From Mycobacterium sp. Root265 (GTDB lineage Bacteria; Actinomycetota; Actinomycetes; Mycobacteriales; Mycobacteriaceae), in the NCBI RefSeq assembly GCF_001428895.1, contig NZ_LMJA01000002.1, forward strand, positions 1-64,000: a stretch of 64,000 bases of DNA, written 5' to 3'. The notes under the pieces are model-generated. The model was not told the DNA's origin and searched no databases. It saw only the letters and a program-made list of their open reading frames with translations. Made by a program: the position numbers and the translations under genes. How positions within the stretch are numbered: position 1 is the first letter of the stretch; each line of letters begins with the position of its first letter. Below, piece after piece: positions 1 through 64,000 of this stretch.

Positions 1-1
1 G

Positions 2-154
2 ATCGAGGCCGGCATGGTCTTCGTCAACGCCGTCGGCGCCGAAGGCGCCGAGCTGCCCTTCGGCGGAGTCAAACGCTCCGGGTTCGGCCGCGAACTCGGC
101 CGCTTCGGCATCGACGAATTCGTCAACAAAAAACTCATCCGCATCGCCGGCTAG
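2..154 (+). CDS. aldehyde dehydrogenase, C-terminal end only
   Basis: The frame runs in from the left edge and stops at 152-154, leaving 50 residues. They include the motif [16 protein letters not shown] followed by a G-x-x-E-F-V-N-K-K tail. This is the standard C-terminus of NAD(P)-dependent aldehyde dehydrogenases, especially the succinate-semialdehyde dehydrogenase type, where this strand takes part in subunit contacts. The catalytic Cys and Glu lie outside the window, so the substrate cannot be judged. An 81-base gap separates it from the next gene. Confidence 0.85.
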
Positions 155-235
155 TTGTAGCTCCCGAACGGCCTGTAACGCTTGGCCGTCGACACCACAC
201 TCCCTTTGCAACGCCCGAACGCAAAGGAGCCAGAC

Positions 236-742
236 ATGACCATCACGCAAGACACCCGATTCGTCCGCGCGGAGTCAGTCCTCGCCGAGATCGGCGGCAA
301 CGCCGCCCGGTATGGACTGGTGGTCGTGCTGGCCTGGATCGGAGCCCTGAAATTCACCTCCTATGAGGCGCACGGCATCGAACCTCTGGTCGCGAACAGT
401 CCGCTGATGAGCTGGGTGTACGACATCTTCTCGGTGACTGCGTTCTCGTCGATGCTGGGCGTACTGGAACTGACGACGGCCGCTTTGCTGGCGGCCAAGC
501 CGTGGCTGCCGTGGCTCTCCGCGCTCGGCAGCGTGATCGCCGTCGGCCTGTTCGCCGCCACGTTGAGTTTCCTGTTCACCACACCGGGTGTCGGGGAGTC
601 CTCGGCCGGCGGCTTCCCGGTGTTGTCCTCGACGGGCCAGTTCCTGATCAAAGACATTGCTCTGATCGGTATCTCGTTGTGGACCTTGGCTGATGCGCTG
701 GCGGCGGCACGTCGCCGAACTGGTCATGCGGCGCTGTCTTGA
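236..742 (+). CDS. DUF417 / YkgB (RclC-like) inner-membrane protein
   Basis: A 168-residue membrane protein with about four hydrophobic segments (roughly 26-40, 66-86, 92-115 and 135-155). The N-terminal part carries the DUF417 signature: G-A-L-K-F (36-40), Y-E-A-x-G-I (43-48) and N-S-P-L-x-S-W (54-60). The E. coli member is RclC (YkgB), part of the reactive-chlorine resistance operon rclABC. Its biochemical role is unknown. The ATG at 236 is chosen over an upstream in-frame TTG at 182 because AAAGGAG (223-229) lies seven bases in front of it. A sigma/anti-sigma pair and a MerA/RclA-like flavoprotein follow on the same strand, which suggests a shared stress-response locus; that link is inferred. 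Confidence 0.85.
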   Translation: MTITQDTRFVRAESVLAEIGGNAARYGLVVVLAWIGALKFTSYEAHGIEPLVANSPLMSWVYDIFSVTAFSSMLGVLELTTAALLAAKPWLPWLSALGSVIAVGLFAATLSFLFTTPGVGESSAGGFPVLSSTGQFLIKDIALIGISLWTLADALAAARRRTGHAALS

Positions 743-761
743 GCCCTACGATGGCATCGCC

Positions 762-1397
762 ATGACAATATCGGCACCGGATGAAGCCGCCCTCGTCGAC
801 GCGTTGCGGCGCGGTGACGAGGCGGCCTTCGCCGCTCTGGTGGAGAGGTATGCACCGTCGATGCTGCGGGTCGCAGCGGGCTATGTGCCCAATTATGAGA
901 TCGCCGAAGAGGTCGTCCAGGAAACCTGGATCGCTCTGCTGAAGGGCCTCGACAGCTTCCAGGGCCGATCTTCTTTGCGCACCTGGCTTTTCACAGTCAT
1001 GGTGAACATCGCGAAGACGCGTGGTGTGCGGGAGCGGCGGGACACCGAGATGCAGGTGCTCGCCTTCACCGGAGGTACGGTCGACCCGGCACGCTTCCGG
1101 GAAGCCGGCCGGCAGTGGGCTGGTCACTGGAAGGAACACCAGGCGCCGGTGGCCTTTCCGGACACCCCGGAGGGCTCGGTACTCGGCGATGAGCTGGTCG
1201 CAGTGACCCGCCGCGAGCTCGACAAACTGCCTGTGCGGCAACGAGAAGTGGTCACCATGCGTGATGTGCTCGCGATGGACTCCGCTGAGGTGAGCGCACT
1301 GCTCGGTATCAGCACCGCCAACCAGCGGGTGTTGCTGCATCGTGGTCGCGCCGCGATACGGCAGGCGCTCGAGGACTATCTGAAGGAGTCGGCGTGA
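762..1397 (+). CDS. ECF (group 4) RNA polymerase sigma factor
   Basis: A 211-residue sigma-70 family protein with only regions 2 and 4. Region 2 spans about residues 18-95 (E-E-V-V-Q-E-T-W, then R-T-W-L-F-T-V). Region 4 spans about 155-205 (L-P-x-R-Q-R-E-V-V-T-M-R-D followed by a helix-turn-helix, R-V-L-L-H-R-G-R-A). No SnoaL extension is present. The ATG at 762 is chosen, since the frame continues upstream into the DUF417 gene without a better start. Its 3' end overlaps the anti-sigma gene by four bases (GTGA), so the two are translationally coupled. Its regulon is unknown; the neighbouring DUF417 and flavoprotein genes are candidates. Confidence 0.93.
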   Translation: MTISAPDEAALVDALRRGDEAAFAALVERYAPSMLRVAAGYVPNYEIAEEVVQETWIALLKGLDSFQGRSSLRTWLFTVMVNIAKTRGVRERRDTEMQVLAFTGGTVDPARFREAGRQWAGHWKEHQAPVAFPDTPEGSVLGDELVAVTRRELDKLPVRQREVVTMRDVLAMDSAEVSALLGISTANQRVLLHRGRAAIRQALEDYLKESA

Positions 1398-1636
1398 GCG
1401 ACACGGATTCGATGGATTGCCATGTCCTGGTAGAGCTGGTGACCGCCTACCTCGATGGTGTGCTGGATCTGGATACCAGGGCACGTTTCGACGTTCACCT
1501 GACCGAATGCGACGGCTGTGACAACTATCTGCAGCAGCTGCGATCCACCGTGGACACTCTCGGCAAGGTGGGTGCTGATGAACTCGACCCGGCGTTTCGG
1601 GACCGGCTGCTGACGGCGTTTCGCGACTGGCGCTGA
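1394..1636 (+). CDS. zinc-finger (ZAS, zf-HC2) anti-sigma factor
   Basis: An 80-residue soluble protein with the ZAS anti-sigma signature: Cys9, then His35-x3-Cys39-x2-Cys42 within V-H-L-T-E-C-D-G-C. In RsrA-type anti-sigma factors these residues hold a zinc and form a disulfide on oxidation, which releases the partner sigma factor. No transmembrane segment follows, so it acts in the cytoplasm. The GTG start overlaps the sigma-factor stop, the usual arrangement for a cognate pair. From the family, a thiol-oxidant signal is likely; nothing in the sequence identifies the inducer. Confidence 0.9.
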   Translation: MSDTDSMDCHVLVELVTAYLDGVLDLDTRARFDVHLTECDGCDNYLQQLRSTVDTLGKVGADELDPAFRDRLLTAFRDWR

Positions 1637-1666
1637 CCGAGGGCCGCGGAGGCATACGCTGACCCC

Positions 1667-3103
1667 ATGACCGGCGAGATGCGCGTTGTCGTGATCGGAG
1701 GCGGCCCGGCGGGGGTGTCGGCCGCACTGCATGCCGCCGGTCTGGGCGCACAGGTGACGCTGCTGGAGCGGGGACGGGTCGGCGGCACCGCCTTCAACAG
1801 CGGCCCGGCGCCTGTCCGCACCTTGGCGCGCGCCGCGCGCCTGGTGCGGGACTGGAATTCATGGGAAGCGTTCGGTCTGCGCGGGGCACGGCCGCAGGTC
1901 GATGTCGCCGCCACGCTGGCCAATGCGGAACGGGTCGCCCACTACGCCTATGAACGAAAGCGGGTCGCCGACCATATCCGCGCTGCCGGTGTGGATCTCG
2001 TCGAGGAGACCGGCGACGCCCGCTTCCTCGACGCGCACACCGTTGCTGCGGCTGACGGTCGGACCTGGACGGCGGACCGGGTGATCATCGCGGTTGGGGG
2101 CAGGGCCGGGAGACTGCCCATCCCGGGTGCGGAACTCGGCTTGACCTACGCCGACATCCGCGGCCTGACCGCGCTGCCCGACAGGGTCTGCGTGATCGGG
2201 GCCTCCGACACCGGTTGTCAGCTGAGCTCGATTCTCGCCGACTTCGGCTGCAAGGTAACACTTGTGGAGTACGGGCCACGCATCGTCGCGCGCGCCGACG
2301 TCGACGTCTCGGCCGGGCTCGAACATGCCTTCCACCGCCGCGGTATCGGCGTCGTCACCGGCGCGGCAGTGCACGAACTCGCACCGGCCACCGACGGTGT
2401 CCGCGTGCTGTACCGGACCGGCGATGACTCCAGGGCCGTGGACGTCGACGCGGTGTTCTTCGCCGTCGGCTGGCCCGGCAATGCCGACGTCGTCGACGCC
2501 GCCGCGGCCGGTGTGAAAACCGAACGGGGCTACGTGGTCGTCGACGCGTCGGCCGCGACCAACGTGTCGCATATCTTTGCCGCCGGCGACGTCGACGGGA
2601 ACAGCATGCTCGTCAGCAGCGCGACGCTCGAGGGCCGGGTCGCCGCCGAGAACGCGGTGCTCGGCCGGCGGCGCCAGGTTGCCCACGAGATCGTCCCGGC
2701 CGGCAGTTTCACCGACCCGGAGTACGGCAGCGTCGGCCTCACCGAGGAACACGCCAGGGCCCGCTACGACTGCGCGGTCGCGGTGGCCCGCTACGAGGAC
2801 ATGTTGCGTCCGGTTGCCGACGGTCACCCGGATGGGTTCTGCAAGTTGATCGTCGACACCGCGAGTCGGCAGATCGTCGGAGCCCATGTGCTGGGCGAGT
2901 ATTCGGCCGAGGTGATCCAGATGGTGGCGGCCTGCATGGCGGCGCGCATGCGCGTCGAGCAGGTCGCCGAGCTGCAGTTCGCGTTTCCGACATTCACCGA
3001 GGGTGTCAGCCAAGCCGCGCAGATGGTGGTGAATCAACTCAGTGGCCGGCCGGTGCCCCATTTGTGGAGCAGTCTGGGCAGCACGCCATCGGTCCTGGAG
3101 TAG
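1667..3103 (+). CDS. MerA/RclA-like FAD/NAD(P) oxidoreductase lacking the redox cysteines
   Basis: A 478-residue two-dinucleotide-binding flavoprotein of the pyridine nucleotide-disulfide reductase superfamily. The FAD fold starts at I-G-G-G-P-A-G (10-16), a second NAD(P) site occurs mid-protein (V-I-G-A-S-D-T-G), the FAD-binding F-A-A-G-D motif is present, and there is a C-terminal dimerisation domain. The expected G-G-T-C-x-N-x-G-C motif reads GGTAFNSGP (39-47), so both redox cysteines are gone. The C-terminal catalytic H-P-T-x-S-E reads F-P-T-F-T-E (440-445), so the catalytic His is also missing. It cannot be a classical disulfide or mercuric reductase and is more likely an NAD(P)H-flavin oxidoreductase. 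It lies 30 bases after the anti-sigma gene. A second ATG at 1679 is possible. Confidence 0.85.
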   Translation: MTGEMRVVVIGGGPAGVSAALHAAGLGAQVTLLERGRVGGTAFNSGPAPVRTLARAARLVRDWNSWEAFGLRGARPQVDVAATLANAERVAHYAYERKRVADHIRAAGVDLVEETGDARFLDAHTVAAADGRTWTADRVIIAVGGRAGRLPIPGAELGLTYADIRGLTALPDRVCVIGASDTGCQLSSILADFGCKVTLVEYGPRIVARADVDVSAGLEHAFHRRGIGVVTGAAVHELAPATDGVRVLYRTGDDSRAVDVDAVFFAVGWPGNADVVDAAAAGVKTERGYVVVDASAATNVSHIFAAGDVDGNSMLVSSATLEGRVAAENAVLGRRRQVAHEIVPAGSFTDPEYGSVGLTEEHARARYDCAVAVARYEDMLRPVADGHPDGFCKLIVDTASRQIVGAHVLGEYSAEVIQMVAACMAARMRVEQVAELQFAFPTFTEGVSQAAQMVVNQLSGRPVPHLWSSLGSTPSVLE

Positions 3104-3108
3104 GCGCG

Positions 3109-3897
3109 CTAGCCGGACGGCGGGAATCGGGCGGCCACCGCTGGATGCCCGGCGATCAGGCCGTTGAGCGCACGCCACTGGTGCAGCGCGTCGGTCAGTG
3201 TGCCCTCCGGGTCGCCACGGCGCACCGCGTCCACCAGGGCCAGCTGGGTGGGCCCCTTCTTCCGCAGTACCTCCGGGGACAATGGCTGAATACCCTGCAG
3301 ACCAAGGAGTTCGACCTCGTTGCCGATGCGGTGGACGACTGGTTCGGCAGACGGGTCGGCCATGTCGACACGCGCCCACGGTGCTGCGACCTCGATGGTG
3401 GCCGGGGTGTTCGCACGCTCGGCATAGCAGAACCACGACACCGGACCACCGGGCACCGGCGGCCAGGACTCCGGCAGCGGTGGGGTGCGGCGCAACTCCC
3501 AGCCGGGCTCTGCTGCGGTGGCCGCCCACGCCTGGTCGCTCAGAAACTTCACCCGCGGCAGCCGGTTATCGGCGCGGGATCCTTTGGTGCGCAACCGCTT
3601 CAACTTGCTCAGTAGGGCGACCGCCGGTGGCGACAGGCCGAGCGCGGGCGCGACGAACAACCACACCCACAACCACCACGACCGGACACCCGTGTCGTCG
3701 ATCGTCGAGAGCACCGTGCAGGCGGACTGGGCGATCCAGAGCGGTCCTAGTACGACCAGCGCCGATAATCCCAGCGCGAAACCGCCCTCCCAGCGCATGG
3801 AGTCGTCGGTGGATTCCGTGACTTCACCGGCCACCGCGGCGACGACCAACGCGATCACGATGCCGAGCACCAGCGCGGCGATATCGGTCATCGGCAT
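3109..3897 (-). CDS. hypothetical membrane protein with C-terminal soluble domain
   Basis: A 262-residue protein of no family I recognise. Three hydrophobic segments occupy the N-terminal third (about 5-25, 39-60 and 70-95). A basic linker (K-L-K-R-L-R-T-K) and a soluble domain of about 160 residues follow, rich in Trp and Pro. The second codon pair (M-P-M-T-D) leaves two possible starts six bases apart. It converges on the flavoprotein gene, with five bases between the stop codons. No function can be assigned. Confidence 0.7.
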   Translation of the reverse strand: MPMTDIAALVLGIVIALVVAAVAGEVTESTDDSMRWEGGFALGLSALVVLGPLWIAQSACTVLSTIDDTGVRSWWLWVWLFVAPALGLSPPAVALLSKLKRLRTKGSRADNRLPRVKFLSDQAWAATAAEPGWELRRTPPLPESWPPVPGGPVSWFCYAERANTPATIEVAAPWARVDMADPSAEPVVHRIGNEVELLGLQGIQPLSPEVLRKKGPTQLALVDAVRRGDPEGTLTDALHQWRALNGLIAGHPAVAARFPPSG

Positions 3898-3950
3898 GTT
3901 CGGCCTCCCCGGTCAGGCTATCGAGCGATGCCATCGGTCATGCTGGAGGC

Positions 3951-4907
3951 ATGCCGGAAACGCTGGTCGAATACCAGGAGGGATACGACAGCGTCATCGT
4001 GACCCGTGACGGCGATGAACTGGTGTTCTGGTCCGACTTCGACGACAACGGACGCTCGATCCGGACGGAGACCCGCACGCCCCTCGCCGATTTCGTCGCC
4101 AAGGGTCACGGGCCATGGCCCTGGTACGACCTGGACAGCCGGCGCGAGGGCGCACTGAAGGTGCTGGGCGCGCTGGGTATCGAGGCGCCGCCCTGGACCG
4201 AACCGCTACCGAAGAACGTCCTGGACCTCTTCTACCGCGCCTCCAACGGATGGGCCGCGGTGAGCGATCTGGTGACCGGCGGTCTCGACGTCGACGTACT
4301 CGACCGGTGCGGCGCCTCACCGCTCTGGTACGCGGTCCGCTCGCTGCAGCCCGCGGCGGCGATCGCTCTCGTCGAGGCGGGCGCGGACGCGTGCCGGCGC
4401 ATCGACCTCACCGCGCGTGGCGAGCGGTTCACCACGATCCTGCACGAGATGGCCGCGCTCGGGCGCGCCACCGCGCTCACCCGCGCACTGGCCCGCGGCG
4501 CCGGCCCGATGGTGCGCGACTCCGAGGGGGCGACACCGCTGCACGTGCTGGGCGAGGGCGCCGATCATGTCAACCCGGAGATCGTCAGGGCGCTCATCGG
4601 TGCCGGAGCCGATGTGGAAGCCCAGACCACCGGTGGCACCAGGCCGATCGAAGCCGCGGCGCGACGGCTGTTGCCCGCCACCGTGGCCACCATGCTGGAA
4701 CTCGGCGCGCAACCGGCCCGGGCCTTGGATGCGCTACTGGTGTGGTGGTCGTCGAACGCCCGTTGGCTGGGCTACCGCGCCAGCGTCGTGGTCGGGATCG
4801 TCGAAATCCTCTGCGCCGCAGGGGCGACGGTGTCCGAACGACATCTCGAACTCGCGACGGAGGCCGATATCGCGCCGGTGATCGCGGCGCTCAGCCGAGC
4901 ACAGTGA
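3951..4907 (+). CDS. ankyrin-repeat protein
   Basis: A 318-residue cytoplasmic protein without signal peptide or membrane segment. From about residue 100 it has ankyrin-type helix-loop-helix units: G-A-S-P-L-W-Y-A-V with A-L-V-E-A-G-A-D, T-I-L-H-E-M-A-A-L with A-R-G-A-G, and G-A-T-P-L-H-V-L with A-L-I-G-A-G-A-D-V, then a degenerate unit. The first 100 residues resemble nothing I know. Ankyrin stacks mediate protein-protein contacts, so the partner cannot be predicted. The 3' end overlaps the convergent gene by 17 bases. Confidence 0.8.
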   Translation: MPETLVEYQEGYDSVIVTRDGDELVFWSDFDDNGRSIRTETRTPLADFVAKGHGPWPWYDLDSRREGALKVLGALGIEAPPWTEPLPKNVLDLFYRASNGWAAVSDLVTGGLDVDVLDRCGASPLWYAVRSLQPAAAIALVEAGADACRRIDLTARGERFTTILHEMAALGRATALTRALARGAGPMVRDSEGATPLHVLGEGADHVNPEIVRALIGAGADVEAQTTGGTRPIEAAARRLLPATVATMLELGAQPARALDALLVWWSSNARWLGYRASVVVGIVEILCAAGATVSERHLELATEADIAPVIAALSRAQ

Positions 4908-5250
4908 GCGGCAGACTCACGAACCCGCCGCGGCCCGACACCGCCAACAGGTACCGACCGTCCGCGGGCACCGGCAGTTTCAGCGGGTAGAACACGAATC
5001 CGACCTCACCGCCCAGGCTGGCCTCCGGCACATCGAACTGCACGTCGAGTGCTGCCCCGACCGGATCGGTGAAACGGACATCGATCGTGGCGGCCTGATC
5101 GAACGGTTCGGGCTGGATCAACACGACCAGGATCGGCTCGACGATGCGTCGCGGTCCCGCTTGACACGACGTGATGACCCCGCCCTGCACGTGGAGTTTG
5201 TTGTCGACGACCGAAGCGGATTCGGCGAGCAGGGCACCGGTGACGATCAT
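4891..5250 (-). CDS. DUF6941-type conserved hypothetical protein
   Basis: A 119-residue all-beta-looking protein. It opens with G-A-L-L-A-E-S-A-S-V-V-D-N-K-L-H-V-Q-G-G, the pattern seen at the start of the DUF6941 family, in which a short strand pair precedes an immunoglobulin-like sandwich. No catalytic residues are evident and no signal peptide is present. Function is unknown for the family. It is divergent from the CmtR-like regulator, with about 60 bases between them that include the palindrome at 5283-5304. Confidence 0.6.
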   Translation of the reverse strand: MIVTGALLAESASVVDNKLHVQGGVITSCQAGPRRIVEPILVVLIQPEPFDQAATIDVRFTDPVGAALDVQFDVPEASLGGEVGFVFYPLKLPVPADGRYLLAVSGRGGFVSLPLTVLG

Positions 5251-5282
5251 CGTTCCACGGTAACGGGTTCCCGACCTACGAT

Positions 5283-5304
5283 TAGTACAGAAATCGATGT
5301 ACTA
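5283..5304. promoter_or_regulatory. palindromic operator of the metal-sensor cassette
   Basis: A perfect 7-base inverted repeat, TAGTACA (5283-5289) and TGTACTA (5298-5304), is separated by eight bases and lies just before the ArsR-family gene. Autoregulation by binding a palindrome over the promoter is the norm for ArsR/SmtB proteins. It overlaps the first possible ATG (5297), which argues that translation starts at 5312. Confidence 0.65.
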
Positions 5305-5311
5305 TCACGAC

Positions 5312-5650
5312 ATGCGAACTCTGGTGCATACCGACGCCCTGGCCCGATTCGGTCACGCGCTCTCCGACACCACCCGCGCACAGGTCCTGCTCACCCTGAA
5401 CGCGGCGCCGGGCTACCCCTCCGAGCTTGCCGAGCAACTGGGGGTGTCACGCCAGATCCTGTCCAATCACCTGGCCTGTCTGCGCGGCTGCGGGCTGGTG
5501 GTCGCCGTACCCGAGGGCCGCCGCACGCGATACGAATTGGCCGACAGCCGGATCGGTAGTGCGCTCACCGATCTGATGGGTCTGGTACTGGCCGTGGACC
5601 CGAACTGCTGCTGTGCCGGCGCCGACGGCACCGGCTGCGGGTGCTGCTGA
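5312..5650 (+). CDS. cmtR: CmtR-like ArsR/SmtB metal-sensing repressor
   Basis: A 112-residue winged-helix repressor. The recognition helix region S-N-H-L-A-C-L-R-G-C-G-L-V-V-A (51-65) is close to M. tuberculosis CmtR, whose Cys57, Cys61 and tail Cys102 bind Cd(II)/Pb(II). The equivalents here are Cys56, Cys60 and Cys99-101. Unlike CmtR the tail ends in a dense cysteine cluster (C-C-C at 99-101, then C-G-C-C at 109-112), which may widen metal capacity. The start at 5312 is preferred because the upstream ATG at 5297 lies inside the operator. The stop overlaps the transporter start (TGATG), so the pair is co-translated. Expected role: derepression of efflux when thiophilic metal is present. Confidence 0.85.
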   Translation: MRTLVHTDALARFGHALSDTTRAQVLLTLNAAPGYPSELAEQLGVSRQILSNHLACLRGCGLVVAVPEGRRTRYELADSRIGSALTDLMGLVLAVDPNCCCAGADGTGCGCC

Positions 5651-6297
5651 TGGTGCGGGAACGCGTCCTCACACCAGGACGCCATGCGGTGTTGTCGCAC
5701 CGGATCCGCTGGTTCGTCACGGCGACCATCGCGTACAACGTGATCGAAGCCGTCGTGGCAATCAGCGAGGGTGCACGGGTGTCCTCCAGTGCGCTCGTCG
5801 GTTTCGGGCTGGACTCGGTGATCGAGGTGTCCTCGGCGGCGGCCGTGGCGTGGCAGTTCTCCGGCCGCGATCCCGAAGCCCGCGAGAAGGCCGCCCTACG
5901 GGTCATCGCCTTCTCGTTCTTCGGCCTGGCGATCTTCGTGACGGTCGACGCGGTGCGTTCACTGCTCGGTGCGCAGGAGGCCCGGCATTCGACCATCGGT
6001 ATCGCGCTCGCGGCATTGAGTCTGGTCATCATGCCGGTGCTGTCGTGGGCGCAGCGGCGCGCCGGCCGCGAACTGGGTTCGATATCGGCGGTTGCCGATT
6101 CGAAACAGACGCTGCTGTGCACCTATCTCTCGGGCGTACTGCTGCTCGGTTTGCTGCTCAACAGCGCGTTCGGGTGGTCCTGGGCGGATCCGGTGGCGGC
6201 CCTGGTGATTGCCGCGGTCGCGATCAAGGAGGGCCGCGATGCGTGGCGTGGTGACACCTGCTGCGCACCGATTCCCGAGACCCGGTGCTGCGACTGA
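5650..6297 (+). CDS. cation-diffusion-type metal transporter with Cys-rich C-terminus
   Basis: A 215-residue polytopic membrane protein with about five to six hydrophobic segments. The N-terminal pattern N-V-I-E-A-x-x-A, followed by S-S-A-L-V-G-F-G-L-D-S-V-I-E-V, is characteristic of the cation-diffusion facilitator superfamily, in which the Asp in the second conserved helix binds the transported divalent metal. The C-terminal CDF cytoplasmic domain is missing and is replaced by a short tail with C-C-A-P and R-C-C-D, a possible metal-capture site. The ATG at 5650 overlaps the regulator stop. With its CmtR-like partner it most likely exports Cd/Zn/Pb-type ions; the exact metal is not determinable. 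Confidence 0.82.
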   Translation: MVRERVLTPGRHAVLSHRIRWFVTATIAYNVIEAVVAISEGARVSSSALVGFGLDSVIEVSSAAAVAWQFSGRDPEAREKAALRVIAFSFFGLAIFVTVDAVRSLLGAQEARHSTIGIALAALSLVIMPVLSWAQRRAGRELGSISAVADSKQTLLCTYLSGVLLLGLLLNSAFGWSWADPVAALVIAAVAIKEGRDAWRGDTCCAPIPETRCCD

Positions 6298-6320
6298 GGT
6301 CCTGGCCCTAACGTTGCGGC

Positions 6321-6695
6321 ATGAGCTTCTACGAGGTCATCGAGACGGTCGGCAAGGTGATCGACGGGATCGGCGTGGCGGTGATCGCACTCGGGGCGAT
6401 TTTCGCCGGAGTCGTGACGGTGCGCAAGATGCTGGGCCGCTCCGGTGATGCCTACCGGTTCTTCCGGGAGCAGCTGGGACGGTCGATCCTGCTCGGCCTC
6501 GAATTCCTGGTGGCCGCCGACATCATCCGCACGGTCGCCCTGACCCCCACCTGGCAGAGCGTGGTGGTGCTGGCCGGGATCGTGTTGATCCGGACGTTCC
6601 TCAGCTTCTCTCTGGAGGTGGAGATCAGCGGCCGGTGGCCGTGGCAGCAGCGGGCCAGGCCGGCGGCAGACGATGTTGTGCCACAACGCGACTAG
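6321..6695 (+). CDS. DUF1622 membrane protein
   Basis: A 124-residue protein with three hydrophobic stretches (about 14-33, 54-72 and 77-93). The central motif F-R-x-x-L-G-R-x-I-L-L-G-L-E-F-L-V-A-A-D is diagnostic of DUF1622, a small integral-membrane family of unknown function. The 3' end overlaps the convergent DUF427 gene by four bases. It lies 23 bases after the transporter and could be read with it. Confidence 0.85.
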   Translation: MSFYEVIETVGKVIDGIGVAVIALGAIFAGVVTVRKMLGRSGDAYRFFREQLGRSILLGLEFLVAADIIRTVALTPTWQSVVVLAGIVLIRTFLSFSLEVEISGRWPWQQRARPAADDVVPQRD

Positions 6696-7468
6696 CTCAT
6701 GTGCGTGACCGGACGCGGCAGCCGTACGCCGTCGACCTCGATGTCCACCTTCTCGTTGTAGAACGCGATCAGTCCGGCGACGCGGGAGACCGCGCCCAGC
6801 GGATACTGATACATCCACGCGAGGTCCGCATGAATCGCCTCACCCACCTGGACCGACCAGTAGGCAGAGGTGACGCCCTTGTACGGGCACACCGTCTGCG
6901 TCTGGCTGGGGACCAGGTACTGCATCGAGACGTCCGTGCGATCGATGTAATACCTTGTCGGGAGTCCGGTTTCGAAGAGCAGGACCGGACTGTGGGTGTC
7001 GGCGAGCACAACGCCATCGAGTTCCACCCGCACGTGGCGGTGCGAGCGCAGGGCGTCGTGGCGGGCGTATGGGCTGCGGGGATGCTCGTAGATCCGCTCG
7101 TCCTCTTCGAACCACTCCAGGCTGTCCCACTCGAACCGCACGTAGCCGGCCACCAGTCCGTCGCCCTCCTCGAAAACGCGAGCAGCTGCCGCGGCGACCT
7201 GGCCGCCGGCATGCAGTGAATGCAGCCGGAACGCCCCGAACTGAGCGCGTTGAGCGTGCTGATCATCGACGAGGAATTTCGTGTTCACATCGCTGAGCGG
7301 CACGTAATAGTGCGGGTAGTAGGGAATCTCCCACACATAGCGCGCGCCGAGGGTGTCGAAGACCAGGTCGGGCCCGACGTAGCCACGGACCCGACGGGGA
7401 CAGGGTTCCACGCGCCCGCGCTCGGTGGCCGGCGGCGGGTAGTCCTGCCCCGATGGTGCTGAATTCAT
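6692..7468 (-). CDS. DUF427-domain protein
   Basis: A 258-residue soluble protein with two copies of the DUF427 fold (about 35-130 and 145-240). Each has the pattern V-x-x-D-G-x-x-x-A-D-[ST]-x-x-x-x-x-x-E-x-G-x-P-x-x-Y-Y, most clearly V-L-A-D-T-H-S-P-V-L-L-F-E-T-G-L-P-T-R-Y-Y, followed by C-P-Y-K-G-x-x-x-Y-W. DUF427 proteins are common in actinobacteria and lack a settled activity. The ATG at 7468 has GGAG nine bases upstream and overlaps the stop of the acyltransferase gene (ATGA), so the two form an operon read leftward. Confidence 0.82.
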   Translation of the reverse strand: MNSAPSGQDYPPPATERGRVEPCPRRVRGYVGPDLVFDTLGARYVWEIPYYPHYYVPLSDVNTKFLVDDQHAQRAQFGAFRLHSLHAGGQVAAAAARVFEEGDGLVAGYVRFEWDSLEWFEEDERIYEHPRSPYARHDALRSHRHVRVELDGVVLADTHSPVLLFETGLPTRYYIDRTDVSMQYLVPSQTQTVCPYKGVTSAYWSVQVGEAIHADLAWMYQYPLGAVSRVAGLIAFYNEKVDIEVDGVRLPRPVTHMS

Positions 7469-8613
7469 CTGCGGCTCCGTTCTCTTGTCGATGTCGGTGT
7501 ACGCGTCCAACGGTGCAACAGCCAGGCCGCCGGCACCGTCATTGCCGTCGTGACGAGGAACAGTCCCGGCATCGACCCGGTGAAGGTCGGCCAGTGCAAC
7601 ACCTCGGCCATCGCGAATTCCATCGCGATCACGTGCAACAGGAAGATCTCGTAGGAGATCTCGCCCAGCCACACCACCGGGCGGGCACTGAGCAGGCGTG
7701 CGTAGCCGCTTCCCGAGTCCAGCACCAGCGGCGCCAGCAGCCCGACGGCCACCACGGCGTAGAGGATCGTCTTGAGTACCCGCTGCCACGGTTCGACCTC
7801 GATCACGGTGACATCACCGGCGATCGGCAGCGCCACCACCAACAGCGCGGCCACCGCCAGCGGTATCGCCAGATGGGCGCGACAGCGAATGCCGAGCACC
7901 TGCAGTACCACCAGAGCCATGCCGCCGACGAAGTAGATGAGGTGCGCGGGCAACCAGATGGTCGCCGACGGCGGCAGCGCATCGGTGATCGTCGGCAGCA
8001 GCAGCCACAGTGGCGTCACCGCGCCCAGGGCGGCCAGACCGGCCAGCAACAGGCCCGGGCGCCACGCCCGGCGGCACAGCACCGTCAACAGCAAACCGGC
8101 CAACAGCGGCAACGCCGCGTAGAAGGCGACTTCGACTGCCAGGCTCCACATCTGGGTCAACCCCTGATGCAGCTCGGCGTAATACAACGGCGGGTAGATC
8201 TGGGTCAGCGTCAGGTGTTTCAGTAACCCGAGCCAGCTGTGCCCGGGATTCGGCCCGGCGTCGCGGAACTCGTAGATCGCGAAGGCGAGGAGCACCGTGA
8301 CGACATACGCCGGTGCGATCCGGCGCACCCGGCGACGGGCATAGCGGCCTAGAGACGGCTCCGGGGTTCCCTGCGCGGTCGCCAGGACCCACGGCCGGAA
8401 CAACAGATAGCCCGACAACACGAAGAAGACCGGGACGCCGACTTCCAGCCGCGCATAGAGCTGGCCGAGATAACCGTCGTCGAGGTGCCCTGTCCCGAAG
8501 GCGGCGTGGGTGGCGACGATCAGCAGAGCGGCCAGTGCGCGCAGCCCGGTCAGCGAAGCCACCCGATTCGTGGCAGCACGATCGGTCACCGGCGAATCGC
8601 CTGTCGCACGCAT
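7465..8613 (-). CDS. acyltransferase family 3 membrane protein
   Basis: A 382-residue polytopic protein with about ten transmembrane helices. The N-terminus, S-L-T-G-L-R-A-L-A-A-L-L-I-V-A-T-H (20-36), contains the invariant membrane-embedded His36 of the acyltransferase-3 (OafA/Exo) family, and F-F-V-L-S-G-Y-L-L-F-R-P follows. These enzymes move acyl groups onto extracytoplasmic sugars or lipids. A mycobacterial target could be a cell-envelope glycan or glycolipid, but nothing here defines it. The start at 8613 keeps the N-terminus compact; longer in-frame extensions exist but lack the family pattern. Confidence 0.85.
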   Translation of the reverse strand: MRATGDSPVTDRAATNRVASLTGLRALAALLIVATHAAFGTGHLDDGYLGQLYARLEVGVPVFFVLSGYLLFRPWVLATAQGTPEPSLGRYARRRVRRIAPAYVVTVLLAFAIYEFRDAGPNPGHSWLGLLKHLTLTQIYPPLYYAELHQGLTQMWSLAVEVAFYAALPLLAGLLLTVLCRRAWRPGLLLAGLAALGAVTPLWLLLPTITDALPPSATIWLPAHLIYFVGGMALVVLQVLGIRCRAHLAIPLAVAALLVVALPIAGDVTVIEVEPWQRVLKTILYAVVAVGLLAPLVLDSGSGYARLLSARPVVWLGEISYEIFLLHVIAMEFAMAEVLHWPTFTGSMPGLFLVTTAMTVPAAWLLHRWTRTPTSTRERSRR

Positions 8614-8656
8614 CAGTTCCACAGCGTACGGATGGCGCCCGATCCATCCGCGGGAA

Positions 8657-9523
8657 TCATGGCGCGGGCAGCGCCGCGGACAACCGGGACAGCACGTCGA
8701 GATGTGCGTCGACGGTGGCGAGTCCCGCGCCCATGGTGTTGATCGACAGATGCGAGGCGCCGGCCCGCGCCCAGGCCCCGATCTCCTGCAGCGCCGCGTC
8801 ATCGTCGCCGCGCCAGGTGGCTCGACCTTCCATGCCGATCGCGGCCGGGTCACGGCCCGCCTCCTCGGCGGCACCGGCAACCACCTCACGGGCGTGGTGG
8901 AGTCCGGGTCCGGGCGCCATCATGGGGAACCACCCGTCGGCCACCCGGCCCGCCCGCCGGTAGCCCGCATCCGATGCCGAGCCGATCCATACCGGGATGG
9001 GGCGCTGCACCGGCAACGGTGCCAGGCCCGCGCCGGTGAGGCGGTGGTATCGGCCGTCGAACGTCACCGATGGTTCGGTCCACCACCTGCGCAGCAGAGA
9101 GATCTGCTCCTCGGATCGTTTGCCGCGGTTACCGAAGTCCTCACCGAGGGCCTCGTATTCCACCGCGTTCCAGCCGATTCCGACGCCGAGGCGGAGCCGG
9201 CCGCCGCTGAGCAGGTCGACCTCGGCGGCCTGCTTGGCGACCAGCGCGGTCTGGCGCTGCGGAAGGATGATCACTCCGGTGACCAGCTCGACCGTCGTGG
9301 TGATGGCGGCCAGATAACCGAACATGACCAGAGGCTCGTGGAATGTGGTGTGCACGTCGTAGGGCCCGGCCCACCCGGCGTGCACGTCGGGGTCGGCACC
9401 CACGACATGGTCGTAGGCGAGGATGTGGGTGAAGGCCAATTCCTCGACCCGTTGGCCGTAGGCGCGTACCGCACCGACATCGCCGCCCAGTTCTGTCTGG
9501 GGAAACACCACACCGATCCGCAT
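8657..9523 (-). CDS. LLM-class F420-dependent oxidoreductase
   Basis: A 288-residue TIM-barrel protein of the luciferase-like monooxygenase family. It begins M-R-I-G-V-V-F-P-Q-T-E-L-G, carries G-V-I-I-L-P-Q-R-Q-T-A-L-V-A-K-Q-A-A-E-V-D near residue 85, then L-G-V-G-I-G-W-N-x-x-E-Y-E-A-L-G. These are hallmarks of the F420-using branch abundant in mycobacteria. No substrate can be read from the sequence. It lies 43 bases upstream of the acyltransferase start on the same strand, so the three leftward genes probably share a transcript. Confidence 0.88.
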   Translation of the reverse strand: MRIGVVFPQTELGGDVGAVRAYGQRVEELAFTHILAYDHVVGADPDVHAGWAGPYDVHTTFHEPLVMFGYLAAITTTVELVTGVIILPQRQTALVAKQAAEVDLLSGGRLRLGVGIGWNAVEYEALGEDFGNRGKRSEEQISLLRRWWTEPSVTFDGRYHRLTGAGLAPLPVQRPIPVWIGSASDAGYRRAGRVADGWFPMMAPGPGLHHAREVVAGAAEEAGRDPAAIGMEGRATWRGDDDAALQEIGAWARAGASHLSINTMGAGLATVDAHLDVLSRLSAALPAP

Positions 9524-9633
9524 ATCCACACCGTATCCGGACCGTGACCGGGGGTTTTCGACACGCCGAATTCGGTGCGGTGCTTCGGTCGTTGCTTCCG
9601 TTAGAAATAACCTCATATTTTGAGAAGGGTCGG

Positions 9634-11181
9634 GTGAATGTGAGTACGGTGCGCGGCGGGAGAATATTCCAGCGCCGCAAATTAATGCGCGCGGTTCTGG
9701 GCGCCATTGTCTCCGGCCTCTGTGTCGTCGCTCTCATCGCCACTCCGACCTCCCACCGGCACCGCCAGGTGTTCACGGACAACTTCGCCGCACTCAGCAA
9801 CTCAGCCACCACATTGGGGTTCGCTGATTCGCAGGTCTTCTTCTACAACGACGCGGAAGTGGCCGCGACGGTGCAGCGCTGGGTCCAGAACAATATCCGC
9901 ACGGTGCGCATCGGAATTCCGTGGGCGGGTGTCGAGGCGCTCCAAGGCCGGTATGACTGGTCCAAGGCCGACCGGATTGTCGCTGCCGCGGCGGCGGCAA
10001 ACATCTCGATCATCTGCGCCATCACCTCCAGCCCGTGGTGGGCCAAGGCGTGGAATGCCCTTCCGCCGCACGGCCGTCCCGCCTCGCCCGACCAATACGG
10101 GAAATTCACCGCGAAGGTCGCGCAACGGTATAAGGGCAAAATTGCGGCATATGAGATCTGGAACGAACCCAACGGCGTTTTCGGATATCACCCGGCACCG
10201 GATCCCTCTGGATATACCGATCTGTTGAAGGCCGCCTATCCGCGGATCAAAGCCGTCGATCCGGCGGCCATTGTCGTCGGCGGAGTGCTGGGGTCGGGAA
10301 AGAGTTGGGGCTCGTGGACGATCGATCCCGTCACGTTCCTCACCCGTATGTACGCCGCGGGCGCGCAACCGTTCTTCGACGCGTTGTCTTATCACCCGTA
10401 CAGCTACAGCATGAAGTTCTCGCAAGGCATGCTGCAGGCGGATTCGCCGGTGGATCAACTGGTCCGCATGCGCAGAGTGATGCTGGAGCGCGGCGATGCG
10501 CCGAAGAAGATCTGGGTGTCGGAGTACGGCGCCCCCACCAATCGGGTGAATGAGGCGACCCAGGCCGCCTTCATCGCGGACATGATCAGCACCTGGCAGG
10601 AACTCCCGTACGCGGGCCCACTGATGCTCTACACCACACGAGATCTCAACAGCTCCAGCGGTTCCGACGAGGACCGATTCGGCCTGTACCGGTCGGACTG
10701 GGTGCCCAAAGCCGCGCAGCAGGTAGTGGCTGCCCCGCCCGGAGTCGGCGCGGTCTATCAGCGGTTCGCCGCGTTCACCGACCCCAGTTTCGGGGAGGTG
10801 CTCAGTCCCGTCTTCACGGGACCGTTCAAAGTCCCGACGCAGTTGCGCGCTCTCGGCACGCTGTGGGAGGTGTCGCCGGGCACGATTGTGGCGTCCCCGA
10901 CGCCGGTCGCCGATCTGGTGCGTAAGAAGAAGATCCTGCCGAAAACGTCATTCAGGGACGGCTATCAGGATTTCGGTGGTTGGCAGCCGTTCCGGGTCTG
11001 GTATTCGCCGGAGACCGGCGTGCAGACGGCCAGTGTGGAGTTCGCCAAGAAATGGGTCCCGGAACTGGGGTTGGCGACGTCGTCGGAGAAGTGGGTCAAC
11101 GGCGCGACCCGGGTGACGTTTCAGCGGGGCGTGATGACGTGGCGACCGTTCGTGGGCGTCAAGGTGTATCGCTCGCAGTAA
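9634..11181 (+). CDS. secreted or membrane-anchored glycoside hydrolase (clan GH-A, GH5/GH39-like)
   Basis: About 515 residues. A basic N-terminus and a hydrophobic stretch (about residues 18-38) give a signal anchor. The body is a (beta/alpha)8 hydrolase: Y-E-I-W-N-E-P-N carries the acid/base Glu178, and W-V-S-E-Y-G-A-P the nucleophile Glu297, the retaining pair of clan GH-A. The last 60 residues (L-G-L-A-T-S-S-E, then F-Q-R-G-V-M-T-W) resemble a degenerate LGFP wall-binding repeat. Likely role: trimming a wall or environmental beta-glycan. GAGAAGGG (9622-9629) supports GTG 9634 or GTG 9640; an earlier ATG at 9544 is less likely. Confidence 0.82.
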   Translation: MNVSTVRGGRIFQRRKLMRAVLGAIVSGLCVVALIATPTSHRHRQVFTDNFAALSNSATTLGFADSQVFFYNDAEVAATVQRWVQNNIRTVRIGIPWAGVEALQGRYDWSKADRIVAAAAAANISIICAITSSPWWAKAWNALPPHGRPASPDQYGKFTAKVAQRYKGKIAAYEIWNEPNGVFGYHPAPDPSGYTDLLKAAYPRIKAVDPAAIVVGGVLGSGKSWGSWTIDPVTFLTRMYAAGAQPFFDALSYHPYSYSMKFSQGMLQADSPVDQLVRMRRVMLERGDAPKKIWVSEYGAPTNRVNEATQAAFIADMISTWQELPYAGPLMLYTTRDLNSSSGSDEDRFGLYRSDWVPKAAQQVVAAPPGVGAVYQRFAAFTDPSFGEVLSPVFTGPFKVPTQLRALGTLWEVSPGTIVASPTPVADLVRKKKILPKTSFRDGYQDFGGWQPFRVWYSPETGVQTASVEFAKKWVPELGLATSSEKWVNGATRVTFQRGVMTWRPFVGVKVYRSQ

Positions 11182-11193
11182 CGCGCCTGCCAG

Positions 11194-11224
11194 CAACGCG
11201 CGGAGCACCGTGGTCCGCGCGTTG
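11194..11224 (+). terminator. hairpin terminator after the glycoside hydrolase gene
   Basis: A perfect 11-base-pair stem (11194-11204 with 11214-11224) and 9-base loop start 12 bases after the stop codon; the pyrimidine run TTCCTT follows. It should end the hydrolase transcript before the first repeat-protein gene. Confidence 0.65.
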
Positions 11225-11693
11225 TTCCTTACTGCGTGCCTGGCTGCGCCGGCGCGTGCTGCTGCCGCGCGGTGAACCTCGGTTCGGCAACGGGACATTC
11301 TTTGCGCAAACGTGATGTTTAGTTTGCTACATAGTGGGTGTCTCTGATCTTGATAACGAAATGGCAAACAAGATAAGAAAGCTGGCGACGAGCTGAGGTC
11401 GCAGCGGCCCGCTATTGGCGCGGCCAGGGACGAGCCAGCTGATCGAGCTTTCTCCGGCGGCCGTGCGCGGCCGGAAACGCACAGCTAGACGGCATGAATG
11501 ACGCTGAGTGGCAGCAGCCTCCGGCTGCGTTCCCACCGTGGACACGACCGCGGTGAAGAGCGTGGGCAGCTCGTTAATTGTCGCCCGCGTCACGAGAAAT
11601 TTCAGAAAATTTGCGGCCAGGTCTAGTTTGCCAGGCAACCGTTGTGTTAACTTTTCGACGTTGGTTGGGGAATTTGCTGAAAGGGAGATCAAC
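11225..11693 (+). other. long, AT-richer leader region of repeat-protein gene 1
   Basis: About 470 bases with no credible gene. It is visibly richer in A/T than the surrounding coding DNA, especially 11310-11380 and 11575-11690. The last 21 bases hold the motif TTTGCTGAAAGGGAGA (11673-11688), which recurs in front of the two paralogous genes. An open frame runs through 11508-11693 into the gene, but it has no ribosome site and would bury the signal peptide. Confidence 0.5.
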
Positions 11694-12167
11694 ATGTTGG
11701 GACGTCAGGGAACCTCCGTCAGGATGATCGCTGCGACGGCAATCGCCGGGGGCGGAATCGCACTGGCCATGGGAGCGGCCACCGCAGGTGCGGGAGCGGC
11801 ATACGCCGAGACAGGGCAAACCGCCTCGAGTTCGAGCTCCAGCTCGAGCAGTTCACCGCTGCAGCGGATCGGCAGGTTCGGCAGCAATCTGCAGCGCAAC
11901 CTCGGAACCGTCGGCAGTAATCTGCAGCGGAACCTGGGTCAGGTCGGCAGCGATGCCCAGCAGGGCCTCGGCTCTGTCGGTTCGAACCTGCTCATCAACG
12001 GTGGGACGTCGGCCAGTAACGCGCAACAGGGCCTGGGTCAGGTCGGCAGCGACGCGCAGCAGGGACTTGGCCAGGTTGGCACCGACGTACTGGTCAACGG
12101 CGGCACCGCGGCCAGTAACGCGCAGCAGAACCTCGGCGAGTTCGTCGGCAACATCCTGGGCGACTAG
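11694..12167 (+). CDS. secreted hendecad-repeat protein 1
   Basis: 157 residues, family not recognised. The N-terminus is a Sec signal peptide ending A-Y-A at Ala38, followed by a linker with ten consecutive serines (45-54). Residues 63-150 are eight uninterrupted 11-residue repeats with consensus [GA]-[ST]-[ND]-x-x-x-x-[LG]-G-x-[VSAF], for example GSNLQRNLGQV and GSDAQQGLGQV. Seven residues end the protein. Hydrophobic residues fall at repeat positions 4, 8 and 11 (spacing 4-3-4), the hendecad pattern of right-handed coiled coils and amphipathic 11/3 helices, but the high Gly content is unusual for those. AAAGGGAGA precedes the ATG. Gene-specific leader and terminator suggest a single-gene unit. 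Confidence 0.85.
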   Translation: MLGRQGTSVRMIAATAIAGGGIALAMGAATAGAGAAYAETGQTASSSSSSSSSSPLQRIGRFGSNLQRNLGTVGSNLQRNLGQVGSDAQQGLGSVGSNLLINGGTSASNAQQGLGQVGSDAQQGLGQVGTDVLVNGGTAASNAQQNLGEFVGNILGD

Positions 12168-12186
12168 TCCGAATTCGATTGAGGCC

Positions 12187-12214
12187 GGGCAGCGGGTGAG
12201 TTCTCCCGCTGCCC
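12187..12214 (+). terminator. terminator of repeat-protein gene 1
   Basis: A perfect 10-base-pair GC-rich stem, GGGCAGCGGG (12187-12196) with CCCGCTGCCC (12205-12214), and an 8-base loop lie 20 bases after the stop codon. There is no U-tract, as is common for mycobacterial terminators. Confidence 0.7.
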
Positions 12215-12669
12215 GCCGTCGTGTCTGGGCCAGATGGCGTCCAACGATTGATCTGAGCATTTGCTGATCTCAATCCGGAAGTGGGCGCTTGTGCCGGTGC
12301 TATCCCGGAAAATCTTTGCGAACGAGAACTTTTGCCAAGATTGCAGCAAAACTGTCTCCGGGCCAACTCGGCAGTCGGCATCCGCTCATCGTCGAATGAC
12401 GCTGGCGTTGCGAGCTGACCTTCATAATCGCAGTTCTATGGCTAGCCGTCTCGCGTTTCAGCTGTTGCTGGCGTAGTTCAATTGATTGCCGGCGAGCTGT
12501 GAGCTTTGTGCCTTGCGATCTTGCACGGTGTATTGCTGAAGTTCGAAGTCCGAGTCAGGCAAAGGAAAATCCACGCGGTTACGGTTTCGTGAAATTTTGT
12601 CCCGGGTATGCGGCGGGTGCGTCGGTTGGCGCAGAAGTGGTTCGCACCTATTTGCTGAAGGAGATAGTC
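12215..12669 (+). other. long leader region of repeat-protein gene 2
   Basis: About 455 bases without a supportable gene, again of lower GC than the neighbours. It ends in TTTGCTGAAGGAGA (12651-12664), matching the leader motif of genes 1 and 3. An in-frame extension of gene 2 back to 12499 has no ribosome site and is rejected as coding. Confidence 0.5.
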
Positions 12670-13161
12670 ATGGATCGCAATCGTCTGGATATGTCGACGA
12701 CTCTGAAGGGCGCGGCGCTTGCCGGGGCCGCCGCTGCGGTGTCCCTCGGAATCGCGGTGGCGGGCGCCGGAACCGCCGCTGCGGACACCGACGACAGCGG
12801 CAGCACCGCGGCGCGGCAGAGCGCCACGAGTAGCAGCTCCAACCCCAGGGACTTCGGAAGCAACCTGGTGAGAAACCTCGGCAAGTTCGGCAACAATCTG
12901 GTCCAGAACACGGGCAAGGTCGGGAGTAACGCTCAGCAGCAGCTCGGGAAGGCCGGGACCAATGCGTTGATCAACAGTGGGACGGTCGCCAATAATCTGG
13001 TGGACAACGTCAGCGAGACCGGTGGCAACGTATTCGGGAATGCCAACGAGGCCGGCAGCAATCTGGTGGGCAATGCCGGTGAGGCCGGGTCCAATCTGGT
13101 CGGTAATGCCGGTGAGGCCGGCGGCAACCTTGTTGACAACATCGGTGACCTGTTCGACTGA
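12670..13161 (+). CDS. secreted hendecad-repeat protein 2
   Basis: 163 residues, paralogue of the preceding gene. The signal peptide ends T-A-A-A at Ala38, and a short Asp/Ser/Thr-rich linker follows. Residues 63-161 are nine exact 11-residue repeats (for example GSNLVRNLGKF and GTNALINSGTV), including two identical consecutive copies of GSNLVGNAGEA at the DNA-similar stretch about 13053-13118. Only two residues follow the last repeat. Compared with protein 1 the repeats are richer in Asn and Val and turn acidic (G-E-A) towards the C-terminus. No cysteine, no lipobox and no membrane segment is present beyond the signal peptide. The ATG has GAAGGAGA seven bases upstream. Confidence 0.85.
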   Translation: MDRNRLDMSTTLKGAALAGAAAAVSLGIAVAGAGTAAADTDDSGSTAARQSATSSSSNPRDFGSNLVRNLGKFGNNLVQNTGKVGSNAQQQLGKAGTNALINSGTVANNLVDNVSETGGNVFGNANEAGSNLVGNAGEAGSNLVGNAGEAGGNLVDNIGDLFD

Positions 13162-13172
13162 TTCAGCTCACT

Positions 13173-13210
13173 CGCGAAAGGGCAGCGGCATCCGCCGCTG
13201 CCCTTTCGCG
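13173..13210 (+). terminator. strong terminator of repeat-protein gene 2
   Basis: A perfect 17-base-pair stem (13173-13189 with 13194-13210) closes on a 4-base loop, 11 bases after the stop codon. The stem begins CGCGAAAGG, so the descending arm contains CCTTTCGCG. Confidence 0.85.
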
Positions 13211-13648
13211 TGGCCCCTCGGACCTTGCTGCTTTCGCTCGCCCGTCGACCTGCCTGTACCTGCTTGGACGGGCGCGGCCCTGTGTCTCCGATGTGGTTTG
13301 CTGTCGGGTCCGGACGAGGTGCCGTGGCGTAATTGCCGCAGGCGTCACGGCGATCCGGCCGGTAGCGCCAGCGGCCCGCAGCGGTGCTCAAGTGCCTGGT
13401 AACCGCTTTATTATCGACATCGTAAATACTTGCTGTGTTTCATGATCACGGTATTGCCAGTTCAGGGGCCTACCGGTCGGAGCTGCTCAGGATTGATAGC
13501 CAGCCCGCGGGGGAGCTCCCAGCAAAGCGAAATCTGGACAAAACCGTGATCATTCGTGCGTGATTCGTCCCCTTCGGTATGATCTGCGACACACTTTTTG
13601 TGTTAGCTTCAGCTTGTTCGTTTGGTATTTGCTGGAGGGAGACGAATC
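13211..13648 (+). other. long leader region of repeat-protein gene 3
   Basis: About 440 bases without a gene. It contains an 11-base inverted repeat, ATGATCACGGT (13442-13452) and ACCGTGATCAT (13543-13553), with the intervening 90 bases available to form a large stem-loop. It ends in the shared leader motif TTTGCTGGAGGGAGA (13628-13642). Confidence 0.5.
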
Positions 13649-14098
13649 ATGGATCGCAACGGGTCGGGGAAGCCCGAAATGATCAAGGGGATGGTGCTGG
13701 CAGGCGCCACCGCAACAATGTGTCTCGGAGTGGCCCTTGCGGGCGCCGGGACGGCGTCGGCCGACACGAGTGCCGCCGATGCGCATGTCGCCGCGCAGCA
13801 GCGCAACGCCGGAGTAAGTGCCAACGCCATCACACCCGAGGACGTTGGCGAGTTCGGCGACAACCTCGTGCGTAACCTCGGCCGCTTCGGAAGCAATCTG
13901 CAGCGCAACGCCGGGCAGGTGGGCAGCGACGTGCAACAGGGTCTCGGCCGCGTCGGGACTGATCTGCTGATCAACGGCGGCACCTTCACCAGTAATCTGG
14001 TGCAGAACGCCAACCGCGCCGGTAGTGACCTAGGTCGCAACGCCGCCACTGCAGGCCAGGACCTGGTCCGCAATATCGGTAACCTGTTTCGCCGTTGA
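13649..14098 (+). CDS. secreted hendecad-repeat protein 3
   Basis: 149 residues, third paralogue. The signal peptide ends A-S-A at Ala38, the same position as in the other two. After a 31-residue linker, residues 70-146 form seven exact 11-residue repeats (GDNLVRNLGRF, GSNLQRNAGQV, GSDVQQGLGRV and so on); three residues follow. The third and fourth repeats align closely with those of protein 1 (…GSDxQQGLGxV then GTDLLINGGTF), showing common descent of whole arrays rather than independent repeat growth. The repeats here carry more Arg, giving a basic protein. GGAGGGAGA precedes the ATG. Function is unknown; extracytoplasmic location is the only firm inference. Confidence 0.85.
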   Translation: MDRNGSGKPEMIKGMVLAGATATMCLGVALAGAGTASADTSAADAHVAAQQRNAGVSANAITPEDVGEFGDNLVRNLGRFGSNLQRNAGQVGSDVQQGLGRVGTDLLINGGTFTSNLVQNANRAGSDLGRNAATAGQDLVRNIGNLFRR

Positions 14099-14103
14099 CG
14101 GAC

Positions 14104-14143
14104 GCCGGTGGGGCGCCTGCCTTTGCGCGGCCGCCTCACCGGC
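14104..14143 (+). terminator. terminator of repeat-protein gene 3
   Basis: A 12-base-pair stem with one G-T pair (14104-14115 with 14132-14143) lies five bases after the stop codon; the loop is 16 bases. GC-rich, no U-tract. Confidence 0.6.
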
Positions 14144-14159
14144 CATCGGTGTCCACTTC

Positions 14160-14590
14160 AGCTGCCGAGAAGTTCGTCGATGACGTCGACCAATCCGCCT
14201 CATGCTCTCGATGTGGAGCACCTCGGACCAGAGTCGCAGGATGAAGCGTTCCTGTTCGCCACGAGGAGGTTCGAACTCCGTCCGGCCTACCCGGCAGTGC
14301 CGTCGGGTCGATCTTGCCGCGGTCTCCCTGTGGCAGTGCCCTGAGCAACTTGCTGGCGGCCGGCACAATGTACGCGGGCCAGTTTCGGTGCAGACGGCTG
14401 CGAGCTGTCGGCAGCGCGGCGCGACGTTGCCGTCATCGCCGAGGCCGAAGTGGTCGTTGAGCAGTTAAGCGTCGTCGTGCCGCAACTCATTCGGGTGAAG
14501 GACCGCCTTGGGCGTGCAGCTGGATTCCGATGTGAATTGGATGCTCGTGACGTTTTCGCTGTCGGCATCCGCGCTCAGGTCTGCGGTGAC
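14160..14590 (-). pseudogene. relic of an acyl-AMP ligase / NRPS adenylation-carrier gene
   Basis: Read leftward, pieces of one adenylating enzyme survive in three different frames. Bases 14501-14542 encode Q-F-T-S-E-S-S-C-T-P-K-A-V, matching core motif A3 (F-T-S-G-S-T-G-x-P-K-G-V) with damage. After an in-frame stop, D-H-F-G-L-G-D-D-G resembles the next stretch of fatty-acyl-AMP ligases. About 180 bases later, 14292-14365 encodes Y-I-V-P-A-A-S-K-L-L-R-A-L-P and G-K-I-D-P-T-A-L-P, the A10 lysine motif. Bases 14201-14272 encode P-P-R-G-E-Q-E-R-F-I-L-R-L-W-S-E-V-L, the start of a carrier domain. Intact spacing between A3 and A10 would be near 1 kb, so most of the gene is deleted. No intact frame remains. 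Confidence 0.6.
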
Positions 14591-14995
14591 TTCGGCGCTG
14601 CCGGGTATGCCGCCAGGATTCGCACCGGTCATGGCTGGTAGCTGTGCTCGATGAGGATCGACGAGATCTTCTGTGCGCGGTTCGCCAGCATCGCCGAGTC
14701 CAGGACCGCATGAGAATCCGGGATGCAAACAAGCTAATCGTGGTCGCGGCGGTGGCGGGAGTCAGCGGTGCGGGCAACATGGCGGCACGGGGCTCATCGC
14801 GTACTGGGCAACCTCCGTTGAACACACCCAGCGCGACTTCCGCATCAAGGCCTCGAGGGGCGCGGTGTCCACGTGTGGTCATCGGTCGGGCCCGCCGCAC
14901 TGAAACCCGACCTTCCGCCGCAGTTGTCGTCCTTCGTGTCCCCGCGGCCGAGAACGCCTTATCTACAGGGATACTCGCCGCCGGGGTGACACGCG
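14591..14995. other. no gene seen
   Basis: About 400 bases with open frames on both strands but no convincing ribosome site, domain or codon pattern. It may hold further unrecognisable remains of the adenylation gene to its left. Confidence 0.4.
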
Positions 14996-15295
14996 TCAGC
15001 GTGAGCAGTCCAGCGACACCGTGATGGTGCGCTTCACCACGATGGGCACGATCGCGTTGCGGTCGTTGAACCCGTCCACGTTGACCAGACGCCTCTGCTC
15101 CTGCACGTGGCCGATATCGGTGACCTCGCATTCATCGAGCGGGGCGCTACCCAGGCGATTGACGCGGACGTCGAACCCCTGGGCCTCCAACTGATCGATG
15201 GTGAGGTTGGCGGACTCGGCGTTGGCCGGCGCTGCGGTGGCGGCCAACACGCCGAGGGCGGCGGAGACGATGACAACGGAGAATGCGATGCGCAT
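14996..15295 (-). CDS. small secreted two-cysteine protein (copy 1)
   Basis: A 99-residue protein with a Sec signal peptide (cleavage after A-N-A, about residue 24). The mature domain is about 75 residues and has two cysteines likely to form a disulfide: C-E-V-T-D-I and the C-terminal V-S-L-D-C-S-R. A paralogue lies at 29601-29918; both share L-E-A-Q-G-[FY]-x-V-x-V, R-[LI]-G-S-A-P-L-x-x-C-x-V-T and S-L-D-C-x-R. AGGAAGGAA precedes the ATG. Function unknown; the family appears mycobacterial. It is divergent from the ABC importer. Confidence 0.82.
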   Translation of the reverse strand: MRIAFSVVIVSAALGVLAATAAPANAESANLTIDQLEAQGFDVRVNRLGSAPLDECEVTDIGHVQEQRRLVNVDGFNDRNAIVPIVVKRTITVSLDCSR

Positions 15296-15456
15296 GACCG
15301 TTCCTTCCTGGTGGTGATCGGTTTCGATGGGTCGATCGTGCTGCCCGGGACGGTGACGCCGCTTGGAGCTGACGTGGAGATTGTCTGGAGATCCCCCGCA
15401 GGGCGCGGCGCAGCGATAGCGTGAATCCGTCACGGCACATCGGACGGGAGACCAAC

Positions 15457-16935
15457 ATGCGAGCCGAAATCTCGTCGGGCTGTAGGCCTGAACCACCCGC
15501 TAGGCCCGGGCGGCGGCTCGCAGTACTGCTGGTGGGGCTGCTCGTCGGGCTGTTCGGCACCGCAATGCTGGCCCCGGCGACCGCCGCGGCGGACGGCGAG
15601 ACCTACACCATTGCCACCGACACGACCTTCGCGCCGTTCGAGTTCCAGGACGCCGGCGGCAATTTCGTGGGTATCGACATGGATCTGATCCGGGCGATCG
15701 GCGAGGACCAGAACTTCAACGTCGACATCAAGCCGCTCGGTTTCGACGCAGCGCTCCAGGCGGTGCAAGCCAACCAGGTCGACGGTGTCATCGCAGGCAT
15801 GTCGATCACCGACGAGCGCCGCAAGGTGTTCGACTTCTCCGAACCCTATTTCGAGTCCGGAATCCAGATGGCGGTGCTCGAGGACAACGAGGACATCACG
15901 TCCTACGAGGACCTTCGCGGCAAGCGGGTCTCGGTCAAGAACGGCACCCAGGGCGCAGATTTCGCGGACTCGATCAAAGATCAGTACGGCTTCGAAGTGG
16001 TCTCTTTCGCCGACTCGTCCACCATGTTCGACGAGGTGCGAACCGGCAACTCGGTGGCGGCCTTCGAGGACTACCCTGTGTTGCTCTACGCCATACAGCA
16101 GGGTAATGGCTTCAAAACCGTGACGCCGAAAGAAGATCCGACCGGGTACGGGTTTGCCGTCAACAAGGGGCAGAACGCAGAACTGCTGCAGAAGTTCAAC
16201 GCCGGGCTGGAGAACCTCAAGGACTCCGGCCGCTACGACGAGATCCTGTCGACCTACCTGGGTGAGGGTGCGGCCACCAGCGACAGTTCGTTCTTCGGGC
16301 TGATCAAGAGCACCGCACCGATGCTGCTCGCCGGCCTGAAGATGACGATCATCCTGACCGTGTCATCGATCTTCTTCGCGCTCATTCTGGGCGTGATCTT
16401 CGGCTTGGCCCGGGTGTCCCGGTCGATCTGGTTGCGCGCCATCGGCACCACGTTCGTCGACATCTTCCGCGGTACACCGCTGATCGTGCAGGCGTTCTTC
16501 ATCTACTTCGGCATTCCCACAGCGCTGGGCTTCCAGATGTCGGCGGTGACAGCAGGCATCATCACGCTCTCGCTCAACGCCGGCGCCTACATGACAGAGA
16601 TCGTCCGCGGCGGCATCCTCGCGGTCGACAAGGGGCAGATGGAGGCCGCCCGCAGCCTCGGCATCGGATACCTGCCGACGATGCGTAAAGTGATTCTGCC
16701 GCAGGCCATTCGCACCATGATCCCGTCCTATATCAACCAGTTCGTCATCACGTTGAAGGACACCTCGATCCTGTCGGTGCTCGGTATCGCCGAGCTCACG
16801 CAGAGCGGCCGGATCATCATCGCGGGCAACTACAAGGCCTTCGAGATGTGGCTGATCGTGGGCATTATCTACTTCATCGTCATCATGGCGCTGACCAAAC
16901 TCTCGGACCGACTGGAAAGGCGGCTCGTGAAATGA
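15457..16935 (+). CDS. fused substrate-binding protein/permease of a polar amino-acid ABC importer
   Basis: A 492-residue fusion. Residues about 20-46 form a signal/anchor segment. About 48-270 are a family-3 periplasmic binding domain ([11 protein letters not shown], then F-D-F-S-E-P-Y). About 285-492 are a His/Glu/Gln/Arg-type permease with the coupling motif E-A-A-R-S-L-G-I-G near 398. Such fusions (GlnP type) carry their own receptor, two per dimeric transporter. Glutamine, glutamate or a related polar amino acid is the likely substrate. The ATG at 15457 is preferred over GTG 15421 because GGGAG ends six bases before it. The stop overlaps the ATPase start (ATGA). Confidence 0.9.
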
Positions 16936-17705
16936 GTGAACTGGTAACAGAATCCGCGGCTACCGAGCCGGCTGGCACCGTCAAGATCCGCATCGAGGGC
17001 CTCAAGAAGTCCTTCGGGGAACTCGACGTGCTCAACGGCATCGACACCACCATCAGCCACGGGGAGGTGGTCTGCGTCATCGGGCCCTCGGGTTCCGGCA
17101 AATCCACCTTTCTGCGGTGCCTCAACAAGCTTGAGGACATCACCGGGGGCAAGGTGACCGTCGATGACTACGACCTGACCGACCCGAAGGTCAACCTGGA
17201 CAAGGTGCGACAGCACATCGGCATGGTGTTCCAGCACTTCAATTTGTTCCCGCACATGACCGTGCTCGACAACGTCACGCTGGCGCCCCTGCTGACCAAG
17301 AAGATGGACAAGGCCGCCGCCGAGAAGAAGGCGCGTGAACTGCTCGCGCAGGTCGGTCTGGCGGAGAAGGCGGACGTGAAGCCGTCGACGCTGTCGGGTG
17401 GGCAGAAGCAGCGCGTCGCCATCGCGCGGGCGCTGGCGATGAACCCGTCGATCATGCTGTTCGACGAGGCCACCAGTGCGCTGGACCCGGAGATGGTGGG
17501 CGATGTGCTGGAGGTGCTGCGCGCACTCGCCTCCGGTGGCATGACGATGGTCGTGGTCACCCACGAGATGGGCTTCGCCCGTGAGGTGGCGTCCCGGGTG
17601 CTGTTCATGGACGGCGGCAAGATCGTTGAGGACGCCGAACCCGCCGAACTCTTCGACAACCCCAAACACCCACGGTTGCAGGAGTTTCTGTCGAAGGTAC
17701 TCTGA
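16932..17705 (+). CDS. polar amino-acid ABC importer ATPase (GlnQ-like)
   Basis: A 257-residue ABC ATPase. Walker A is G-P-S-G-S-G-K-S-T, the Q-loop V-F-Q-H-F-N-L-F-P, the signature L-S-G-G-Q-K-Q-R, Walker [14 protein letters not shown], and the switch His is in V-V-T-H-E-M. The [10 protein letters not shown]-x-N-V-T-L-A-P pattern places it in the glutamine/polar amino-acid importer subfamily (GlnQ, HisP). It lacks a C-terminal regulatory domain. The four-base overlap with the fused receptor/permease shows they form the complete transporter. Confidence 0.93.
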
Positions 17706-17711
17706 CGGTTA

Positions 17712-18560
17712 GTGCCTCTGAGAAAACCGCCCGCCGGCAACCCGGTTTGGCTGCCTGCAGTGCTGCGCGGCGAAGGGCTGGAGCCTGTCGAATTTCCCGG
17801 CTGGCGCGACCGCGGCCACGGCACGTTCAAGGACATCCGCGGGGTGATGGTGCATCACACCGGCTCGGACCGGGCCACTGCGGCATCCATCGCCACCGGG
17901 CGCACCGATCTGGCCGGGCCGCTGTCGCAGCTGCACATCGCCCGTGACGGCGCGGTCACCGTGGTGGCCGCCGGGGTGGCCTGGCACGCGGGTGTCGGGA
18001 TGTATCCGTGGGTGCCGGCGAACATGGGTAACTGGCACCTGATCGGCATCGAATGCGCCAACAGTGGGACTAGCCCGTCGGCGTCGCATCGCAGGAACTG
18101 GCCGGACGCACAGTATTTCGCGTTGGTGCGTTGTTGTGCGGCGATCAACCGGCACTTGGCGCAGACGTCGGCGCGCACCATCGGGCACAAGGAGTACGCG
18201 GGCCGCACCCAAGGCAAAAGGGATCCCGGTGCCATCGACATGGACGTCCTGCGACGAGATATCGCCGAGCAGATCAGGCCGGACTTCGCCGCGATGCGCA
18301 GGCCGCGGCCACCGGTGCCGGTCGGCGATTACGCCGGCATTCTGGTGCACCGTGGCAGCGCGGGCCCGCAGGTGGCCGAACTCCAGCGCAGACTCAAGGC
18401 CGCTTATGCCGCTTACGCCGGGGAGCTCGTCATCGACGGGGTGTTCGGCGCCGAGACCGAGGTCGCCGTGCGCGAATTCCAGCGCCGTTACCGCGGACTC
18501 ACGGTCGACGGGATCGTCGGCCCGGCGACGGCTGCGGCGTTGCGGCTCACGGTCGTGTGA
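17712..18560 (+). CDS. N-acetylmuramoyl-L-alanine amidase with peptidoglycan-binding domain
   Basis: 282 residues. The N-terminal amidase_2/PGRP fold has the zinc-type motif V-M-V-H-H-T-G-S (His48/49), S-Q-L-H-I-A-R-D-G, and a later G-H-K-E-Y-A before the R-D-P-G loop. The C-terminus (about 208-278) is a PG_binding_1 domain: G-x-x-G-P-x-V-A-E-L-Q-R-R-L, then D-G-V-F-G-x-x-T-E-x-A-V-R-E-F-Q. No signal peptide is visible, as in phage endolysins, so either it acts intracellularly on turnover products or it is phage-derived. It starts six bases after the ATPase stop (GTG 17712). Confidence 0.87.
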   Translation: MPLRKPPAGNPVWLPAVLRGEGLEPVEFPGWRDRGHGTFKDIRGVMVHHTGSDRATAASIATGRTDLAGPLSQLHIARDGAVTVVAAGVAWHAGVGMYPWVPANMGNWHLIGIECANSGTSPSASHRRNWPDAQYFALVRCCAAINRHLAQTSARTIGHKEYAGRTQGKRDPGAIDMDVLRRDIAEQIRPDFAAMRRPRPPVPVGDYAGILVHRGSAGPQVAELQRRLKAAYAAYAGELVIDGVFGAETEVAVREFQRRYRGLTVDGIVGPATAAALRLTVV

Positions 18561-18572
18561 CTGCGCAGAAGC

Positions 18573-19481
18573 TCAGGGCCGGCCGCGTTGAACTTGCTCC
18601 TGCGTCAGAAGCTTCCAGTGCGCACCCTGCTCGGCGTCGAACTGTTTGGGGGTGTATCGCAACAAACCCCCGCCAGGGTAAGGCGTATATTCGCCAAACC
18701 AGACCGCACCGTCGACTGCGTAAAAGGTCGATACGGATGAAATCCCAGTCCGCGCCAAGAGTTTGCGCGATCTTCAGCATCTTGTCCAGTTCACGAGGTC
18801 GCGGCTCATCGGCGACCGGCCTGATCCGCCAACGCACTGGCAGCCGATTCCACTCGGCATCCAGGAAGGTGGCAGTTTGATTGCCGAAGCGACCACTGTT
18901 GACCTGGATGAGTTCGACGCGACCGTCGAAGACGAAGAACTTGTAATCAGCCGGCGGATGCCCATCCGCGGTCGGAATTCGCTGTTCGAGCAAAAGCAGC
19001 GAGCGGGCTTCGCCGTAACCCCATTCGCCCAGTTCCACCGGAGTGCGCTTCCACCATGCGCGAGTCGTCTCGATCAGTGCTTGGACGTCGGTCTTCTCGT
19101 CAGGTCCGAACAGTGCGTGTCCGCTGCTGTGGTTCGGTTTCAGCACCCACGGCGGCAAGAGCTGAGGTCTGGAGCATCGCGGAGATCGGTTCCAGACCAG
19201 TATGTTTCAGGGATGGACAGGTCTTCACCCGGGTATGCTTCCCTGGCCATTTCCTTCATACGTAACTTGTCGCAGGCGGCGACGATGCGCTCCCGCCGGT
19301 CGTAGAGGATCCGCCAGTTGACCTTCTCGTTAAAGGTGCGTGGTCTCCTGAAGTTTCCAGGGCGATGAATCATCGTCAGATGAAAGCCGTGGCGTAACCA
19401 GGTAAGTGGTAGCAGACCGATGACTTTGCGGTGTACTGCTAGGACCAACGGCGGTGCAGTCTTGTTTTTCAGCGTTGGCAT
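18573..19481 (-). pseudogene. TupA-like ATP-grasp protein, broken by two frameshifts
   Basis: Leftward from ATG 19481 the frame reads as an ATP-grasp protein of the TupA/polysaccharide type: F-N-E-K-V-N-W-R-I-L-Y-D-R, then W-S-G-T-D-L. Near 19156-19165 the frame shifts and P-P-W-V-L-K-P-N-H-S-S-G (ATP-binding Lys and loop) continues in another frame through Y-K-F-F-V-F-D-G-R and D-W-D-F-I-R-I-D-L. At the A-run 18722-18725 a one-base excess shifts it again; the correct continuation is Y-A-V-D-G-A-V-W-F-G-E-Y-T, ending at 18573. Restored, it is about 300 residues. It starts 27 bases after the fxbA-like pseudogene and shared its promoter. Sequencing error is possible, but the neighbour is broken too. 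Confidence 0.7.
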
Positions 19482-19508
19482 CGGAACCTCGATCGGTGAG
19501 CGCCGGAA

Positions 19509-20470
19509 TCAGGGCTGGCTGGCGAGGTAACCGCCGCGGCGGAAGAACTTGTCGCCGGAGTGCTCCGCCCCGTCGGCCGAGCGCACCCTGGTGATCACCA
19601 GGCCGAGGTTGCCACCGCGGTAGGCCTGCGGCCCGGACACCACCGCGCCGCCGCCCTCCTGCACGATCACCCGTCCCGGCGTCCCGCCGTAACGGATTTC
19701 GGAGACCTTGGCCTCAAGGATCTCGATTCGCTCGCCACGGTAGTGGGTGAAGGCGGCGGGGTAGGAGGCCGAGAGCGCCCGGACCAGCCGCTCCAGATCT
19801 TCGGCGGGCCAGGTCCAATCGATCAGGCTGTCGCGCTCGGAGCGCTTGTGGAAGTAGGTGCGGGTCGCCTTGTCCTGCGTTCGCCACTGCGGCTTGCCGG
19901 ACTCCAGGGCGGTCAGCGCTTCCTTCAGTGCACCCGGGATGAGGTCGATGCCCCGCTCGACCAGTTCGGACCAAGGGCACCGGTCTGATGGGTGCCGGAG
20001 TCGCGCGGCCCGATCGGCAGTGAATGCTGAACCAGGACGTCGCCGGTGTCGAGGTTCTCGTCCATCCGGTGCACGGTCAGGCCGATCTGGGATTCGCCGC
20101 TGATCAGCGACCAGATGACGGGGGAGAAGCCGGTGCCCTTGGGCAACAGCGAGTCGTGCAAGTTCAGGGTGCCGTGCGGCGGCAGGTTGTAGAGCTCCGG
20201 CGGCATCCAGGTGTACCAGCTGTTGACCACGATGACGTCGGGCTAGGCGCGCTTCACCAAGTCGATGGTGTCGTGGTCGACCCGCTCGGTGAGATGAACC
20301 GGGATGCCGTAGCTACGGGCGAGGTCCTCGACCGAATCCGAGAAGATGCCCTTGTAGGAATCGTCACTGGCCGGATGGGTAACTGAGAGTGCGACCTCGT
20401 GTCCGAGCTCGACGAGGGCCTGGAGGGTCTTGACTCCCCATGTCTGGAAGCCGAACGAAACGATGCGCAT
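19509..20470 (-). pseudogene. fxbA: FxbA-like (exochelin) formyltransferase, nonsense and frameshift mutated
   Basis: The frame begins M-R-I-V-S-F-G-F-Q-T-W-G-V at 20470 and is a methionyl-tRNA-formyltransferase-fold enzyme. The catalytic region N-L-H-D-S-L-L-P and the later H-R-M-D-E-N-L-D-T-G-D are intact. An amber codon at 20243-20245 interrupts it after residue 75, and a frameshift near 19985 displaces the C-terminal part (W-T-W-P-A-E-D-L-E-R-L-V-R-A then Y-G-G-T-P-G-R-V). The overall pattern matches M. smegmatis FxbA, which formylates hydroxyornithine in the siderophore exochelin. That identification is from remembered family features plus the iron box at 20554-20572. The gene should be inactive. 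Confidence 0.72.
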
Positions 20471-20553
20471 AACCCACTGACCTCGCTGAATATCACTCTG
20501 TCTCGTCCGTGGGACGGATGTCCCGCGCGGAATGCCAAAGACAAGTTAGCAAA

Positions 20554-20572
20554 TTAACTAAGCCTTAGCTAA
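20554..20572 (-). promoter_or_regulatory. IdeR-type iron box upstream of fxbA relic
   Basis: TTAACTAAGCCTTAGCTAA is a 19-base near-palindrome matching the mycobacterial IdeR consensus (TTAGGTTAGSCTAACCTAA) at about 14 positions. It lies 84 bases upstream of the formyltransferase ATG. IdeR with Fe(II) represses siderophore genes through such boxes. Confidence 0.7.
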
Positions 20573-20648
20573 GTCAACGCTGTGCGTTAGCTGTGCCCGG
20601 CCGCATGCGCCGGAGCCATCAAGATCGTTTTTGCTCGATTAGCACCAT

Positions 20649-20676
20649 CCCGACATGAACACCAGGTCATGCCGGG
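20649..20676 (-). terminator. possible terminator after the DUF3060 gene
   Basis: Imperfect 10-base stem (CCCGACATGA with TCATGCCGGG, one mismatch) and 8-base loop, 13 bases beyond the leftward gene's stop. Weak evidence. Confidence 0.35.
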
Positions 20677-20688
20677 TGGGCGGGCGCG

Positions 20689-21525
20689 CTAACCCCGGGT
20701 GATCGAGTTCCCGCTGCCGGACTCGCTCACCTGGGGTTCGCCGGTGCGGTAGGTGATCTTGTTATCGAAGCCCGAGACGGCGATTTCCCGGGTGGACTCG
20801 GCGGTGACGATGTTCTCGAAGCCCGACACCGTGACGGCGGTGCAATGGCCGGTGATGTCGACGGTGTTGTTCGCCCCGCTGATGATCACGATGTTGTCGT
20901 TGCAGGTCACCGATTTGTTGGTGCCGATGCCGCTGATGGTCAGGGTGGTGCCCGGTTCCGCAGGCGAGTCCGACGGGGGCTCGGCGATGTCGGTCGGAAT
21001 GGTGATGATCGTCGGCAGGGACGGCAGGGACGGCAGGGACGGCAGGGACGGCAGGACCGGCGCCTCGGGCCCGTCGGTCAGCACATCACCGCCGCCGGCG
21101 ATCCCGGGTGTCTCGGGTGCCGAGGTGTTCGCGTACAGGAAGTACGCCGCCGCACCGCCGGCGAGCAGGAAGAGGACGAGCACGATCGGCACGATCGCCA
21201 TCCACGGCCGGAACCCGGAAGATGACGGGCCGGTCGGGTACGGGGCGGGGTATCCAGTGACGTATGGATCAGCGCCATAAGGGTTTTGGCCGTACTGCGG
21301 CGGGCCGTACTCGGGCTGGCCATAGGGCTGTTGTCCGTACTGCGGCTGGAAGTAGGGCGACTGGTCCGGCCACTGCTGGGTCGGGGGCGGAAGCAGCGGC
21401 GGTGGTGGTGGTGGTGGCGGTGCGGAGTATCCGGAACCGCGACTCGTCGGACTTGCGTTCTCGGAGCCGAGTTCGGTGGGCTCCAGCGCACGGATCCGGG
21501 CTTCCGGGTCGTCCTGCGGGTTCAT
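20689..21525 (-). CDS. Pro-rich membrane-anchored DUF3060 protein
   Basis: 278 residues in three parts. The N-terminal 100 or so are cytoplasmic and low-complexity, with an eight-proline run and Y-G-Q-x-P-Y-G repeats. A single transmembrane helix follows (I-V-P-I-V-L-V-L-F-L-L-A-G-G, about 110-130). The outer part has a hinge of four L-P-S repeats encoded by 9-base tandem repeats, then a DUF3060 domain (about 195-275) with successive short beta-units such as C-N-D-N-I-V-I-I-S-G-A-N-N and T-V-S-G-F-E-N-I-V. DUF3060 is a mycobacterial extracytoplasmic beta-helix-like fold of unknown role. The ATG at 21525 is used. Confidence 0.78.
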   Translation of the reverse strand: MNPQDDPEARIRALEPTELGSENASPTSRGSGYSAPPPPPPPPLLPPPTQQWPDQSPYFQPQYGQQPYGQPEYGPPQYGQNPYGADPYVTGYPAPYPTGPSSSGFRPWMAIVPIVLVLFLLAGGAAAYFLYANTSAPETPGIAGGGDVLTDGPEAPVLPSLPSLPSLPSLPTIITIPTDIAEPPSDSPAEPGTTLTISGIGTNKSVTCNDNIVIISGANNTVDITGHCTAVTVSGFENIVTAESTREIAVSGFDNKITYRTGEPQVSESGSGNSITRG

Positions 21526-21637
21526 GGGCAGATGGTCGCATATCCCGGGGTGATCCGGTGGGCAGGAGCGCAATACGCCTGCGGCGCCGGAGCCACCGAG
21601 GGGGCGGTTCCGACGCCGCAGGTTTCTGCGCCGAGCC

Positions 21638-23041
21638 TTATGCCGATACCGGGACCTTGCCCGATGCCGGTTCTTTGGCCCGGTCCGAATGATCGTCGAG
21701 CATGGTGAGTTCGTCGAACGGATCACGTCCGCCCAGAACGGCATCCACCTTCTCGCGATCGATCGTCTTGGTCCACGACCCCACCAGCATGGTGGCGACC
21801 GCGTTACCGGAGAAGTTGGTCAGCGCGCGGGCTTCCGACATGAACCGGTCGATTCCGACGATCAGGCCGACACCGTCGAGCAGATCGGGGCGGTGCGCCT
21901 GCAGACCGCCGGCCAGCGTGGCCAGCCCGGCGCCGGTGACACCGGCTGCGCCCTTGGAGGCCACGATCATGAACACCAGCAGGCCGATCTGTTCGGACAC
22001 GCTCAGCGGATCTCCCAGTGCGCCGGCGATGAACAGCGATGCCATGGTCAGGTAGATCGCGGTGCCGTCCAGGTTGAACGAGTAGCCGGTGGGAACCACC
22101 ACGCCGACGGTCGTGCGGTCGACGCCGAGGTGCTCCATCTTGGCGATCAGTCGCGGCAGCGCCGATTCCGAGGAGGACGTCGAGACGATGAGCAGGTATT
22201 CGCGGGCCAGGTAGCGCACCAGCTTGAAGATGGACACACCTGCCACCACCCGCAGCAGCGTCCCGAGCACACCGAACACGAAGATGGCGCAGGTCAGATA
22301 GAAGCCGACCATCAGGGTCATCAGCTGTCCGACCGCGGCCCAGCCGGTCTGCCCGACCACGTTGGCGATGGCGCCGAACGCGCCGATCGGGGCCAGCCAC
22401 AGGATCATCACCAGGACCTTGAAGACCAGCTTCTGCAGGTGTTCGATACCGCGCAGGATCGGATCGCCCGCAGATCCGAGGCCCTGGATCGCGAAGCCGA
22501 CGAGCAGCGCGATGAACAGCGCCTGCAGCACGCTTCCCTCAGTCAGCGCCGAGAACATCGAGGTCGGGATGATGCCCTGGACGAAGTCCAGCAGACCGCC
22601 GGCCTCATGGGCCTTGTCGGCGAGTTCGGCACCCTTGCCCGCGGTGTCGGTGACATTGAGTCCCTCACCCGGGTGCAGCAGGTTGCCGACGACGAGGCCG
22701 ATGGCCAGTGCGAACGTGGACATCGCGAGGAAGTAGACGAAGGCGAGACCGCCGACCTTGCCGACCGTCGCGGCCTTGCGGACCGAACCGATGCCCAACA
22801 CGATGGTGCAGAAGATGACGGGCGCGATCATCATCTTGATCAGCGCGACGAACATGGTGCCGAGCACGCCGACGCTCTTGCCCACATCGGGGGCCAGGAT
22901 GCCGACGGCGACGCCGGCGACGACCGCGATGATCACGGCGATATAGAGCCAGTGGGTACGGTCCCGTTTGGTTTTGGATGGACCCTGTGGCGGGGCGTCC
23001 TGCGGCGGCATCGCCGGGGACGGTGGCTGGGAAGTAGTCAT
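21638..23041 (-). CDS. dicarboxylate/amino acid:cation symporter (DctA/GltP type)
   Basis: A 467-residue DAACS-family transporter with eight transmembrane helices and two re-entrant loops. Family motifs present: the serine-rich loop S-T-S-S-S-E-S-A-L-P, G-Y-S-F-N-L-D-G-T-A-I-Y, and the C-terminal helix with G-I-D-R-F-M-S-E-A-R-A-x-T-N-F-S-G-N (the substrate-binding Arg and Asn). C4-dicarboxylates or glutamate/aspartate are the expected substrates, imported with protons or sodium. It is divergent by 62 bases from a DcuS/DcuR-type two-component system, the classic arrangement for dicarboxylate-induced uptake, so that system probably controls it. Confidence 0.92.
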   Translation of the reverse strand: MTTSQPPSPAMPPQDAPPQGPSKTKRDRTHWLYIAVIIAVVAGVAVGILAPDVGKSVGVLGTMFVALIKMMIAPVIFCTIVLGIGSVRKAATVGKVGGLAFVYFLAMSTFALAIGLVVGNLLHPGEGLNVTDTAGKGAELADKAHEAGGLLDFVQGIIPTSMFSALTEGSVLQALFIALLVGFAIQGLGSAGDPILRGIEHLQKLVFKVLVMILWLAPIGAFGAIANVVGQTGWAAVGQLMTLMVGFYLTCAIFVFGVLGTLLRVVAGVSIFKLVRYLAREYLLIVSTSSSESALPRLIAKMEHLGVDRTTVGVVVPTGYSFNLDGTAIYLTMASLFIAGALGDPLSVSEQIGLLVFMIVASKGAAGVTGAGLATLAGGLQAHRPDLLDGVGLIVGIDRFMSEARALTNFSGNAVATMLVGSWTKTIDREKVDAVLGGRDPFDELTMLDDHSDRAKEPASGKVPVSA

Positions 23042-23103
23042 GTAAGGATGGTCCGGTACGGCGTGAGCCAGGTCACGTTTTTGTTCATTTCGTTCACGGG
23101 AGG

Positions 23104-24648
23104 GTGCGCCGGGTGGTGGCCGACCGAATCTCGCGGTGGTCACTAGCGGGCCAGGCGATCGCGCTGCAGATCCTGGTGATCGCGGTGATCGTGGTGGCCG
23201 GCAGTGGGCTGGCGCTGCTCGACGCACGCCAGGACGGTGACGCCGCGGCTGAGGCGCAGGTACTGGGTATCGCCACCTCGCTGGCCGATTCGCCGTCGAC
23301 CGCTCAGGCGATCGTGGACGGCCACGCGACGGCGACGCTGCAACCGGTCACCGAACTGGTGCGCAGGCACACCGACATCGCGTTCATCACCATCATGGCG
23401 CCCGACCGCACCCGCTACACCCATACCGACCCGACCCAGATCGGCGGCGATTACCTCGGCAACATCGAACCGGCCCTGCACGGTGAATCGTTCACCGAGG
23501 TGTACACCGGCACGCTGGGCCCCTCGATCCGCGCGGTGGCGCCGGTGCACGATGCCGACGGCCGCGTCATCGGCCTGGTCGCCGCCGGCATCCTGCAGCA
23601 GAGCCTGGCCGAGCGGTGGCGCGAGCAGTGGGCGGTGATCGCGGCGGTGGGCGTTGTCGCCCTTACCGTTTCGCTTGTCGGGGTGTGGGGGATCCGTCGC
23701 AGGTTGCTGCGTCAGACACGCGGGCTGCGTCCCGACGAGCTGAGGGTGATGTATGACCACCACGATGCGATCCTGCACGCGGTCACCGAAGGTCTGATCG
23801 TGCTGGACCGCGCCGGGGTCGTGCTGGTCAACGACGAAGCCCGCCGGTTGCTGGCGCTGCCGCCGGGGCCCGTGTCGGTCACTGATCTGCCGGGGTTCCT
23901 GCAGGTCGCCGATCCCGGGGTGCGCGACGAATTGCACGTCACCGACGAGCGGGTGCTGGTGGTCAACCGCGCGAAGGTACCAGACTCGGGCAGCGAGGTG
24001 GTGACCGTGCGGGACCGCACCGAATTGCAGGGCGCCCTTGGCGAACTCAGCTCCCTGCAGGTACTCACCGACTCCCTGCGCGCACAGGCGCACGAGTCGG
24101 CGAACAAACTGCACACCGTGATCACCATGGTCGAGATGGGTCGCCCGCAGGATGCGGTCGCGGTGGCCACCAAGGAACTTGAGCTGTCCCAACGGCTGGT
24201 GGACCGGCTGTCGGAGGCGGTCAGTGAACCCGCGCTGGTGGCGCTGCTGCTCGGTAAGACCGCCCAGGCCGACGAACGCGGTATCGCGCTGACCGTCACC
24301 GAGGACACCCAATTACCTTCGGATGTCGCGCTGACCGGGCAGGAACTGGTGACCGTGCTGGGTAACCTCATCGACAATGCGATGGATGCGTGCGACCGGG
24401 ACGACCCGTGGGTCGAGGTGACGGTGACCCAGGACGCTGATGCTCTGCGAATCATCGTGGCCGACAGCGGTACCGGGATGGACGCCGACGTGTTCACCCA
24501 GGCGCAGCGTCGGGGGTACTCGACGAAGAACGCCGACGGGCACGGCATCGGGCTGGCGCTGGTGGCGCAGGTGGTGCACCGCCACGGCGGGACGTTGAGC
24601 ACCGATGTGACCTACGGATCGGTGGTCTCGGTGGTGATCGACCTGTGA
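23104..24648 (+). CDS. DcuS/CitA-family sensor histidine kinase
   Basis: 514 residues: transmembrane helix about 17-37, an extracytoplasmic PAS-like (sCache) domain about 40-170, second helix about 180-200, a cytoplasmic PAS domain about 215-310, then a kinase core. The H-box is A-Q-A-H-E-S-A-N-K-L-H-T-V with His330 as phosphoacceptor, the form found in CitA/DcuS kinases. N-L-I-D-N-A-M-D-A and G-H-G-I-G-L-A-L give the N and G boxes. These kinases sense citrate or C4-dicarboxylates directly in the outer PAS domain. It overlaps the response-regulator gene by four bases. Confidence 0.92.
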   Translation: MRRVVADRISRWSLAGQAIALQILVIAVIVVAGSGLALLDARQDGDAAAEAQVLGIATSLADSPSTAQAIVDGHATATLQPVTELVRRHTDIAFITIMAPDRTRYTHTDPTQIGGDYLGNIEPALHGESFTEVYTGTLGPSIRAVAPVHDADGRVIGLVAAGILQQSLAERWREQWAVIAAVGVVALTVSLVGVWGIRRRLLRQTRGLRPDELRVMYDHHDAILHAVTEGLIVLDRAGVVLVNDEARRLLALPPGPVSVTDLPGFLQVADPGVRDELHVTDERVLVVNRAKVPDSGSEVVTVRDRTELQGALGELSSLQVLTDSLRAQAHESANKLHTVITMVEMGRPQDAVAVATKELELSQRLVDRLSEAVSEPALVALLLGKTAQADERGIALTVTEDTQLPSDVALTGQELVTVLGNLIDNAMDACDRDDPWVEVTVTQDADALRIIVADSGTGMDADVFTQAQRRGYSTKNADGHGIGLALVAQVVHRHGGTLSTDVTYGSVVSVVIDL

Positions 24649-25334
24649 TCAGCGTGCTGATCGTCGAAGACGATGTGCTGATCGCCGAGGCGCATCGCAC
24701 CTATCTCGCTCGCCTGGAAGGCTTTTCGCCGGCGGCGGTGGTGCACACCGCGCGTGACGCCATGCGGACGGCGGCCGCCGCGGCCGCGGCCGGGGAACCC
24801 ATCGACCTGGTGCTCCTGGACCTCGGCCTGCCCGACGCCAGCGGGATCTCACTGGCCTCCGGGTTGTCTGGGCTGGCGCCCGCCCCGGACATCATCGCCA
24901 TCACCTCCGAGCGCGACCTGGAGATGGTGCGCGCCGCCGTCTCGCACGGGGCGCTGGCCTATCTGCTCAAGCCGTTCACTTTCGCCGCCTTCCGGGACCG
25001 CATGGAGCGTTATCGCCGCTACCGCACCGCGCTGCCCGCGGGTACCGAGGCCGCCAGCCAGGCAGAGGTGGACAGGGCGATGGCCGAGCTGCGCATCGGC
25101 GCCGACCGGGCGGCTGCGCCCAAGGGCGCGGCCCCACAGACCACCGACGAAATCGCCAGGGCCGTCCGCGACTGCCCGGCCGGACTGACCGCCGATGAGG
25201 CCGCCGCGCAGGTCGGGGTGTCCCGGGTGACCGCCTGGCGCTACCTGGAACGCCTCGCTGATGAGGGCACCGTTACGCGTCACACCGACTACGGCAAGGC
25301 CGGGCGGCCCAAGACCCGCTATCAGTGGCGCTGA
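24645..25334 (+). CDS. DcuR/CitB-family response regulator
   Basis: 229 residues. The receiver domain has Asp9/Asp10, phosphoacceptor Asp59 (L-L-D-L-G-L-P-D) and Lys109 (Y-L-L-K-P-F). After a linker, a C-terminal helix-turn-helix (about 180-225; A-A-Q-V-G-V-S-R-V-T-A-W-R-Y-L) matches the CitB/DcuR type rather than OmpR or NarL. The tail R-P-K-T-R-Y-Q-W-R is typical of the family. With the kinase it should activate the divergent symporter in response to extracellular dicarboxylate. Confidence 0.92.
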   Translation: MISVLIVEDDVLIAEAHRTYLARLEGFSPAAVVHTARDAMRTAAAAAAAGEPIDLVLLDLGLPDASGISLASGLSGLAPAPDIIAITSERDLEMVRAAVSHGALAYLLKPFTFAAFRDRMERYRRYRTALPAGTEAASQAEVDRAMAELRIGADRAAAPKGAAPQTTDEIARAVRDCPAGLTADEAAAQVGVSRVTAWRYLERLADEGTVTRHTDYGKAGRPKTRYQWR

Positions 25335-25342
25335 AATAGTCT

Positions 25343-25364
25343 TTACCGTCAGCCCTGACGGTAA
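25343..25364. promoter_or_regulatory. palindromic operator in front of the tetR gene
   Basis: Perfect 10-base inverted repeat, TTACCGTCAG (25343-25352) and CTGACGGTAA (25355-25364), with a 2-base centre, 17 bases before the tetR ATG. Its core (GTCAG-nn-CTGAC) recurs in the palindrome at 26001-26028. Confidence 0.75.
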
Positions 25365-25380
25365 TAGGTAGTCTGTGGGC

Positions 25381-26019
25381 ATGGCCGAATCCGAACCCAA
25401 GCCGCACCGTGCCCGTCGGGCCGACAGTCGCGCGCTGATCTTGGACGCGGCCGTGCAGGCGTTGGTCAGCCACGGGTACGCCGGCGCGAGTACCGTGGTC
25501 ATCCAGCGTCTGGCGGCTGTCTCGCGAGGTCGCCTGCTGCACTACTTCCCGTCCCGCGAACAACTGCTCGTGGCGGCAGCCCAGCGCCTCGCTGCGGAGC
25601 GCATCGGAGAAATGGAACTCTGGTTCGAGAGTGCGCCGACCATCGAGGCCGACGGGGTCGAGCGTATCGACTACGCTGTTGCCCTGCTGTGGAAGACCTT
25701 TCGGCAACCCTACTTCTGGGCAGCCATGGAGCTGTGGCTGGCCGCCCGAACGGATCCGGTCTTGCGTAGTGAGTTGGCGGCCTCCGAGCATCGGCTCGGG
25801 CGGGCAATCGAAAACGTCATCGCGACAATGTTCGGTCCGTCGCACAGCAGTCACCCGGCCTTCGCTGACACCCGTGATCTGCTCTTCACCAGCATGCGGG
25901 GGGTGGCACTCACCTATGCGATCGAGGACCGCGATCCTGATGCCGACCCGCACCTGCAGCGGTGGCAGGGTCTGGCTCGGACCCTGCTGGCAGAGACCGG
26001 CAATAACAGTCAGAACTGA
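25381..26019 (+). CDS. TetR-family transcriptional regulator
   Basis: 212 residues. The N-terminal helix-turn-helix (about 17-62: A-L-I-L-D-A-A-V-Q-A-L-V, G-Y-A-G-A-S-T-x-x-I, S-R-G-R-L-L-H-Y-F-P-S-R) is typical of TetR repressors; the C-terminal ligand domain is unspecific. The start is ATG 25381; a GTG six bases upstream is possible. A matching palindrome sits in front of it and another overlaps its stop codon, just ahead of the acyl-CoA dehydrogenase. It therefore probably represses both itself and that gene, with an acyl-CoA or related molecule as inducer (inferred). Confidence 0.9.
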   Translation: MAESEPKPHRARRADSRALILDAAVQALVSHGYAGASTVVIQRLAAVSRGRLLHYFPSREQLLVAAAQRLAAERIGEMELWFESAPTIEADGVERIDYAVALLWKTFRQPYFWAAMELWLAARTDPVLRSELAASEHRLGRAIENVIATMFGPSHSSHPAFADTRDLLFTSMRGVALTYAIEDRDPDADPHLQRWQGLARTLLAETGNNSQN

Positions 26020-26028
26020 CTGTTATTG
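26001..26028. promoter_or_regulatory. palindromic operator in front of the acyl-CoA dehydrogenase gene
   Basis: Perfect 13-base inverted repeat, CAATAACAGTCAG (26001-26013) and CTGACTGTTATTG (26016-26028), around a 2-base centre. It overlaps the tetR stop and ends eight bases before the GTG start of the dehydrogenase, sharing GTCAG-nn-CTGAC with the site at 25343. Confidence 0.75.
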
Positions 26029-26035
26029 TGGCGTG

Positions 26036-27262
26036 GTGACCTCAATCCCGCGCACTCAGGACCGGATGACCCACGATGTCTGGCTGCCCGATGAGATCGT
26101 CGAGTTGCGGACCGAGGCCCGTGCCGCGGTGCAGCGCCAGGTGGTGCCGCACGCTCGCGAGATCGGCGAGCGCGAGGAATCGGCAGACAGCTTTCCGTGG
26201 ACGGCCTTTCGCGGACTCGCCGACGAAGGAATGTTCGCCGTGCCGTTCGGGCCCGAATATGGACGCGGATTGAGCCACCCGATGCTCGGCACCTGCACCG
26301 TTGCCGAGGAGATCGCCTACCACTCGTCATCGCTGGCGGGTGTGTATGACGGCCAGTGCATCCTGGTCCCGCAGACCCTCGCCTTCGCCGCCGAGGAATT
26401 GCGCTCTCGACTGATCCCCGAACTGATCAGCGGAAGGGTGGCGTTCGCTTTCGCGACCACCGAACCCGACTCCAGTTCGGACCTGACTCCGCAGCGTCTG
26501 CACACCGTGGCGGAAGAGGTCAGCGGCGGATTTCTGCTCAACGGCCGTAAACGCTGGATCACCAACAGCGTGGTCGCCGGTTGGGTGTCGGTGCTGGTGC
26601 GGGCGGGTGCCGACGGCGATCGAGCGTCGATGCTGCTCGTCGACCTGTCCTCGCCCGGTGTCCGCGTCGGCGCTCCGGATCTCAAGATGGGTCACCGCGG
26701 CCAGATCACCGCCGACATCGTGTTCAGCGATGTGCATGTGCCGCGAGTCAATCTGCTCGGAGAAGTCGGCGGCGGGATGAGCGTCGCACTGTCGTCATTG
26801 GTACGCGGACGGATCGGCATCGGCGCAGCCGGTGTCGGGGTGGCGCAGGCCGCGCTGGACTTGGCGGTCCACCGACTGCAGACCCGGCAGGTCTTCGGCA
26901 ATCCGCTGGGGGCCATGCAGCACTGGCAGTTTGTGATGGCGCAACGCGCCACCGAGATCGAGTGCGCCCGCACGCTCTATCAGAAAGCGGCGACGCTGAT
27001 AGACCGCGGCCACCGTAGCGCCGAACCGGAAGCCGCGATGGCCAAGGCCTACGGCACCAGGCTCGCCAATGATCTGGTGCGTGAAGCAATTCAGATCCAC
27101 GGCGCGGTGGGATTCGCCCGGCGGGTATCGGAGAGCGGCGAATCAGTGCGTTTGGAGGAGATGTACCGCGACGCGAAAATCCTGGAGATCTTCGAAGGTG
27201 CCAACGAGTTGCAGCAGTGGATCATCGCACGTCAGCTCATCGGCCGGGATGTCACCGGCTGA
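26036..27262 (+). CDS. acyl-CoA dehydrogenase (FadE)
   Basis: 408 residues, the usual length. The N-terminal helical domain is followed by A-F-A-T-T-E-P-D-S-S-S-D (FAD/substrate loop), then G-x-R-G-Q-I-T-A-D-I-V-F-S-D-V-H-V-P and a C-terminal helical bundle with R-Q-V-F-G-N-P-L-G. Near the end, M-Y-R-D-A-K-I-L-E-I-F-E-G-A-N-E carries the position of the catalytic Glu in most members. It catalyses FAD-dependent alpha,beta-desaturation of an acyl-CoA; chain preference is not visible. The GTG at 26036 gives an almost leaderless message right after the operator; ATG 26066 is the alternative. Longer upstream frames overlap tetR and are rejected. Confidence 0.92.
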   Translation: MTSIPRTQDRMTHDVWLPDEIVELRTEARAAVQRQVVPHAREIGEREESADSFPWTAFRGLADEGMFAVPFGPEYGRGLSHPMLGTCTVAEEIAYHSSSLAGVYDGQCILVPQTLAFAAEELRSRLIPELISGRVAFAFATTEPDSSSDLTPQRLHTVAEEVSGGFLLNGRKRWITNSVVAGWVSVLVRAGADGDRASMLLVDLSSPGVRVGAPDLKMGHRGQITADIVFSDVHVPRVNLLGEVGGGMSVALSSLVRGRIGIGAAGVGVAQAALDLAVHRLQTRQVFGNPLGAMQHWQFVMAQRATEIECARTLYQKAATLIDRGHRSAEPEAAMAKAYGTRLANDLVREAIQIHGAVGFARRVSESGESVRLEEMYRDAKILEIFEGANELQQWIIARQLIGRDVTG

Positions 27263-27391
27263 CGCGGAGCGCTGGGCCTACCCGCATCCGGGGGCGCTTC
27301 AGGTATCAACTCGGCAAATACTTCGTGTGCTGCCAGCAAATTGATCGGGCCGGTTTTATGATTTTCCGGACCGGTGTCCGAAAGGCTTGCT

Positions 27392-28162
27392 GTGCACACG
27401 ACTGGGATGTATCGGCGGTTGTTCCTGCTGGCCGCGTCGGCGGTGTTGCTGCCCGTCGCGCCGCCGGCTCTCGCGGCGCCGGAATCGGCGGAGAACTCGG
27501 CCACGGTCACGGTCAACACCGGTAGCCGGGACCTGAACGTGCGCTCGGCGCCGTCGACGACGAGTCAGCGGGTCGGCAGCATCCGGGACGGCGCCCGGAT
27601 CACCATCACCTGTTACACGCGCGGGACGGTGTTCAACGGCGGCCCCTACGACATGTCCACCGATCTGTGGAATCGGTTGGCCGACGGTGGCTACGTCACC
27701 GACGCGATGCTGGACACCGGGTCGGATGACCCGGTTGTGCCACCGTGCGCCACCGAATCGATGCGTCCGGCAGAGCCGCGGGCCACGGGCAGAACCGTCG
27801 ACAGCAACCCCGCCGACGAGGGGTCCGCGCTGTGGGGTGCCATGGAGAAGTGGTACTTCGCCTCCGGCAAGCGGTCCTATCCGGCGGTCGACGGCGCGCC
27901 ACGGGACCTGGCCGCGTCGGCGCGGTCGGCAGGGTGGACCGTCGTCAAGGAACCCCGGGACCGCGCGCTGGTGGTGATACCGCCCGGTGTGCTGGACGCC
28001 CCGGACGCCGGCCACGTCGCGTGGGTGGACGCCACCTCCAGCCGTGCCGACGGGCTCTACCTGCGCATCACCGAGATGGCCGCGGCCGACAGGGCGCCGC
28101 ACATCTGGTCGGGCCGCACCGTGCAGGCCGTTCCGGAGCTGTCCTACATTCTGCTGCCCTAG
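27392..28162 (+). CDS. secreted SH3 (SH3b) protein with a CHAP-like domain lacking its cysteine
   Basis: About 256 residues. A signal peptide (R-R-L-F-L-L-A-A-S-A-V, cleavage near A-L-A-A) is followed by a bacterial SH3 domain (about 35-105) with D-L-N-V-R-S-A-P-S-T. The C-terminal part has the layout of a CHAP amidase domain: A-L-W-G-A-M-E-K-W-Y, then G-W-T-V, and G-H-V-A-W-V-D-A with the expected His. The usual catalytic Cys before the first Trp is missing (G-S-A-L-W), so hydrolysis is doubtful. It probably binds peptidoglycan. GAAAGG (27381-27386) supports GTG 27392; GTG 27374 and ATG 27407 are alternatives. Confidence 0.72.
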   Translation: MHTTGMYRRLFLLAASAVLLPVAPPALAAPESAENSATVTVNTGSRDLNVRSAPSTTSQRVGSIRDGARITITCYTRGTVFNGGPYDMSTDLWNRLADGGYVTDAMLDTGSDDPVVPPCATESMRPAEPRATGRTVDSNPADEGSALWGAMEKWYFASGKRSYPAVDGAPRDLAASARSAGWTVVKEPRDRALVVIPPGVLDAPDAGHVAWVDATSSRADGLYLRITEMAAADRAPHIWSGRTVQAVPELSYILLP

Positions 28163-28567
28163 CGCACCGCTAATTTGTCAGCTATGTCAATACGCACCGG
28201 CACCGGTGCGGCTTTCATGATCGCCAAAGTTTGCTGACGTGTCGGCTGTGATCTGCGTTTCACTTTCCCGGCAAGGTCTGAGAATTCTTTGTGTGACGGC
28301 TGGGGTTTCCGGTCTGGCGTCGGTTAGCTGAACAGGCAAATGGGCAGTTGAGCGGCGCACGATGAGTTGCCACAAGCAGGTCACAACTGCATAACGATAT
28401 TTTCCTGAGGGATGTCTGAGAGGTTAACCGCCGGCGACCACGGGGAGCGCCCATCGTCCGGATTGGGTACGTTCTTTCGTCGCTAGACTCGGTCCAAACG
28501 CGTTCAGCTCGAGCGCTGGCGACTGAATCAAGTGCCGGGATAGTCATCCGGCGGAGGTGTCGAAAAG
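28163..28567 (+). other. intergenic region with terminator-like palindrome and propeller-gene promoter
   Basis: About 400 bases without a gene. CGCACCGG (28193-28200) and CCGGTGCG (28203-28210) form a perfect hairpin that may end the upstream transcript. CTGAG repeats 11 bases apart (28405-28409, 28416-28420) lie in the promoter-proximal half. A GGAGG ribosome site is at 28553-28557. Confidence 0.45.
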
Positions 28568-29590
28568 ATGGCAAGTGTTTTCGTGCGCGCCAATGCGGCC
28601 GCGCTCAACGACTCGCAGACCGCTTTCGCGGGTTCGGTCGCGGTGGACCGCGGCCCGATCGCCGACCTGGCAGCCAATGCCGACTCCATCGTGGTCGCCA
28701 ACTACGGCGACGACAGCGTGACGGTGCTCCGTCCCGACAGCGCCGGCGCACCCGCCGTGGTGCCCGTCGACGGTGAGCCCTTCGCGGTGGCACTGACCGA
28801 TGATCGCGCCTTCGTGGTGAGCAGCGACATCGAGGCCGACATCGTCCAGGTCATCGACACCCGCACCAACTCGGTGGTGGGCAACTACCCGCTGGCCCTC
28901 TCGGTCACCGCGGTGACGGCCGGTCCCGACGGCAAGCGTGCCTATGCCGCCCGCGCCGGACACGACCATGTGGACGTGGCCGTCATCGACATCACCGCCG
29001 ACCGCGTCGGCACCGTCGACATCGGCGCAGGGGCCGGTTCCACCATCGACGCCCTCACCGTCGACCCGTCCGGCCGACGGCTGTACGTGGCCGTCACCAC
29101 CAGCCGGGGCAGCCGGGTGGTGGTCGTCGACACCGAGACCGCCAAGGCACGCAAGTCGATCGCCTTCGGCGCGCCCATCCGGGACCTGGCCGTCTCGGCC
29201 GACGGCAACGTCTACGCGCTGACCTCCGATCTGCAGGCCCGCGGTGTCATCGAGGTCATCGACCCGAAGACCTTCGCGATCACCGCCAGCATCAGTGCCG
29301 GCACCCTGCCCATCCAGATGGCGCTGTCCGCCGACGGTGCGCGCGCCTACGTCGTCGACTACGACCAGGTCGCGGTGTTGTGCACGGTCACCCATGAGGT
29401 CGTGGAGACCATCACCGTCGGCGCCCGTCCGGTGTCCGCCGCGCTGAACGCCTCCGGGGACCGGCTCTACGTCGCCGATGTCGACGGCAGCGTCACCGCT
29501 TTCCGGGTGGCCGCACCGGCACCGATGTACTCCCCGTTCGACGCGGTGGCATTCGACGCCGTGCGCGAGCTGGCACCGGCCGGGGTCTGA
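28568..29590 (+). CDS. YncE-like beta-propeller protein, Rv1057 orthologue
   Basis: 340 residues forming about seven beta-propeller blades, each with the YVTN-type pattern (for example V-A-N-Y-G-D-D-S-V-T-V-L, G-K-R-A-Y-A-A-R, G-D-R-L-Y-V-A-D-V-D-G-S-V). There is no clear signal peptide. In M. tuberculosis Rv1057 is the equivalent protein, next to fadD14, and is induced by envelope stress through MprAB and SigE. Molecular function is unknown; the fold usually binds partners or ligands. The neighbour order here (propeller, fadD14) supports orthology. Confidence 0.85.
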   Translation: MASVFVRANAAALNDSQTAFAGSVAVDRGPIADLAANADSIVVANYGDDSVTVLRPDSAGAPAVVPVDGEPFAVALTDDRAFVVSSDIEADIVQVIDTRTNSVVGNYPLALSVTAVTAGPDGKRAYAARAGHDHVDVAVIDITADRVGTVDIGAGAGSTIDALTVDPSGRRLYVAVTTSRGSRVVVVDTETAKARKSIAFGAPIRDLAVSADGNVYALTSDLQARGVIEVIDPKTFAITASISAGTLPIQMALSADGARAYVVDYDQVAVLCTVTHEVVETITVGARPVSAALNASGDRLYVADVDGSVTAFRVAAPAPMYSPFDAVAFDAVRELAPAGV

Positions 29591-29600
29591 GCTCCGCGGC

Positions 29601-29918
29601 TCAGCGGTTGCAGTCCAGCGACACCGAAATCGACTGACTGACCACGATTTCCACCAGCTCGCTGTCGCCGTTGCCGTGTGTGCCCCAGCCGTCGTCCTCG
29701 ACGTTCACCCACCGGGTGACCCGCTGAGGGTTGCGGATGCCGGTGACGGTGCACTGCTCCAGCGGTGCGCTGCCGATCCGGTCGACGTTGACGGTGTAGC
29801 CCTGAGCCTCCAGCATCCCGATGGTCTCCAGGGCGGTCTGATCGGCCGCCGCCTGTGGTGGCGGCACCGCCAGCAAGGCGGCGGCGAGCAATCCGGCGGT
29901 CACTGTGATCGGACGCAT
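29601..29918 (-). CDS. small secreted two-cysteine protein (copy 2)
   Basis: 105 residues, paralogue of the gene at 14996-15295. The signal peptide ends A-A-A-D around residue 25. The mature part shares L-E-A-Q-G-Y-T-V-N-V, R-I-G-S-A-P-L-E-Q-C-T-V-T and the terminal V-S-L-D-C-N-R, so both conserved cysteines are present. An insertion (D-D-G-W-G-T-H-G-N-G-D) distinguishes it from copy 1. Function unknown. It converges on the propeller gene with ten bases between stops, and is divergent from fadD14. Confidence 0.82.
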   Translation of the reverse strand: MRPITVTAGLLAAALLAVPPPQAAADQTALETIGMLEAQGYTVNVDRIGSAPLEQCTVTGIRNPQRVTRWVNVEDDGWGTHGNGDSELVEIVVSQSISVSLDCNR

Positions 29919-30022
29919 GGCGCGCCCCCTGTCTGAGGTGCTCAAAGTCTTCTGCTCTGTACATCGCCGCCAGATGGTGAATCGTTGCAAACCGGGTCTT
30001 CGGGGGCGCTAACATCGCCCGC

Positions 30023-31651
30023 GTGCTGTCCACCATGCAGAACTGGCCCCTGACCATTGCCGCCATCCTGCGGCACGCCTGCGCGGTGAACGGCGACCGC
30101 GTCGTCACCACCGCCACCGGACAGGGCGGATACCGCAGCACCAGCTATCGCGAGCTCGGGGCACAGGTCGCCCAACTGGCCCACGGACTGCGCGGGCTCG
30201 GCATCGACGGGGATCAGCGGGTCGCCACCTTCATGTGGAACAACGCCGAGCACCTGGCGGTGTACCTGGCCGCCCCGGCGATGGGTGCCGTGCTGCACAC
30301 GCTGAACATCCGGCTCTCCGCCGAACAGATCGCCTTCATCGCCAACGAGGCCGAGGACCAGGTCATCGTGGCGGATGCGTCGCTGATACCGCTGCTGGCT
30401 CCGGTGCTTCCCCTGCTGAGCACGGTGCACACGGTCATCGTCGCCGGTGACGGGGACACCGGACCGCTCGATGACGCCGACGTGCGGGTGCTGCGCTACG
30501 CCGACGTGCTGGAGGGGCAGCCCGGCCAGTTCGACTGGCCTGATGTCGACGAGAACTCCGCGGCGGCGATGTGTTACACCAGCGGGACCACCGGAAATCC
30601 CAAAGGCGTTGTCTACAGCCATCGTTCGACGTATCTGCATTCGCTCAGCACCTGCACCGCCAACGCTCTGGATGTCAGCAGTGGCGATGTGGTGTTGCCG
30701 ATCGTACCGATGTTCCACGCCAACGCCTGGGGGCTGGCCTACGCGGCCCTGATGGCCGGCGCCGATCTGGTGATGCCGGACCGCTTCCTGGACGGTGCCT
30801 CGTTGATCGAACTGATCGAGTCGCGCAGGCCCACCGTGGCCGGTGCGGTGCCGACGATTTGGAACGATGTGATGCACTGCCTGGAAAAGAGCCCGGGCCA
30901 CGACGTTTCGTCATTGCGCCTGGTCGCCTGCGGCGGATCTGCGGTGCCGTTGTCGCTGATGCAGACATTCGAGCGGGAGCACGGGGTGTACATCCAGCAG
31001 GCGTGGGGCATGACGGAGACCTCGCCATTGGCGACGGTGGCCAAACCGCTGCCCGGCGTCGCCGAGGACCGGCACTGGGCGATGCGCATCACCCAGGGCC
31101 GACCGATGTGCGGGGTGGAGGTCCGCGTCGTGGACGACGCCGGTGACCCCATGCGCAACGACGGAGAATCGGTGGGCGAGTTGGAGGTTCGGGGACCATG
31201 GATCACCGGCGGCTACTATCTGGGCCGGGACGCCGAGAAGTTCGCCGGCGGCTGGCTGCGTACCGGCGATGTGGGCCGCATCGATACCGACGGTTTCGTG
31301 ACGCTGACCGACCGCGCCAAGGATGTCATCAAATCCGGCGGTGAATGGATCTCCTCGGTGGAACTGGAGAACCACCTGATCGGCCACCCCGGCGTGCTGG
31401 AGGCCGCCGTCGTCGGGGTGCCCGACGAGCGGTGGCAGGAACGCCCGCTGGCCGTCGTGGTGCTGGAGGAGGGTGCCGCCCATAGTCCCGAGGAGCTACG
31501 GGAGTTCCTGGCCGACAAGGTGGTTCGCTGGTGGCTACCGGAGCGGTGGACCTTTGTCGAGCAGGTGCCGCGCACCAGTGTGGGCAAGTACGACAAGAAG
31601 ACCATCCGCGCCCGGCACGCAGACGGTGACTACGAGGTGATCACCCTCTAG
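30023..31651 (+). CDS. fadD14: fatty-acyl-CoA/AMP ligase, FadD14 orthologue
   Basis: 542 residues of the ANL superfamily. The ATP-binding P-loop is Y-T-S-G-T-T-G-N-P-K-G-V (about 186-197), followed by P-M-F-H-A-N-A-W-G, the adenylate motif W-G-M-T-E-T-S-P, Y-x-x-x-x-x-x-x-x-x-x-G-W-L-R-T-G-D-V, and the C-terminal lid with D-R-A-K-D-V-I-K-S-G-G-E-W and V-G-K-Y-D-K-K (catalytic Lys). It activates medium- or long-chain acids as CoA thioesters for beta-oxidation. Position next to the Rv1057-like gene supports fadD14. GTG 30023 is used; ATG 30035 is possible. Confidence 0.88.
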   Translation: MLSTMQNWPLTIAAILRHACAVNGDRVVTTATGQGGYRSTSYRELGAQVAQLAHGLRGLGIDGDQRVATFMWNNAEHLAVYLAAPAMGAVLHTLNIRLSAEQIAFIANEAEDQVIVADASLIPLLAPVLPLLSTVHTVIVAGDGDTGPLDDADVRVLRYADVLEGQPGQFDWPDVDENSAAAMCYTSGTTGNPKGVVYSHRSTYLHSLSTCTANALDVSSGDVVLPIVPMFHANAWGLAYAALMAGADLVMPDRFLDGASLIELIESRRPTVAGAVPTIWNDVMHCLEKSPGHDVSSLRLVACGGSAVPLSLMQTFEREHGVYIQQAWGMTETSPLATVAKPLPGVAEDRHWAMRITQGRPMCGVEVRVVDDAGDPMRNDGESVGELEVRGPWITGGYYLGRDAEKFAGGWLRTGDVGRIDTDGFVTLTDRAKDVIKSGGEWISSVELENHLIGHPGVLEAAVVGVPDERWQERPLAVVVLEEGAAHSPEELREFLADKVVRWWLPERWTFVEQVPRTSVGKYDKKTIRARHADGDYEVITL

Positions 31652-31703
31652 CGATTTGTGGAGTTTCAGTCGGAATCATTCCGACTGAAACTCCACAAAT
31701 CGC
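31651..31703. terminator. 53-base perfect palindrome between convergent genes
   Basis: Two 26-base arms (31651-31676 and 31678-31703) are exact reverse complements around a single base at 31677. It begins at the last base of the fadD14 stop codon and ends nine bases before the convergent ltp1 stop. It probably acts as a bidirectional terminator; the length and perfection are exceptional. Confidence 0.7.
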
Positions 31704-31711
31704 AAGGAAAG

Positions 31712-32902
31712 TCAGCGCTCGGCGCGCTGGTAGGCGGTCACCACCGCCGCGCCGCCGAGCCCGATGTTGTGTTGCAGTGCGGCGCTGACGTTGTCGACCT
31801 GGCGCTTGTCGGCGGTGCCGCGCAGCTGCCAGGTCAGTTCGGCACACTGCGCCAGGCCGGTCGCGCCGAGTGGATGTCCCTTGGAGATCAGCCCACCTGA
31901 GGGGTTGACCACCCAGCGTCCACCGTAGGTGGTGTCGTTGTCGTCGATGAGCTTCGGCGCCTCGCCCTCGCCGCACAGGCCGAGCGCCTCGTACAGCAGC
32001 AACTCGTTGGCGGAAAAGCAGTCGTGCAGTTCGATGACCTGGAAGTCCTCGGGTCCCAGCCCGGACTGTGAGTAGACCTGCTGCGCGGCTTGCACATTCA
32101 TGTCATAGCCGATGATGTTGGCGGCGCTGCCGTCGAAGGTGGAGGCGAAATCGGTGGTCATCGCCTGACCGACGATCTCCACGGCCTGCTCGGCCAGACC
32201 GTGCTTGGCCACGAAGTCCTCGCTGACCACGATCGCGGCGCCCGATCCGTCCGAGGTCGGTGAGCACTGCAATTTTGTCAGCGGGTCGGAGATCATCTTG
32301 GCGCCCAGGATGTCATCGAGGGTGTACTCGTCCTGGAACTGGGCGTACGGGTTGTTCACCGAATGCTTGTGGTTCTTGTAGCCGATTTTTGCGAAATGCT
32401 CTGCGGTGGTGCCGTACTTCTTCATGTGCTCGCGCCCGGCCGCACCGAACATCCACGGCGCCACCGGGAAGGCGAACTCGTCGATCTCGGCCAGCGCCTT
32501 CACATGTCTGCCCAGCGGTGACTCGCGGTCATCGGCGCCGCCGCCGAGCGAGCCGGGCTGCATCTTCTCGAAGCCCAGCGCGATGACGCAGTCGGCCAGT
32601 CCGCCCCGGATCGACTGCGCCGCAAGGTAGAGCGCCGTGGAACCGGTGGAGCAGTTGTTGTTGACGTTGACGATCGGGATACCGGTCATGCCGAGCTCGT
32701 ACAGCGCGCGCTGGCCCGAAGTGGAATCGCCGGAACAGTATCCGACGTAACCCTGCTGAACCTGGCTGTAGTCGATGCCGGCGTCCGCGAGCGCCTTGGT
32801 GCCCGACTCGTTGGCCATCTGGGGGTAATCCCAGCCCTCGCGCCGGCCCGGCTTCTCGAATTTGGTCATTCCGACACCGACGACAAATACCCGGTTGGCC
32901 AT
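31712..32902 (-). CDS. ltp1: lipid-transfer-type thiolase (SCP-x thiolase), Ltp1-like
   Basis: A 396-residue thiolase-fold protein. The nucleophile is Cys84 in N-N-N-C-S-T-G-S; the catalytic His343 is in K-G-H-P-L-G-A-T-G. The second thiolase cysteine is replaced near the end by N-I-G-L-G-G-A, as in the SCP-x/lipid-transfer group. M. tuberculosis Ltp1 (Rv2790c) has a near-identical N-terminus by recollection. These proteins cleave or transfer acyl-CoAs in sterol side-chain and fatty-acid degradation. No SCP2 domain is fused. GAAAGGTG precedes the ATG. Confidence 0.85.
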
Positions 32903-32953
32903 CTGTGGCACCTTTCGCTCCGTTGCGTTGGGCCTCAACATAACGCGTGACCA

Positions 32954-33006
32954 TTTCCCGTCGCTACGCTCGCCCCGGTACGTTTCCCGTCGCTACGCTC
33001 GCCCCG
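32954..33006. repeat. tandem 24-base direct repeat
   Basis: Two identical 24-base copies (32954-32977 and 32983-33006), with a 29-base period, core GTCGCTACGCTCGCC. They lie between ltp1 and the DUF732 gene; the second ends at the DUF732 stop. Confidence 0.8.
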
Positions 33007-33342
33007 TCACGCGAATGCGCCGGTGTGCTGCGGGCAGTAGTAGCCGATCGACATGACGATGAACGCCGCGGCCTGCCGCGTGTTCAGATCGGTGTGCTCC
33101 AGGATGTCCAGGCCGATGTCGGCGGCGCGGGCCCCGGAGTCCAGTTCGGCGCACACCTCGTGCGCGTTGGAGATGACCTCGACCGCCGACTCATAGGAGA
33201 TGCCCTCGTAGCGGATATCGGCCAGGAACGCCGCGTCGTCGGCGGAGGTAACCGCGCTCGCGGTGCCGGCGCAGGCGAGGCCGACGGTGCCGGCGACCAG
33301 TGCGAGACCGGCCGCCCGGGTCAGGCGCTGAACTGCGAACAT
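33007..33342 (-). CDS. secreted DUF732 protein
   Basis: A 111-residue protein with a signal peptide (cleavage after A-S-A, about residue 30) and a mature helical domain of about 80 residues. The pattern D-D-A-A-F-L-A-D-I-R-x-x-G-I-x-Y, a mid Cys (H-E-V-C-A-E-L) and a C-terminal Cys (I-G-Y-Y-C-P-Q-H) is diagnostic of DUF732, a large mycobacterial family of small exported proteins with one disulfide. Function unknown. AGGGGAAAAA precedes the ATG. Confidence 0.88.
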   Translation of the reverse strand: MFAVQRLTRAAGLALVAGTVGLACAGTASAVTSADDAAFLADIRYEGISYESAVEVISNAHEVCAELDSGARAADIGLDILEHTDLNTRQAAAFIVMSIGYYCPQHTGAFA

Positions 33343-33439
33343 TTTTTCCCCTGAATGTCTGAGCCCGGCGTGATCCGGGGTGACATCAGGGTCCAACGAC
33401 GTCCTTGACGGATTCTTGGAACGCGCTTGGTGCCGCGCC

Positions 33440-35074
33440 TCAGCCGTAGGCGAGCCACCATTGATGCAGCTCGTCGATGTTCGGGCCCTGGGCGTTGCCG
33501 AGCAGCAGACCGTCGTTCTTGGTCCAGGTGAGATCGGGGCTGTCGTTGTAGGTGCCGCAGGCGATGGAGCCCTCGGCCTTCTGCGGGGTATCGGTGTAAT
33601 GCCAGGTGGTGGGGGAGTCCATGGTGCTGTTCGGGCACGGCATCAGCGCCGCGGTCTCGCCGATCGCCTCGTCGAAGTTGGCCCGCAGCGCACCCTGATC
33701 GGGGAACGTCGAGTACCTCGAGGCGACGGGACCGCCGGGCAGGTTCGACGGCCCGCAGTCCACGGTCGCCAGCGCACCGGGCACCGGCGGATCCACCGCC
33801 TGGCACACGCCCGCGTCATAACCCTGCGGGAGCATGCCGAACAGGCGGTCCTGCAAGGTCCCCGGATCGGGCGCCCGGGTCCGGGTGGTGCGCTCGGTGC
33901 TGGGGGCCGCTGACGTCGTGGTCGTCGGCGCGGCCTTGGTGTCCTCGGGCTTGACCGCGAAGTAGATGCCCACCGCGGCGAGCACCAGGGCCAGCACACC
34001 CGCGGCGGCCGCGATGGGCAGCCACGGGGTCTTCTTCCTGGGCTGCGGCGGGCGGCCGGGTGGCGGGGTGTGCCAATTCGGCGGCGGAGGTGGCGGCGGT
34101 GCGGCGTAGAACGGAGCGGGAGTGGCGCCGGGTGGTGGTGTCGCCCCGAACGGCGGTGGCGGCGGGGGCGCACCGAACCGGGGGCCCGGCATCGTCGCCG
34201 CTTCACCGCGTTGCACGATATGGGCCGCCTGGTCCTGGTCCCGCACGCTCAACGCGTCGGTGGCTGCGGCGGCCAGATCCCCGGCGCTGGCGAACCGCTC
34301 GGCCGGTTTCTTGGCCATCCCGCGGGACACGACACCGTCGAATGCCGAGGGGATACCGGGCCGTGTCCGGCTCGGGGCCGGGATCGGCTGCATCAGGTGC
34401 GCGGTGATCACCATGCTCACGCTGTCCCCGGGATAGGGCTGGGAGCCGGTCAGGCATTCGTGCAGGACGCAGGTCAACGCATACACATCGGCGCGGTAGG
34501 TCACCTCGTCGCTGGTGAATCGTTCGGGTGCCATGTACGCGTAAGTGCCTACCGCGGTGCCCAATTCGGTCAGCTTCTCGTCACTGGCGGCATTGGCGAT
34601 ACCGAAGTCCACCAGATAGGCGAAGTCATCCCGGGTGATGAGGATGTTCTCCGGTTTGACGTCCCGGTGCATGATGCCGCTCTCGTGCGCGGCGTCCAGC
34701 GCCGAGGCGATCTGGCGCACGATCGCCACCGCGCGAGCCGGTGTCATCGGCCCGTAGCTCTTCAGGATCTTGCGCAGATCGGCGCCGTTGATCATGCGCA
34801 TGTCGACGTAGAGCACGCCGTCGATCTCGCCGTAGTCATGGATCGGCACCACATGGGGTTCCTGTAGCCGGCCCGCCGAATGTGCTTCGCGCTGTAGGCG
34901 TTTGCGGAACACCGGATCGTGGGACACGCCTTCGGGCAGCAGTTTCAGCGCGACGATGCGGTCCTTCTCGGTGTCCTCGGCTTCATAGACTTCGCCCATG
35001 CCGCCGCGTCCGATCAGTCGCCGCAGTCGATAACGGCCGAAATCCGTACCCTCCCGTGACGTCGGCCCGGTCAT
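33440..35074 (-). CDS. transmembrane Ser/Thr protein kinase (PknE/PknH-like)
   Basis: 544 residues. The kinase domain (about 14-275) has the Gly loop G-R-G-G-M-G (22-27), Lys44, H-R-D-V-K-P-E-N (136-143), D-F-G (156-158) and A-P-E (182-184), all intact. A Pro-rich juxtamembrane linker (about 297-345) leads to one helix (351-374) and an outer domain of 170 residues with four cysteines, unlike the PknH or PknE sensor domains I remember. The kinase domain strongly resembles PknE/PknH. It is 67 bases downstream of an EmbR-like gene, the same order as embR-pknH in M. tuberculosis, where the kinase phosphorylates EmbR. By analogy the regulator next door is its substrate. Confidence 0.9.
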   Translation of the reverse strand: MTGPTSREGTDFGRYRLRRLIGRGGMGEVYEAEDTEKDRIVALKLLPEGVSHDPVFRKRLQREAHSAGRLQEPHVVPIHDYGEIDGVLYVDMRMINGADLRKILKSYGPMTPARAVAIVRQIASALDAAHESGIMHRDVKPENILITRDDFAYLVDFGIANAASDEKLTELGTAVGTYAYMAPERFTSDEVTYRADVYALTCVLHECLTGSQPYPGDSVSMVITAHLMQPIPAPSRTRPGIPSAFDGVVSRGMAKKPAERFASAGDLAAAATDALSVRDQDQAAHIVQRGEAATMPGPRFGAPPPPPPFGATPPPGATPAPFYAAPPPPPPPNWHTPPPGRPPQPRKKTPWLPIAAAAGVLALVLAAVGIYFAVKPEDTKAAPTTTTSAAPSTERTTRTRAPDPGTLQDRLFGMLPQGYDAGVCQAVDPPVPGALATVDCGPSNLPGGPVASRYSTFPDQGALRANFDEAIGETAALMPCPNSTMDSPTTWHYTDTPQKAEGSIACGTYNDSPDLTWTKNDGLLLGNAQGPNIDELHQWWLAYG

Positions 35075-35141
35075 TGCCTGCTCCTACTCGGTGTGTCGGC
35101 TCATCACATTAACGGTTCCGCACAGTGCCCACAGGGGAAGC

Positions 35142-36272
35142 TCAGTGGGCCGGCGCGAGCTCGAACACGAATTCGTGGTCGCACACCCGGACGCGGTCGC
35201 CACTGGTGAGGGTGGCGGTGCCGCGGATACGGTGTCCGGCCACCTCGACACCGTTCGCCGATCGCAGGTCGGTGATGACATAGCTGGTGCCGGTGTCGAT
35301 GATGACGGCGTGGTGACGGCTCACGCTGACGTCGTCGAGCACGATGTCGTTGTCGGGTAACCGGCCGATCCGCGTGGCCGCCGACAGCAGCGGATAGACA
35401 CGCCCCGACGCCGCCCGCATGTGGGCGGGGGCGGACTGCGCACCGGTCGCGGTGCGCATGTCCACATCGATCTTGTGTACTGCCGTGGTGCGGGCGGCCT
35501 GGCGGGTGTTGATCGGCTCCTGGCGCAGAATGCGTTCGGACAGCGCCCGCGCCGAGGGGCCGGGATCGAGACCGAGATCCTCGGCCAGCGTGGAGCGCAA
35601 CCGCTGATAGGCATCCAGCGCGTCGGATTGCCGCTCGCTGACGTAGTAGGCGGTGATCAGCTGCGTCCACAGCGGTTCGCGGTAGGGATGCTCGGTGACG
35701 AGGGACTCCAGCGTGGCAATGACGGCATGGCCACGGTTGCAGGCGATCTCGGCCTCGGCGTGCGCAGTGTGCGCCACGACCTTGTCCTCGATGAGCGCGG
35801 TGGCGAACGGCCCGACGAACTCGAAATCGCGCAGGTCGTCGAGGACCGGTCCGCGCCACTGAGCCAGCGCCGCGGCCAGGTGACTGCTGGCCTGTTCGAA
35901 CTGACCGGCCGCGGCCGCCTGTACGCCGGCATTCTTGGCCGCCACGAAGCGCCCGAGATCGCACCCGTCATCGGTGACGGTCAGCCGGTAACCCGGCGGC
36001 GCGCTGGCCAGGATCATCCGGCCGTCCGAACCTGCGCTGCTGATCAGCTTGCGCAGGTTGGAGATGTAGGAATGCAGGCTGGCCTTGGGCTCTGGCGGCG
36101 GGTACTGCTCCCAGGCCGCGCCGACCAGGGCGTCACTGCTGATCGGACGGTTGCGGCTCATCACCAACATGGCCAGCACCGCCCGCTGCTTCGGCGTGCC
36201 CAGCGCCACCGGTGTTCCGTCGATGCTCAGCTGCAGCGGGCCGAGCACCCCGAAGTCCAAGCCGCTGCTCAT
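35142..36272 (-). CDS. EmbR-like SARP regulator with FHA domain
   Basis: About 376 residues (from M-S-S-G-L-D-F-G; a start nine codons earlier at 36299 is possible). Three domains: an OmpR-type winged helix (about 10-95; L-G-T-P-K-Q-R-A-V-L-A-M-L), a bacterial transcriptional-activation (BTAD) helical domain (about 100-245), and a C-terminal FHA domain (about 290-370) with I-G-R-L-P-D-N-D-I, S-V-S-R-H-H-A and S-A-N-G-V. This is the EmbR architecture; the FHA domain binds phosphothreonine on the partner kinase. EmbR activates the embCAB arabinosyltransferase operon. Whether this is EmbR itself or a paralogue cannot be decided from one window. Confidence 0.87.
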   Translation of the reverse strand: MSSGLDFGVLGPLQLSIDGTPVALGTPKQRAVLAMLVMSRNRPISSDALVGAAWEQYPPPEPKASLHSYISNLRKLISSAGSDGRMILASAPPGYRLTVTDDGCDLGRFVAAKNAGVQAAAAGQFEQASSHLAAALAQWRGPVLDDLRDFEFVGPFATALIEDKVVAHTAHAEAEIACNRGHAVIATLESLVTEHPYREPLWTQLITAYYVSERQSDALDAYQRLRSTLAEDLGLDPGPSARALSERILRQEPINTRQAARTTAVHKIDVDMRTATGAQSAPAHMRAASGRVYPLLSAATRIGRLPDNDIVLDDVSVSRHHAVIIDTGTSYVITDLRSANGVEVAGHRIRGTATLTSGDRVRVCDHEFVFELAPAH

Positions 36273-36336
36273 GGAGGGGCGCCGTTCATGAAACAGCATT
36301 GTGCCCGGATGCCCGCGAACCCGGCCCGGATAGTGG

Positions 36337-36350
36337 TAGAACGTGTTCTA
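36337..36350. promoter_or_regulatory. KstR-type box upstream of the Rv1059-like gene
   Basis: TAGAACGTGTTCTA fits the published KstR pattern TnnAACnnGTTnnA exactly and is fully palindromic. It lies 22 bases before the ATG at 36372. KstR represses cholesterol-catabolic genes. Confidence 0.65.
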
Positions 36351-36371
36351 GTTTTGGCGAAAGGCGAGATT

Positions 36372-37421
36372 ATGGCGTTGCGGGTTGTGCAGTGGGCCAC
36401 GGGCGGCGTCGGCGTCGCCGCCATCAAGGGTGTGCTTGAGCACCCCGACCTGGAACTGGTCGGTTGCTGGGTGCATTCGGAAGCCAAACACGGCCGCGAC
36501 GTCGGCGAACTCGTCGGCGGCGAACCACTCGGGATCATCGCGACCAACAACGTCGATGAGATTCTGGCCCTGGACGCGGACGCCGTCGTCTACGCGCCGC
36601 TGATGCCCAACCCCGACGAGGTGGCCGCGCTGCTGCGCTCGGGCAAGAACGTGGTCACCCCGGTCGGCTGGGTCTATCCGAGCGAGAAGCAGGCCGCACC
36701 ACTGCGGGAGGCCGGCCTGGCGGGCGGCGCGACGCTGCACGGCACCGGGATCGCCCCCGGCGGCATCAGTGAGAAGTTCCCGCTGTTGTTCTCGGTGATG
36801 TCCACCGGGGTGACGTTCGTGCGGGCCGAGGAGTTCTCCGACCTGCGCACCTACGACGCGCCCGATGTGGTGCGCCACGTCATGGGGTTCGGCGACACCC
36901 CGGACAAGGCGCTGTCGGGCCCCATGCAGAAGCTCCTCGACGGTGGGTTCATCCAAGCCGTCCGGATGTGCGTCGACGCGTTCGGCTTCAACGCCGACCC
37001 GAAAATTGTTGCCCGTCAAGAGATTGCCGTGGCCACGGCGCCGATCGACTCGCCGATCGGGGTCATCGAACCCGGCCAGGTCGCAGCTCGCAAGTTCCAC
37101 TGGGAAGCCGTCGTCGGGGATCAGGTCGTGGTGCGGGTGACGGTCAACTGGCTGATGGGCGAGGAGAACCTCGCTCCGGCATGGGATTTCGGGCCCGAAG
37201 GGCAGCGCTACGAGATGGAGGTGCGCGGCAACCCCGATTTCACGGTGTCCATCAAGGGCTTCCAGGGTGAGGTGGGCGAGGACGGTCCCGAGCCCGGCGT
37301 CGTCGCCACCGCCGCGCACTGCGTCAACTCCATCCCCGCGGTGTGCGCCGCACCGCCCGGGGTGGCGACCTACCTGGACCTGCCGCTGTTCAGCGCGAAG
37401 GCCGCACCCGGCCTGGGCTAG
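36372..37421 (+). CDS. dihydrodipicolinate-reductase-like NAD(P) protein, Rv1059 orthologue
   Basis: A 349-residue Rossmann protein. The N-terminus V-V-Q-W-A-T-G-G-V-G is the dinucleotide loop seen in the diaminopentanoate-dehydrogenase/DapB-like family, followed by A-D-A-V-V-Y-A-P and G-K-N-V-V-T-P-V-G. The substrate is not known for the mycobacterial group. The KstR-type box in front suggests a role tied to steroid or lipid degradation. It ends one base before the convergent alcohol dehydrogenase stop. Synteny with Rv1059 after fadD14 is interrupted here by five inserted genes. Confidence 0.82.
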   Translation: MALRVVQWATGGVGVAAIKGVLEHPDLELVGCWVHSEAKHGRDVGELVGGEPLGIIATNNVDEILALDADAVVYAPLMPNPDEVAALLRSGKNVVTPVGWVYPSEKQAAPLREAGLAGGATLHGTGIAPGGISEKFPLLFSVMSTGVTFVRAEEFSDLRTYDAPDVVRHVMGFGDTPDKALSGPMQKLLDGGFIQAVRMCVDAFGFNADPKIVARQEIAVATAPIDSPIGVIEPGQVAARKFHWEAVVGDQVVVRVTVNWLMGEENLAPAWDFGPEGQRYEMEVRGNPDFTVSIKGFQGEVGEDGPEPGVVATAAHCVNSIPAVCAAPPGVATYLDLPLFSAKAAPGLG

Positions 37422-38468
37422 TCAGGGCTGGACCAGAATCCGGATGGGATCGCCGTCGGCGCGCTCCAGCTTTTCGATCCCGGCGGCCACCTCCTCCAGC
37501 GACACGATTTCGCTGATGGACCGGCTCAGATCGAGGCGCCCCAGTGAGACCAGGTTGGCCAGGGTCGCGATATCGGCGTTCTGATAACCCAGGTGCCCCA
37601 GCACCTGCTTACGGGTCAGGTTGAAGAACGAGGTCGGCCCGATGCTCGGTGCATCGGCGCTCATGCCCACCCCGACCAGTCGTCCGCCCATGGTCAGACT
37701 GGCCAGTGCCTGATCGAAGGTGGACCCGAGACCGACTGCGTCGAAAGCGATGTCGAGGCCACGGCCCCCGGTGAGTTCGGCGATCTTCTCGCCCAGCGCG
37801 CCGTCGCGGGCGTCGAAGGCGTAGTCGGCGCCCAGTGCGAGCGCCCGGTCCAGCACGGCCGGCTTGATATCGACGGCGATGATGGGCGCCGCGCCGACCA
37901 ACCGGGCCAACTGAACGATGTGGGTCCCGACCCCGCCGACACCCCACACGCCGACCGATTCGCCGATGCCGACCTTCCCGGTGCGCACCACGGCGCCGTA
38001 CGGAGTCGACACGGCATCGGCCAGGATCGCCGCCTGCTCCAACGGCACATTGTCCGGAACCCGGGTCAGCCCGAAGGCCTGCGCGACGGTGTACTGCGCC
38101 CACGCGCCGTCATAGGCGAAGGCCATCAGTCGGATGCGCAGGCAGTTGCCGAAGTCCCCGCGGGCGCAGTTGGGACAGCCCTGGCAGGGCCGCCCGGCGG
38201 CCACCACCACCCGGTCGCCCTCGGCCCAGCCCGTCACCCCGGGACCGAGCGCGGCAACAGTGCCCGACGCCTCGTGTCCCTGGGTGACCACCGGCAGCTG
38301 CGACGGAAAGGTGCCGTTGATGAGGCTGAGGTCCGAGTGGCAGATACCGCAGAACGCCACCTTGACGAGCACTTCGCCCGGGCCCGGCTCGGGTATCGGA
38401 ACATCTTCGACCGCAATAATTTTGGTGTCGGCATAGAACCGTTGGGCGCGCATCGTCTGAGTGCTCAT
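37422..38468 (-). CDS. zinc-dependent alcohol dehydrogenase (MDR family)
   Basis: 348 residues. The catalytic zinc site is formed by C-G-I-C-H-S-D (about 40-46) and G-H-E (64-66). The structural-zinc lobe has four cysteines: C-Q-G-C-P-N-C-A-x-G-x-x-x-x-C. The NAD-binding turn is G-V-W-G-V-G-G-V-G. A typical medium-chain alcohol dehydrogenase, acting on primary alcohols or hydroxylated intermediates; the specific substrate is open. No equivalent lies at this position in M. tuberculosis, so it is an insertion relative to that backbone. Confidence 0.9.
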   Translation of the reverse strand: MSTQTMRAQRFYADTKIIAVEDVPIPEPGPGEVLVKVAFCGICHSDLSLINGTFPSQLPVVTQGHEASGTVAALGPGVTGWAEGDRVVVAAGRPCQGCPNCARGDFGNCLRIRLMAFAYDGAWAQYTVAQAFGLTRVPDNVPLEQAAILADAVSTPYGAVVRTGKVGIGESVGVWGVGGVGTHIVQLARLVGAAPIIAVDIKPAVLDRALALGADYAFDARDGALGEKIAELTGGRGLDIAFDAVGLGSTFDQALASLTMGGRLVGVGMSADAPSIGPTSFFNLTRKQVLGHLGYQNADIATLANLVSLGRLDLSRSISEIVSLEEVAAGIEKLERADGDPIRILVQP

Positions 38469-38585
38469 TTTGCTCCTGTCGCTGTAGGGCCATGATGGCG
38501 CACCAACGGGCGGCGGGGCAATGACCGGGTGGCGTCGCACCGACGGCTGACCGGTGCTCGTCGGCCAACTGGCACACTGGCCGAT

Positions 38586-39434
38586 GTGACACGTGCACTG
38601 ATTCTGGCCGGCGGCGGGCTGGCGGGCATCGCCTGGGAGACCGGGGTGCTCGCCGGGATCGCCGACGAGGCGCCGCGGGTTGCCGACGCCCTGCTGAATT
38701 CTGATGTATTGCTGGGGACCTCGGCCGGTTCGGCGGTGGCGGCCCAGCTCGGCAGCGGCGCGGCCCTTGCCGAGCTGTACGCCCGTCAGATCGCCGAGGA
38801 ATCTCACGAGATCGACTCCGGCGTCACCATCGACGACATCACCGAGGTGTTCCTCAGTGCGCTCGGCGACGCCGGTAGCACCCTGGAACGGTTGCGTCGC
38901 ATCGGCGATATCGCGCTGGCCGCCGACACCGTGCCCGAGCAGGTGCGCCGCGAGGTCATCGCGCACCGGCTGCCCTCGCACGAGTGGCCGGACCGGGATC
39001 TGCGCATCACCGCCATCGACACCGCGACAGGTGAACTCGTGGTCTTCACCCGCGAATCCGGCGTTGCGCTGGTCGATGCGGTTGCCGCCAGTTGCGCGGT
39101 GCCCGGCGCCTGGCCGACCGTCACCATCGGGTCGCGCACGTTTATGGACGGCGGGGTGGGCAGCGCGGTCAACATGTCCGCCGCCGCCGACTGCACCACG
39201 GCGGCGGTGCTGGTGCCCGCCGGTGAAACGGCGCCGTCCCCGTTCGGCGACGGCGCGGGCGCTGAGATCGCGGCCTTCCCCGGCGCGACCTTCGCCGTCT
39301 TCGCCGACGACTACGCGCTCGTCGCCTTCGGAAGCAACCCGCTGGATCCGCGGTGCCGGCGGCCCTCGGCGGTCGCCGGTCGTGCGCAGGGCCGCCGGGT
39401 GGCAGCAGCCGTCGGGGCGTTCCTGGGCGGTTAA
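38586..39434 (+). CDS. patatin-like phospholipase, Rv1062 orthologue
   Basis: 282 residues. The oxyanion loop is L-A-G-G-G-L-A-G-I-A-W, the nucleophile Ser lies in L-G-T-S-A-G-S, and the catalytic Asp in F-M-D-G-G-V-G. This is the Ser-Asp dyad of bacterial patatins, acyl hydrolases of phospholipids or neutral lipids. GTG 38586 is used since an upstream frame lacks the family start. Its stop overlaps that of the next, convergent patatin gene; the two are not close paralogues in length or motif detail. Confidence 0.85.
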   Translation: MTRALILAGGGLAGIAWETGVLAGIADEAPRVADALLNSDVLLGTSAGSAVAAQLGSGAALAELYARQIAEESHEIDSGVTIDDITEVFLSALGDAGSTLERLRRIGDIALAADTVPEQVRREVIAHRLPSHEWPDRDLRITAIDTATGELVVFTRESGVALVDAVAASCAVPGAWPTVTIGSRTFMDGGVGSAVNMSAAADCTTAAVLVPAGETAPSPFGDGAGAEIAAFPGATFAVFADDYALVAFGSNPLDPRCRRPSAVAGRAQGRRVAAAVGAFLGG

Positions 39435-40393
39435 CCGAGCGCGTCCAGGGCGGCCGCAGCCAACTCCTGGCCGATCTCGATGACCTCTTCGGCGCGGTGG
39501 TATTCCAGGCTGCGGCAGGCGTTGCGCGGCACCTCGATCAGCAGATCGGGCGGGTAGGTGGCCAGCGTGTGCCGGGCCAGCGCCGATTGGGCGATATCGA
39601 TGGTGCGATTCATGATCTCGAAACTTCCCAACCGCGGCAGCTCGGGAATCCCGGTGTCGCTCAACGGCTCGGCGGCTCCGGCCGCATCGTCGAGCGAGCT
39701 GCTGAACCGGCTGAGCACCGACTTGGCGGCCGGGCTGTCCATCACCCGCTGCGCCGTGGACGTGTCGAGCAAAGCCGTTGTGCTACGCCACATCCGGCTC
39801 AGCCACTCGGTGGTCACCCGGGGCTCGTGTTCACTCAACCGAACCGCCGGATCGCCGCCGGACAAACTCACCGCGATGGTCAGGTCGGCGTTGACCGCGG
39901 AGAGGGGCGCCATCGGCAGCGGATCCAGGATGCCGCCGTCGGCCAGCAGCCGTCCGTCCAGCACATGCGGGGTGAAAATGCCGGGGATCGCGATCGAGGC
40001 CCGGATCGCGTCATCGAGCGGACCGCGCTGCAACCACACCGACTTCCCGGCGATCAGGTCGGTGGCCACCGAGGTGTAGGGGATGGGTAGCGATTCGATG
40101 GTGACGTCGCCGAGGATCTCGCGCACCGCATCGAGGATCTTCTCGGCGCGCAGCACACCCGGCGACGTCAACGACGGATCCAGCAGCCGCAGCACTGCCC
40201 GCTGAGTCAATGATCCTGCCCAGTGCGCGAATTCATCGAGTTTGCCGGCGGCATGCAATCCGCCGACAAGGGCGCCCATGGAGGACCCGGCGACGCCGAC
40301 GATCTCGTAGCCACGCTCGTTCAGTTCGTTGATCACCCCGATGTGCGCGTAGCCGCGTGCACCTCCGCTGCCCAGCGCCACTGCGATTCGCAT
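39431..40393 (-). CDS. patatin-like phospholipase (RssA type), Rv1063c orthologue
   Basis: 320 residues. The start M-R-I-A-V-A-L-G-S-G-G-A-R-G-Y-A-H-I-G-V is the patatin oxyanion motif of the RssA/NTE branch. G-V-A-G-S-S-M-G-A-L has the nucleophile Ser, and L-L-A-D-G-G-I-L-D-P-L-P the catalytic Asp. Cytoplasmic or membrane-associated lipid hydrolase. The position after the Rv1062-like gene matches M. tuberculosis. Confidence 0.87.
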   Translation of the reverse strand: MRIAVALGSGGARGYAHIGVINELNERGYEIVGVAGSSMGALVGGLHAAGKLDEFAHWAGSLTQRAVLRLLDPSLTSPGVLRAEKILDAVREILGDVTIESLPIPYTSVATDLIAGKSVWLQRGPLDDAIRASIAIPGIFTPHVLDGRLLADGGILDPLPMAPLSAVNADLTIAVSLSGGDPAVRLSEHEPRVTTEWLSRMWRSTTALLDTSTAQRVMDSPAAKSVLSRFSSSLDDAAGAAEPLSDTGIPELPRLGSFEIMNRTIDIAQSALARHTLATYPPDLLIEVPRNACRSLEYHRAEEVIEIGQELAAAALDALG

Positions 40394-40440
40394 GCCTCCA
40401 TTCTGGTGCACCCGCCGCCACCGTCGGCGAGACTGTGACG

Positions 40441-42126
40441 ATGGCAATCGGAATGCCGAAGCGTCTGGGTAAGCCCACGCCGCGCGATGCGCTCGCCGGC
40501 CTGGTCACCGGGCTGTTCTCCATCCCCGAGGGGATGGCCTACGCCAGCATCGGTGGGTTCAACCCGGTGGCCGGAATCTATGCCGGCATCGTGCCCGGCA
40601 TCATCGGATCGTTGTTCGCCCGCACCGTGCTGATGGTGACCACCCTGACCAGTGCGATCGCGCTGACGTCGCGCAGCGTGCTGGAGGACGCCGGTCTGGA
40701 TCCCGCCGACCCGTCCAACATCGCCGCGCTGGCCGTCATCGTCGGCGTCGTCATGCTGATCTTCGGGCTGCTCAAATTCGGCTCGATCATGAGCTTCGTG
40801 TCCAACGCGGTGATGACCGGCTTCTCCACCGGCATTGCGGTGCAGATCATCGCGGGGGTGCTGGGCGACGCCACCGGGTACAAACCCGTCAGCGACAACA
40901 CGATCGGAAAGTTCATCGATTCGCTGGCCCATATCGGGCTGTGGCACCCGGCGGCCGCTGCGGTCGCCGCCGGCACCGTCGCAGTGTGGGCGGTCTTCCA
41001 CTTCATCAAGCCGGTGCGGTCGTTCGCGACGCTGCTGGCGCTGGTCATCGTGACCGCGGTCGTCGCCGTTGCCGGTACCGATGTGGAGACGGTGGGCGAT
41101 ATCGCGTCCATCGCCAATGCCCTTCCACCGCTGACGGTTCCCGACTTCGCCGTCATGCCCGAGCTGTTCATGGGCGGTGTCGCGGTGGCTCTGGTGGCGC
41201 TGGCACAGGCCGCAGGGATCTCTGCCGCGGTGCCGAATCCGGACGGCAGCCGCACCAACATGAACGGTGACTTCCTCGCCCAGGGTGCGGCCAACGCCGT
41301 CGGCGGCATGTTCGGGGCGCTGCCGGCCGGTGGCTCACTGTCGCGCACCGGTGTCGCCACCTCCGCCGGGGCGCAGACCCGGTGGGCGGGCATCTTCGCC
41401 GGACTGTGGCTGGCCGTCCTGGTGCTGGTGGCCGGATCGGCGGCCGAGATCATCCCGATGCCGGTGATCGGCGGGCTCATCCTGGTCATCGGTGCGGAAC
41501 TGGTGATCGGGCGGTGGCCCGATATCAAGCTGGTGCTGCAGGTCGCACCGCTGTCTGCGGTCGCCATGATCATCACCTTTGTCGCCACCACCGAGCTCCC
41601 GCTGCACACCGCGATCCTGATCGGCGTCATCACCTCACTGGTGCTGTACTGCGCCAAGGCGGCCAAGGCCGCCCAACTCGTGGCGCTGCAGCCCGCCGAT
41701 GAGCAGGGTGTCTGGCGCGTCGTGCCGATGCCGAAACGCTGCGCCAGCAATGAGGTCACCGTGCTGCACTACGCCGGGGTGGGGCTGTTCGCCGAGGTCG
41801 CGCGCATCGACGAGGAATGGCCGCGCATCGACGGCAGCCGCAATGCGGTGGTGGTGCTGAGCATGCGCATGCTGCCCGACGTGCCGTCATCGGTGGCGAT
41901 CAAGGCCCTGCGCCGGTGGGCCGCCGAACTGACGGCCAATCACGGACGGCTCATCATCGCCGGCGTCACTCCCGCCGTCGCGCAGGTGCTGACCCGGGGC
42001 GGGCTGGCCGAGGTGCTGGGTCCCGACGGCATCGTGGAGGGCACCGATGAGGTGCTGGGCGCCCTGAACACCGCCGTCGCACGGGGGCGGGATTGGATCG
42101 CCGGGCGGCCGTTAGGCTCGCCGTGA
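40441..42126 (+). CDS. SulP-family anion transporter with STAS domain
   Basis: 561 residues. About ten to eleven transmembrane helices (residues 15-410) carry SulP features: F-S-I-P-E-G-M-A-Y-A near the N-terminus, G-G-S-L-S-R-T-G-V, and P-M-P-V-I-G-G. A C-terminal STAS domain (about 440-555) has V-V-V-L-S-M-R-M-L-P-D-V-P-S-S. Members move sulfate, bicarbonate or other anions; substrate not deducible. It starts 47 bases after the divergent patatin. GTG 40435 is an alternative start. Not present here in M. tuberculosis. Confidence 0.9.
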   Translation: MAIGMPKRLGKPTPRDALAGLVTGLFSIPEGMAYASIGGFNPVAGIYAGIVPGIIGSLFARTVLMVTTLTSAIALTSRSVLEDAGLDPADPSNIAALAVIVGVVMLIFGLLKFGSIMSFVSNAVMTGFSTGIAVQIIAGVLGDATGYKPVSDNTIGKFIDSLAHIGLWHPAAAAVAAGTVAVWAVFHFIKPVRSFATLLALVIVTAVVAVAGTDVETVGDIASIANALPPLTVPDFAVMPELFMGGVAVALVALAQAAGISAAVPNPDGSRTNMNGDFLAQGAANAVGGMFGALPAGGSLSRTGVATSAGAQTRWAGIFAGLWLAVLVLVAGSAAEIIPMPVIGGLILVIGAELVIGRWPDIKLVLQVAPLSAVAMIITFVATTELPLHTAILIGVITSLVLYCAKAAKAAQLVALQPADEQGVWRVVPMPKRCASNEVTVLHYAGVGLFAEVARIDEEWPRIDGSRNAVVVLSMRMLPDVPSSVAIKALRRWAAELTANHGRLIIAGVTPAVAQVLTRGGLAEVLGPDGIVEGTDEVLGALNTAVARGRDWIAGRPLGSP

Positions 42127-42135
42127 TTCCAAACG

Positions 42136-42558
42136 TCAGCCGCACTCTTCGTTGGCTGCGGCGTTGGCGGCCATGATGACCGCGGCCTGCTGGCCGGGGG
42201 TCAGCTCGGGCCACGCGATGTCGAAGGTGCCCGGCCCGGGCGCACCGGGGGCCTGCACCGTCTGCAGGTAGGCCTCCACCGTGCCGTTCTGCGCGTCGAA
42301 CCATGCCCTCGCGGCAAGACAGGCCTGGCCATAGCCGGATTCGGTGGCGTCCGCGGGTGCGCCGACACCCGTCGTCACCCCGCCCGGCGAGACCTGGACC
42401 GCACCGTCGGGCACCTGCCCCTCCTCGGACTGCGGTGCCGCCTCCGTGGTGGTGGTGCTCGGTGTGGACGTGTCGGGGGCAGGTTCCTCGGTGCTGGGCG
42501 AGCACCCGCTCAGGAGAGCGGCGGCGGCTGCTGTCACGAGGATCGGGTAGCGGCGCAT
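42136..42558 (-). CDS. lpqV: lipoprotein LpqV
   Basis: A 140-residue lipoprotein. The signal sequence ends in the lipobox L-S-G-C (Cys19), followed by a Thr/Ser/Pro-rich linker and a C-terminal domain with two further cysteines (G-Q-A-C-L-A-A-R-A-W-F and the terminal N-E-E-C-G). Length and position between the patatin and the cysteine dioxygenase match M. tuberculosis lpqV (Rv1064c). Function unknown. It is divergent from the polycysteine leader ORF, 28 bases apart. Confidence 0.85.
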   Translation of the reverse strand: MRRYPILVTAAAAALLSGCSPSTEEPAPDTSTPSTTTTEAAPQSEEGQVPDGAVQVSPGGVTTGVGAPADATESGYGQACLAARAWFDAQNGTVEAYLQTVQAPGAPGPGTFDIAWPELTPGQQAAVIMAANAAANEECG

Positions 42559-42586
42559 ACCGCCAATCTATGCAACACTCGCGGCC

Positions 42587-42631
42587 ATGACGGAGGGGAC
42601 CGGATTTCAGGAGTGTTGTCGCGCTGCGTAA
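42587..42631 (+). CDS. polycysteine leader peptide (putative Cys-responsive attenuator)
   Basis: A 14-codon ORF encoding MTEGTGFQECCRAA, ending 42 bases before the cysteine dioxygenase ATG. It has no ribosome-binding site, consistent with a leaderless message. It carries two consecutive TGT Cys codons near its end. Leaderless short ORFs with runs of Cys codons are known in mycobacteria to act as cysteine-responsive attenuators of downstream sulfur genes. The link to a cysteine-consuming enzyme makes this reading attractive. Whether the ORF is translated is not shown by the sequence alone. Confidence 0.6.
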   Translation: MTEGTGFQECCRAA

Positions 42632-42673
42632 GCACCGACCACCCACCCGTTTCCGTTCTCCTGGAGTCCCATC

Positions 42674-43210
42674 ATGGTTGCCCCACTGCTGGCCCCCACC
42701 CTTTCGCCCGCCGTCTCGGCCCCCACGCGTCTCCGCGTGCCCGATCTGCTGCAGGCCACCGACCGCTGCGCCGACGATGTGCTGTCGGGGCGCTATGACC
42801 GGTTGCTCCGCGGTGGCCGGTTGCCCACCGACGAGCGCTGGTACAGCCGGCTCTACGGCGACGACGAGCTCGACATCTGGTTGATCAGCTGGGTGCCGGA
42901 CAAGTCGACCGAACTGCACGATCACGGCGGATCGCTGGGTGCGCTGACGGTGGTCTCGGGTGCGTTGCAGGAGACCCGCTGGGACGGCCACGGGCTGCGC
43001 AACCGTGAGTTGACAGCCGGTGATCAGGCGGGCTTCCCGCTGGGATGGGTGCACGACGTGGTGTGGGCGCCCGCCCCCACCCCGGTGCCCGTCACGTTGA
43101 GCGTGCACGCCTATTCGCCACCGCTGACGGCCATGTCCTACTACGGTGTGACCGAGCGGAACACACTGCGCCGCAACCGCACCGAACTCACCGACGCCCC
43201 GGAGGGATGA
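42674..43210 (+). CDS. cysteine dioxygenase-type cupin, Rv1065 orthologue
   Basis: A 178-residue cupin. The metal ligands His82 and His84 (E-L-H-D-H-G-G-S) and His127 (G-W-V-H-D-V) match the 3-His iron site of type I cysteine dioxygenases, which oxidise cysteine to cysteine sulfinate. Length fits bacterial members. The rhodanese gene follows four bases after its stop, so the two are co-transcribed and point to sulfur disposal. GGAG precedes the ATG. A leader ORF with Cys codons lies just upstream. Confidence 0.85.
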   Translation: MVAPLLAPTLSPAVSAPTRLRVPDLLQATDRCADDVLSGRYDRLLRGGRLPTDERWYSRLYGDDELDIWLISWVPDKSTELHDHGGSLGALTVVSGALQETRWDGHGLRNRELTAGDQAGFPLGWVHDVVWAPAPTPVPVTLSVHAYSPPLTAMSYYGVTERNTLRRNRTELTDAPEG

Positions 43211-43214
43211 GCAG

Positions 43215-43586
43215 ATGCCCAGTCGTATCGAGGCGGTGCTCGACGCCGCCCGCGCCCGGTTGCAGCGGGTCGAGGCGGTGGATGTACCTGCCGCGCTGCA
43301 ACGTGGGGCAGTGCTCGTCGACATCCGGCCGGCCGCCCAGCGGGCCGCCGAGGGCGAGGTTCCGGGTGCGTTGCTGATCGAGCGCAATCATCTGGAATGG
43401 CGCTGCGATCCGACCAGCGACGCCCGCATTCCGCAGGCCGTCGGCGATGACGTGGAATGGATCGTGGTGTGCTCGGAGGGCTACACCTCCAGCCTGGCCG
43501 CCGCCGCGTTGCAGGACCTCGGTCTGCACAAGGCGACCGATGTCATCGGCGGCTATCACGCATTGAAGTCAGCTGCTCTCGTCTGA
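43215..43586 (+). CDS. rhodanese-domain sulfurtransferase, Rv1066 orthologue
   Basis: 123 residues, a single rhodanese domain. The active-site loop is V-V-C-S-E-G-Y-T-S-S with Cys86, and the N-terminal strand L-V-D-I-R-P matches the family. Single-domain rhodaneses carry persulfide sulfur between donors and acceptors. GGAGGG is eight bases upstream. The last 18 bases overlap the convergent Rv1069c-like gene, where M. tuberculosis has two PE_PGRS genes between them. Confidence 0.88.
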   Translation: MPSRIEAVLDAARARLQRVEAVDVPAALQRGAVLVDIRPAAQRAAEGEVPGALLIERNHLEWRCDPTSDARIPQAVGDDVEWIVVCSEGYTSSLAAAALQDLGLHKATDVIGGYHALKSAALV

Positions 43587-45257
43587 GCGCAGGGTCGGGC
43601 GCAGCTTCTCGGTCTTCTCCGGAGTCCACCCCGGTGGCTGCAGAATCGCCGCCCAGGCGTTGGCGACGTCGCGCACGTAGACGTGACCGTGTCCGTCGGG
43701 CACGTCGACCGCGACCGCCATGTCCGCGGACACCTGCAGGAACGTCACCACCGGGATCCATTCCATGCGCGGGGACACGTCGTACCCACGGGGTTCGCGC
43801 AGCCAATCCGGTTTGGAGAACAGCAGATCCGGGTTCCACCAGGCGATCGGATCGGACGCGTGCTGCAGGTACACCGCCCGCGGCTGCCCCCACGGGTCGT
43901 CGGGCCTGCTCAGGTCTTCGGAGGCCTTGGCCGAGAACCGGACGTTCTCCCCTTTGTCGAAGATGGGCAGCCACTGCGGGGAGCCCGCGTCGCGGTTGAT
44001 GGTCAGGTTGGTCCAGATGGTGTTCTTGAACGTGGGTCCGGAGAACAGTGCGCCGTCGGTGCGGGCGATGAGGTTGTTCAGGGCCAGGAACGGTGTTTCG
44101 CCGCCGAACGAGCCCAGGCTCTCCCCGAAGACCACCAGCTTGGGCCGGTCCGCTTCGGGCAGCGCGCGCACCAGCGCGTCGACCGCTTCGAACAAGGCCT
44201 GCCCGGCCTGCCGGGCGTTCTCCTGGTCGACCAGGAAGGAGATCCAGCTGGGCAGGAACGAATACTGCATCGAGACGATCGCGGTGTTGCCGTTGTACAT
44301 GTACTCCAGTGAGGACGCCTCGGCCTCGTTGATCCAGCCGGTGCCGGTGGTGGTGGCCACCGCGATGACGTCGCGGTCGAGCCCGCCGGTGCGCCGGAGC
44401 TCCTCGGCGGCCAGCGCGGCGGTGGCCTTGATGCCGTCGGCGGAGTTCAGCCCGGCGTAGGCGCGGATCGGTTCGGTGGCCGGTGCGCCGTTGAATTCGG
44501 AGAGCTCCGCCACCGTCGGCCCGCCGGCCACGAAGTTGCGGCCCTGATGTCCCAGCGATTCCCAACTCACCAGCGACTGCGGCCCGCCGGAGCGCAAAGG
44601 GGTTGTGGGAGCGGGGTTGTCGGGATCGTCTTCGTTGTTCACGCTTTCGAACGTGTTGTTGATGGTGCTCATCGCGAATCGCACCACGATGCCGTTGAGC
44701 AGGGCGATCGTGAGGGCGAGCACCAGGGCCACCGCGATCACGCCGGACACCCGCGGTGGCGCGACCCGTTCCAGCTGGCGCACCAGGTAGCGCACCAATT
44801 TGCCTACCAGCTGGCCGATCTCGACGAACATGAACAGGAACACGATGGCCAGCACCGCGGTCAGCGGGTGATCCCAGAAGGCGAGCCGCGGCACGCCCAT
44901 CAGGTCACGGATATCGTCCTGCCAGACGTGGAAGTAGACGATCGCGGCGATCTGTCCGATGACACCGACCACGAGCAGGATCAGCCAGGCCCGCTTCGGC
45001 GGCGCCGGCGTGCTGTCCCGCGAGAGCATGTAGCGGAACAGCCAGACGCCGAAAACCCCGAGGCCATAGCCGATACCGCCGGCCGCACCGCTCACCAGAC
45101 CCTGGAACAGTGGGCCGCGGGGCAGCAGTGACGGAGTCAGCGACAGCCAGATGAACACCAGGCCGACGGCGGTGCCGGTGAAGGTGTAATGCCGTGTCCA
45201 CCAGTCGCGCTTTACGGGCGCTTCGATGGCTTGCGGCTCAGCGGCGGTGACATTCAC
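43569..45257 (-). CDS. membrane alpha/beta-hydrolase-like protein, Rv1069c orthologue
   Basis: 562 residues. Five hydrophobic segments fill the N-terminal 220 residues (including F-I-W-L-S-L-T-P-S-L-L-P-R and I-V-F-L-F-M-F-V-E-I-G). The C-terminal 330 residues form an alpha/beta-hydrolase-like domain with nucleophile elbow V-F-G-E-S-L-G-S and A-V-A-T-T-T-G-T-G-W. The family is conserved in actinobacteria with unknown substrate; a membrane-lipid or wall-ester hydrolase is plausible. First gene of a leftward arm that also contains echA8 and echA9 upstream. Confidence 0.83.
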   Translation of the reverse strand: MNVTAAEPQAIEAPVKRDWWTRHYTFTGTAVGLVFIWLSLTPSLLPRGPLFQGLVSGAAGGIGYGLGVFGVWLFRYMLSRDSTPAPPKRAWLILLVVGVIGQIAAIVYFHVWQDDIRDLMGVPRLAFWDHPLTAVLAIVFLFMFVEIGQLVGKLVRYLVRQLERVAPPRVSGVIAVALVLALTIALLNGIVVRFAMSTINNTFESVNNEDDPDNPAPTTPLRSGGPQSLVSWESLGHQGRNFVAGGPTVAELSEFNGAPATEPIRAYAGLNSADGIKATAALAAEELRRTGGLDRDVIAVATTTGTGWINEAEASSLEYMYNGNTAIVSMQYSFLPSWISFLVDQENARQAGQALFEAVDALVRALPEADRPKLVVFGESLGSFGGETPFLALNNLIARTDGALFSGPTFKNTIWTNLTINRDAGSPQWLPIFDKGENVRFSAKASEDLSRPDDPWGQPRAVYLQHASDPIAWWNPDLLFSKPDWLREPRGYDVSPRMEWIPVVTFLQVSADMAVAVDVPDGHGHVYVRDVANAWAAILQPPGWTPEKTEKLRPTLRSDESS

Positions 45258-45266
45258 CGCTCGACT

Positions 45267-46040
45267 TTAGCGATGGGTGAAGTTCGCCGCGCGCTTCTCG
45301 GTGAACGCGGCCATGCCTTCCTTCTGGTCCTCGGTGGCGAACGCCGAGTGGAAGATCCGCCGCTCGTAGAGCAGACCCTCGGCGAGCGTCGACTCGAAGG
45401 CGCGGTTGACGGCCTCCTTGGCCATCCGCGCCGCCGACAGCGACATGCCGGCGATCGTCGCGGCGGTGGCGTTCGCCTCGTCGAGCAGGGTGTCCGCCGG
45501 GACCACCCGGGAGACCAGGCCGCTGCGCTCGGCTTCGGCGGCGTCGATGGTCCGGCCGGTCAGGATCAGGTCCATCGCCTTGGCCTTGCCGATGGCGCGG
45601 GTCAGGCGCTGGCTGCCGCCCATACCGGGCAGCACGCCGAGTTTGATCTCGGGCTGGCCGAATTTCGCGGTGTCCGCGGCGATCAGCAGATCGCACATCA
45701 TGGCCAGCTCGCACCCGCCACCGAGGGCGTACCCGGCGACCGCGGCGATGGTGGGGGTGCGGGTGGCGGCGAACTTGCCCCACAGCGCGAAGAAGTCCTG
45801 GCTGAACACCTCCGCGAAGGACAGGTCGGCCATCTCCTTGATGTCGGCGCCGGCGGCGAACGCCTTCTCGCTGCCGGTCAGGATGATGGCGCCGACGCCG
45901 GGGTCGGCGTCGAGTTCTGCTGCGGCGGAGGTCACTTCGTGCATGACCTGGCTGTTGAGCGCGTTGAGGGCCTTGGGCCGGTTCAGCGTGATGGTGGCCA
46001 CCCGGCCGTCGCGGGTCACCAGAATGGTCTCGTAGCTCAT
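45267..46040 (-). CDS. echA8: enoyl-CoA hydratase EchA8
   Basis: 257 residues, crotonase fold. Oxyanion-hole segments are [10 protein letters not shown] and [11 protein letters not shown]; the catalytic glutamates fall in G-C-E-L and G-Q-P-E-I-K-L-G. It hydrates 2-enoyl-CoA in beta-oxidation. Eleven bases separate it from echA9 upstream, so both are in one leftward operon, as in M. tuberculosis (Rv1071c-Rv1070c). N-terminus [17 protein letters not shown] is canonical. Confidence 0.92.
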
Positions 46041-46051
46041 GGCTGCACTCC

Positions 46052-47086
46052 TCAGAACGTCAGATCGGGATGGGCGGAGGCGAAATAGGCGTCGATGGCC
46101 GCATCATCGCAGAGTTCGAGCGTGGCCGGTGACCACTGGGGGTTGCGGTCCTTGTCCACCAGTTGGGCACGGATACCTTCGACGAAATCGTGCGACTTCG
46201 CCGAGGCCACCGACACCCGGAATTCCTGCTGCAGAACCTCTTCCAGGGTTTCCAGGTGGGCCGCGCGGCGCACCGAGGTGAGCGTGACGGCCAGCGCGAT
46301 GGGGGAGCGGGTGCCGATCAGGTGGGCGGCGGCGTCGGCCTGTTCGGTCTCCTGGCGGCGCAGGTCGTCGATGATGTCGCCGACGGTGTCCCGGGCGTAG
46401 CAGGTGTCGATCCAATCGCGCTGCGCGAGCAGCTCACTGGCCGGTGGCTCCTCTGCGTAGGAGTTCAGCGCATCCTCGTGTCCGTCGGTGACGACGGCCT
46501 CGGCGAAGTCGTGCAACCGCGCGTGCGGGACGAAGTGGTCGGCGAAGCCCATGGCGATGGCGTCGGCACCGGAGAACGGGGCGCCGGTCAGCGCGGCGTG
46601 CAGGCCGAGCAGGCCGGGGGTGCGTGACAGCAGGTAGGTGCCGCCGACGTCGGGGATGAAGCCGATGCCGACCTCGGGCATGCCCATCTTCGTCTTGTCG
46701 GTGACGACCCGGACGCTGCCGTGGGCCGCGACGCCGACGCCACCGCCCATGACGATGCCATCCATCAGGGCGATATAGGGCTTCGGGTAGCGGCCGATGT
46801 GGGCGTTGAGCAGGTATTCGTCCCACCAGAACTTGCGCGCGTAGGAGCCGTCGGCCTTGGCGCTGTGATAGAGCGCCACGACATCGCCGCCGGCGCACAG
46901 GCCGCGCTCGCCCGCGCCGGTCAGCAGCACAGACCGCACGGAGGCGTCGTTTTCCCAGGTCGTCAGGGCCTTCTGCAGGCCGTCGACCATCACGTCGTTG
47001 AGCGAGTTGATCGCCTTCGGACGGTTGAGCGTGACGACCCCGGCGCCGTTGCGGACACTTACTAGGATGTCCTCGTTTTCTGCCAC
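46052..47086 (-). CDS. echA9: EchA9, 3-hydroxyisobutyryl-CoA hydrolase-like crotonase
   Basis: 344 residues, about 90 longer than simple enoyl-CoA hydratases. Motifs [18 protein letters not shown] and [14 protein letters not shown] place it in the HIBYL-CoA hydrolase subgroup, where Glu and Asp of E-x-x-x-x-x-x-P-D are catalytic. The C-terminal extension (Y-A-E-E-P-P, then [16 protein letters not shown]-x-W) is typical. It may act in valine degradation or on a branched acyl-CoA. Coupled to echA8. Confidence 0.9.
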
Positions 47087-47269
47087 GATTGCAATCTAGT
47101 TCGTAGCCTCCGTGTGACGTGCGACGGGTAGGGTTTGCACCGATCAACCTGGACGTTTCCTGAGAACTTTCTCAGTCGTCAGTGGCCGGGCATGGGAACC
47201 TGTTCGGAGCGTTGATCGTTGAACGTGTGTTCGTCAATCGAACCACCAGTACTCAGGAGAGGACCTACG

Positions 47270-48118
47270 GTGCGCGAAAGCAGCAACCCGGTATTCCGAT
47301 CACTGCCCAAGGGGCAGGGCGGATACGCGCAGTTCGGTACCGGAGCCGCAAGCTTCGGTGCGCAGCAGGTACAGGCGGAGCCCTACGCAACGCAGTACCC
47401 GGATCAGCGGCAGGCCGGCGTTTCCCGGCCCATGACCATCGACGACGTCGTCACCAAGACGGGCATCACCCTCGCGGTGGTGACGGCTCTCGGCGTCCTG
47501 TCGTACTTCATGGTCTCCATGAACCCCGGCCTGATGATGCCGTTCGTGCTCGTCGGCGGTCTCGGTGGCTTCGCTCTGATCATGATCGCGACCTTCGGTC
47601 GTAAGCAGGACAACCCGGCCATCGTGCTGAGCTACGCCGCGCTGGAGGGCGTGTTCCTCGGCGCTGCTTCGTTCCTGTTCGCGAACCTGGTCTCCACCGG
47701 TGGCCCGGGCATGATCGCGCAGGCCATCTTCGGCACCGTCGGCGTCTTCGTCGGCATGCTGGTGGTCTACCGCACCGGAGCGATCCGGGTTACCCCCAAG
47801 TTCACCCGCATGCTGGTGGCCGCAATGTTCGGCGTGCTGGCCATCGCGCTGCTCAACCTGGTGCTCGGCCTGTTCGGCGTCGGCGGCGGCGAGGGCTTCG
47901 GCCTGCGCAGCGGCGGCCCGCTGGCGATCGTCTTCTCGCTGGTCTGCATCGGCCTGGCGGCCTTCATGTTCCTGATCGACTTCGACTCGGCCGATCAGCT
48001 GATCCGCGCCGGTGCGCCGGAGAAGGCAGCCTGGGGCGTCGCGCTGGGTCTGACGGTCACCCTGGTGTGGCTGTACCTGGAGATCCTGCGCCTGCTGAGT
48101 TACTTCAACAACGACTAG
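47270..48118 (+). CDS. Bax inhibitor-1/YccA-family membrane protein, Rv1072 orthologue
   Basis: 282 residues: a soluble N-terminal stretch of about 60 (Gln/Tyr-rich), then seven transmembrane helices. The last helices carry D-F-D-S-A-D and L-Y-L-E-I-L-R-L-L, the signature of the YccA/BI-1 branch whose paired Asp residues gate proton-dependent calcium leak in bacterial BsYetJ. GTG 47270 is chosen because AGGAGAGG lies seven bases before it; an upstream ATG at 47219 lacks a site. Terminated by the hairpin at 48133-48163. Confidence 0.87.
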   Translation: MRESSNPVFRSLPKGQGGYAQFGTGAASFGAQQVQAEPYATQYPDQRQAGVSRPMTIDDVVTKTGITLAVVTALGVLSYFMVSMNPGLMMPFVLVGGLGGFALIMIATFGRKQDNPAIVLSYAALEGVFLGAASFLFANLVSTGGPGMIAQAIFGTVGVFVGMLVVYRTGAIRVTPKFTRMLVAAMFGVLAIALLNLVLGLFGVGGGEGFGLRSGGPLAIVFSLVCIGLAAFMFLIDFDSADQLIRAGAPEKAAWGVALGLTVTLVWLYLEILRLLSYFNND

Positions 48119-48132
48119 TACGTCGGCGAGAG

Positions 48133-48163
48133 AAAGGGCGTCCACCACGTGGGCGCCCTTTTT
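48133..48163 (+). terminator. Rho-independent terminator of the Rv1072-like gene
   Basis: A 13-base-pair stem with one G-T pair (48133-48145 with 48149-48161), 3-base loop, and a run of five T (48159-48163), 14 bases after the stop. Confidence 0.88.
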
Positions 48164-48186
48164 CATGCCCGCATGTCGGTGGGCCT

Positions 48187-48241
48187 GACTCTGCGGTGAG
48201 GGCGCGGCTTACTCGCACTCTTGCGCCACCACTGCAGAGTC
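48187..48241. repeat. 55-base palindromic repeat, left copy
   Basis: Bounded by GACTCTGC (48187-48194) and its complement GCAGAGTC (48234-48241). It shares 44 of 55 bases, in the same orientation, with the copy at 49171-49225. The pair brackets the DUF559-like gene. Confidence 0.75.
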
Positions 48242-48331
48242 GAAGCGGGGCGCCATCCCCAACCGCCGATCCATCCCCAGATCGCGATCTGGACGGCGCG
48301 CAGACCAGTCCGCTCCGGGATCCTCGGCCAT

Positions 48332-49183
48332 ATGGACGAACCGTTCATCGGCAGCGAAGCCATCTCGGCAGGGACGCTCACCCGGCACGAATTGCGCAAA
48401 TACCACCGCGCCGTCATGCCCGATGTGTACGTCGGCAAGCGGACCGATCCGTCACGGCAACAACGCCTTCGCGCGGCGTGGCTGTGGTCGCGTCGGCAGG
48501 CGGTGATCGCCGGCAGTTCTGCTGCGGCGCTGCACGGCGCCAAATGGGTCAGCGAAGCCGCCCCAGTCGAACTGATCTGGCCCAACGCACGACCACCGCG
48601 CGGCGTCCTCACCCGCCACGACCTGCTGCTCGCCGACGAGACCATGACAATGCACGACATGGCCGTCACCACCGTGGAGCGCACCGCGTTCGACCTGGGA
48701 CGCCGAGGTCAGTTCGGAGATGCCGTCGCCCGCCTGGATGCACTCGGCGCGGCGACCGATTTCAAGGCCGACGACGTGCGCAACCTTAGTGAGCGTCACC
48801 CCCACACCCGAGGCCTGCCGCAGCTGAAGACGGCGCTGAATCTGTATGACCCCGGCGGTCAATCGCCCAAGGAGACGTGGTTGCGGCTGATGCTGATCAA
48901 GGAGGGGTTTCCTCGGCCACGGACCCAGATCCCGGTGCTCGGGTGGGACGGCTACCCGGTGTACTTCCTCGACATGGGCTGGGAGGACCTCATGCTCGCG
49001 GTCGAATACGACGGTGAACAGCACGCGGGGACGCTCGGGTACGACATCGACCGGCACGACTACATCGCCGGCGTGGGGTGGACCGTTGTCCGGGTTGCGG
49101 CCGGTCAGCGACGCGCCGCAATCATCAACCGCGTGCAGCGTGAATGGAACAGGTTGGCGCCCAACACCTTGACTCTGCGGTGA
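48332..49183 (+). CDS. DUF559/AbiEi-like protein with nuclease-fold C-terminus, Rv1073 orthologue
   Basis: 283 residues. The N-terminal half has an AbiEi-like helical pattern (L-T-R-H-E-L-R-K-Y-H-R, then A-V-I-A-G-S-S-A-A-A-L-H-G-A). The C-terminal third resembles the DUF559/Vsr endonuclease fold: D-M-G-W-E-D-L-M-L-A-V-E-Y-D-G-E-Q-H followed by R-H-D-Y-I-A-G-V-G-W-T-V-V-R-V. The E-Y-D-G motif gives candidate metal ligands. Role unknown; M. tuberculosis Rv1073 has the same length and position. The last four codons (L-T-L-R) lie inside the right-hand palindromic repeat. Confidence 0.8.
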   Translation: MDEPFIGSEAISAGTLTRHELRKYHRAVMPDVYVGKRTDPSRQQRLRAAWLWSRRQAVIAGSSAAALHGAKWVSEAAPVELIWPNARPPRGVLTRHDLLLADETMTMHDMAVTTVERTAFDLGRRGQFGDAVARLDALGAATDFKADDVRNLSERHPHTRGLPQLKTALNLYDPGGQSPKETWLRLMLIKEGFPRPRTQIPVLGWDGYPVYFLDMGWEDLMLAVEYDGEQHAGTLGYDIDRHDYIAGVGWTVVRVAAGQRRAAIINRVQREWNRLAPNTLTLR

Positions 49184-49225
49184 GGGTGCGGCCTCCTCGC
49201 ACTTTCGCGCCCTGGACGCAGAGTC
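49171..49225. repeat. 55-base palindromic repeat, right copy
   Basis: Ends are GACTCTGCG (49171-49179) and CGCAGAGTC (49217-49225), a perfect 9-base inverted repeat. It begins inside the last codons of the DUF559-like gene and ends two bases before the purT stop (49228), so it may also serve as a shared terminator. Confidence 0.75.
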
Positions 49226-49227
49226 AG

Positions 49228-50430
49228 CTAGGGCACCCGGGGTGTGACCCGGCCGGCCGCCTCCAAGGCGTTGGCGCGCGCGACATCCACATCGGCGTCG
49301 TAGGCCAGCGCCACACCCATCCGGCGCCGTACGAAGCTCTCCGGCTTGCCGAACAGCCGAATATCGGTGTGCGGCACCGCCAACGCCGCCTCCACGCCGT
49401 CGAAGACGACACCCTCGGCGTCCACCCCGCCGTAGATCACCGCGCTGGCACCCGGCGACTTCAGCGCGGTGTCGACCGGCAGCCCCAGGATCGCCCGGGC
49501 GTGTAACTCGAACTCGTTCTGCCACTGCGTCACCATCGTCACCATGCCGGTGTCATGCGGCCGTGGGCTGACCTCGCTGAACCACACCTGGTCGCCCTTG
49601 ACGAACAGTTCGACGCCGAAAATGCCCTGCCCGCCCAGGTTCTCGGTCACTGCCAGCGCGATCTGCTGGGCGCTCTGCAATGCAGCGGCCGACATCGGAT
49701 GGGGCTGCCAGCTCTCCACGTAATCGCCGCTGACCTGCTTGTGCCCGATGGGTTCGCAGAACTGTGTTTCCACCGCGCCGGATGTGCCCACCGCGCGCAC
49801 CGTCAGCAGCGTGATCTCGTAGTCGAAGTCGATGAAACCCTCGACGATGATGCGGGTGTTGCTCACCCGGCTGCCTGACATCGCGTACTCCCACGCGGGC
49901 GCGACGTCGTCCGGGCCGTCGATCTTGCTCTGGCCCTTGCCCGAACTGCTCATCACCGGCTTCACCACGCACGGGTAACCGATGCCGCCGTCGATCGCCT
50001 CCTGCAACTCGGCGAGCGAATCGCAGAACCGGTACGGGCTGGTGGACACCCCGAGCGTCTCGGCCGCCAGCCGCCGGATGCCCTCGCGGTCCATCGTCAG
50101 CCGGGCCGCCCGCGCGGTCGGGATCACCCGGACCGTGCCGGCGTCCTCGAGGGCCTCCAGCACCGGCGTGGCGATGGCCTCGATCTCCGGCACCACCAGA
50201 TCGGGCTTCTCGGCCTCGATCAGCGCCCGCAGTTCGTCCGGATCGGTCATCGTCACGGTGCGCGCGTGATGGGCGACCTGATGACCCGGTGCATTCGGGT
50301 AGCGGTCCACGGCAATCGTTTCGACGCCCAGTCGCTGCAATGCGATCAGGACCTCGCGGCCGAGTTCACCGGAGCCGAGCAGCATCACCCGGGTGGCGTG
50401 CGGGGACAGAGGTGTTCCGAGAGTGGTCAT
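49228..50430 (-). CDS. purT: formate-dependent phosphoribosylglycinamide formyltransferase PurT
   Basis: A 400-residue ATP-grasp enzyme. The N-terminal domain has [13 protein letters not shown], the ATP-grasp core [14 protein letters not shown], and the metal-binding E-L-F-V plus [12 protein letters not shown]. PurT makes formyl-GAR in purine synthesis from formate and ATP, an alternative to PurN. ATG 50430 gives the usual E. coli length (392) within a few residues. In M. tuberculosis purT lies elsewhere, so this is an insertion in the conserved block. Confidence 0.94.
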
Positions 50431-50449
50431 CGGCACGCAGTCTAGGGCG

Positions 50450-51667
50450 TCAGGAGAGCCGCTCCACGACCATCGCCATGCCCTGGCCGCCACCGACACA
50501 CATCGACTCGATGCCGAAGGTCTTGTCGTAGGTGGCCAGATTGTTCAGCAGCGTGGCGGTGATGCGGGCGCCGGTCATGCCGAACGGGTGCCCCAGCGCG
50601 ATCGCGCCGCCGGAGACGTTCAGCTTGTCCTCGTCGATGCCGAGCTCACGGGCGGAGCCGATGACCTGGACGGCGAACGCCTCGTTGATCTCGACCAGGT
50701 CGATATCGGAGATGGTCTTGCCGGCCTTGGCTAGCGCCTTGCGGATGGCCTCGATCGGTCCCAGGCCCATGATCTCGGGGGACAGCCCGGACACCCCGGT
50801 GGAGACGATGCGCGCCAGCGGGGTCAGGCCCAGCTCCTTGGCCTTGGTGTCGCTCATGATGACGACGGCGGCGGCGCCGTCGTTCAGCGGACACGCGTTG
50901 CCCGCGGTGATGGTGCCGTTGGGCCGGAACACCGGCTTGAGCTGGCTGATCTTCTCGTAGGAGGTGCCGGCGCGCGGGCCGTCATCGGTGGAGACGACGG
51001 TGCCGTCGGGCAGCGTGACCGGCGAGATCTCGCGCTCGAAGAACCCACTCTTGATGGCTTCCTCGGCGCGGTTCTGCGACCGCACGCCCCAGTGGTCCTG
51101 GTCCTCGCGGCTGATGCCGGTGTAGGTGGCGACGTTCTCGGCGGTCTGGCCCATGGCGATGTAGACATCCGGGATCAGGCCGTCTTCGCGCGGGTCGTGC
51201 CACGTGATGTCGCCCTCGGCCTGCTTCACGGTGCGTGCCTGGGCCTCGTCGAACAGGGCGTTCTTGCTGTTGGGCGCACCGTCGGCGGCGCCGACCCCGA
51301 AACGCGACACCGTCTCGACACCGGCGGAGATGAACACGTCACCCTCGCCGGCCTTGATGGCGTGGAAGGCCATCCGGGTGGTCTGCAGCGAGGACGAGCA
51401 GTACCGGTTCACGGTGGTGCCGGGCAGGAAGTCGTAGCCGAGCTCGACGGCGACCGCGCGGGCGATGTTGTAGCCGGCCTCACCGGCGGGCTGCGCGCTG
51501 CCCATCATCAGGTCGTCGATATCGCGGGGATCCAGCGACGGCACCTTGTCCAAGACGGCGCGCACCATCTGGGAGGCCAGGTCGTCGGGACGCATGGTGG
51601 CCAGCGATCCCTTGACGGCGCGTCCGATGGGGGAGCGGGCGGTGGCGACGATGACGGCTTCGGGCAT
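50450..51667 (-). CDS. fadA3: acetyl-CoA acetyltransferase FadA3
   Basis: A 405-residue thiolase. The acylated nucleophile is Cys90 in N-R-Y-C-S-S-S-L-Q; the catalytic His is in [12 protein letters not shown] and the second Cys in [10 protein letters not shown], so both thiolase cysteines are present, in contrast to Ltp1. It performs thiolytic cleavage in beta-oxidation. A KstR-type box 28 bases upstream suggests induction during sterol growth. Synteny supports Rv1074c. Confidence 0.93.
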
Positions 51668-51694
51668 GACGGCTCCTCAGGACTCAAAAACATC

Positions 51695-51708
51695 TAGAAC
51701 GTGTTGCA
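51695..51708. promoter_or_regulatory. KstR-type box upstream of fadA3
   Basis: TAGAACGTGTTGCA fits TnnAACnnGTTnnA. Its first ten bases are identical to the box at 36337-36350. It lies between the divergently placed fadA3 start (51667) and the end of the SGNH gene (51715). Confidence 0.6.
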
Positions 51709-51714
51709 CAAAAC

Positions 51715-52698
51715 CTAGCTCGCGGACACCACGATGGGTGCGGGGACCCCGGTTGTGCGACGCCAGAGCCGGGTCACGTTGCCGATCCGGGACAGCAGCG
51801 AGCTGCCCTCATCGGTGCGCGATTCCAGCGCCGCCTCGATCGGTACGTCAGACACGAAGTCGCCCAGCGCATTACACAACGCGGGCAGCAGCTGCTGGGC
51901 GGCCAGCTGGTAGCCCGCACCCGAGGGATGGAACATGTCCGGCGAGAACAGCACCTCGGGGGCCTTGTAGAACTCCGGCGCCAGCAGATCCGAGAACGGC
52001 ACCGGTATGCCGCCGGCCGCGCGCACCTCGGCCGCCTGCGCGCGGGCCAGCCGCAGCCCCTGGCTGCGCGTCACCCACCGCAGCGGCTGCGGGATCGCCT
52101 TGATGACGCCGAAGTCGGGGCAGGTCCCGACGACCACCACGGCACCGGCCGCGCGCAGGCGCTGCACCGCGCGGCCGACCCGGCGCGCCGACGGCCAGGT
52201 GCCGTTGGGTTTGGTGATGTCGTTGGCCCCGATCATGATCACCGCGGCGTCCGGCGGAGGACCGGCGACGAACATCGCGTCGATCTGGCCCGACAGACCC
52301 TTCGACGTCGCACCCACGATGGCCTTGGTGCTCAACCGGATGCGCTGACCGGATTCCTCGGCGAGACCGCGTGCCAGCAGCACCCCGGGCACCTCGTCGG
52401 CGCAGGAACTGCCGTATCCGGTGGCCGTCGAGTCGCCGAAGATCATCAGGTGCAGGTCGAACGGGACACCGCGGGTCCAGCGCTGCACCGGACCTCCGCC
52501 GGCGACGTAGACGCCGTCGGCGCGAGGCGGCACGTCCCAGGACTTGGGTATGACCTGGCGGGCCTGGTCGGCCTGCCCGCTCAGCAGGTTGCGGGCCCCG
52601 ACATAAGCCGAACCCGTCGAGGCCAGGGCAGCGGCTGCCAGGGCGATGGTCGATGCGCGACTGCCCACACAAACGATATTAAGAGCCGTTTTCCGCAT
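51715..52698 (-). CDS. exported SGNH/GDSL hydrolase, Rv1075c orthologue
   Basis: 327 residues. An N-terminal hydrophobic stretch (about 14-32) is a signal anchor. The SGNH blocks are I-F-G-D-S-T-A-T-G (Ser90), the Gly in block II, G-A-N-D-I-T (Asn159) and D-M-F-H-P-S-G (catalytic Asp/His). These esterases deacylate sugars or lipids; the M. tuberculosis orthologue is Rv1075c. Start ATG 52698 is the longest supportable; a GTG about 10 codons later would also retain the anchor. Confidence 0.87.
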   Translation of the reverse strand: MRKTALNIVCVGSRASTIALAAAALASTGSAYVGARNLLSGQADQARQVIPKSWDVPPRADGVYVAGGGPVQRWTRGVPFDLHLMIFGDSTATGYGSSCADEVPGVLLARGLAEESGQRIRLSTKAIVGATSKGLSGQIDAMFVAGPPPDAAVIMIGANDITKPNGTWPSARRVGRAVQRLRAAGAVVVVGTCPDFGVIKAIPQPLRWVTRSQGLRLARAQAAEVRAAGGIPVPFSDLLAPEFYKAPEVLFSPDMFHPSGAGYQLAAQQLLPALCNALGDFVSDVPIEAALESRTDEGSSLLSRIGNVTRLWRRTTGVPAPIVVSAS

Positions 52699-52862
52699 TG
52701 TCAGCGCGCAGGCGAATGGGCGCGGTCACGGTGGGGTATCAACTGCGGAACCAAACGGATTCTTTGATTGTTGAACGTATTGACGGGCGTGCAAGCTAAG
52801 TTACCCCGGTTGGCTAAGTAAATATCAGCAACGGGTACTACAACGGCGTAGGAGTGGTGGCG

Positions 52863-53909
52863 ATGACGGCACCAAGCAAGGTCTCAGGCTCACCGCACGC
52901 GGCGATAAGCCCAGCTAGAGCGCGGCAATCCCGCCGATTCCCGGTCGGTGACTGGCGCCCGGTAGAGGTCGTCGAGGACGGCGCCAGCATCGCGGGCCGG
53001 ATCGCCGGGCTAGTTGCCATGATGACAATCCGTCCGACGCTGGCAATCGGTAGCCACGTCCCCAAGTTGCCCTGGCCGTTCGGCCTGCTGGATTTCGCCG
53101 CCCGCGTGCTGCGCCCGGCGCCGGGAACGGTCCGGGCCACCATCTCCCTGCCGAACTGCACCGCCCAGCTGGTACGCGCGGCCGGGGTGCTGCCCGCCGA
53201 CGGCAAGCGCAGCGTCATCCTCTATCTGCACGGCGGCGCGTTCCTGACCTGTGGCGTGAACACCCACGGCAGGCTGACGACCGAACTGTCGCGGTTCGCC
53301 GACAGTCCGGTGTTCGTCGTGAACTACCGGATGATCCCGAAGCATTCGATCGGGGTGGCGCTCGACGACTGTTATGACGCCTACAAGTGGCTGCGGCTGA
53401 CCGGCTACGCCCCCGAGCACATCGTGCTCGCCGGCGACTCGGCCGGCGGCTACCTGGCGCTCGCGCTGGCGCAGCGACTGCAGGCCGAAGGACTCGACTC
53501 CGAGATGCCCGCCGCCGTCGTCACCATGTCCCCGCTGTTCGAGATCGACAACACGCACCGCACCCAGCATCCGAACGCCCGCACCGATGCGATGTTCCCG
53601 CCCAAGGCGTTCGAGGCCCTCGTCGACATGATCGACGGCGCCGCCAAGCGTCAGGGCGAAGAGGTCTACGAGCCGCTGGATCACATCGAGCCCGGTCTGC
53701 CGCGCACCCTGATCCACGTCTCCGGCTCCGAGGTTCTGCTCAACGATGCGCGGAAGGCCGCCCGGATGCTGGCCGAGGCCGGTGTCCCGGTCGAGGTCCG
53801 TATCTGGCCCGGTCAGATGCATGTGTTCCAGCTGTGCTCACCCATCGTCGGCGAAGCAACACGCTCGCTGCGCCAGATCGGTGACTACATTCGAGAGGCC
53901 ACGTGGTGA
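52863..53909 (+). CDS. lipU: HSL-family lipase/esterase LipU
   Basis: 348 residues. The oxyanion motif L-H-G-G-A-F starts with His123, the nucleophile is Ser193 in A-G-D-S-A-G-G-Y, and the catalytic His lies in Q-M-H-V-F-Q. These mark the hormone-sensitive-lipase family, short-chain ester hydrolases. No signal peptide. It is about 50 residues longer at the N-terminus than I remember for Rv1076. ATG 52863 is spaced nine bases from GGAG; the GTG at 52854 is an alternative. Confidence 0.88.
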   Translation: MTAPSKVSGSPHAAISPARARQSRRFPVGDWRPVEVVEDGASIAGRIAGLVAMMTIRPTLAIGSHVPKLPWPFGLLDFAARVLRPAPGTVRATISLPNCTAQLVRAAGVLPADGKRSVILYLHGGAFLTCGVNTHGRLTTELSRFADSPVFVVNYRMIPKHSIGVALDDCYDAYKWLRLTGYAPEHIVLAGDSAGGYLALALAQRLQAEGLDSEMPAAVVTMSPLFEIDNTHRTQHPNARTDAMFPPKAFEALVDMIDGAAKRQGEEVYEPLDHIEPGLPRTLIHVSGSEVLLNDARKAARMLAEAGVPVEVRIWPGQMHVFQLCSPIVGEATRSLRQIGDYIREATW

Positions 53910-53938
53910 GTTGATCGGCGGCCTGAGACGATGGTGGC

Positions 53939-55333
53939 ATGCGTATCGCCAGGCACATCAGTGAGCTCATCGGCAATACCCCGCTGGTCCAGCTGAACTC
54001 GGTCGTCACACCGGGATCAGGCCTGGTCGCAGCGAAGATCGAGTACCTCAACCCGGGCGGTAGCTCCAAGGACCGCATCGCGATCAAGATGATCGACGCC
54101 GCCGAGGCATCCGGCGAGCTCAAGCCCGGCGGCACCATCGTGGAACCCACCTCCGGGAACACCGGCGTCGGGCTGGCCCTGGTTGCTCAGCAGCGCGGAT
54201 ACCGGTGTGTGTTCGTGTGCCCGGACAAGGTCAGCGAGGACAAGCGCAACGTGCTGCGGGCCTACGGTGCCGAAGTGGTGGTCTGCCCCACCGCCGTCGC
54301 CCCGGACGACCCGGCGAGCTACTACAGCGTGTCCAATCGTCTGGTCGAGGAGATCGACGGGGCCTGGAAGCCCGATCAGTACTCCAACCCGATGGGCCCG
54401 GAGAGCCACTACGAGACCACCGGTCCGGAGATCTGGGCCGACACCGACGGCAAGATCACGCACTTCGTCGCGGGCGTGGGCACCGGCGGGACCATCACCG
54501 GCACCGGCCGCTACCTCAAAGAGGTGTCGGATGGCCGCGTGCAGGTCATCGGCGCCGACCCGGAGGGCTCGGTGTACTCCGGCGGCACCGGTCGCCCCTA
54601 CCTCGTCGAGGGTGTCGGCGAGGACTTCTGGCCCAGCGCATACGATCCCGCGATCCCGGACCGCATCATCGCCGTCTCCGACGCGGATTCCTTCGAGATG
54701 ACCCGGCGACTGGCCCGCGAAGAGGCCCTTCTGGTCGGTGGATCGTGCGGGATGGCCGCGGTCGCCGCGTTGAAGGTGGCCGAGGAGGCCGGGCCCGACG
54801 CGGTGGTGGTCGTGTTGCTGCCCGATGGTGGGCGCGGTTACCTGTCCAAGGTTTTCAACGACGCCTGGATGTCGTCCTACGGCTTCCTGCGCAGCAGGCT
54901 GGACGGTTCGGTCGAGGACGTCACCGTCGGAGAGGTGTTGCGCCGCAAGTCCGGTGCGCTGCCGGACCTGGTGCACACCCATCCATCCGAGACGGTGCGC
55001 GACGCCATCAGCATCCTGCGCGAGTACGGGGTGTCGCAGATGCCGGTGGTCGGGGCCGAGCCGCCGGTGATGGCCGGCGAGGTCGCCGGCAGCGTGTCCG
55101 AAAGGGAACTGCTCTCAGCGGTTTTCGAAGGTCGAGCAAAGTTGGCCGATGCCGTGGCACTGCACATGAGTGACCCGTTGCCGCTCATCGGTTCCGGCGA
55201 ACTACTCGGTACCGCGGCAAAAGAACTGCGGGACTGCGACGCCGTCATGGTGGTCGAGGACGGCAAGCCGATCGGCGTGCTGACCCGGCACGACCTGTTG
55301 GGATCGCTGTCCGAGGGCGCCTCGCACCGTTGA
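53939..55333 (+). CDS. cbs: cystathionine beta-synthase
   Basis: 464 residues. The PLP domain carries Lys44 in N-P-G-G-S-S-K-D-R-I, the S-G-N-T-G loop, and the phosphate loop G-T-G-G-T-I-T-G. The C-terminal 125 residues form a CBS (Bateman) pair, the AdoMet-sensing module of eukaryotic enzymes, with V-S-Q-M-P-V-V and D-C-D-A-V-M-V-V-E-D-G-K-P-I-G-V-L-T. The heme-binding N-terminus of animal CBS is absent. It condenses serine and homocysteine to cystathionine (reverse transsulfuration). Synteny: Rv1077. Confidence 0.93.
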   Translation: MRIARHISELIGNTPLVQLNSVVTPGSGLVAAKIEYLNPGGSSKDRIAIKMIDAAEASGELKPGGTIVEPTSGNTGVGLALVAQQRGYRCVFVCPDKVSEDKRNVLRAYGAEVVVCPTAVAPDDPASYYSVSNRLVEEIDGAWKPDQYSNPMGPESHYETTGPEIWADTDGKITHFVAGVGTGGTITGTGRYLKEVSDGRVQVIGADPEGSVYSGGTGRPYLVEGVGEDFWPSAYDPAIPDRIIAVSDADSFEMTRRLAREEALLVGGSCGMAAVAALKVAEEAGPDAVVVVLLPDGGRGYLSKVFNDAWMSSYGFLRSRLDGSVEDVTVGEVLRRKSGALPDLVHTHPSETVRDAISILREYGVSQMPVVGAEPPVMAGEVAGSVSERELLSAVFEGRAKLADAVALHMSDPLPLIGSGELLGTAAKELRDCDAVMVVEDGKPIGVLTRHDLLGSLSEGASHR

Positions 55334-55400
55334 CCGGTGTGAATGACACTGATTGCGTTGGCAAACAGGTTTTCGCCTGCGCCGTATCCAGTTGATGAAG

Positions 55401-55419
55401 TTGGCGTGAGCGACGCCAA
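55401..55419. promoter_or_regulatory. inverted repeat upstream of pra
   Basis: TTGGCGT (55401-55407) and ACGCCAA (55413-55419) flank five bases, about 70 bases before the pra ATG. Possible operator; the factor is unknown. Confidence 0.35.
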
Positions 55420-55487
55420 TCTGAGCATGTTCTCAGGTAGGGTTACTCGCCGCAGAGCCAGCTAATTTCCTCACCTGGAAGGCGCCA

Positions 55488-56114
55488 ATGACAGAGCAAC
55501 CGCCACCACCTCCCGGGAATTACCCGCCGCCTCCTCCGCCCCCGCCGCCGCCCGGTGGTTACCCGCCGCCTCCGCAGGGCGGATTCCCGCCTCCGCCTCC
55601 CGGCGGTGGATACGGCGGTCCGCCGCCCGGTGGGGGATTGCCCAAAGAGGCCTACACACCGTGGTTGACCCGTGTCCTGGCGTGGATCATCGACATCCTC
55701 CCGGTGGCGATCCTGGAGGGCATCGGCTACGGCCTGCTGATCGGAACCCGGGAAACGGTGTGCGTCACCGACTCCTCGGAATACGACCTCGGCGAGTTCT
55801 GCGCCACCGGTGCCTCGACGCTGGGCCAGGTGTCGTTCGCCATCACCTGGATTCTGGCGCTTGCCTACATCATCTGGAACTACGGCTACCGGCAGGGAAC
55901 GACGGGGTCGAGCATCGGCAAGGGCATCCTGAAGTTCAAGGTGGTCAGCGAAAGTACCGGGCAGCCAATCGGATTCGGTATGTCCATCGTGCGGCAGCTG
56001 GCGCACGTGGTGGACGCCGTCATCTGCTACATCGGCTACCTGTTCCCGCTGTGGGACGCCAAGCGCCAGACGATCGCCGACAAGATCATCAAAACCGTCT
56101 GTCTGCCGCTCTGA
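55488..56114 (+). CDS. pra: proline-rich antigen Pra, RDD membrane protein
   Basis: 208 residues. The first 50 are cytoplasmic and Pro/Gly-rich (G-G-Y-P-P-P-P-Q-G-G type repeats); the rest is an RDD domain with three transmembrane helices: W-L-T-R-V-L-A-W-I-I-D at its start, and G-S-S-I-G-K-G-I-L-K-F-K near the end. The canonical R-x-x-x-x-x-D-D is altered to R-V-L-A-W-I-I-D. M. leprae and M. tuberculosis Pra (36-kDa antigen, Rv1078) have this layout. Function unknown. Three Pro-rich genes follow each other here. Confidence 0.87.
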   Translation: MTEQPPPPPGNYPPPPPPPPPPGGYPPPPQGGFPPPPPGGGYGGPPPGGGLPKEAYTPWLTRVLAWIIDILPVAILEGIGYGLLIGTRETVCVTDSSEYDLGEFCATGASTLGQVSFAITWILALAYIIWNYGYRQGTTGSSIGKGILKFKVVSESTGQPIGFGMSIVRQLAHVVDAVICYIGYLFPLWDAKRQTIADKIIKTVCLPL

Positions 56115-56146
56115 CATCAGCCGCAGTATCAGGATCACCGGAAGCG

Positions 56147-56176
56147 CCGGCCCGCGGATTGACCGCTGCGGGCCGG
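56147..56176 (+). terminator. terminator or attenuator after pra
   Basis: CCGGCCCGC (56147-56155) pairs perfectly with GCGGGCCGG (56168-56176); TGTTT follows. It lies between pra and the next Pro-rich gene. Confidence 0.55.
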
Positions 56177-56213
56177 TGTTTCACTATCAGCCGCAACGCG
56201 AAGAGAAGGTGAC

Positions 56214-57077
56214 ATGACTCAACCACCACCGCCGGAAGAGTTCGGGCCACCGCAGGAGCGCATCCCGGCGCATGGCAATTACCCGCCGCCGCCCGGGAAC
56301 TACCCGCCGCCGCAAGGCAATTACCCGCCGCCCGGGTATCCCGTCCCGGGGACACCCGCATTCGGTGCGCCCGCCTACCGTGTCGGCGAAGCGGTCTCGT
56401 GGGCGTGGAACAAGTTCAGCGCGCACTCCCCGGCAATCCTCATTCCGACGCTGGTGTTGGGGGTGATCTATGGCGTGACCCAGTTCAGCATCCAGGCCGT
56501 GTCCAATGGCTTCGGTGCGGTGGGGAATTCGTCCATCGATGCCGGCTACGACGCGAGCTTCTCGTTCGATCTGACCGGTGTCGTGGTGTCCGTCCTCGGG
56601 GTCATCGCCACCGCGGTCGTGGTCGCGGTGGCCCAATCCGCCTACCTCAACGGCATGATCGACATCGCCAACGGGCAACCGGTGGAGATACGGTCGTTCT
56701 TCAAGCCCCGCAACGTCATCGACGTCGTCATCGCGTCGGTCCTGTCCAGCATCATCATCGGTCTCGGCGCCCTGTTGTGTATCGTGCCCGGCGTCATTGC
56801 GACGATCATGTTGCTGTTCACCACGGTTGCCATTCTGGACCGCAACATTTCGGGCACCGACGGTCTGGGAACGAGCTTTGCCATCGCCAAGGCCAATTTC
56901 GGCCCGGTGGCGCTGACCTGGCTGGCCACCGTCGGCATCACGCTCCTGGGGCTGGTGGCGTGCGTGGTCGGTCTCGTCGTCGCCTACCCGGTCAGCGCGC
57001 TGGTCACCGTGTTCGCCTACCGCACGCTCACCGGCGGATACCTGGCGCCGCCGACGCCGGACCCGCGGCCGGAATGA
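56214..57077 (+). CDS. Pro-rich multi-pass membrane protein, paralogue 1
   Basis: 287 residues. The N-terminal 55 are Pro-rich (G-N-Y-P-P-P repeats). Then V-G-E-A-V-S-W-A-W-N-K-F precedes about six hydrophobic segments with Y-L-N-G-M-I-D-I-A-N-G and F-F-K-P-R, the pattern of the mycobacterial proline/glycine-rich transmembrane proteins such as Rv2560. Function unknown. It shares a 20-base leader and start (AGAAGGTGACATGACTCAAC) with the next gene, showing tandem duplication. Confidence 0.78.
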   Translation: MTQPPPPEEFGPPQERIPAHGNYPPPPGNYPPPQGNYPPPGYPVPGTPAFGAPAYRVGEAVSWAWNKFSAHSPAILIPTLVLGVIYGVTQFSIQAVSNGFGAVGNSSIDAGYDASFSFDLTGVVVSVLGVIATAVVVAVAQSAYLNGMIDIANGQPVEIRSFFKPRNVIDVVIASVLSSIIIGLGALLCIVPGVIATIMLLFTTVAILDRNISGTDGLGTSFAIAKANFGPVALTWLATVGITLLGLVACVVGLVVAYPVSALVTVFAYRTLTGGYLAPPTPDPRPE

Positions 57078-57236
57078 ACGGGGTGCACTGCGCTTGCGGT
57101 GTGCCGCGCGAAAACCGCCGGACAGTCGCTCACTTGATCATGAAGACATAGGCTCACCCCGAGCGCCGGTTCGCGGGTCTCGTCTCCCGGGGACGGTGTT
57201 GCGTCGTCAGTAGTTCAAATCTCACGAGAAGGTGAC

Positions 57237-58295
57237 ATGACTCAACCGCCTCCTCCGCCGGGCAGCACACCGCCCGGCGGATTCCCGCCGCCTCCCGAGA
57301 ACGTCCCGCCTCAGGGCGGCTACCCGCCGCCCGGCAACTACCCGCCGCCGCCGGGGAACTACCCGCCCCCGCAGGGCAACTACCCGCCGCCACAAGGGGA
57401 CTACCCCCCGCCGCCCCAGGGCAACTACCCGCCGCCTCCGCAAGGTGGCTACCCACCGCCCCCGCAGGGTGGTTACCCACCGCCGCCTCCGCCGCAGGGC
57501 GGCTACGCGCCCCCACCGCCGCAGGGCGGCTACCCGCCGCCCGGTGGCTATCCACCGGCGGGGTACCCCGGTGGGCCCGGCGCCGGCCCGGCGTTCGCCG
57601 TCGGTGACGCGTTCTCCTGGGCATGGAACAAGTTCAGCAAGAACGCGGCTGCGCTGATCATCCCGACGCTGGTGTACGCGCTCATCGTGGGCATCGTCGG
57701 CGGCATCGTCTACGGCCTGGCTTTCGCGCTGGCGCCCAGTGGCGTGACCACCTATGACTCCTACGACTCGGGCTTCAGCTACGAGTACAGCGCCGGATTC
57801 GGGGTGGCCAGCTTCATCGTGCTCGCCCTCGGCGGCCTGATCCTGCTGGTGCTGCTGGCGGCGATCTCGTCGGCGTACATCAGCGGCATCCTGGATATCG
57901 CCAACGGTGTTCCGGTCACCGCGGGCTCGTTCTTCAAGCCGCGGCTCATCGGCCCCGTCATCATCGCCACCGTGCTGGTGGGCATCGCGACCGCGATCGG
58001 CAACGCGCTGTGCTACCTGCCGGGTCTGATCGTGTCGATCTTCGCGTTCTTCACCACCGTCGCGCTGCTGGACCGCAATCTCTCGGCCATCGACGCGATC
58101 AAGACGAGCATCGACATCACCAAGAACAACTTCGTCCAGGTGCTGATCGCCTGGCTGCTGTTCGCGGTGATCATCTTCGTCGGATCGCTGCTGTGCGGTA
58201 TCGGCATCATCGTGGCCGCACCGGTCGCGATCCTGTTCGAGGTTTACGCCTTCCGGCGCCTGACCGGCGGACAGGTTGCGCCGCTGACGCCGTAG
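57237..58295 (+). CDS. Pro-rich multi-pass membrane protein, paralogue 2
   Basis: 352 residues. It differs from its neighbour by a longer Pro-rich tail of about 115 residues with roughly twelve G-[GN]-Y-P-P-P-P-Q units. The shared membrane core starts V-G-D-A-F-S-W-A-W-N-K-F, with Y-I-S-G-I-L-D-I-A-N-G and F-F-K-P-R, and L-D-R-N-L-S-A-I-D-A-I. About six transmembrane segments. Pro-rich arms of this sort often bind partners at the cell pole or division site; here that is speculation. GAGAAGGTGAC precedes the ATG. Confidence 0.78.
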   Translation: MTQPPPPPGSTPPGGFPPPPENVPPQGGYPPPGNYPPPPGNYPPPQGNYPPPQGDYPPPPQGNYPPPPQGGYPPPPQGGYPPPPPPQGGYAPPPPQGGYPPPGGYPPAGYPGGPGAGPAFAVGDAFSWAWNKFSKNAAALIIPTLVYALIVGIVGGIVYGLAFALAPSGVTTYDSYDSGFSYEYSAGFGVASFIVLALGGLILLVLLAAISSAYISGILDIANGVPVTAGSFFKPRLIGPVIIATVLVGIATAIGNALCYLPGLIVSIFAFFTTVALLDRNLSAIDAIKTSIDITKNNFVQVLIAWLLFAVIIFVGSLLCGIGIIVAAPVAILFEVYAFRRLTGGQVAPLTP

Positions 58296-58313
58296 CGGCA
58301 TAGCGCAAGGGAG

Positions 58314-58341
58314 CGGGGTGGGCCGGTACCGGTCCACCCCG
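58314..58341 (+). terminator. terminator between Pro-rich gene 2 and metB
   Basis: 13-base arms with one G-T pair (58314-58326 with 58329-58341) form a near-perfect palindrome followed by TTTCG. Confidence 0.6.
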
Positions 58342-58375
58342 TTTCGTCTGTACGGACCCCACTACCCTTGTCCGC

Positions 58376-59548
58376 ATGGGTGAACAGCGCTCCGCACATG
58401 ACGCACACCGGTGGCAGGGTCTGGCGACCCGGGCCATCCACGCCGGGTTCCGGCCCGATCCGGCCACCGGCGCCGTCAATGCCCCGATCTATGCCAGTTC
58501 GACCTTCGCCCAGGACGGCGTGGGCGGCCTGCGCGGCGGCTACGAGTACGCCCGCACCGGCAACCCGACCCGCGCCGCGCTGGAGGCGTCCCTGGCCGCC
58601 GTGGAAGAGGCCGACTACGGCCGCGCCTTCGCCTCGGGCATGGCGGCCACCGACTGTGTGCTGCGCGCCGTGCTGCGTCCCGGCGATCACGTCGTCATCC
58701 CCGACGATGCCTACGGCGGCACCTTCCGCCTGATCGACAAGGTGTTCACCCAGTGGGGGATTCGCTACTCGCCGGTGGCGCTCACCGATCTGGATGCGGT
58801 CGCCGCCGCGATCACCGATCAGACGAAACTGGTCTGGGTCGAGACGCCCACCAACCCGCTGCTGTCGATCGCCGATATCGCCGGGATCGCCGAGATCTCC
58901 CGCCGGGCGGGTGCGAAGCTCTTGGTGGACAACACCTTTGCCTCACCGGCGCTGCAGCAGCCGCTGACCCTCGGTGCCGATATTGTGCTGCACTCCACCA
59001 CGAAGTACATCGGTGGTCATTCCGACGTCGTGGGCGGTGCACTGCTCACCAGCGATGAGGAACTCGACACCGCGTTCGCGTTCCTGCAGAACGGCGCAGG
59101 CGCCGTCCCCGGACCGTTCGACGCCTACCTGACCATGCGGGGCCTCAAGACCCTGGTGCTGCGCATGCAGCGGCACAGCGAGAACGGCGCCAAGGTGGCC
59201 GAGTTCCTGGCCGAGCATCCGGCGATCGACTCGGTGCTCTATCCCGGTCTGCCCAGCCACCCGAACCACGAGGTGGCGGCCAAGCAGATGTCCGGTTTCG
59301 GCGGCATGGTGTCGGTGCGACTGCGCGGCGGGCGCGCCGCCGCCCAGGATTTCTGCGCCCGAACGGAGATTTTCATTCTCGCTGAATCTTTGGGCGGGGT
59401 GGAATCGCTGATCGAGCATCCCGGTGCGATGACGCATGCCTCCACCGCCGGCTCGCAGCTCGAGGTGCCCGAGGATCTGGTCCGGCTCTCGGTCGGTATC
59501 GAGGAGGCCGCCGACCTACTCGGCGATCTGGAGCAGGCGCTGCGCTAG
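58376..59548 (+). CDS. metB: cystathionine gamma-synthase MetB
   Basis: 390 residues, Cys/Met-metabolism PLP family. Y-E-Y-A-R-T-G-N-P-T-R is the cofactor-phosphate loop, Lys210 in H-S-T-T-K-Y-I-G-G-H the Schiff-base lysine, and A-E-S-L-G-G-V-E-S-L-I-E-H-P is the C-terminal signature. It makes cystathionine from an activated homoserine and cysteine in methionine synthesis. With the cbs gene in the same block the cell can run transsulfuration both ways. Synteny: Rv1079. The stop overlaps the convergent GPP34 gene by four bases. Confidence 0.93.
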   Translation: MGEQRSAHDAHRWQGLATRAIHAGFRPDPATGAVNAPIYASSTFAQDGVGGLRGGYEYARTGNPTRAALEASLAAVEEADYGRAFASGMAATDCVLRAVLRPGDHVVIPDDAYGGTFRLIDKVFTQWGIRYSPVALTDLDAVAAAITDQTKLVWVETPTNPLLSIADIAGIAEISRRAGAKLLVDNTFASPALQQPLTLGADIVLHSTTKYIGGHSDVVGGALLTSDEELDTAFAFLQNGAGAVPGPFDAYLTMRGLKTLVLRMQRHSENGAKVAEFLAEHPAIDSVLYPGLPSHPNHEVAAKQMSGFGGMVSVRLRGGRAAAQDFCARTEIFILAESLGGVESLIEHPGAMTHASTAGSQLEVPEDLVRLSVGIEEAADLLGDLEQALR

Positions 59549-60210
59549 GAGCCCAGCGCGGGCCGCAGCGCGGACACCGTGACGGCGAGATTGACCTCCG
59601 GCAGCGCGGTTGGCGACTCGTCGACCCAGCTGCCCAGGGCGATCTCACCGGCCCGGGCATGCACCCAGCGCCAGCCGCGGTCGTTGAGGCTCAGCAGTGC
59701 GCCCAGACCGTCGGTGGCGTGCAGCAGCGAGATGATCGCTGCCGTCGGCGGGGTCGGTGGGCGCCGGTCGAACAATGCGGACAGCAGCGCCGCGCGGGCC
59801 GGGCCGACGCGGTTGCGGGTCAGCAGCGGAAACGCTGTTTCCTTCTTGAACCCCTTGGACGGCAACGGGATCCGCCGGATCTGCCCGCCGCGTTCCAGGT
59901 GTACGACGAGATCATCCTCGGCGTGCCTGCTCAACTTGGCGATGGCCGAGGACGGCCGCAGCGGCCGCTGCGAAAGCAGCTCCCACGCCGGTCCGGTGAC
60001 GGGATCCAATGGTCCCGAGCCGGTCAGCGCGACAAGACGACCCGATTCGACCGGCTCACCATCGACGGCCGGCCGGATACGGCAGGCCCAAGCCAGGTCC
60101 AGCAGGGTGGCCGCGCCGAGAACGCGGCGCCTGCGCTGTCGGTCCAGCCCGGGCTGCGCCGACGCATTGTCGAGCAGCAGCAGGAACAGGTCCTCGGCGA
60201 TCTGGGCCAC
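59545..60210 (-). CDS. GPP34 (Golgi phosphoprotein 3-like) protein
   Basis: 221 residues. The start I-A-E-D-L-F-L-L-L-L-D followed by R-R-R-V-L-G-A-A-T-L-L-D-L-A-W matches the GPP34 family, whose eukaryotic member GOLPH3 binds phosphatidylinositol 4-phosphate. Actinobacterial copies are common and uncharacterised. No membrane helix. GTG 60210. It lies 35 bases after greA and may be read with it. Confidence 0.8.
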   Translation of the reverse strand: MAQIAEDLFLLLLDNASAQPGLDRQRRRRVLGAATLLDLAWACRIRPAVDGEPVESGRLVALTGSGPLDPVTGPAWELLSQRPLRPSSAIAKLSRHAEDDLVVHLERGGQIRRIPLPSKGFKKETAFPLLTRNRVGPARAALLSALFDRRPPTPPTAAIISLLHATDGLGALLSLNDRGWRWVHARAGEIALGSWVDESPTALPEVNLAVTVSALRPALGS

Positions 60211-60245
60211 CGGAGAAACCTATCGTCCCGCCGCGGCGGACTGCC

Positions 60246-60740
60246 TCAGGAGTGGTACGGCTCCGCGCTGAGCAGGGTCACCGTGACGGTGCTGCCATTG
60301 GGAATCGTGTAGCTGCGGGTGTCGCCGACCTTGGCGTCGAGCAGCGCCTCACCCAGCGGTGACTTGGGCGAATACACCTCGAGCTTGCCGTCGCTGACGC
60401 CCTCCTGGCGGGTCGCGATCAGGAACGTCTCGGTGTCGTCCTTGTCATCGCCGTACTGGACCTTCACCACCGAACCGGGCAGCGCGACGCCGGACTGCTT
60501 GGGTGCCTCGCCGACCTTGGCGTTGTTCAGCAGCTCCTGGAGCTGACGGATGCGCGCCTCTTCCTGGCCCTGCTGCTCACGGGCGGCGTGGTAGCCACCG
60601 TTCTCGCGCAGGTCGCCCTCTTCGCGGCGGTCGTTGATCTCGGCGGCGATGATGGGGCGGTTGGCGATCAGCTGGTCCAGCTCCGCCTTCAAACGGTCGA
60701 AAGCCTCTTCGGTCAGCCAGGTGACCTGGGTATCGGTCAT
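60246..60740 (-). CDS. greA: transcription elongation factor GreA
   Basis: 164 residues. An N-terminal coiled-coil hairpin (about 15-75) includes [18 protein letters not shown], with the acidic tip D-L-R-E-N that reaches the RNA polymerase secondary channel to stimulate cleavage of backtracked RNA. The C-terminal globular domain ends with [10 protein letters not shown] and G-D-T-R-S-Y. It is the only Gre factor expected in a mycobacterium. Synteny: Rv1080c. Confidence 0.95.
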
Positions 60741-60944
60741 GTCCTCGCGCTCCTGTCGTTGATCTTTTCTCGCGCGCTGTATCGCGTGGGAAGGTCGTGT
60801 ATCGCCGCGATCGCAGGCGCTGTGGCAGCGCGCTAATGCAGCAATACACGGTTCCAGCCGGAACCGTGTATCGGCCAAGCTTACCACCGCCGTGTCAACG
60901 CGTTTTCACGATTTAGCAGTTCGCCGTTGGTCGCGCGGACGTCT

Positions 60945-61403
60945 CTAGGGCGCCACCAGATAGGCCGGCACATCGATTCCGCAGCCGTAGATATCGCCGA
61001 CGACCGGCGGTTTGGTGGACTTGACCACGGCGTCGATCACCACCGACGACGCGGTGGACGGCGGCACCAGGATCTCCCGGCGGCCGGTCTCGTCGCCGTT
61101 GATCGACCGGGCACGCACGATGCACACCGCGGGCACCGACGGGTCGGAGCGGGTGACGGTGATCGTCACCGCCACGGTCTCGTCGTCGACGATCTTGTAT
61201 CCGCCGAGCTCGCCCTTCACATCGCCGGTCCCGAACCGCTGGAAGGCGATGAGCGCGATCACCACTCCTGCCGTCACAATCAGCAGGAACAGTCCGATCA
61301 CCACTCGGCGGCGGGTGCGGCGGGACAGTTTCTGCCGCCCGTAACGGGCGGTGGGACGCTCGATGGTCAAGGTTAAGGGTGCCCGTCGGTCAGTTGGTTC
61401 CAC
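60945..61403 (-). CDS. DUF4307 single-pass membrane protein, Rv1081c orthologue
   Basis: 152 residues. A basic N-terminus (R-Y-G-R-Q-K-L-S-R-R-T-R-R) precedes one transmembrane helix (about 34-54). The outer domain of about 95 residues has two cysteines (V-C-I-V-R-A-R-S and Y-G-C-G-I) and the family pattern of DUF4307, often found next to mca. Function unknown. GTG 61403; divergent from mca. Confidence 0.83.
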   Translation of the reverse strand: MEPTDRRAPLTLTIERPTARYGRQKLSRRTRRRVVIGLFLLIVTAGVVIALIAFQRFGTGDVKGELGGYKIVDDETVAVTITVTRSDPSVPAVCIVRARSINGDETGRREILVPPSTASSVVIDAVVKSTKPPVVGDIYGCGIDVPAYLVAP

Positions 61404-61465
61404 TACAGCTGGAACTATAGAGCGGTGGGCATACGCGAGAGGGACGCCTCGTTGGATGAGACACG

Positions 61466-62332
61466 ATGACTGAATTGCGCTTGATGGCGGTACACGCCCA
61501 CCCCGATGACGAGTCCAGCAAGGGAGCGGCCACCACGGCCCGCTACGCGGCCGAAGGTGCCCGGGTCATGGTGGTGACCCTCACCGGCGGTGAACGTGGT
61601 GACATCCTGAACCCGGCGATGGACATCCCTGAAGTGCACGGACGCATTCATGAGGTGCGCCGTGACGAGATGGCCAAGGCCGCCGAGATCCTGGGTGTCG
61701 AACACCGCTGGCTGGGCTATGTCGACTCCGGCTTGCCCGAGGGCGACCCGCTGCCCCCGCTGCCGGAGGGCTCCTTCGCCACGGTGCCGCTGGACGGGCC
61801 GACCGAGGCGCTGGTGCGGGTGATCCGCGAGTTCCGCCCGCATGTGCTGACCACCTACGACGAGAACGGCGGGTATCCGCACCCGGATCACATCCGGTGC
61901 CACGAGGTGTCCGTCGCCGCGTACGAGGCCGCGGCCGACTACCTGCGCTACCCCGACGCCGGGGAACCCTGGGCGGTGTCCAAGCTGTACTACAACCACG
62001 GTTTCCTGCGGCAGCGGATGCAGGTGCTGCAGGACGAGTTCGCCAAGCACGGCCAGGACGGCCCGTTCGCGAAGTGGCTGGAGAACTGGGACGCCGAGGA
62101 GGACGTGATCGAGTCGCGGGTGACCACCCGGGTGGAGTGCGCGAAGTTCTTCGCCCAGCGTGATGACGCCCTGCTCGCGCATGCCACCCAGATCGACCCG
62201 AAGAGTTTCTTCTTCACCACGCCCATGGAGTGGCAGCAGCGGCTGTGGCCGACCGAGGAATTCGAGCTCGCACGGTCCCGCATACCGGTGCAGCTGCCCG
62301 AGACCGACCTCTTCGCAGGGATCAAAACATGA
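61466..62332 (+). CDS. mca: mycothiol S-conjugate amidase Mca
   Basis: 288 residues, PIG-L/MshB fold. Zinc ligands are His12 and Asp15 (H-A-H-P-D-D-E-S) and His142 in Y-P-H-P-D-H. It hydrolyses mycothiol S-conjugates to release mercapturic acids, the actinobacterial detoxification route. The motif and length match Mca rather than MshB. The stop overlaps the small membrane-protein gene (ATGA), giving a three-gene operon with the Rv1083 and Rv1084 orthologues. Confidence 0.94.
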
Positions 62333-62569
62333 CTGACCTACTCCTGATCGCCGCCGGCCTGCTGGCCGAGGAGGGGCCGCGTCAGACCGGCCCCGACTTC
62401 GGCAAGGCCAGCCCGGTGGGTCTGCTGGTGCTGGTGCTGCTGCTGATCGGCACCTTCGCGCTGGTGTGGTCGATGAACCGGCACCTCAAGCGGCTGCCGG
62501 AGTCGTTCGACCCGGAGCATCCCGAGCCCGACCAGGCCGTCGACGAGGGCACGACAGGTGAGTTCAAGG

Positions 62570-62586
<17 letters not shown>
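62329..62586 (+). CDS. small single-pass membrane protein, Rv1083 orthologue
   Basis: 85 residues. One transmembrane helix (about 30-48; [18 protein letters not shown]) is followed by an [10 protein letters not shown] motif and an acidic tail. The family regularly sits between mca and the DUF255 gene. No function known. Starts in a four-base overlap with mca and overlaps the next gene by 17 bases. Confidence 0.85.

Positions 62587-64000
<1,414 letters not shown>

Follow-up and report, generated by a model that had tools for sequence, protein, structure and literature searches.

Perilipin 4 (Plin4), a cytosolic human protein, is described in PMC5889406 as having a helix region of 968 residues, with 11-mers that are contiguous, free of insertions and deletions, and rich in Thr, Gly, and Val, and a predicted C-terminal four-helix bundle. 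The same source describes α-synuclein, whose 11-mer repeats form a 3-11 helix on lipid, and ApoA-I, whose helices are broken by proline. The exchangeable apolipoproteins (PF01442) are secreted and exhibit an amphipathic periodicity of 11 and 22 residues. In mycobacteria, the surface protein HBHA has been called apolipoprotein-like and linked to lipid inclusions (PMC6176652), and our likening to it follows this description only. An 11-mer motif is also found in the LEA_4 (group 3 LEA) proteins, a bacterial one of which has been studied (PMC8096337), while the curli proteins CsgA and CsgB are secreted and consist of repeats rich in Gly, Asn, and Gln.

We analyzed a window of 64,000 nucleotides from Mycobacterium sp. 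Root265, a mycobacterium of environmental type; in this window, the whole stretch of DNA under study, three tandem genes (A, B, and C) encode small, probably secreted proteins with 11-residue repeats (Table 1). The open reading frames were all found where an earlier sequence-only reading had placed them. Its proposal that the signal peptides end at Ala38 agrees with the AxA-like sites seen by eye in all three proteins, and A36 and A38 are invariant in an alignment of 13 family proteins. The repeat parse likewise reproduced the eight, nine, and seven contiguous 11-mers and the short tails (7, 2, and 3 residues in A, B, and C). The repeats had been called exact, which is true of their length and not of their sequence; the lag-11 identity is 0.44, 0.50, and 0.38 in A, B, and C, respectively, a level that none of 20,000 shuffles per protein attained when all lags between 2 and 33 were considered. 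Tandem repeats of 33 and 99 nt are present at the DNA level. In gene A, the lag-33 identity (0.61) exceeds that at lag 11 and TRF reports a 99-nt unit, indicating that this gene carries a 3 × 11 higher-order duplication, with a 33-residue period like that of Plin4, whose 11-mers are described as grouped in 33-mers. The repeat regions have dN/dS values of 0.03–0.31 against orthologues (13 comparisons) and the three genes have a GC3 of 0.76–0.79, both of which support A, B, and C being real genes. Judged by these ratios, purifying selection acts on the repeats, in line with the structural selection that had been suggested from the strict frame.

Table 1. Features of the repeat-protein locus (positions in the 64,000-nucleotide window)
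Feature	Position	Strand	Description
PslG-like glycoside hydrolase (GH5/GH39 type)	9682..11181	+	515 bp upstream of gene A; hydrophobic N-terminus by eye
Extended -10-like element TGTTAACTT	11645..11653	+	Starts 49 bp before gene A; similar position across the family
Gene A	11694-12167	+	157 aa: signal peptide 1-38, Ser-rich linker 39-62, eight 11-mers 63-150, tail VGNILGD
Strong hairpin after gene A	12183..12217	+	Terminator-like, without T-run; 12165-12235 folds at -39 kcal/mol, z -4.7
SigF-like promoter, GTTT-N16-GGGTAT	12584..12609	+	Before gene B; in 3/3 B leaders examined
Gene B	12670-13161	+	163 aa: signal peptide 1-38, linker, nine 11-mers 63-161, tail FD
Strong hairpin after gene B	13174..13209	+	Terminator-like, without T-run; 13159-13220 folds at -40.1 kcal/mol, z -8.1
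Extended -10-like element TGTTAGCTT	13601..13609	+	Starts 48 bp before gene C; same element as that of gene A
Gene C	13649-14098	+	149 aa: signal peptide 1-38, linker, seven 11-mers 70-146, tail FRR
Weaker hairpin after gene C	14100..14154	+	14096-14160, z -3.3; 1/200 shuffles folds as well

Comparison of the leaders revealed TGnTA within -75 to -35 in 28 of 40 distinct family leaders, mostly at -48 to -51, against an expectation of 17% per leader from shuffles; the count involves the L032 leader, the start of which is doubtful. The TGnTAACTT element is absent before gene B, where the SigF-like promoter is located. The two kinds of leader element are named after the extended -10 description and the SigF consensus, respectively. 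A PslG-like hydrolase gene is located 446–548 bp upstream in all 17 genomes with a close orthologue, and this linkage points to a function on the cell surface or within the biofilm matrix.

Searches of Pfam and NCBIfam with the three window proteins gave nothing significant, and neither did a sequence search of solved structures (PDB), in which the best E-value was 0.42 (protein A). By sequence comparison, the three are members of a mycobacterial family that has no curated model in Pfam or NCBIfam, consistent with the earlier view that they belong to no recognized family. The family profile matched 43 of 397 Mycobacterium genomes, two of which were judged false, and among 348 genomes sampled from the order there was no convincing match outside Mycobacterium; the G429 match was accepted by its E-value (2.6e-48). 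Orthologues of gene A are present in L016–L019 and G034, those of gene B in L016 and L019, and those of gene C in L016–L019, G034, G218, and G393; M. frederiksbergense carries genes A and C. Several loci contain two or three paralogues. No match was obtained by tblastn of gene C against plasmids or of gene A against phages, and no account of the family came up among the listed open-licence papers in PubMed Central. Among the rejected candidates, the strand opposite the G011 match encodes charged hendecads of the RGAELAEVARE type, the G040 match is presumably the same kind of artefact, and the G108 match (L110) is the same kind of protein as those charged hendecads; the G012 match (L115) contains no open reading frame of the family type, and the G577 match (L052) has three 11-mers within a 454-aa open reading frame. 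Two of 22 members match GvpQ and two match ZorA, all below threshold.

In relatives, a signal peptide, a linker, contiguous G-[ST]-[ND] 11-mers, and a short C-terminal tail follow one another, an architecture that the window proteins fit; the C-terminal cap has the consensus IGxLF. To describe the repeats, we used a sample of 40 proteins with 313 repeats, in which relatives are non-independent, 3 of the 40 arrays are cut by locus ends, and known members were missed by the extraction filters (e.g., L016 B and C, L017 C, the gene-A type of L028, and the first ORF of L033). The consensus is G-[ST]-[ND]-L-x-x-[NQ]-L-G-x-[AV], with Gly at position 9 in 97% and at position 1 in 76% of repeats, and Ser/Thr at position 2 in 78%, giving a regular 11-residue spacing. 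Pro occurs in 2 of 313 repeats, in contrast to the ApoA-I helices, which are broken by it. Adjacent repeats abut exactly at 270 of 273 junctions in the 40 relatives; with only three breaks, the claim that relatives preserve the period survives. Complete arrays contain 6–18 repeats, the number varying among relatives, and single 11-mers have been gained and lost between orthologues, while several repeat positions are strongly constrained and the phase is kept across divergent subfamilies. Profile searches and the repeat parse thus agree on the lineage-restricted family of constant 11-residue period that had been anticipated, with a variable repeat number.

Analysis of the 11-mer pattern indicated that large hydrophobic residues occupy positions 4, 8, and 11 in 18, 13, and 15 of the 24 window repeats, as the earlier 4-8-11 assignment had it, and also positions 5 (14 times) and 6 (4 times). 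Over the 313 pooled repeats, the α-helical harmonic of 98.2° is the strongest of the five 11-residue harmonics (0.305, versus 0.191 for the β-like 163.6°), and this is a modest signal, equalled or exceeded by 6469 of 200000 column permutations (3.2%); the corresponding counts for A, B, and C are 83, 95, and 70 of 2000. Taken singly, 18 of the 22 family members also have the α harmonic as their strongest. The charged residues (D, E, K, R), 250 in total, are all located at positions 2, 3, 6, 7, and 10, with none at positions 1, 4, 5, 8, 9, and 11. On an 11/3 helix, the hydrophobic residues fill one arc (mean direction of large hydrophobics 57°) and all charges lie on the opposite side (260°), with a glycine stripe of positions 1 and 9 (129°) beside the hydrophobic arc. 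An amphipathic 11/3 helix is the best reading of the sequence, in keeping with the hendecad-type spacing noted before. Gly at positions 9 and 1 is poor for a helix and counts against this reading. Mean 18-residue hydrophobic moments are 0.32, 0.36, and 0.38 for arrays A, B, and C (the B stretch, 43–159, includes some linker), and those of Plin4, α-synuclein, and Plin3, computed with a different program, are given as 0.257, 0.30, and 0.35 (Table 1 of PMC5889406). The window arrays have a hydrophobic fraction of 0.28–0.33 (0.35 reported for Plin4 in PMC5889406), aromatics of 0.01–0.04, and proline of 0–0.01.

We propose, with a probability of roughly 0.4, that the array, rich in glycine, adsorbs to lipid as a weakly amphipathic 3-11 helix, working like perilipin 4 and the apolipoproteins without being a member of either family. 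The proposal builds on the Sec-type signal peptide seen in the sequence, the period and the way its phase is kept, the evidence of purifying selection, the restriction to one lineage among the sampled genomes, synteny, and the amphipathic pattern; from these we infer the helix, its lipid binding, its location, its function, and a biofilm role. Owing to its glycine and asparagine content, the array would be largely unfolded in water, and on a hydrophobic surface it would form a long 3-11 amphipathic helix with three turns per 11 residues. The likeliest surface would be the mycobacterial outer membrane, either its outer leaflet or lipids released from it, and the array may coat this surface via many weak contacts. 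This is the mode of action of perilipin 4, the exchangeable apolipoproteins, and α-synuclein. The repeat number would tune the contact length, which could explain why whole 11-mers are gained or lost with the phase kept. It is also conceivable, if somewhat doubtful, that mycobacteria export their own perilipin- or apolipoprotein-like coat, in which a lineage-specific family of independently invented, glycine-rich 3-11 helices covers the outside of the mycolic-acid membrane, or lipids shed from it, with a reach set by repeat number.

Like Plin4, which has few aromatics and a low hydrophobic moment (PMC5889406), the window arrays are contiguous 11-mers with both properties, free of indels and, as in Plin4, with much Gly and many Thr/Val-type residues. 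The family differs in being bacterial, in carrying a signal peptide, and in its size, with 77–99 repeat residues in the window proteins and up to 18 repeats in relatives. No Perilipin/PAT domain was matched in Pfam by the three window proteins or 22 relatives. The likeness to PF01442 is one of pattern, namely tandem amphipathic 11/22-mers, with the helix being predicted. No window protein matched this model, which aligned in 5 of 22 members (E 2e-7 to 6e-4, 20–31 bits against a cut-off of 90; best relative 31.3 bits). It also gave sub-threshold matches in 12 of the 14 controls, and the two that it gave in the Root265 genome lie at other loci; being non-specific and far below the cut-off, these matches carry little weight. 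Among solved structures, profile A5 matched apolipoprotein E best (1ya9), and weakly (E 0.007). α-Synuclein was not matched in the solved-structure searches with a window protein or the profile, and its KTKEGV motif is absent from the family consensus. With all matches to characterized repeat families under the curated cut-offs (Apolipoprotein in 5 and CsgB in 1 of 22 relatives), the claim that the proteins belong to no recognized family survives.

A β-solenoid in which each 11-mer supplies one strand and a coil takes about 22 residues, stacking into surface fibres like the functional amyloids curli and FapC, is a rather unlikely alternative that deserves attention. A composition rich in Gly, Asn, Gln, and Ser suits amyloids, and the 163.6° harmonic exceeds the 98.2° one in 4 of 22 members (L019 A, L026, L029, and L033). 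AlphaFold2 gave a β-solenoid with one main strand per repeat for the 18-repeat gene-A orthologue of M. bacteremicum (L019; pLDDT 56.2, pTM 0.54), and two helices (63–108 and 113–147) for protein C (pLDDT 45.0, pTM 0.20). The solenoid model scores better than the helix model, which counts against the helix reading. The two models disagree and both are of low confidence, so the confident common fold to which the sequence-only reading had looked was not reached; moreover, AlphaFold2 is reported to yield β-solenoids for random perfect repeats (PMC11795689). The Foldseek neighbours of the solenoid model include FapC, CsgA, and ice-binding β-helices among the matches listed, although none of 79 reached E ≤ 0.001. 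The CsgB equivalog model did not match the window proteins above cut-off; in relatives it gave one match (L041, 1 of 22 members; 24.9 bits, E 1.4e-5), which falls short of the cut-off of 165 bits. Furthermore, CsgG and the curlin repeat (PF07012), which match in 4 and 1 of 14 controls, respectively, are both unmatched in the Root265 genome, the charges at position 6 (77 of all 313 repeats and 9 of the 24 window repeats) would share the would-be core face of the strand with Leu4 and Leu8, and gain or loss of a single 11-mer between orthologues would shift a 22-residue coil.

The glycine stripe adjoining the hydrophobic arc, the C-terminal cap, and paralogues that could be partners would also suit helices that, instead of adsorbing to lipid, contact one another along positions 1 and 9 and assemble as a surface layer, bundle, or filament. 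We consider this improbable, as the single-chain model of protein C shows no packed fold and the solved-structure searches gave no convincing match. An LEA- or antifreeze-type stress protein that guards the envelope on drying or freezing would share the 11-mer motif, likely disorder, and the regularly spaced Ser/Thr at position 2, yet it is very unlikely: the LEA_4 profile (PF02987) matched none of the window proteins or 22 relatives, a signal peptide is present, and the arrays, with a charged fraction of 0.08–0.17, are not rich in Lys, Glu, and Ala, in contrast to the regular Lys, Asp/Glu, and Ala described for LEA_4 (PMC8096337). The 33- and 99-nt repeats and variable copy number would fit low-complexity secreted repeats drifting by replication slippage without conserved structure; this explanation is scarcely credible, since the dN/dS values largely refute drift and the phase and several positions are conserved in divergent subfamilies.

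A regular family whose phase is conserved across divergent members of one genus offers a clean way to learn what is selected for by a strict 11-residue period, and a natural test case for the reported repeat bias of AlphaFold2. If the arrays are solenoids, they would represent a new amyloid-like repeat, separate from the curli and Fap systems. If they coat lipid as 3-11 helices, a very lipid-rich bacterial envelope would carry an extracellular analogue of perilipins and apolipoproteins, which would bear on how hydrophobic the surface of environmental mycobacteria is and on how these bacteria clump and form biofilms.

Open reading frame (ORF) analysis and repeat parsing bore out the three genes and their arrays as the sequence-only reading had described them, and by eye each signal peptide ends at Ala38. 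The identity at lag 11 is 0.44, 0.50, and 0.38 for proteins A, B, and C, a value equalled in none of 20,000 shuffles of each at any lag from 2 to 33. Across 313 repeats from 40 non-redundant proteins, adjoining repeats abut exactly in 270 of 273 pairs, with the exceptions in loci L033 (two) and L034 (one). Complete arrays contain 6 to 18 repeats, while three arrays showing five are cut by locus ends and fall outside this range. Copy number varies between orthologues (18, 14, and 7 in M. bacteremicum versus 8, 9, and 7 in the window); some orthologues differ in total length by exactly 11 residues, and linker changes contribute to the remaining differences. The dN/dS of the repeats is 0.03–0.31 in 13 comparisons. 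The family is real and conserved. No curated family in Pfam or NCBIfam covers it, and the tests run placed it in none of the apolipoprotein, perilipin, LEA_4, or curli families.

Features of the window discussed in the text
Feature	Coordinates	Strand	Product	11-residue repeats
Glycoside hydrolase	9682–11181	+		
Leader with TGnTAACTT	11640–11693			
Gene A	11694–12167	+	157 aa	eight, residues 63–150
Gene B	12670–13161	+	163 aa	nine, residues 63–161
Leader with TGnTAACTT	13600–13648			
Gene C	13649–14098	+	149 aa	seven, residues 70–146
ORF overlapping glnHP ORF	14996–15496	−		
ORF with tandem repeats at 56265–56332	56214–57077			
ORF with tandem repeats at 57306–57541	57237–58295			

Orthologues of A and C occur in all four named relatives (Mycolicibacterium sp. 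P9-22, M. frederiksbergense LB 501T, Mycobacterium sp. MBM, and M. bacteremicum); that of B was found in P9-22 and M. bacteremicum, with none in the fetched stretches of loci L017 and L018. At E 1e-3, a 13-protein profile gave matches, some of them false, in 53 of 397 genomes from the genus, and the broader profile A5, built from 22 family proteins, matched 43 of the 397 at 1e-5, two of which (G012 and G108) were deemed false once the ORFs were read. Among 348 genomes from 79 genera of the order, only four matched, three from the same genus and one (G577) from another, in which three GTAGTDLRDDA-type 11-mers lie inside a 454-aa ORF (locus L052, about 1501–1608), probably by convergence. The family is therefore mycobacterial in the samples searched and appears confined to the genus at the sensitivity used.

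Divergent subfamilies retain the layout of a signal peptide, 11-mers (e.g., GTAGTNAISQT), and a tail (e.g., GIGNLFNRG), with a QNVVTxxGNKxTP stretch following the signal peptide in several members. An aromatic cousin subfamily (e.g., AGTYYNHQLGH) with a similar signal peptide was observed in nine genomes (L081, L082, L103, L105, L107–L109, L113, and L114), while in the cousins at L104, L106, and L112, 11-mers such as GTVGTNLNQFA lead into a two-cysteine tail that may be a disulfide cap. In searches the family is imitated by the opposite strand of ORFs at L010, L110, and L116 that encode long arrays of charged, RGAELAEVARE-type hendecads.

The arrays behave most like a putative weak 3-11 helix on a lipid surface, to which we assign a probability of about 0.4. 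When mapped onto an 11/3 helix, large hydrophobic residues lie at 57° and charged residues at 260°, and all 250 charged residues occupy positions 2, 3, 6, 7, or 10. Glycine, found at position 9 in 97% and position 1 in 76% of repeats, forms a stripe flanking the hydrophobic arc. Of five harmonics, the one at 98.2° is strongest both in the pooled profile (3.2% of column permutations are as high) and in 18 of 22 members individually. The hydrophobic moment and composition of the arrays are close to those of Plin3, Plin4, and alpha-synuclein in Table 1 of PMC5889406. AlphaFold2 (AF2) modelled protein C as a helix with low confidence. Sub-threshold matches of the Apolipoprotein model in 5 of 22 members and a match of A5 to the solved structure of ApoE (E 0.007) fit the helix, but 12 of 14 control genomes likewise yield sub-threshold matches to the Apolipoprotein model.

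A curli-like beta-solenoid ranks next, as a less probable but serious alternative. AF2 predicted this fold for the M. bacteremicum gene-A orthologue with low confidence, yet somewhat better than that of the protein C helix, and a CsgB model match in 1 of 22 members agrees with it; however, PMC11795689 reports that AF2 over-predicts solenoids for perfect repeats. The modelled strands span positions 3–8 or 3–7 of each repeat (mapped by hand over part of the array), so position 6 would lie on the same face as 4 and 8, but it holds a charged residue in 77 of 313 repeats, including 9 of 24 in the window. Since position 6 of the modelled protein is mostly Gln, Ile, or Val, gene-A types would be more plausible solenoids than the B or C types. 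Neither CsgG nor the curlin repeat was found in the 6.67-Mb host genome.

Among 40 leaders, which are not independent, TGnTA occurs at −75 to −35 in 28 (17% expected per leader), TTGCTG within the final 40 bp in 34, and GCAAA at −190 to −90 in 33. TGnTAACTT near −49 is common to the leaders of divergent members, in which TTTGCTG directly precedes the ribosome-binding site; the GCAAA further upstream is in several cases part of CAGCAAA, the reverse complement of TTTGCTG. Such sharing between divergent members suggests a common regulator. The gene B leader carries GTTT-N16-GGGTAT in place of the TGnTA-type element in three of three species, which resembles the SigF consensus. Because a hairpin follows each gene (z −4.7, −8.1, and −3.3 for A, B, and C, all without T-runs), the three are probably transcribed separately.

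Elsewhere in the window, the minus-strand ORF slightly overlapping that of glnHP has no Pfam match, and similar translations lie close to the locus in several relatives. Two further ORFs contain Pro/Gly/Tyr-rich tandem repeats of 18–57-nt units and match UPF0259 below its cut-off.

The glycoside hydrolase upstream of the repeat genes matches Pfam Cellulase, and its best solved-structure relatives are PslG (E 5e-16). A repeat gene lies downstream on the same strand in 17 of 17 genomes with a hydrolase orthologue at least 63% identical to that of the window (own genome counted), with 446–548 bp between the two matches in every case; hydrolases at most 59% identical had no adjacent repeat gene among the matches listed. 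The hydrolase adjoins repeats in 9 of 20 fetched loci, all selected for holding repeat or repeat-like genes, and of the remainder some carry other neighbours seen in the window (glnHPQ, DUF3060, luciferase-like) and some carry none. As synteny partly reflects descent, this linkage falls short of proof, but it suggests that the hydrolase and the repeat proteins have a shared role.
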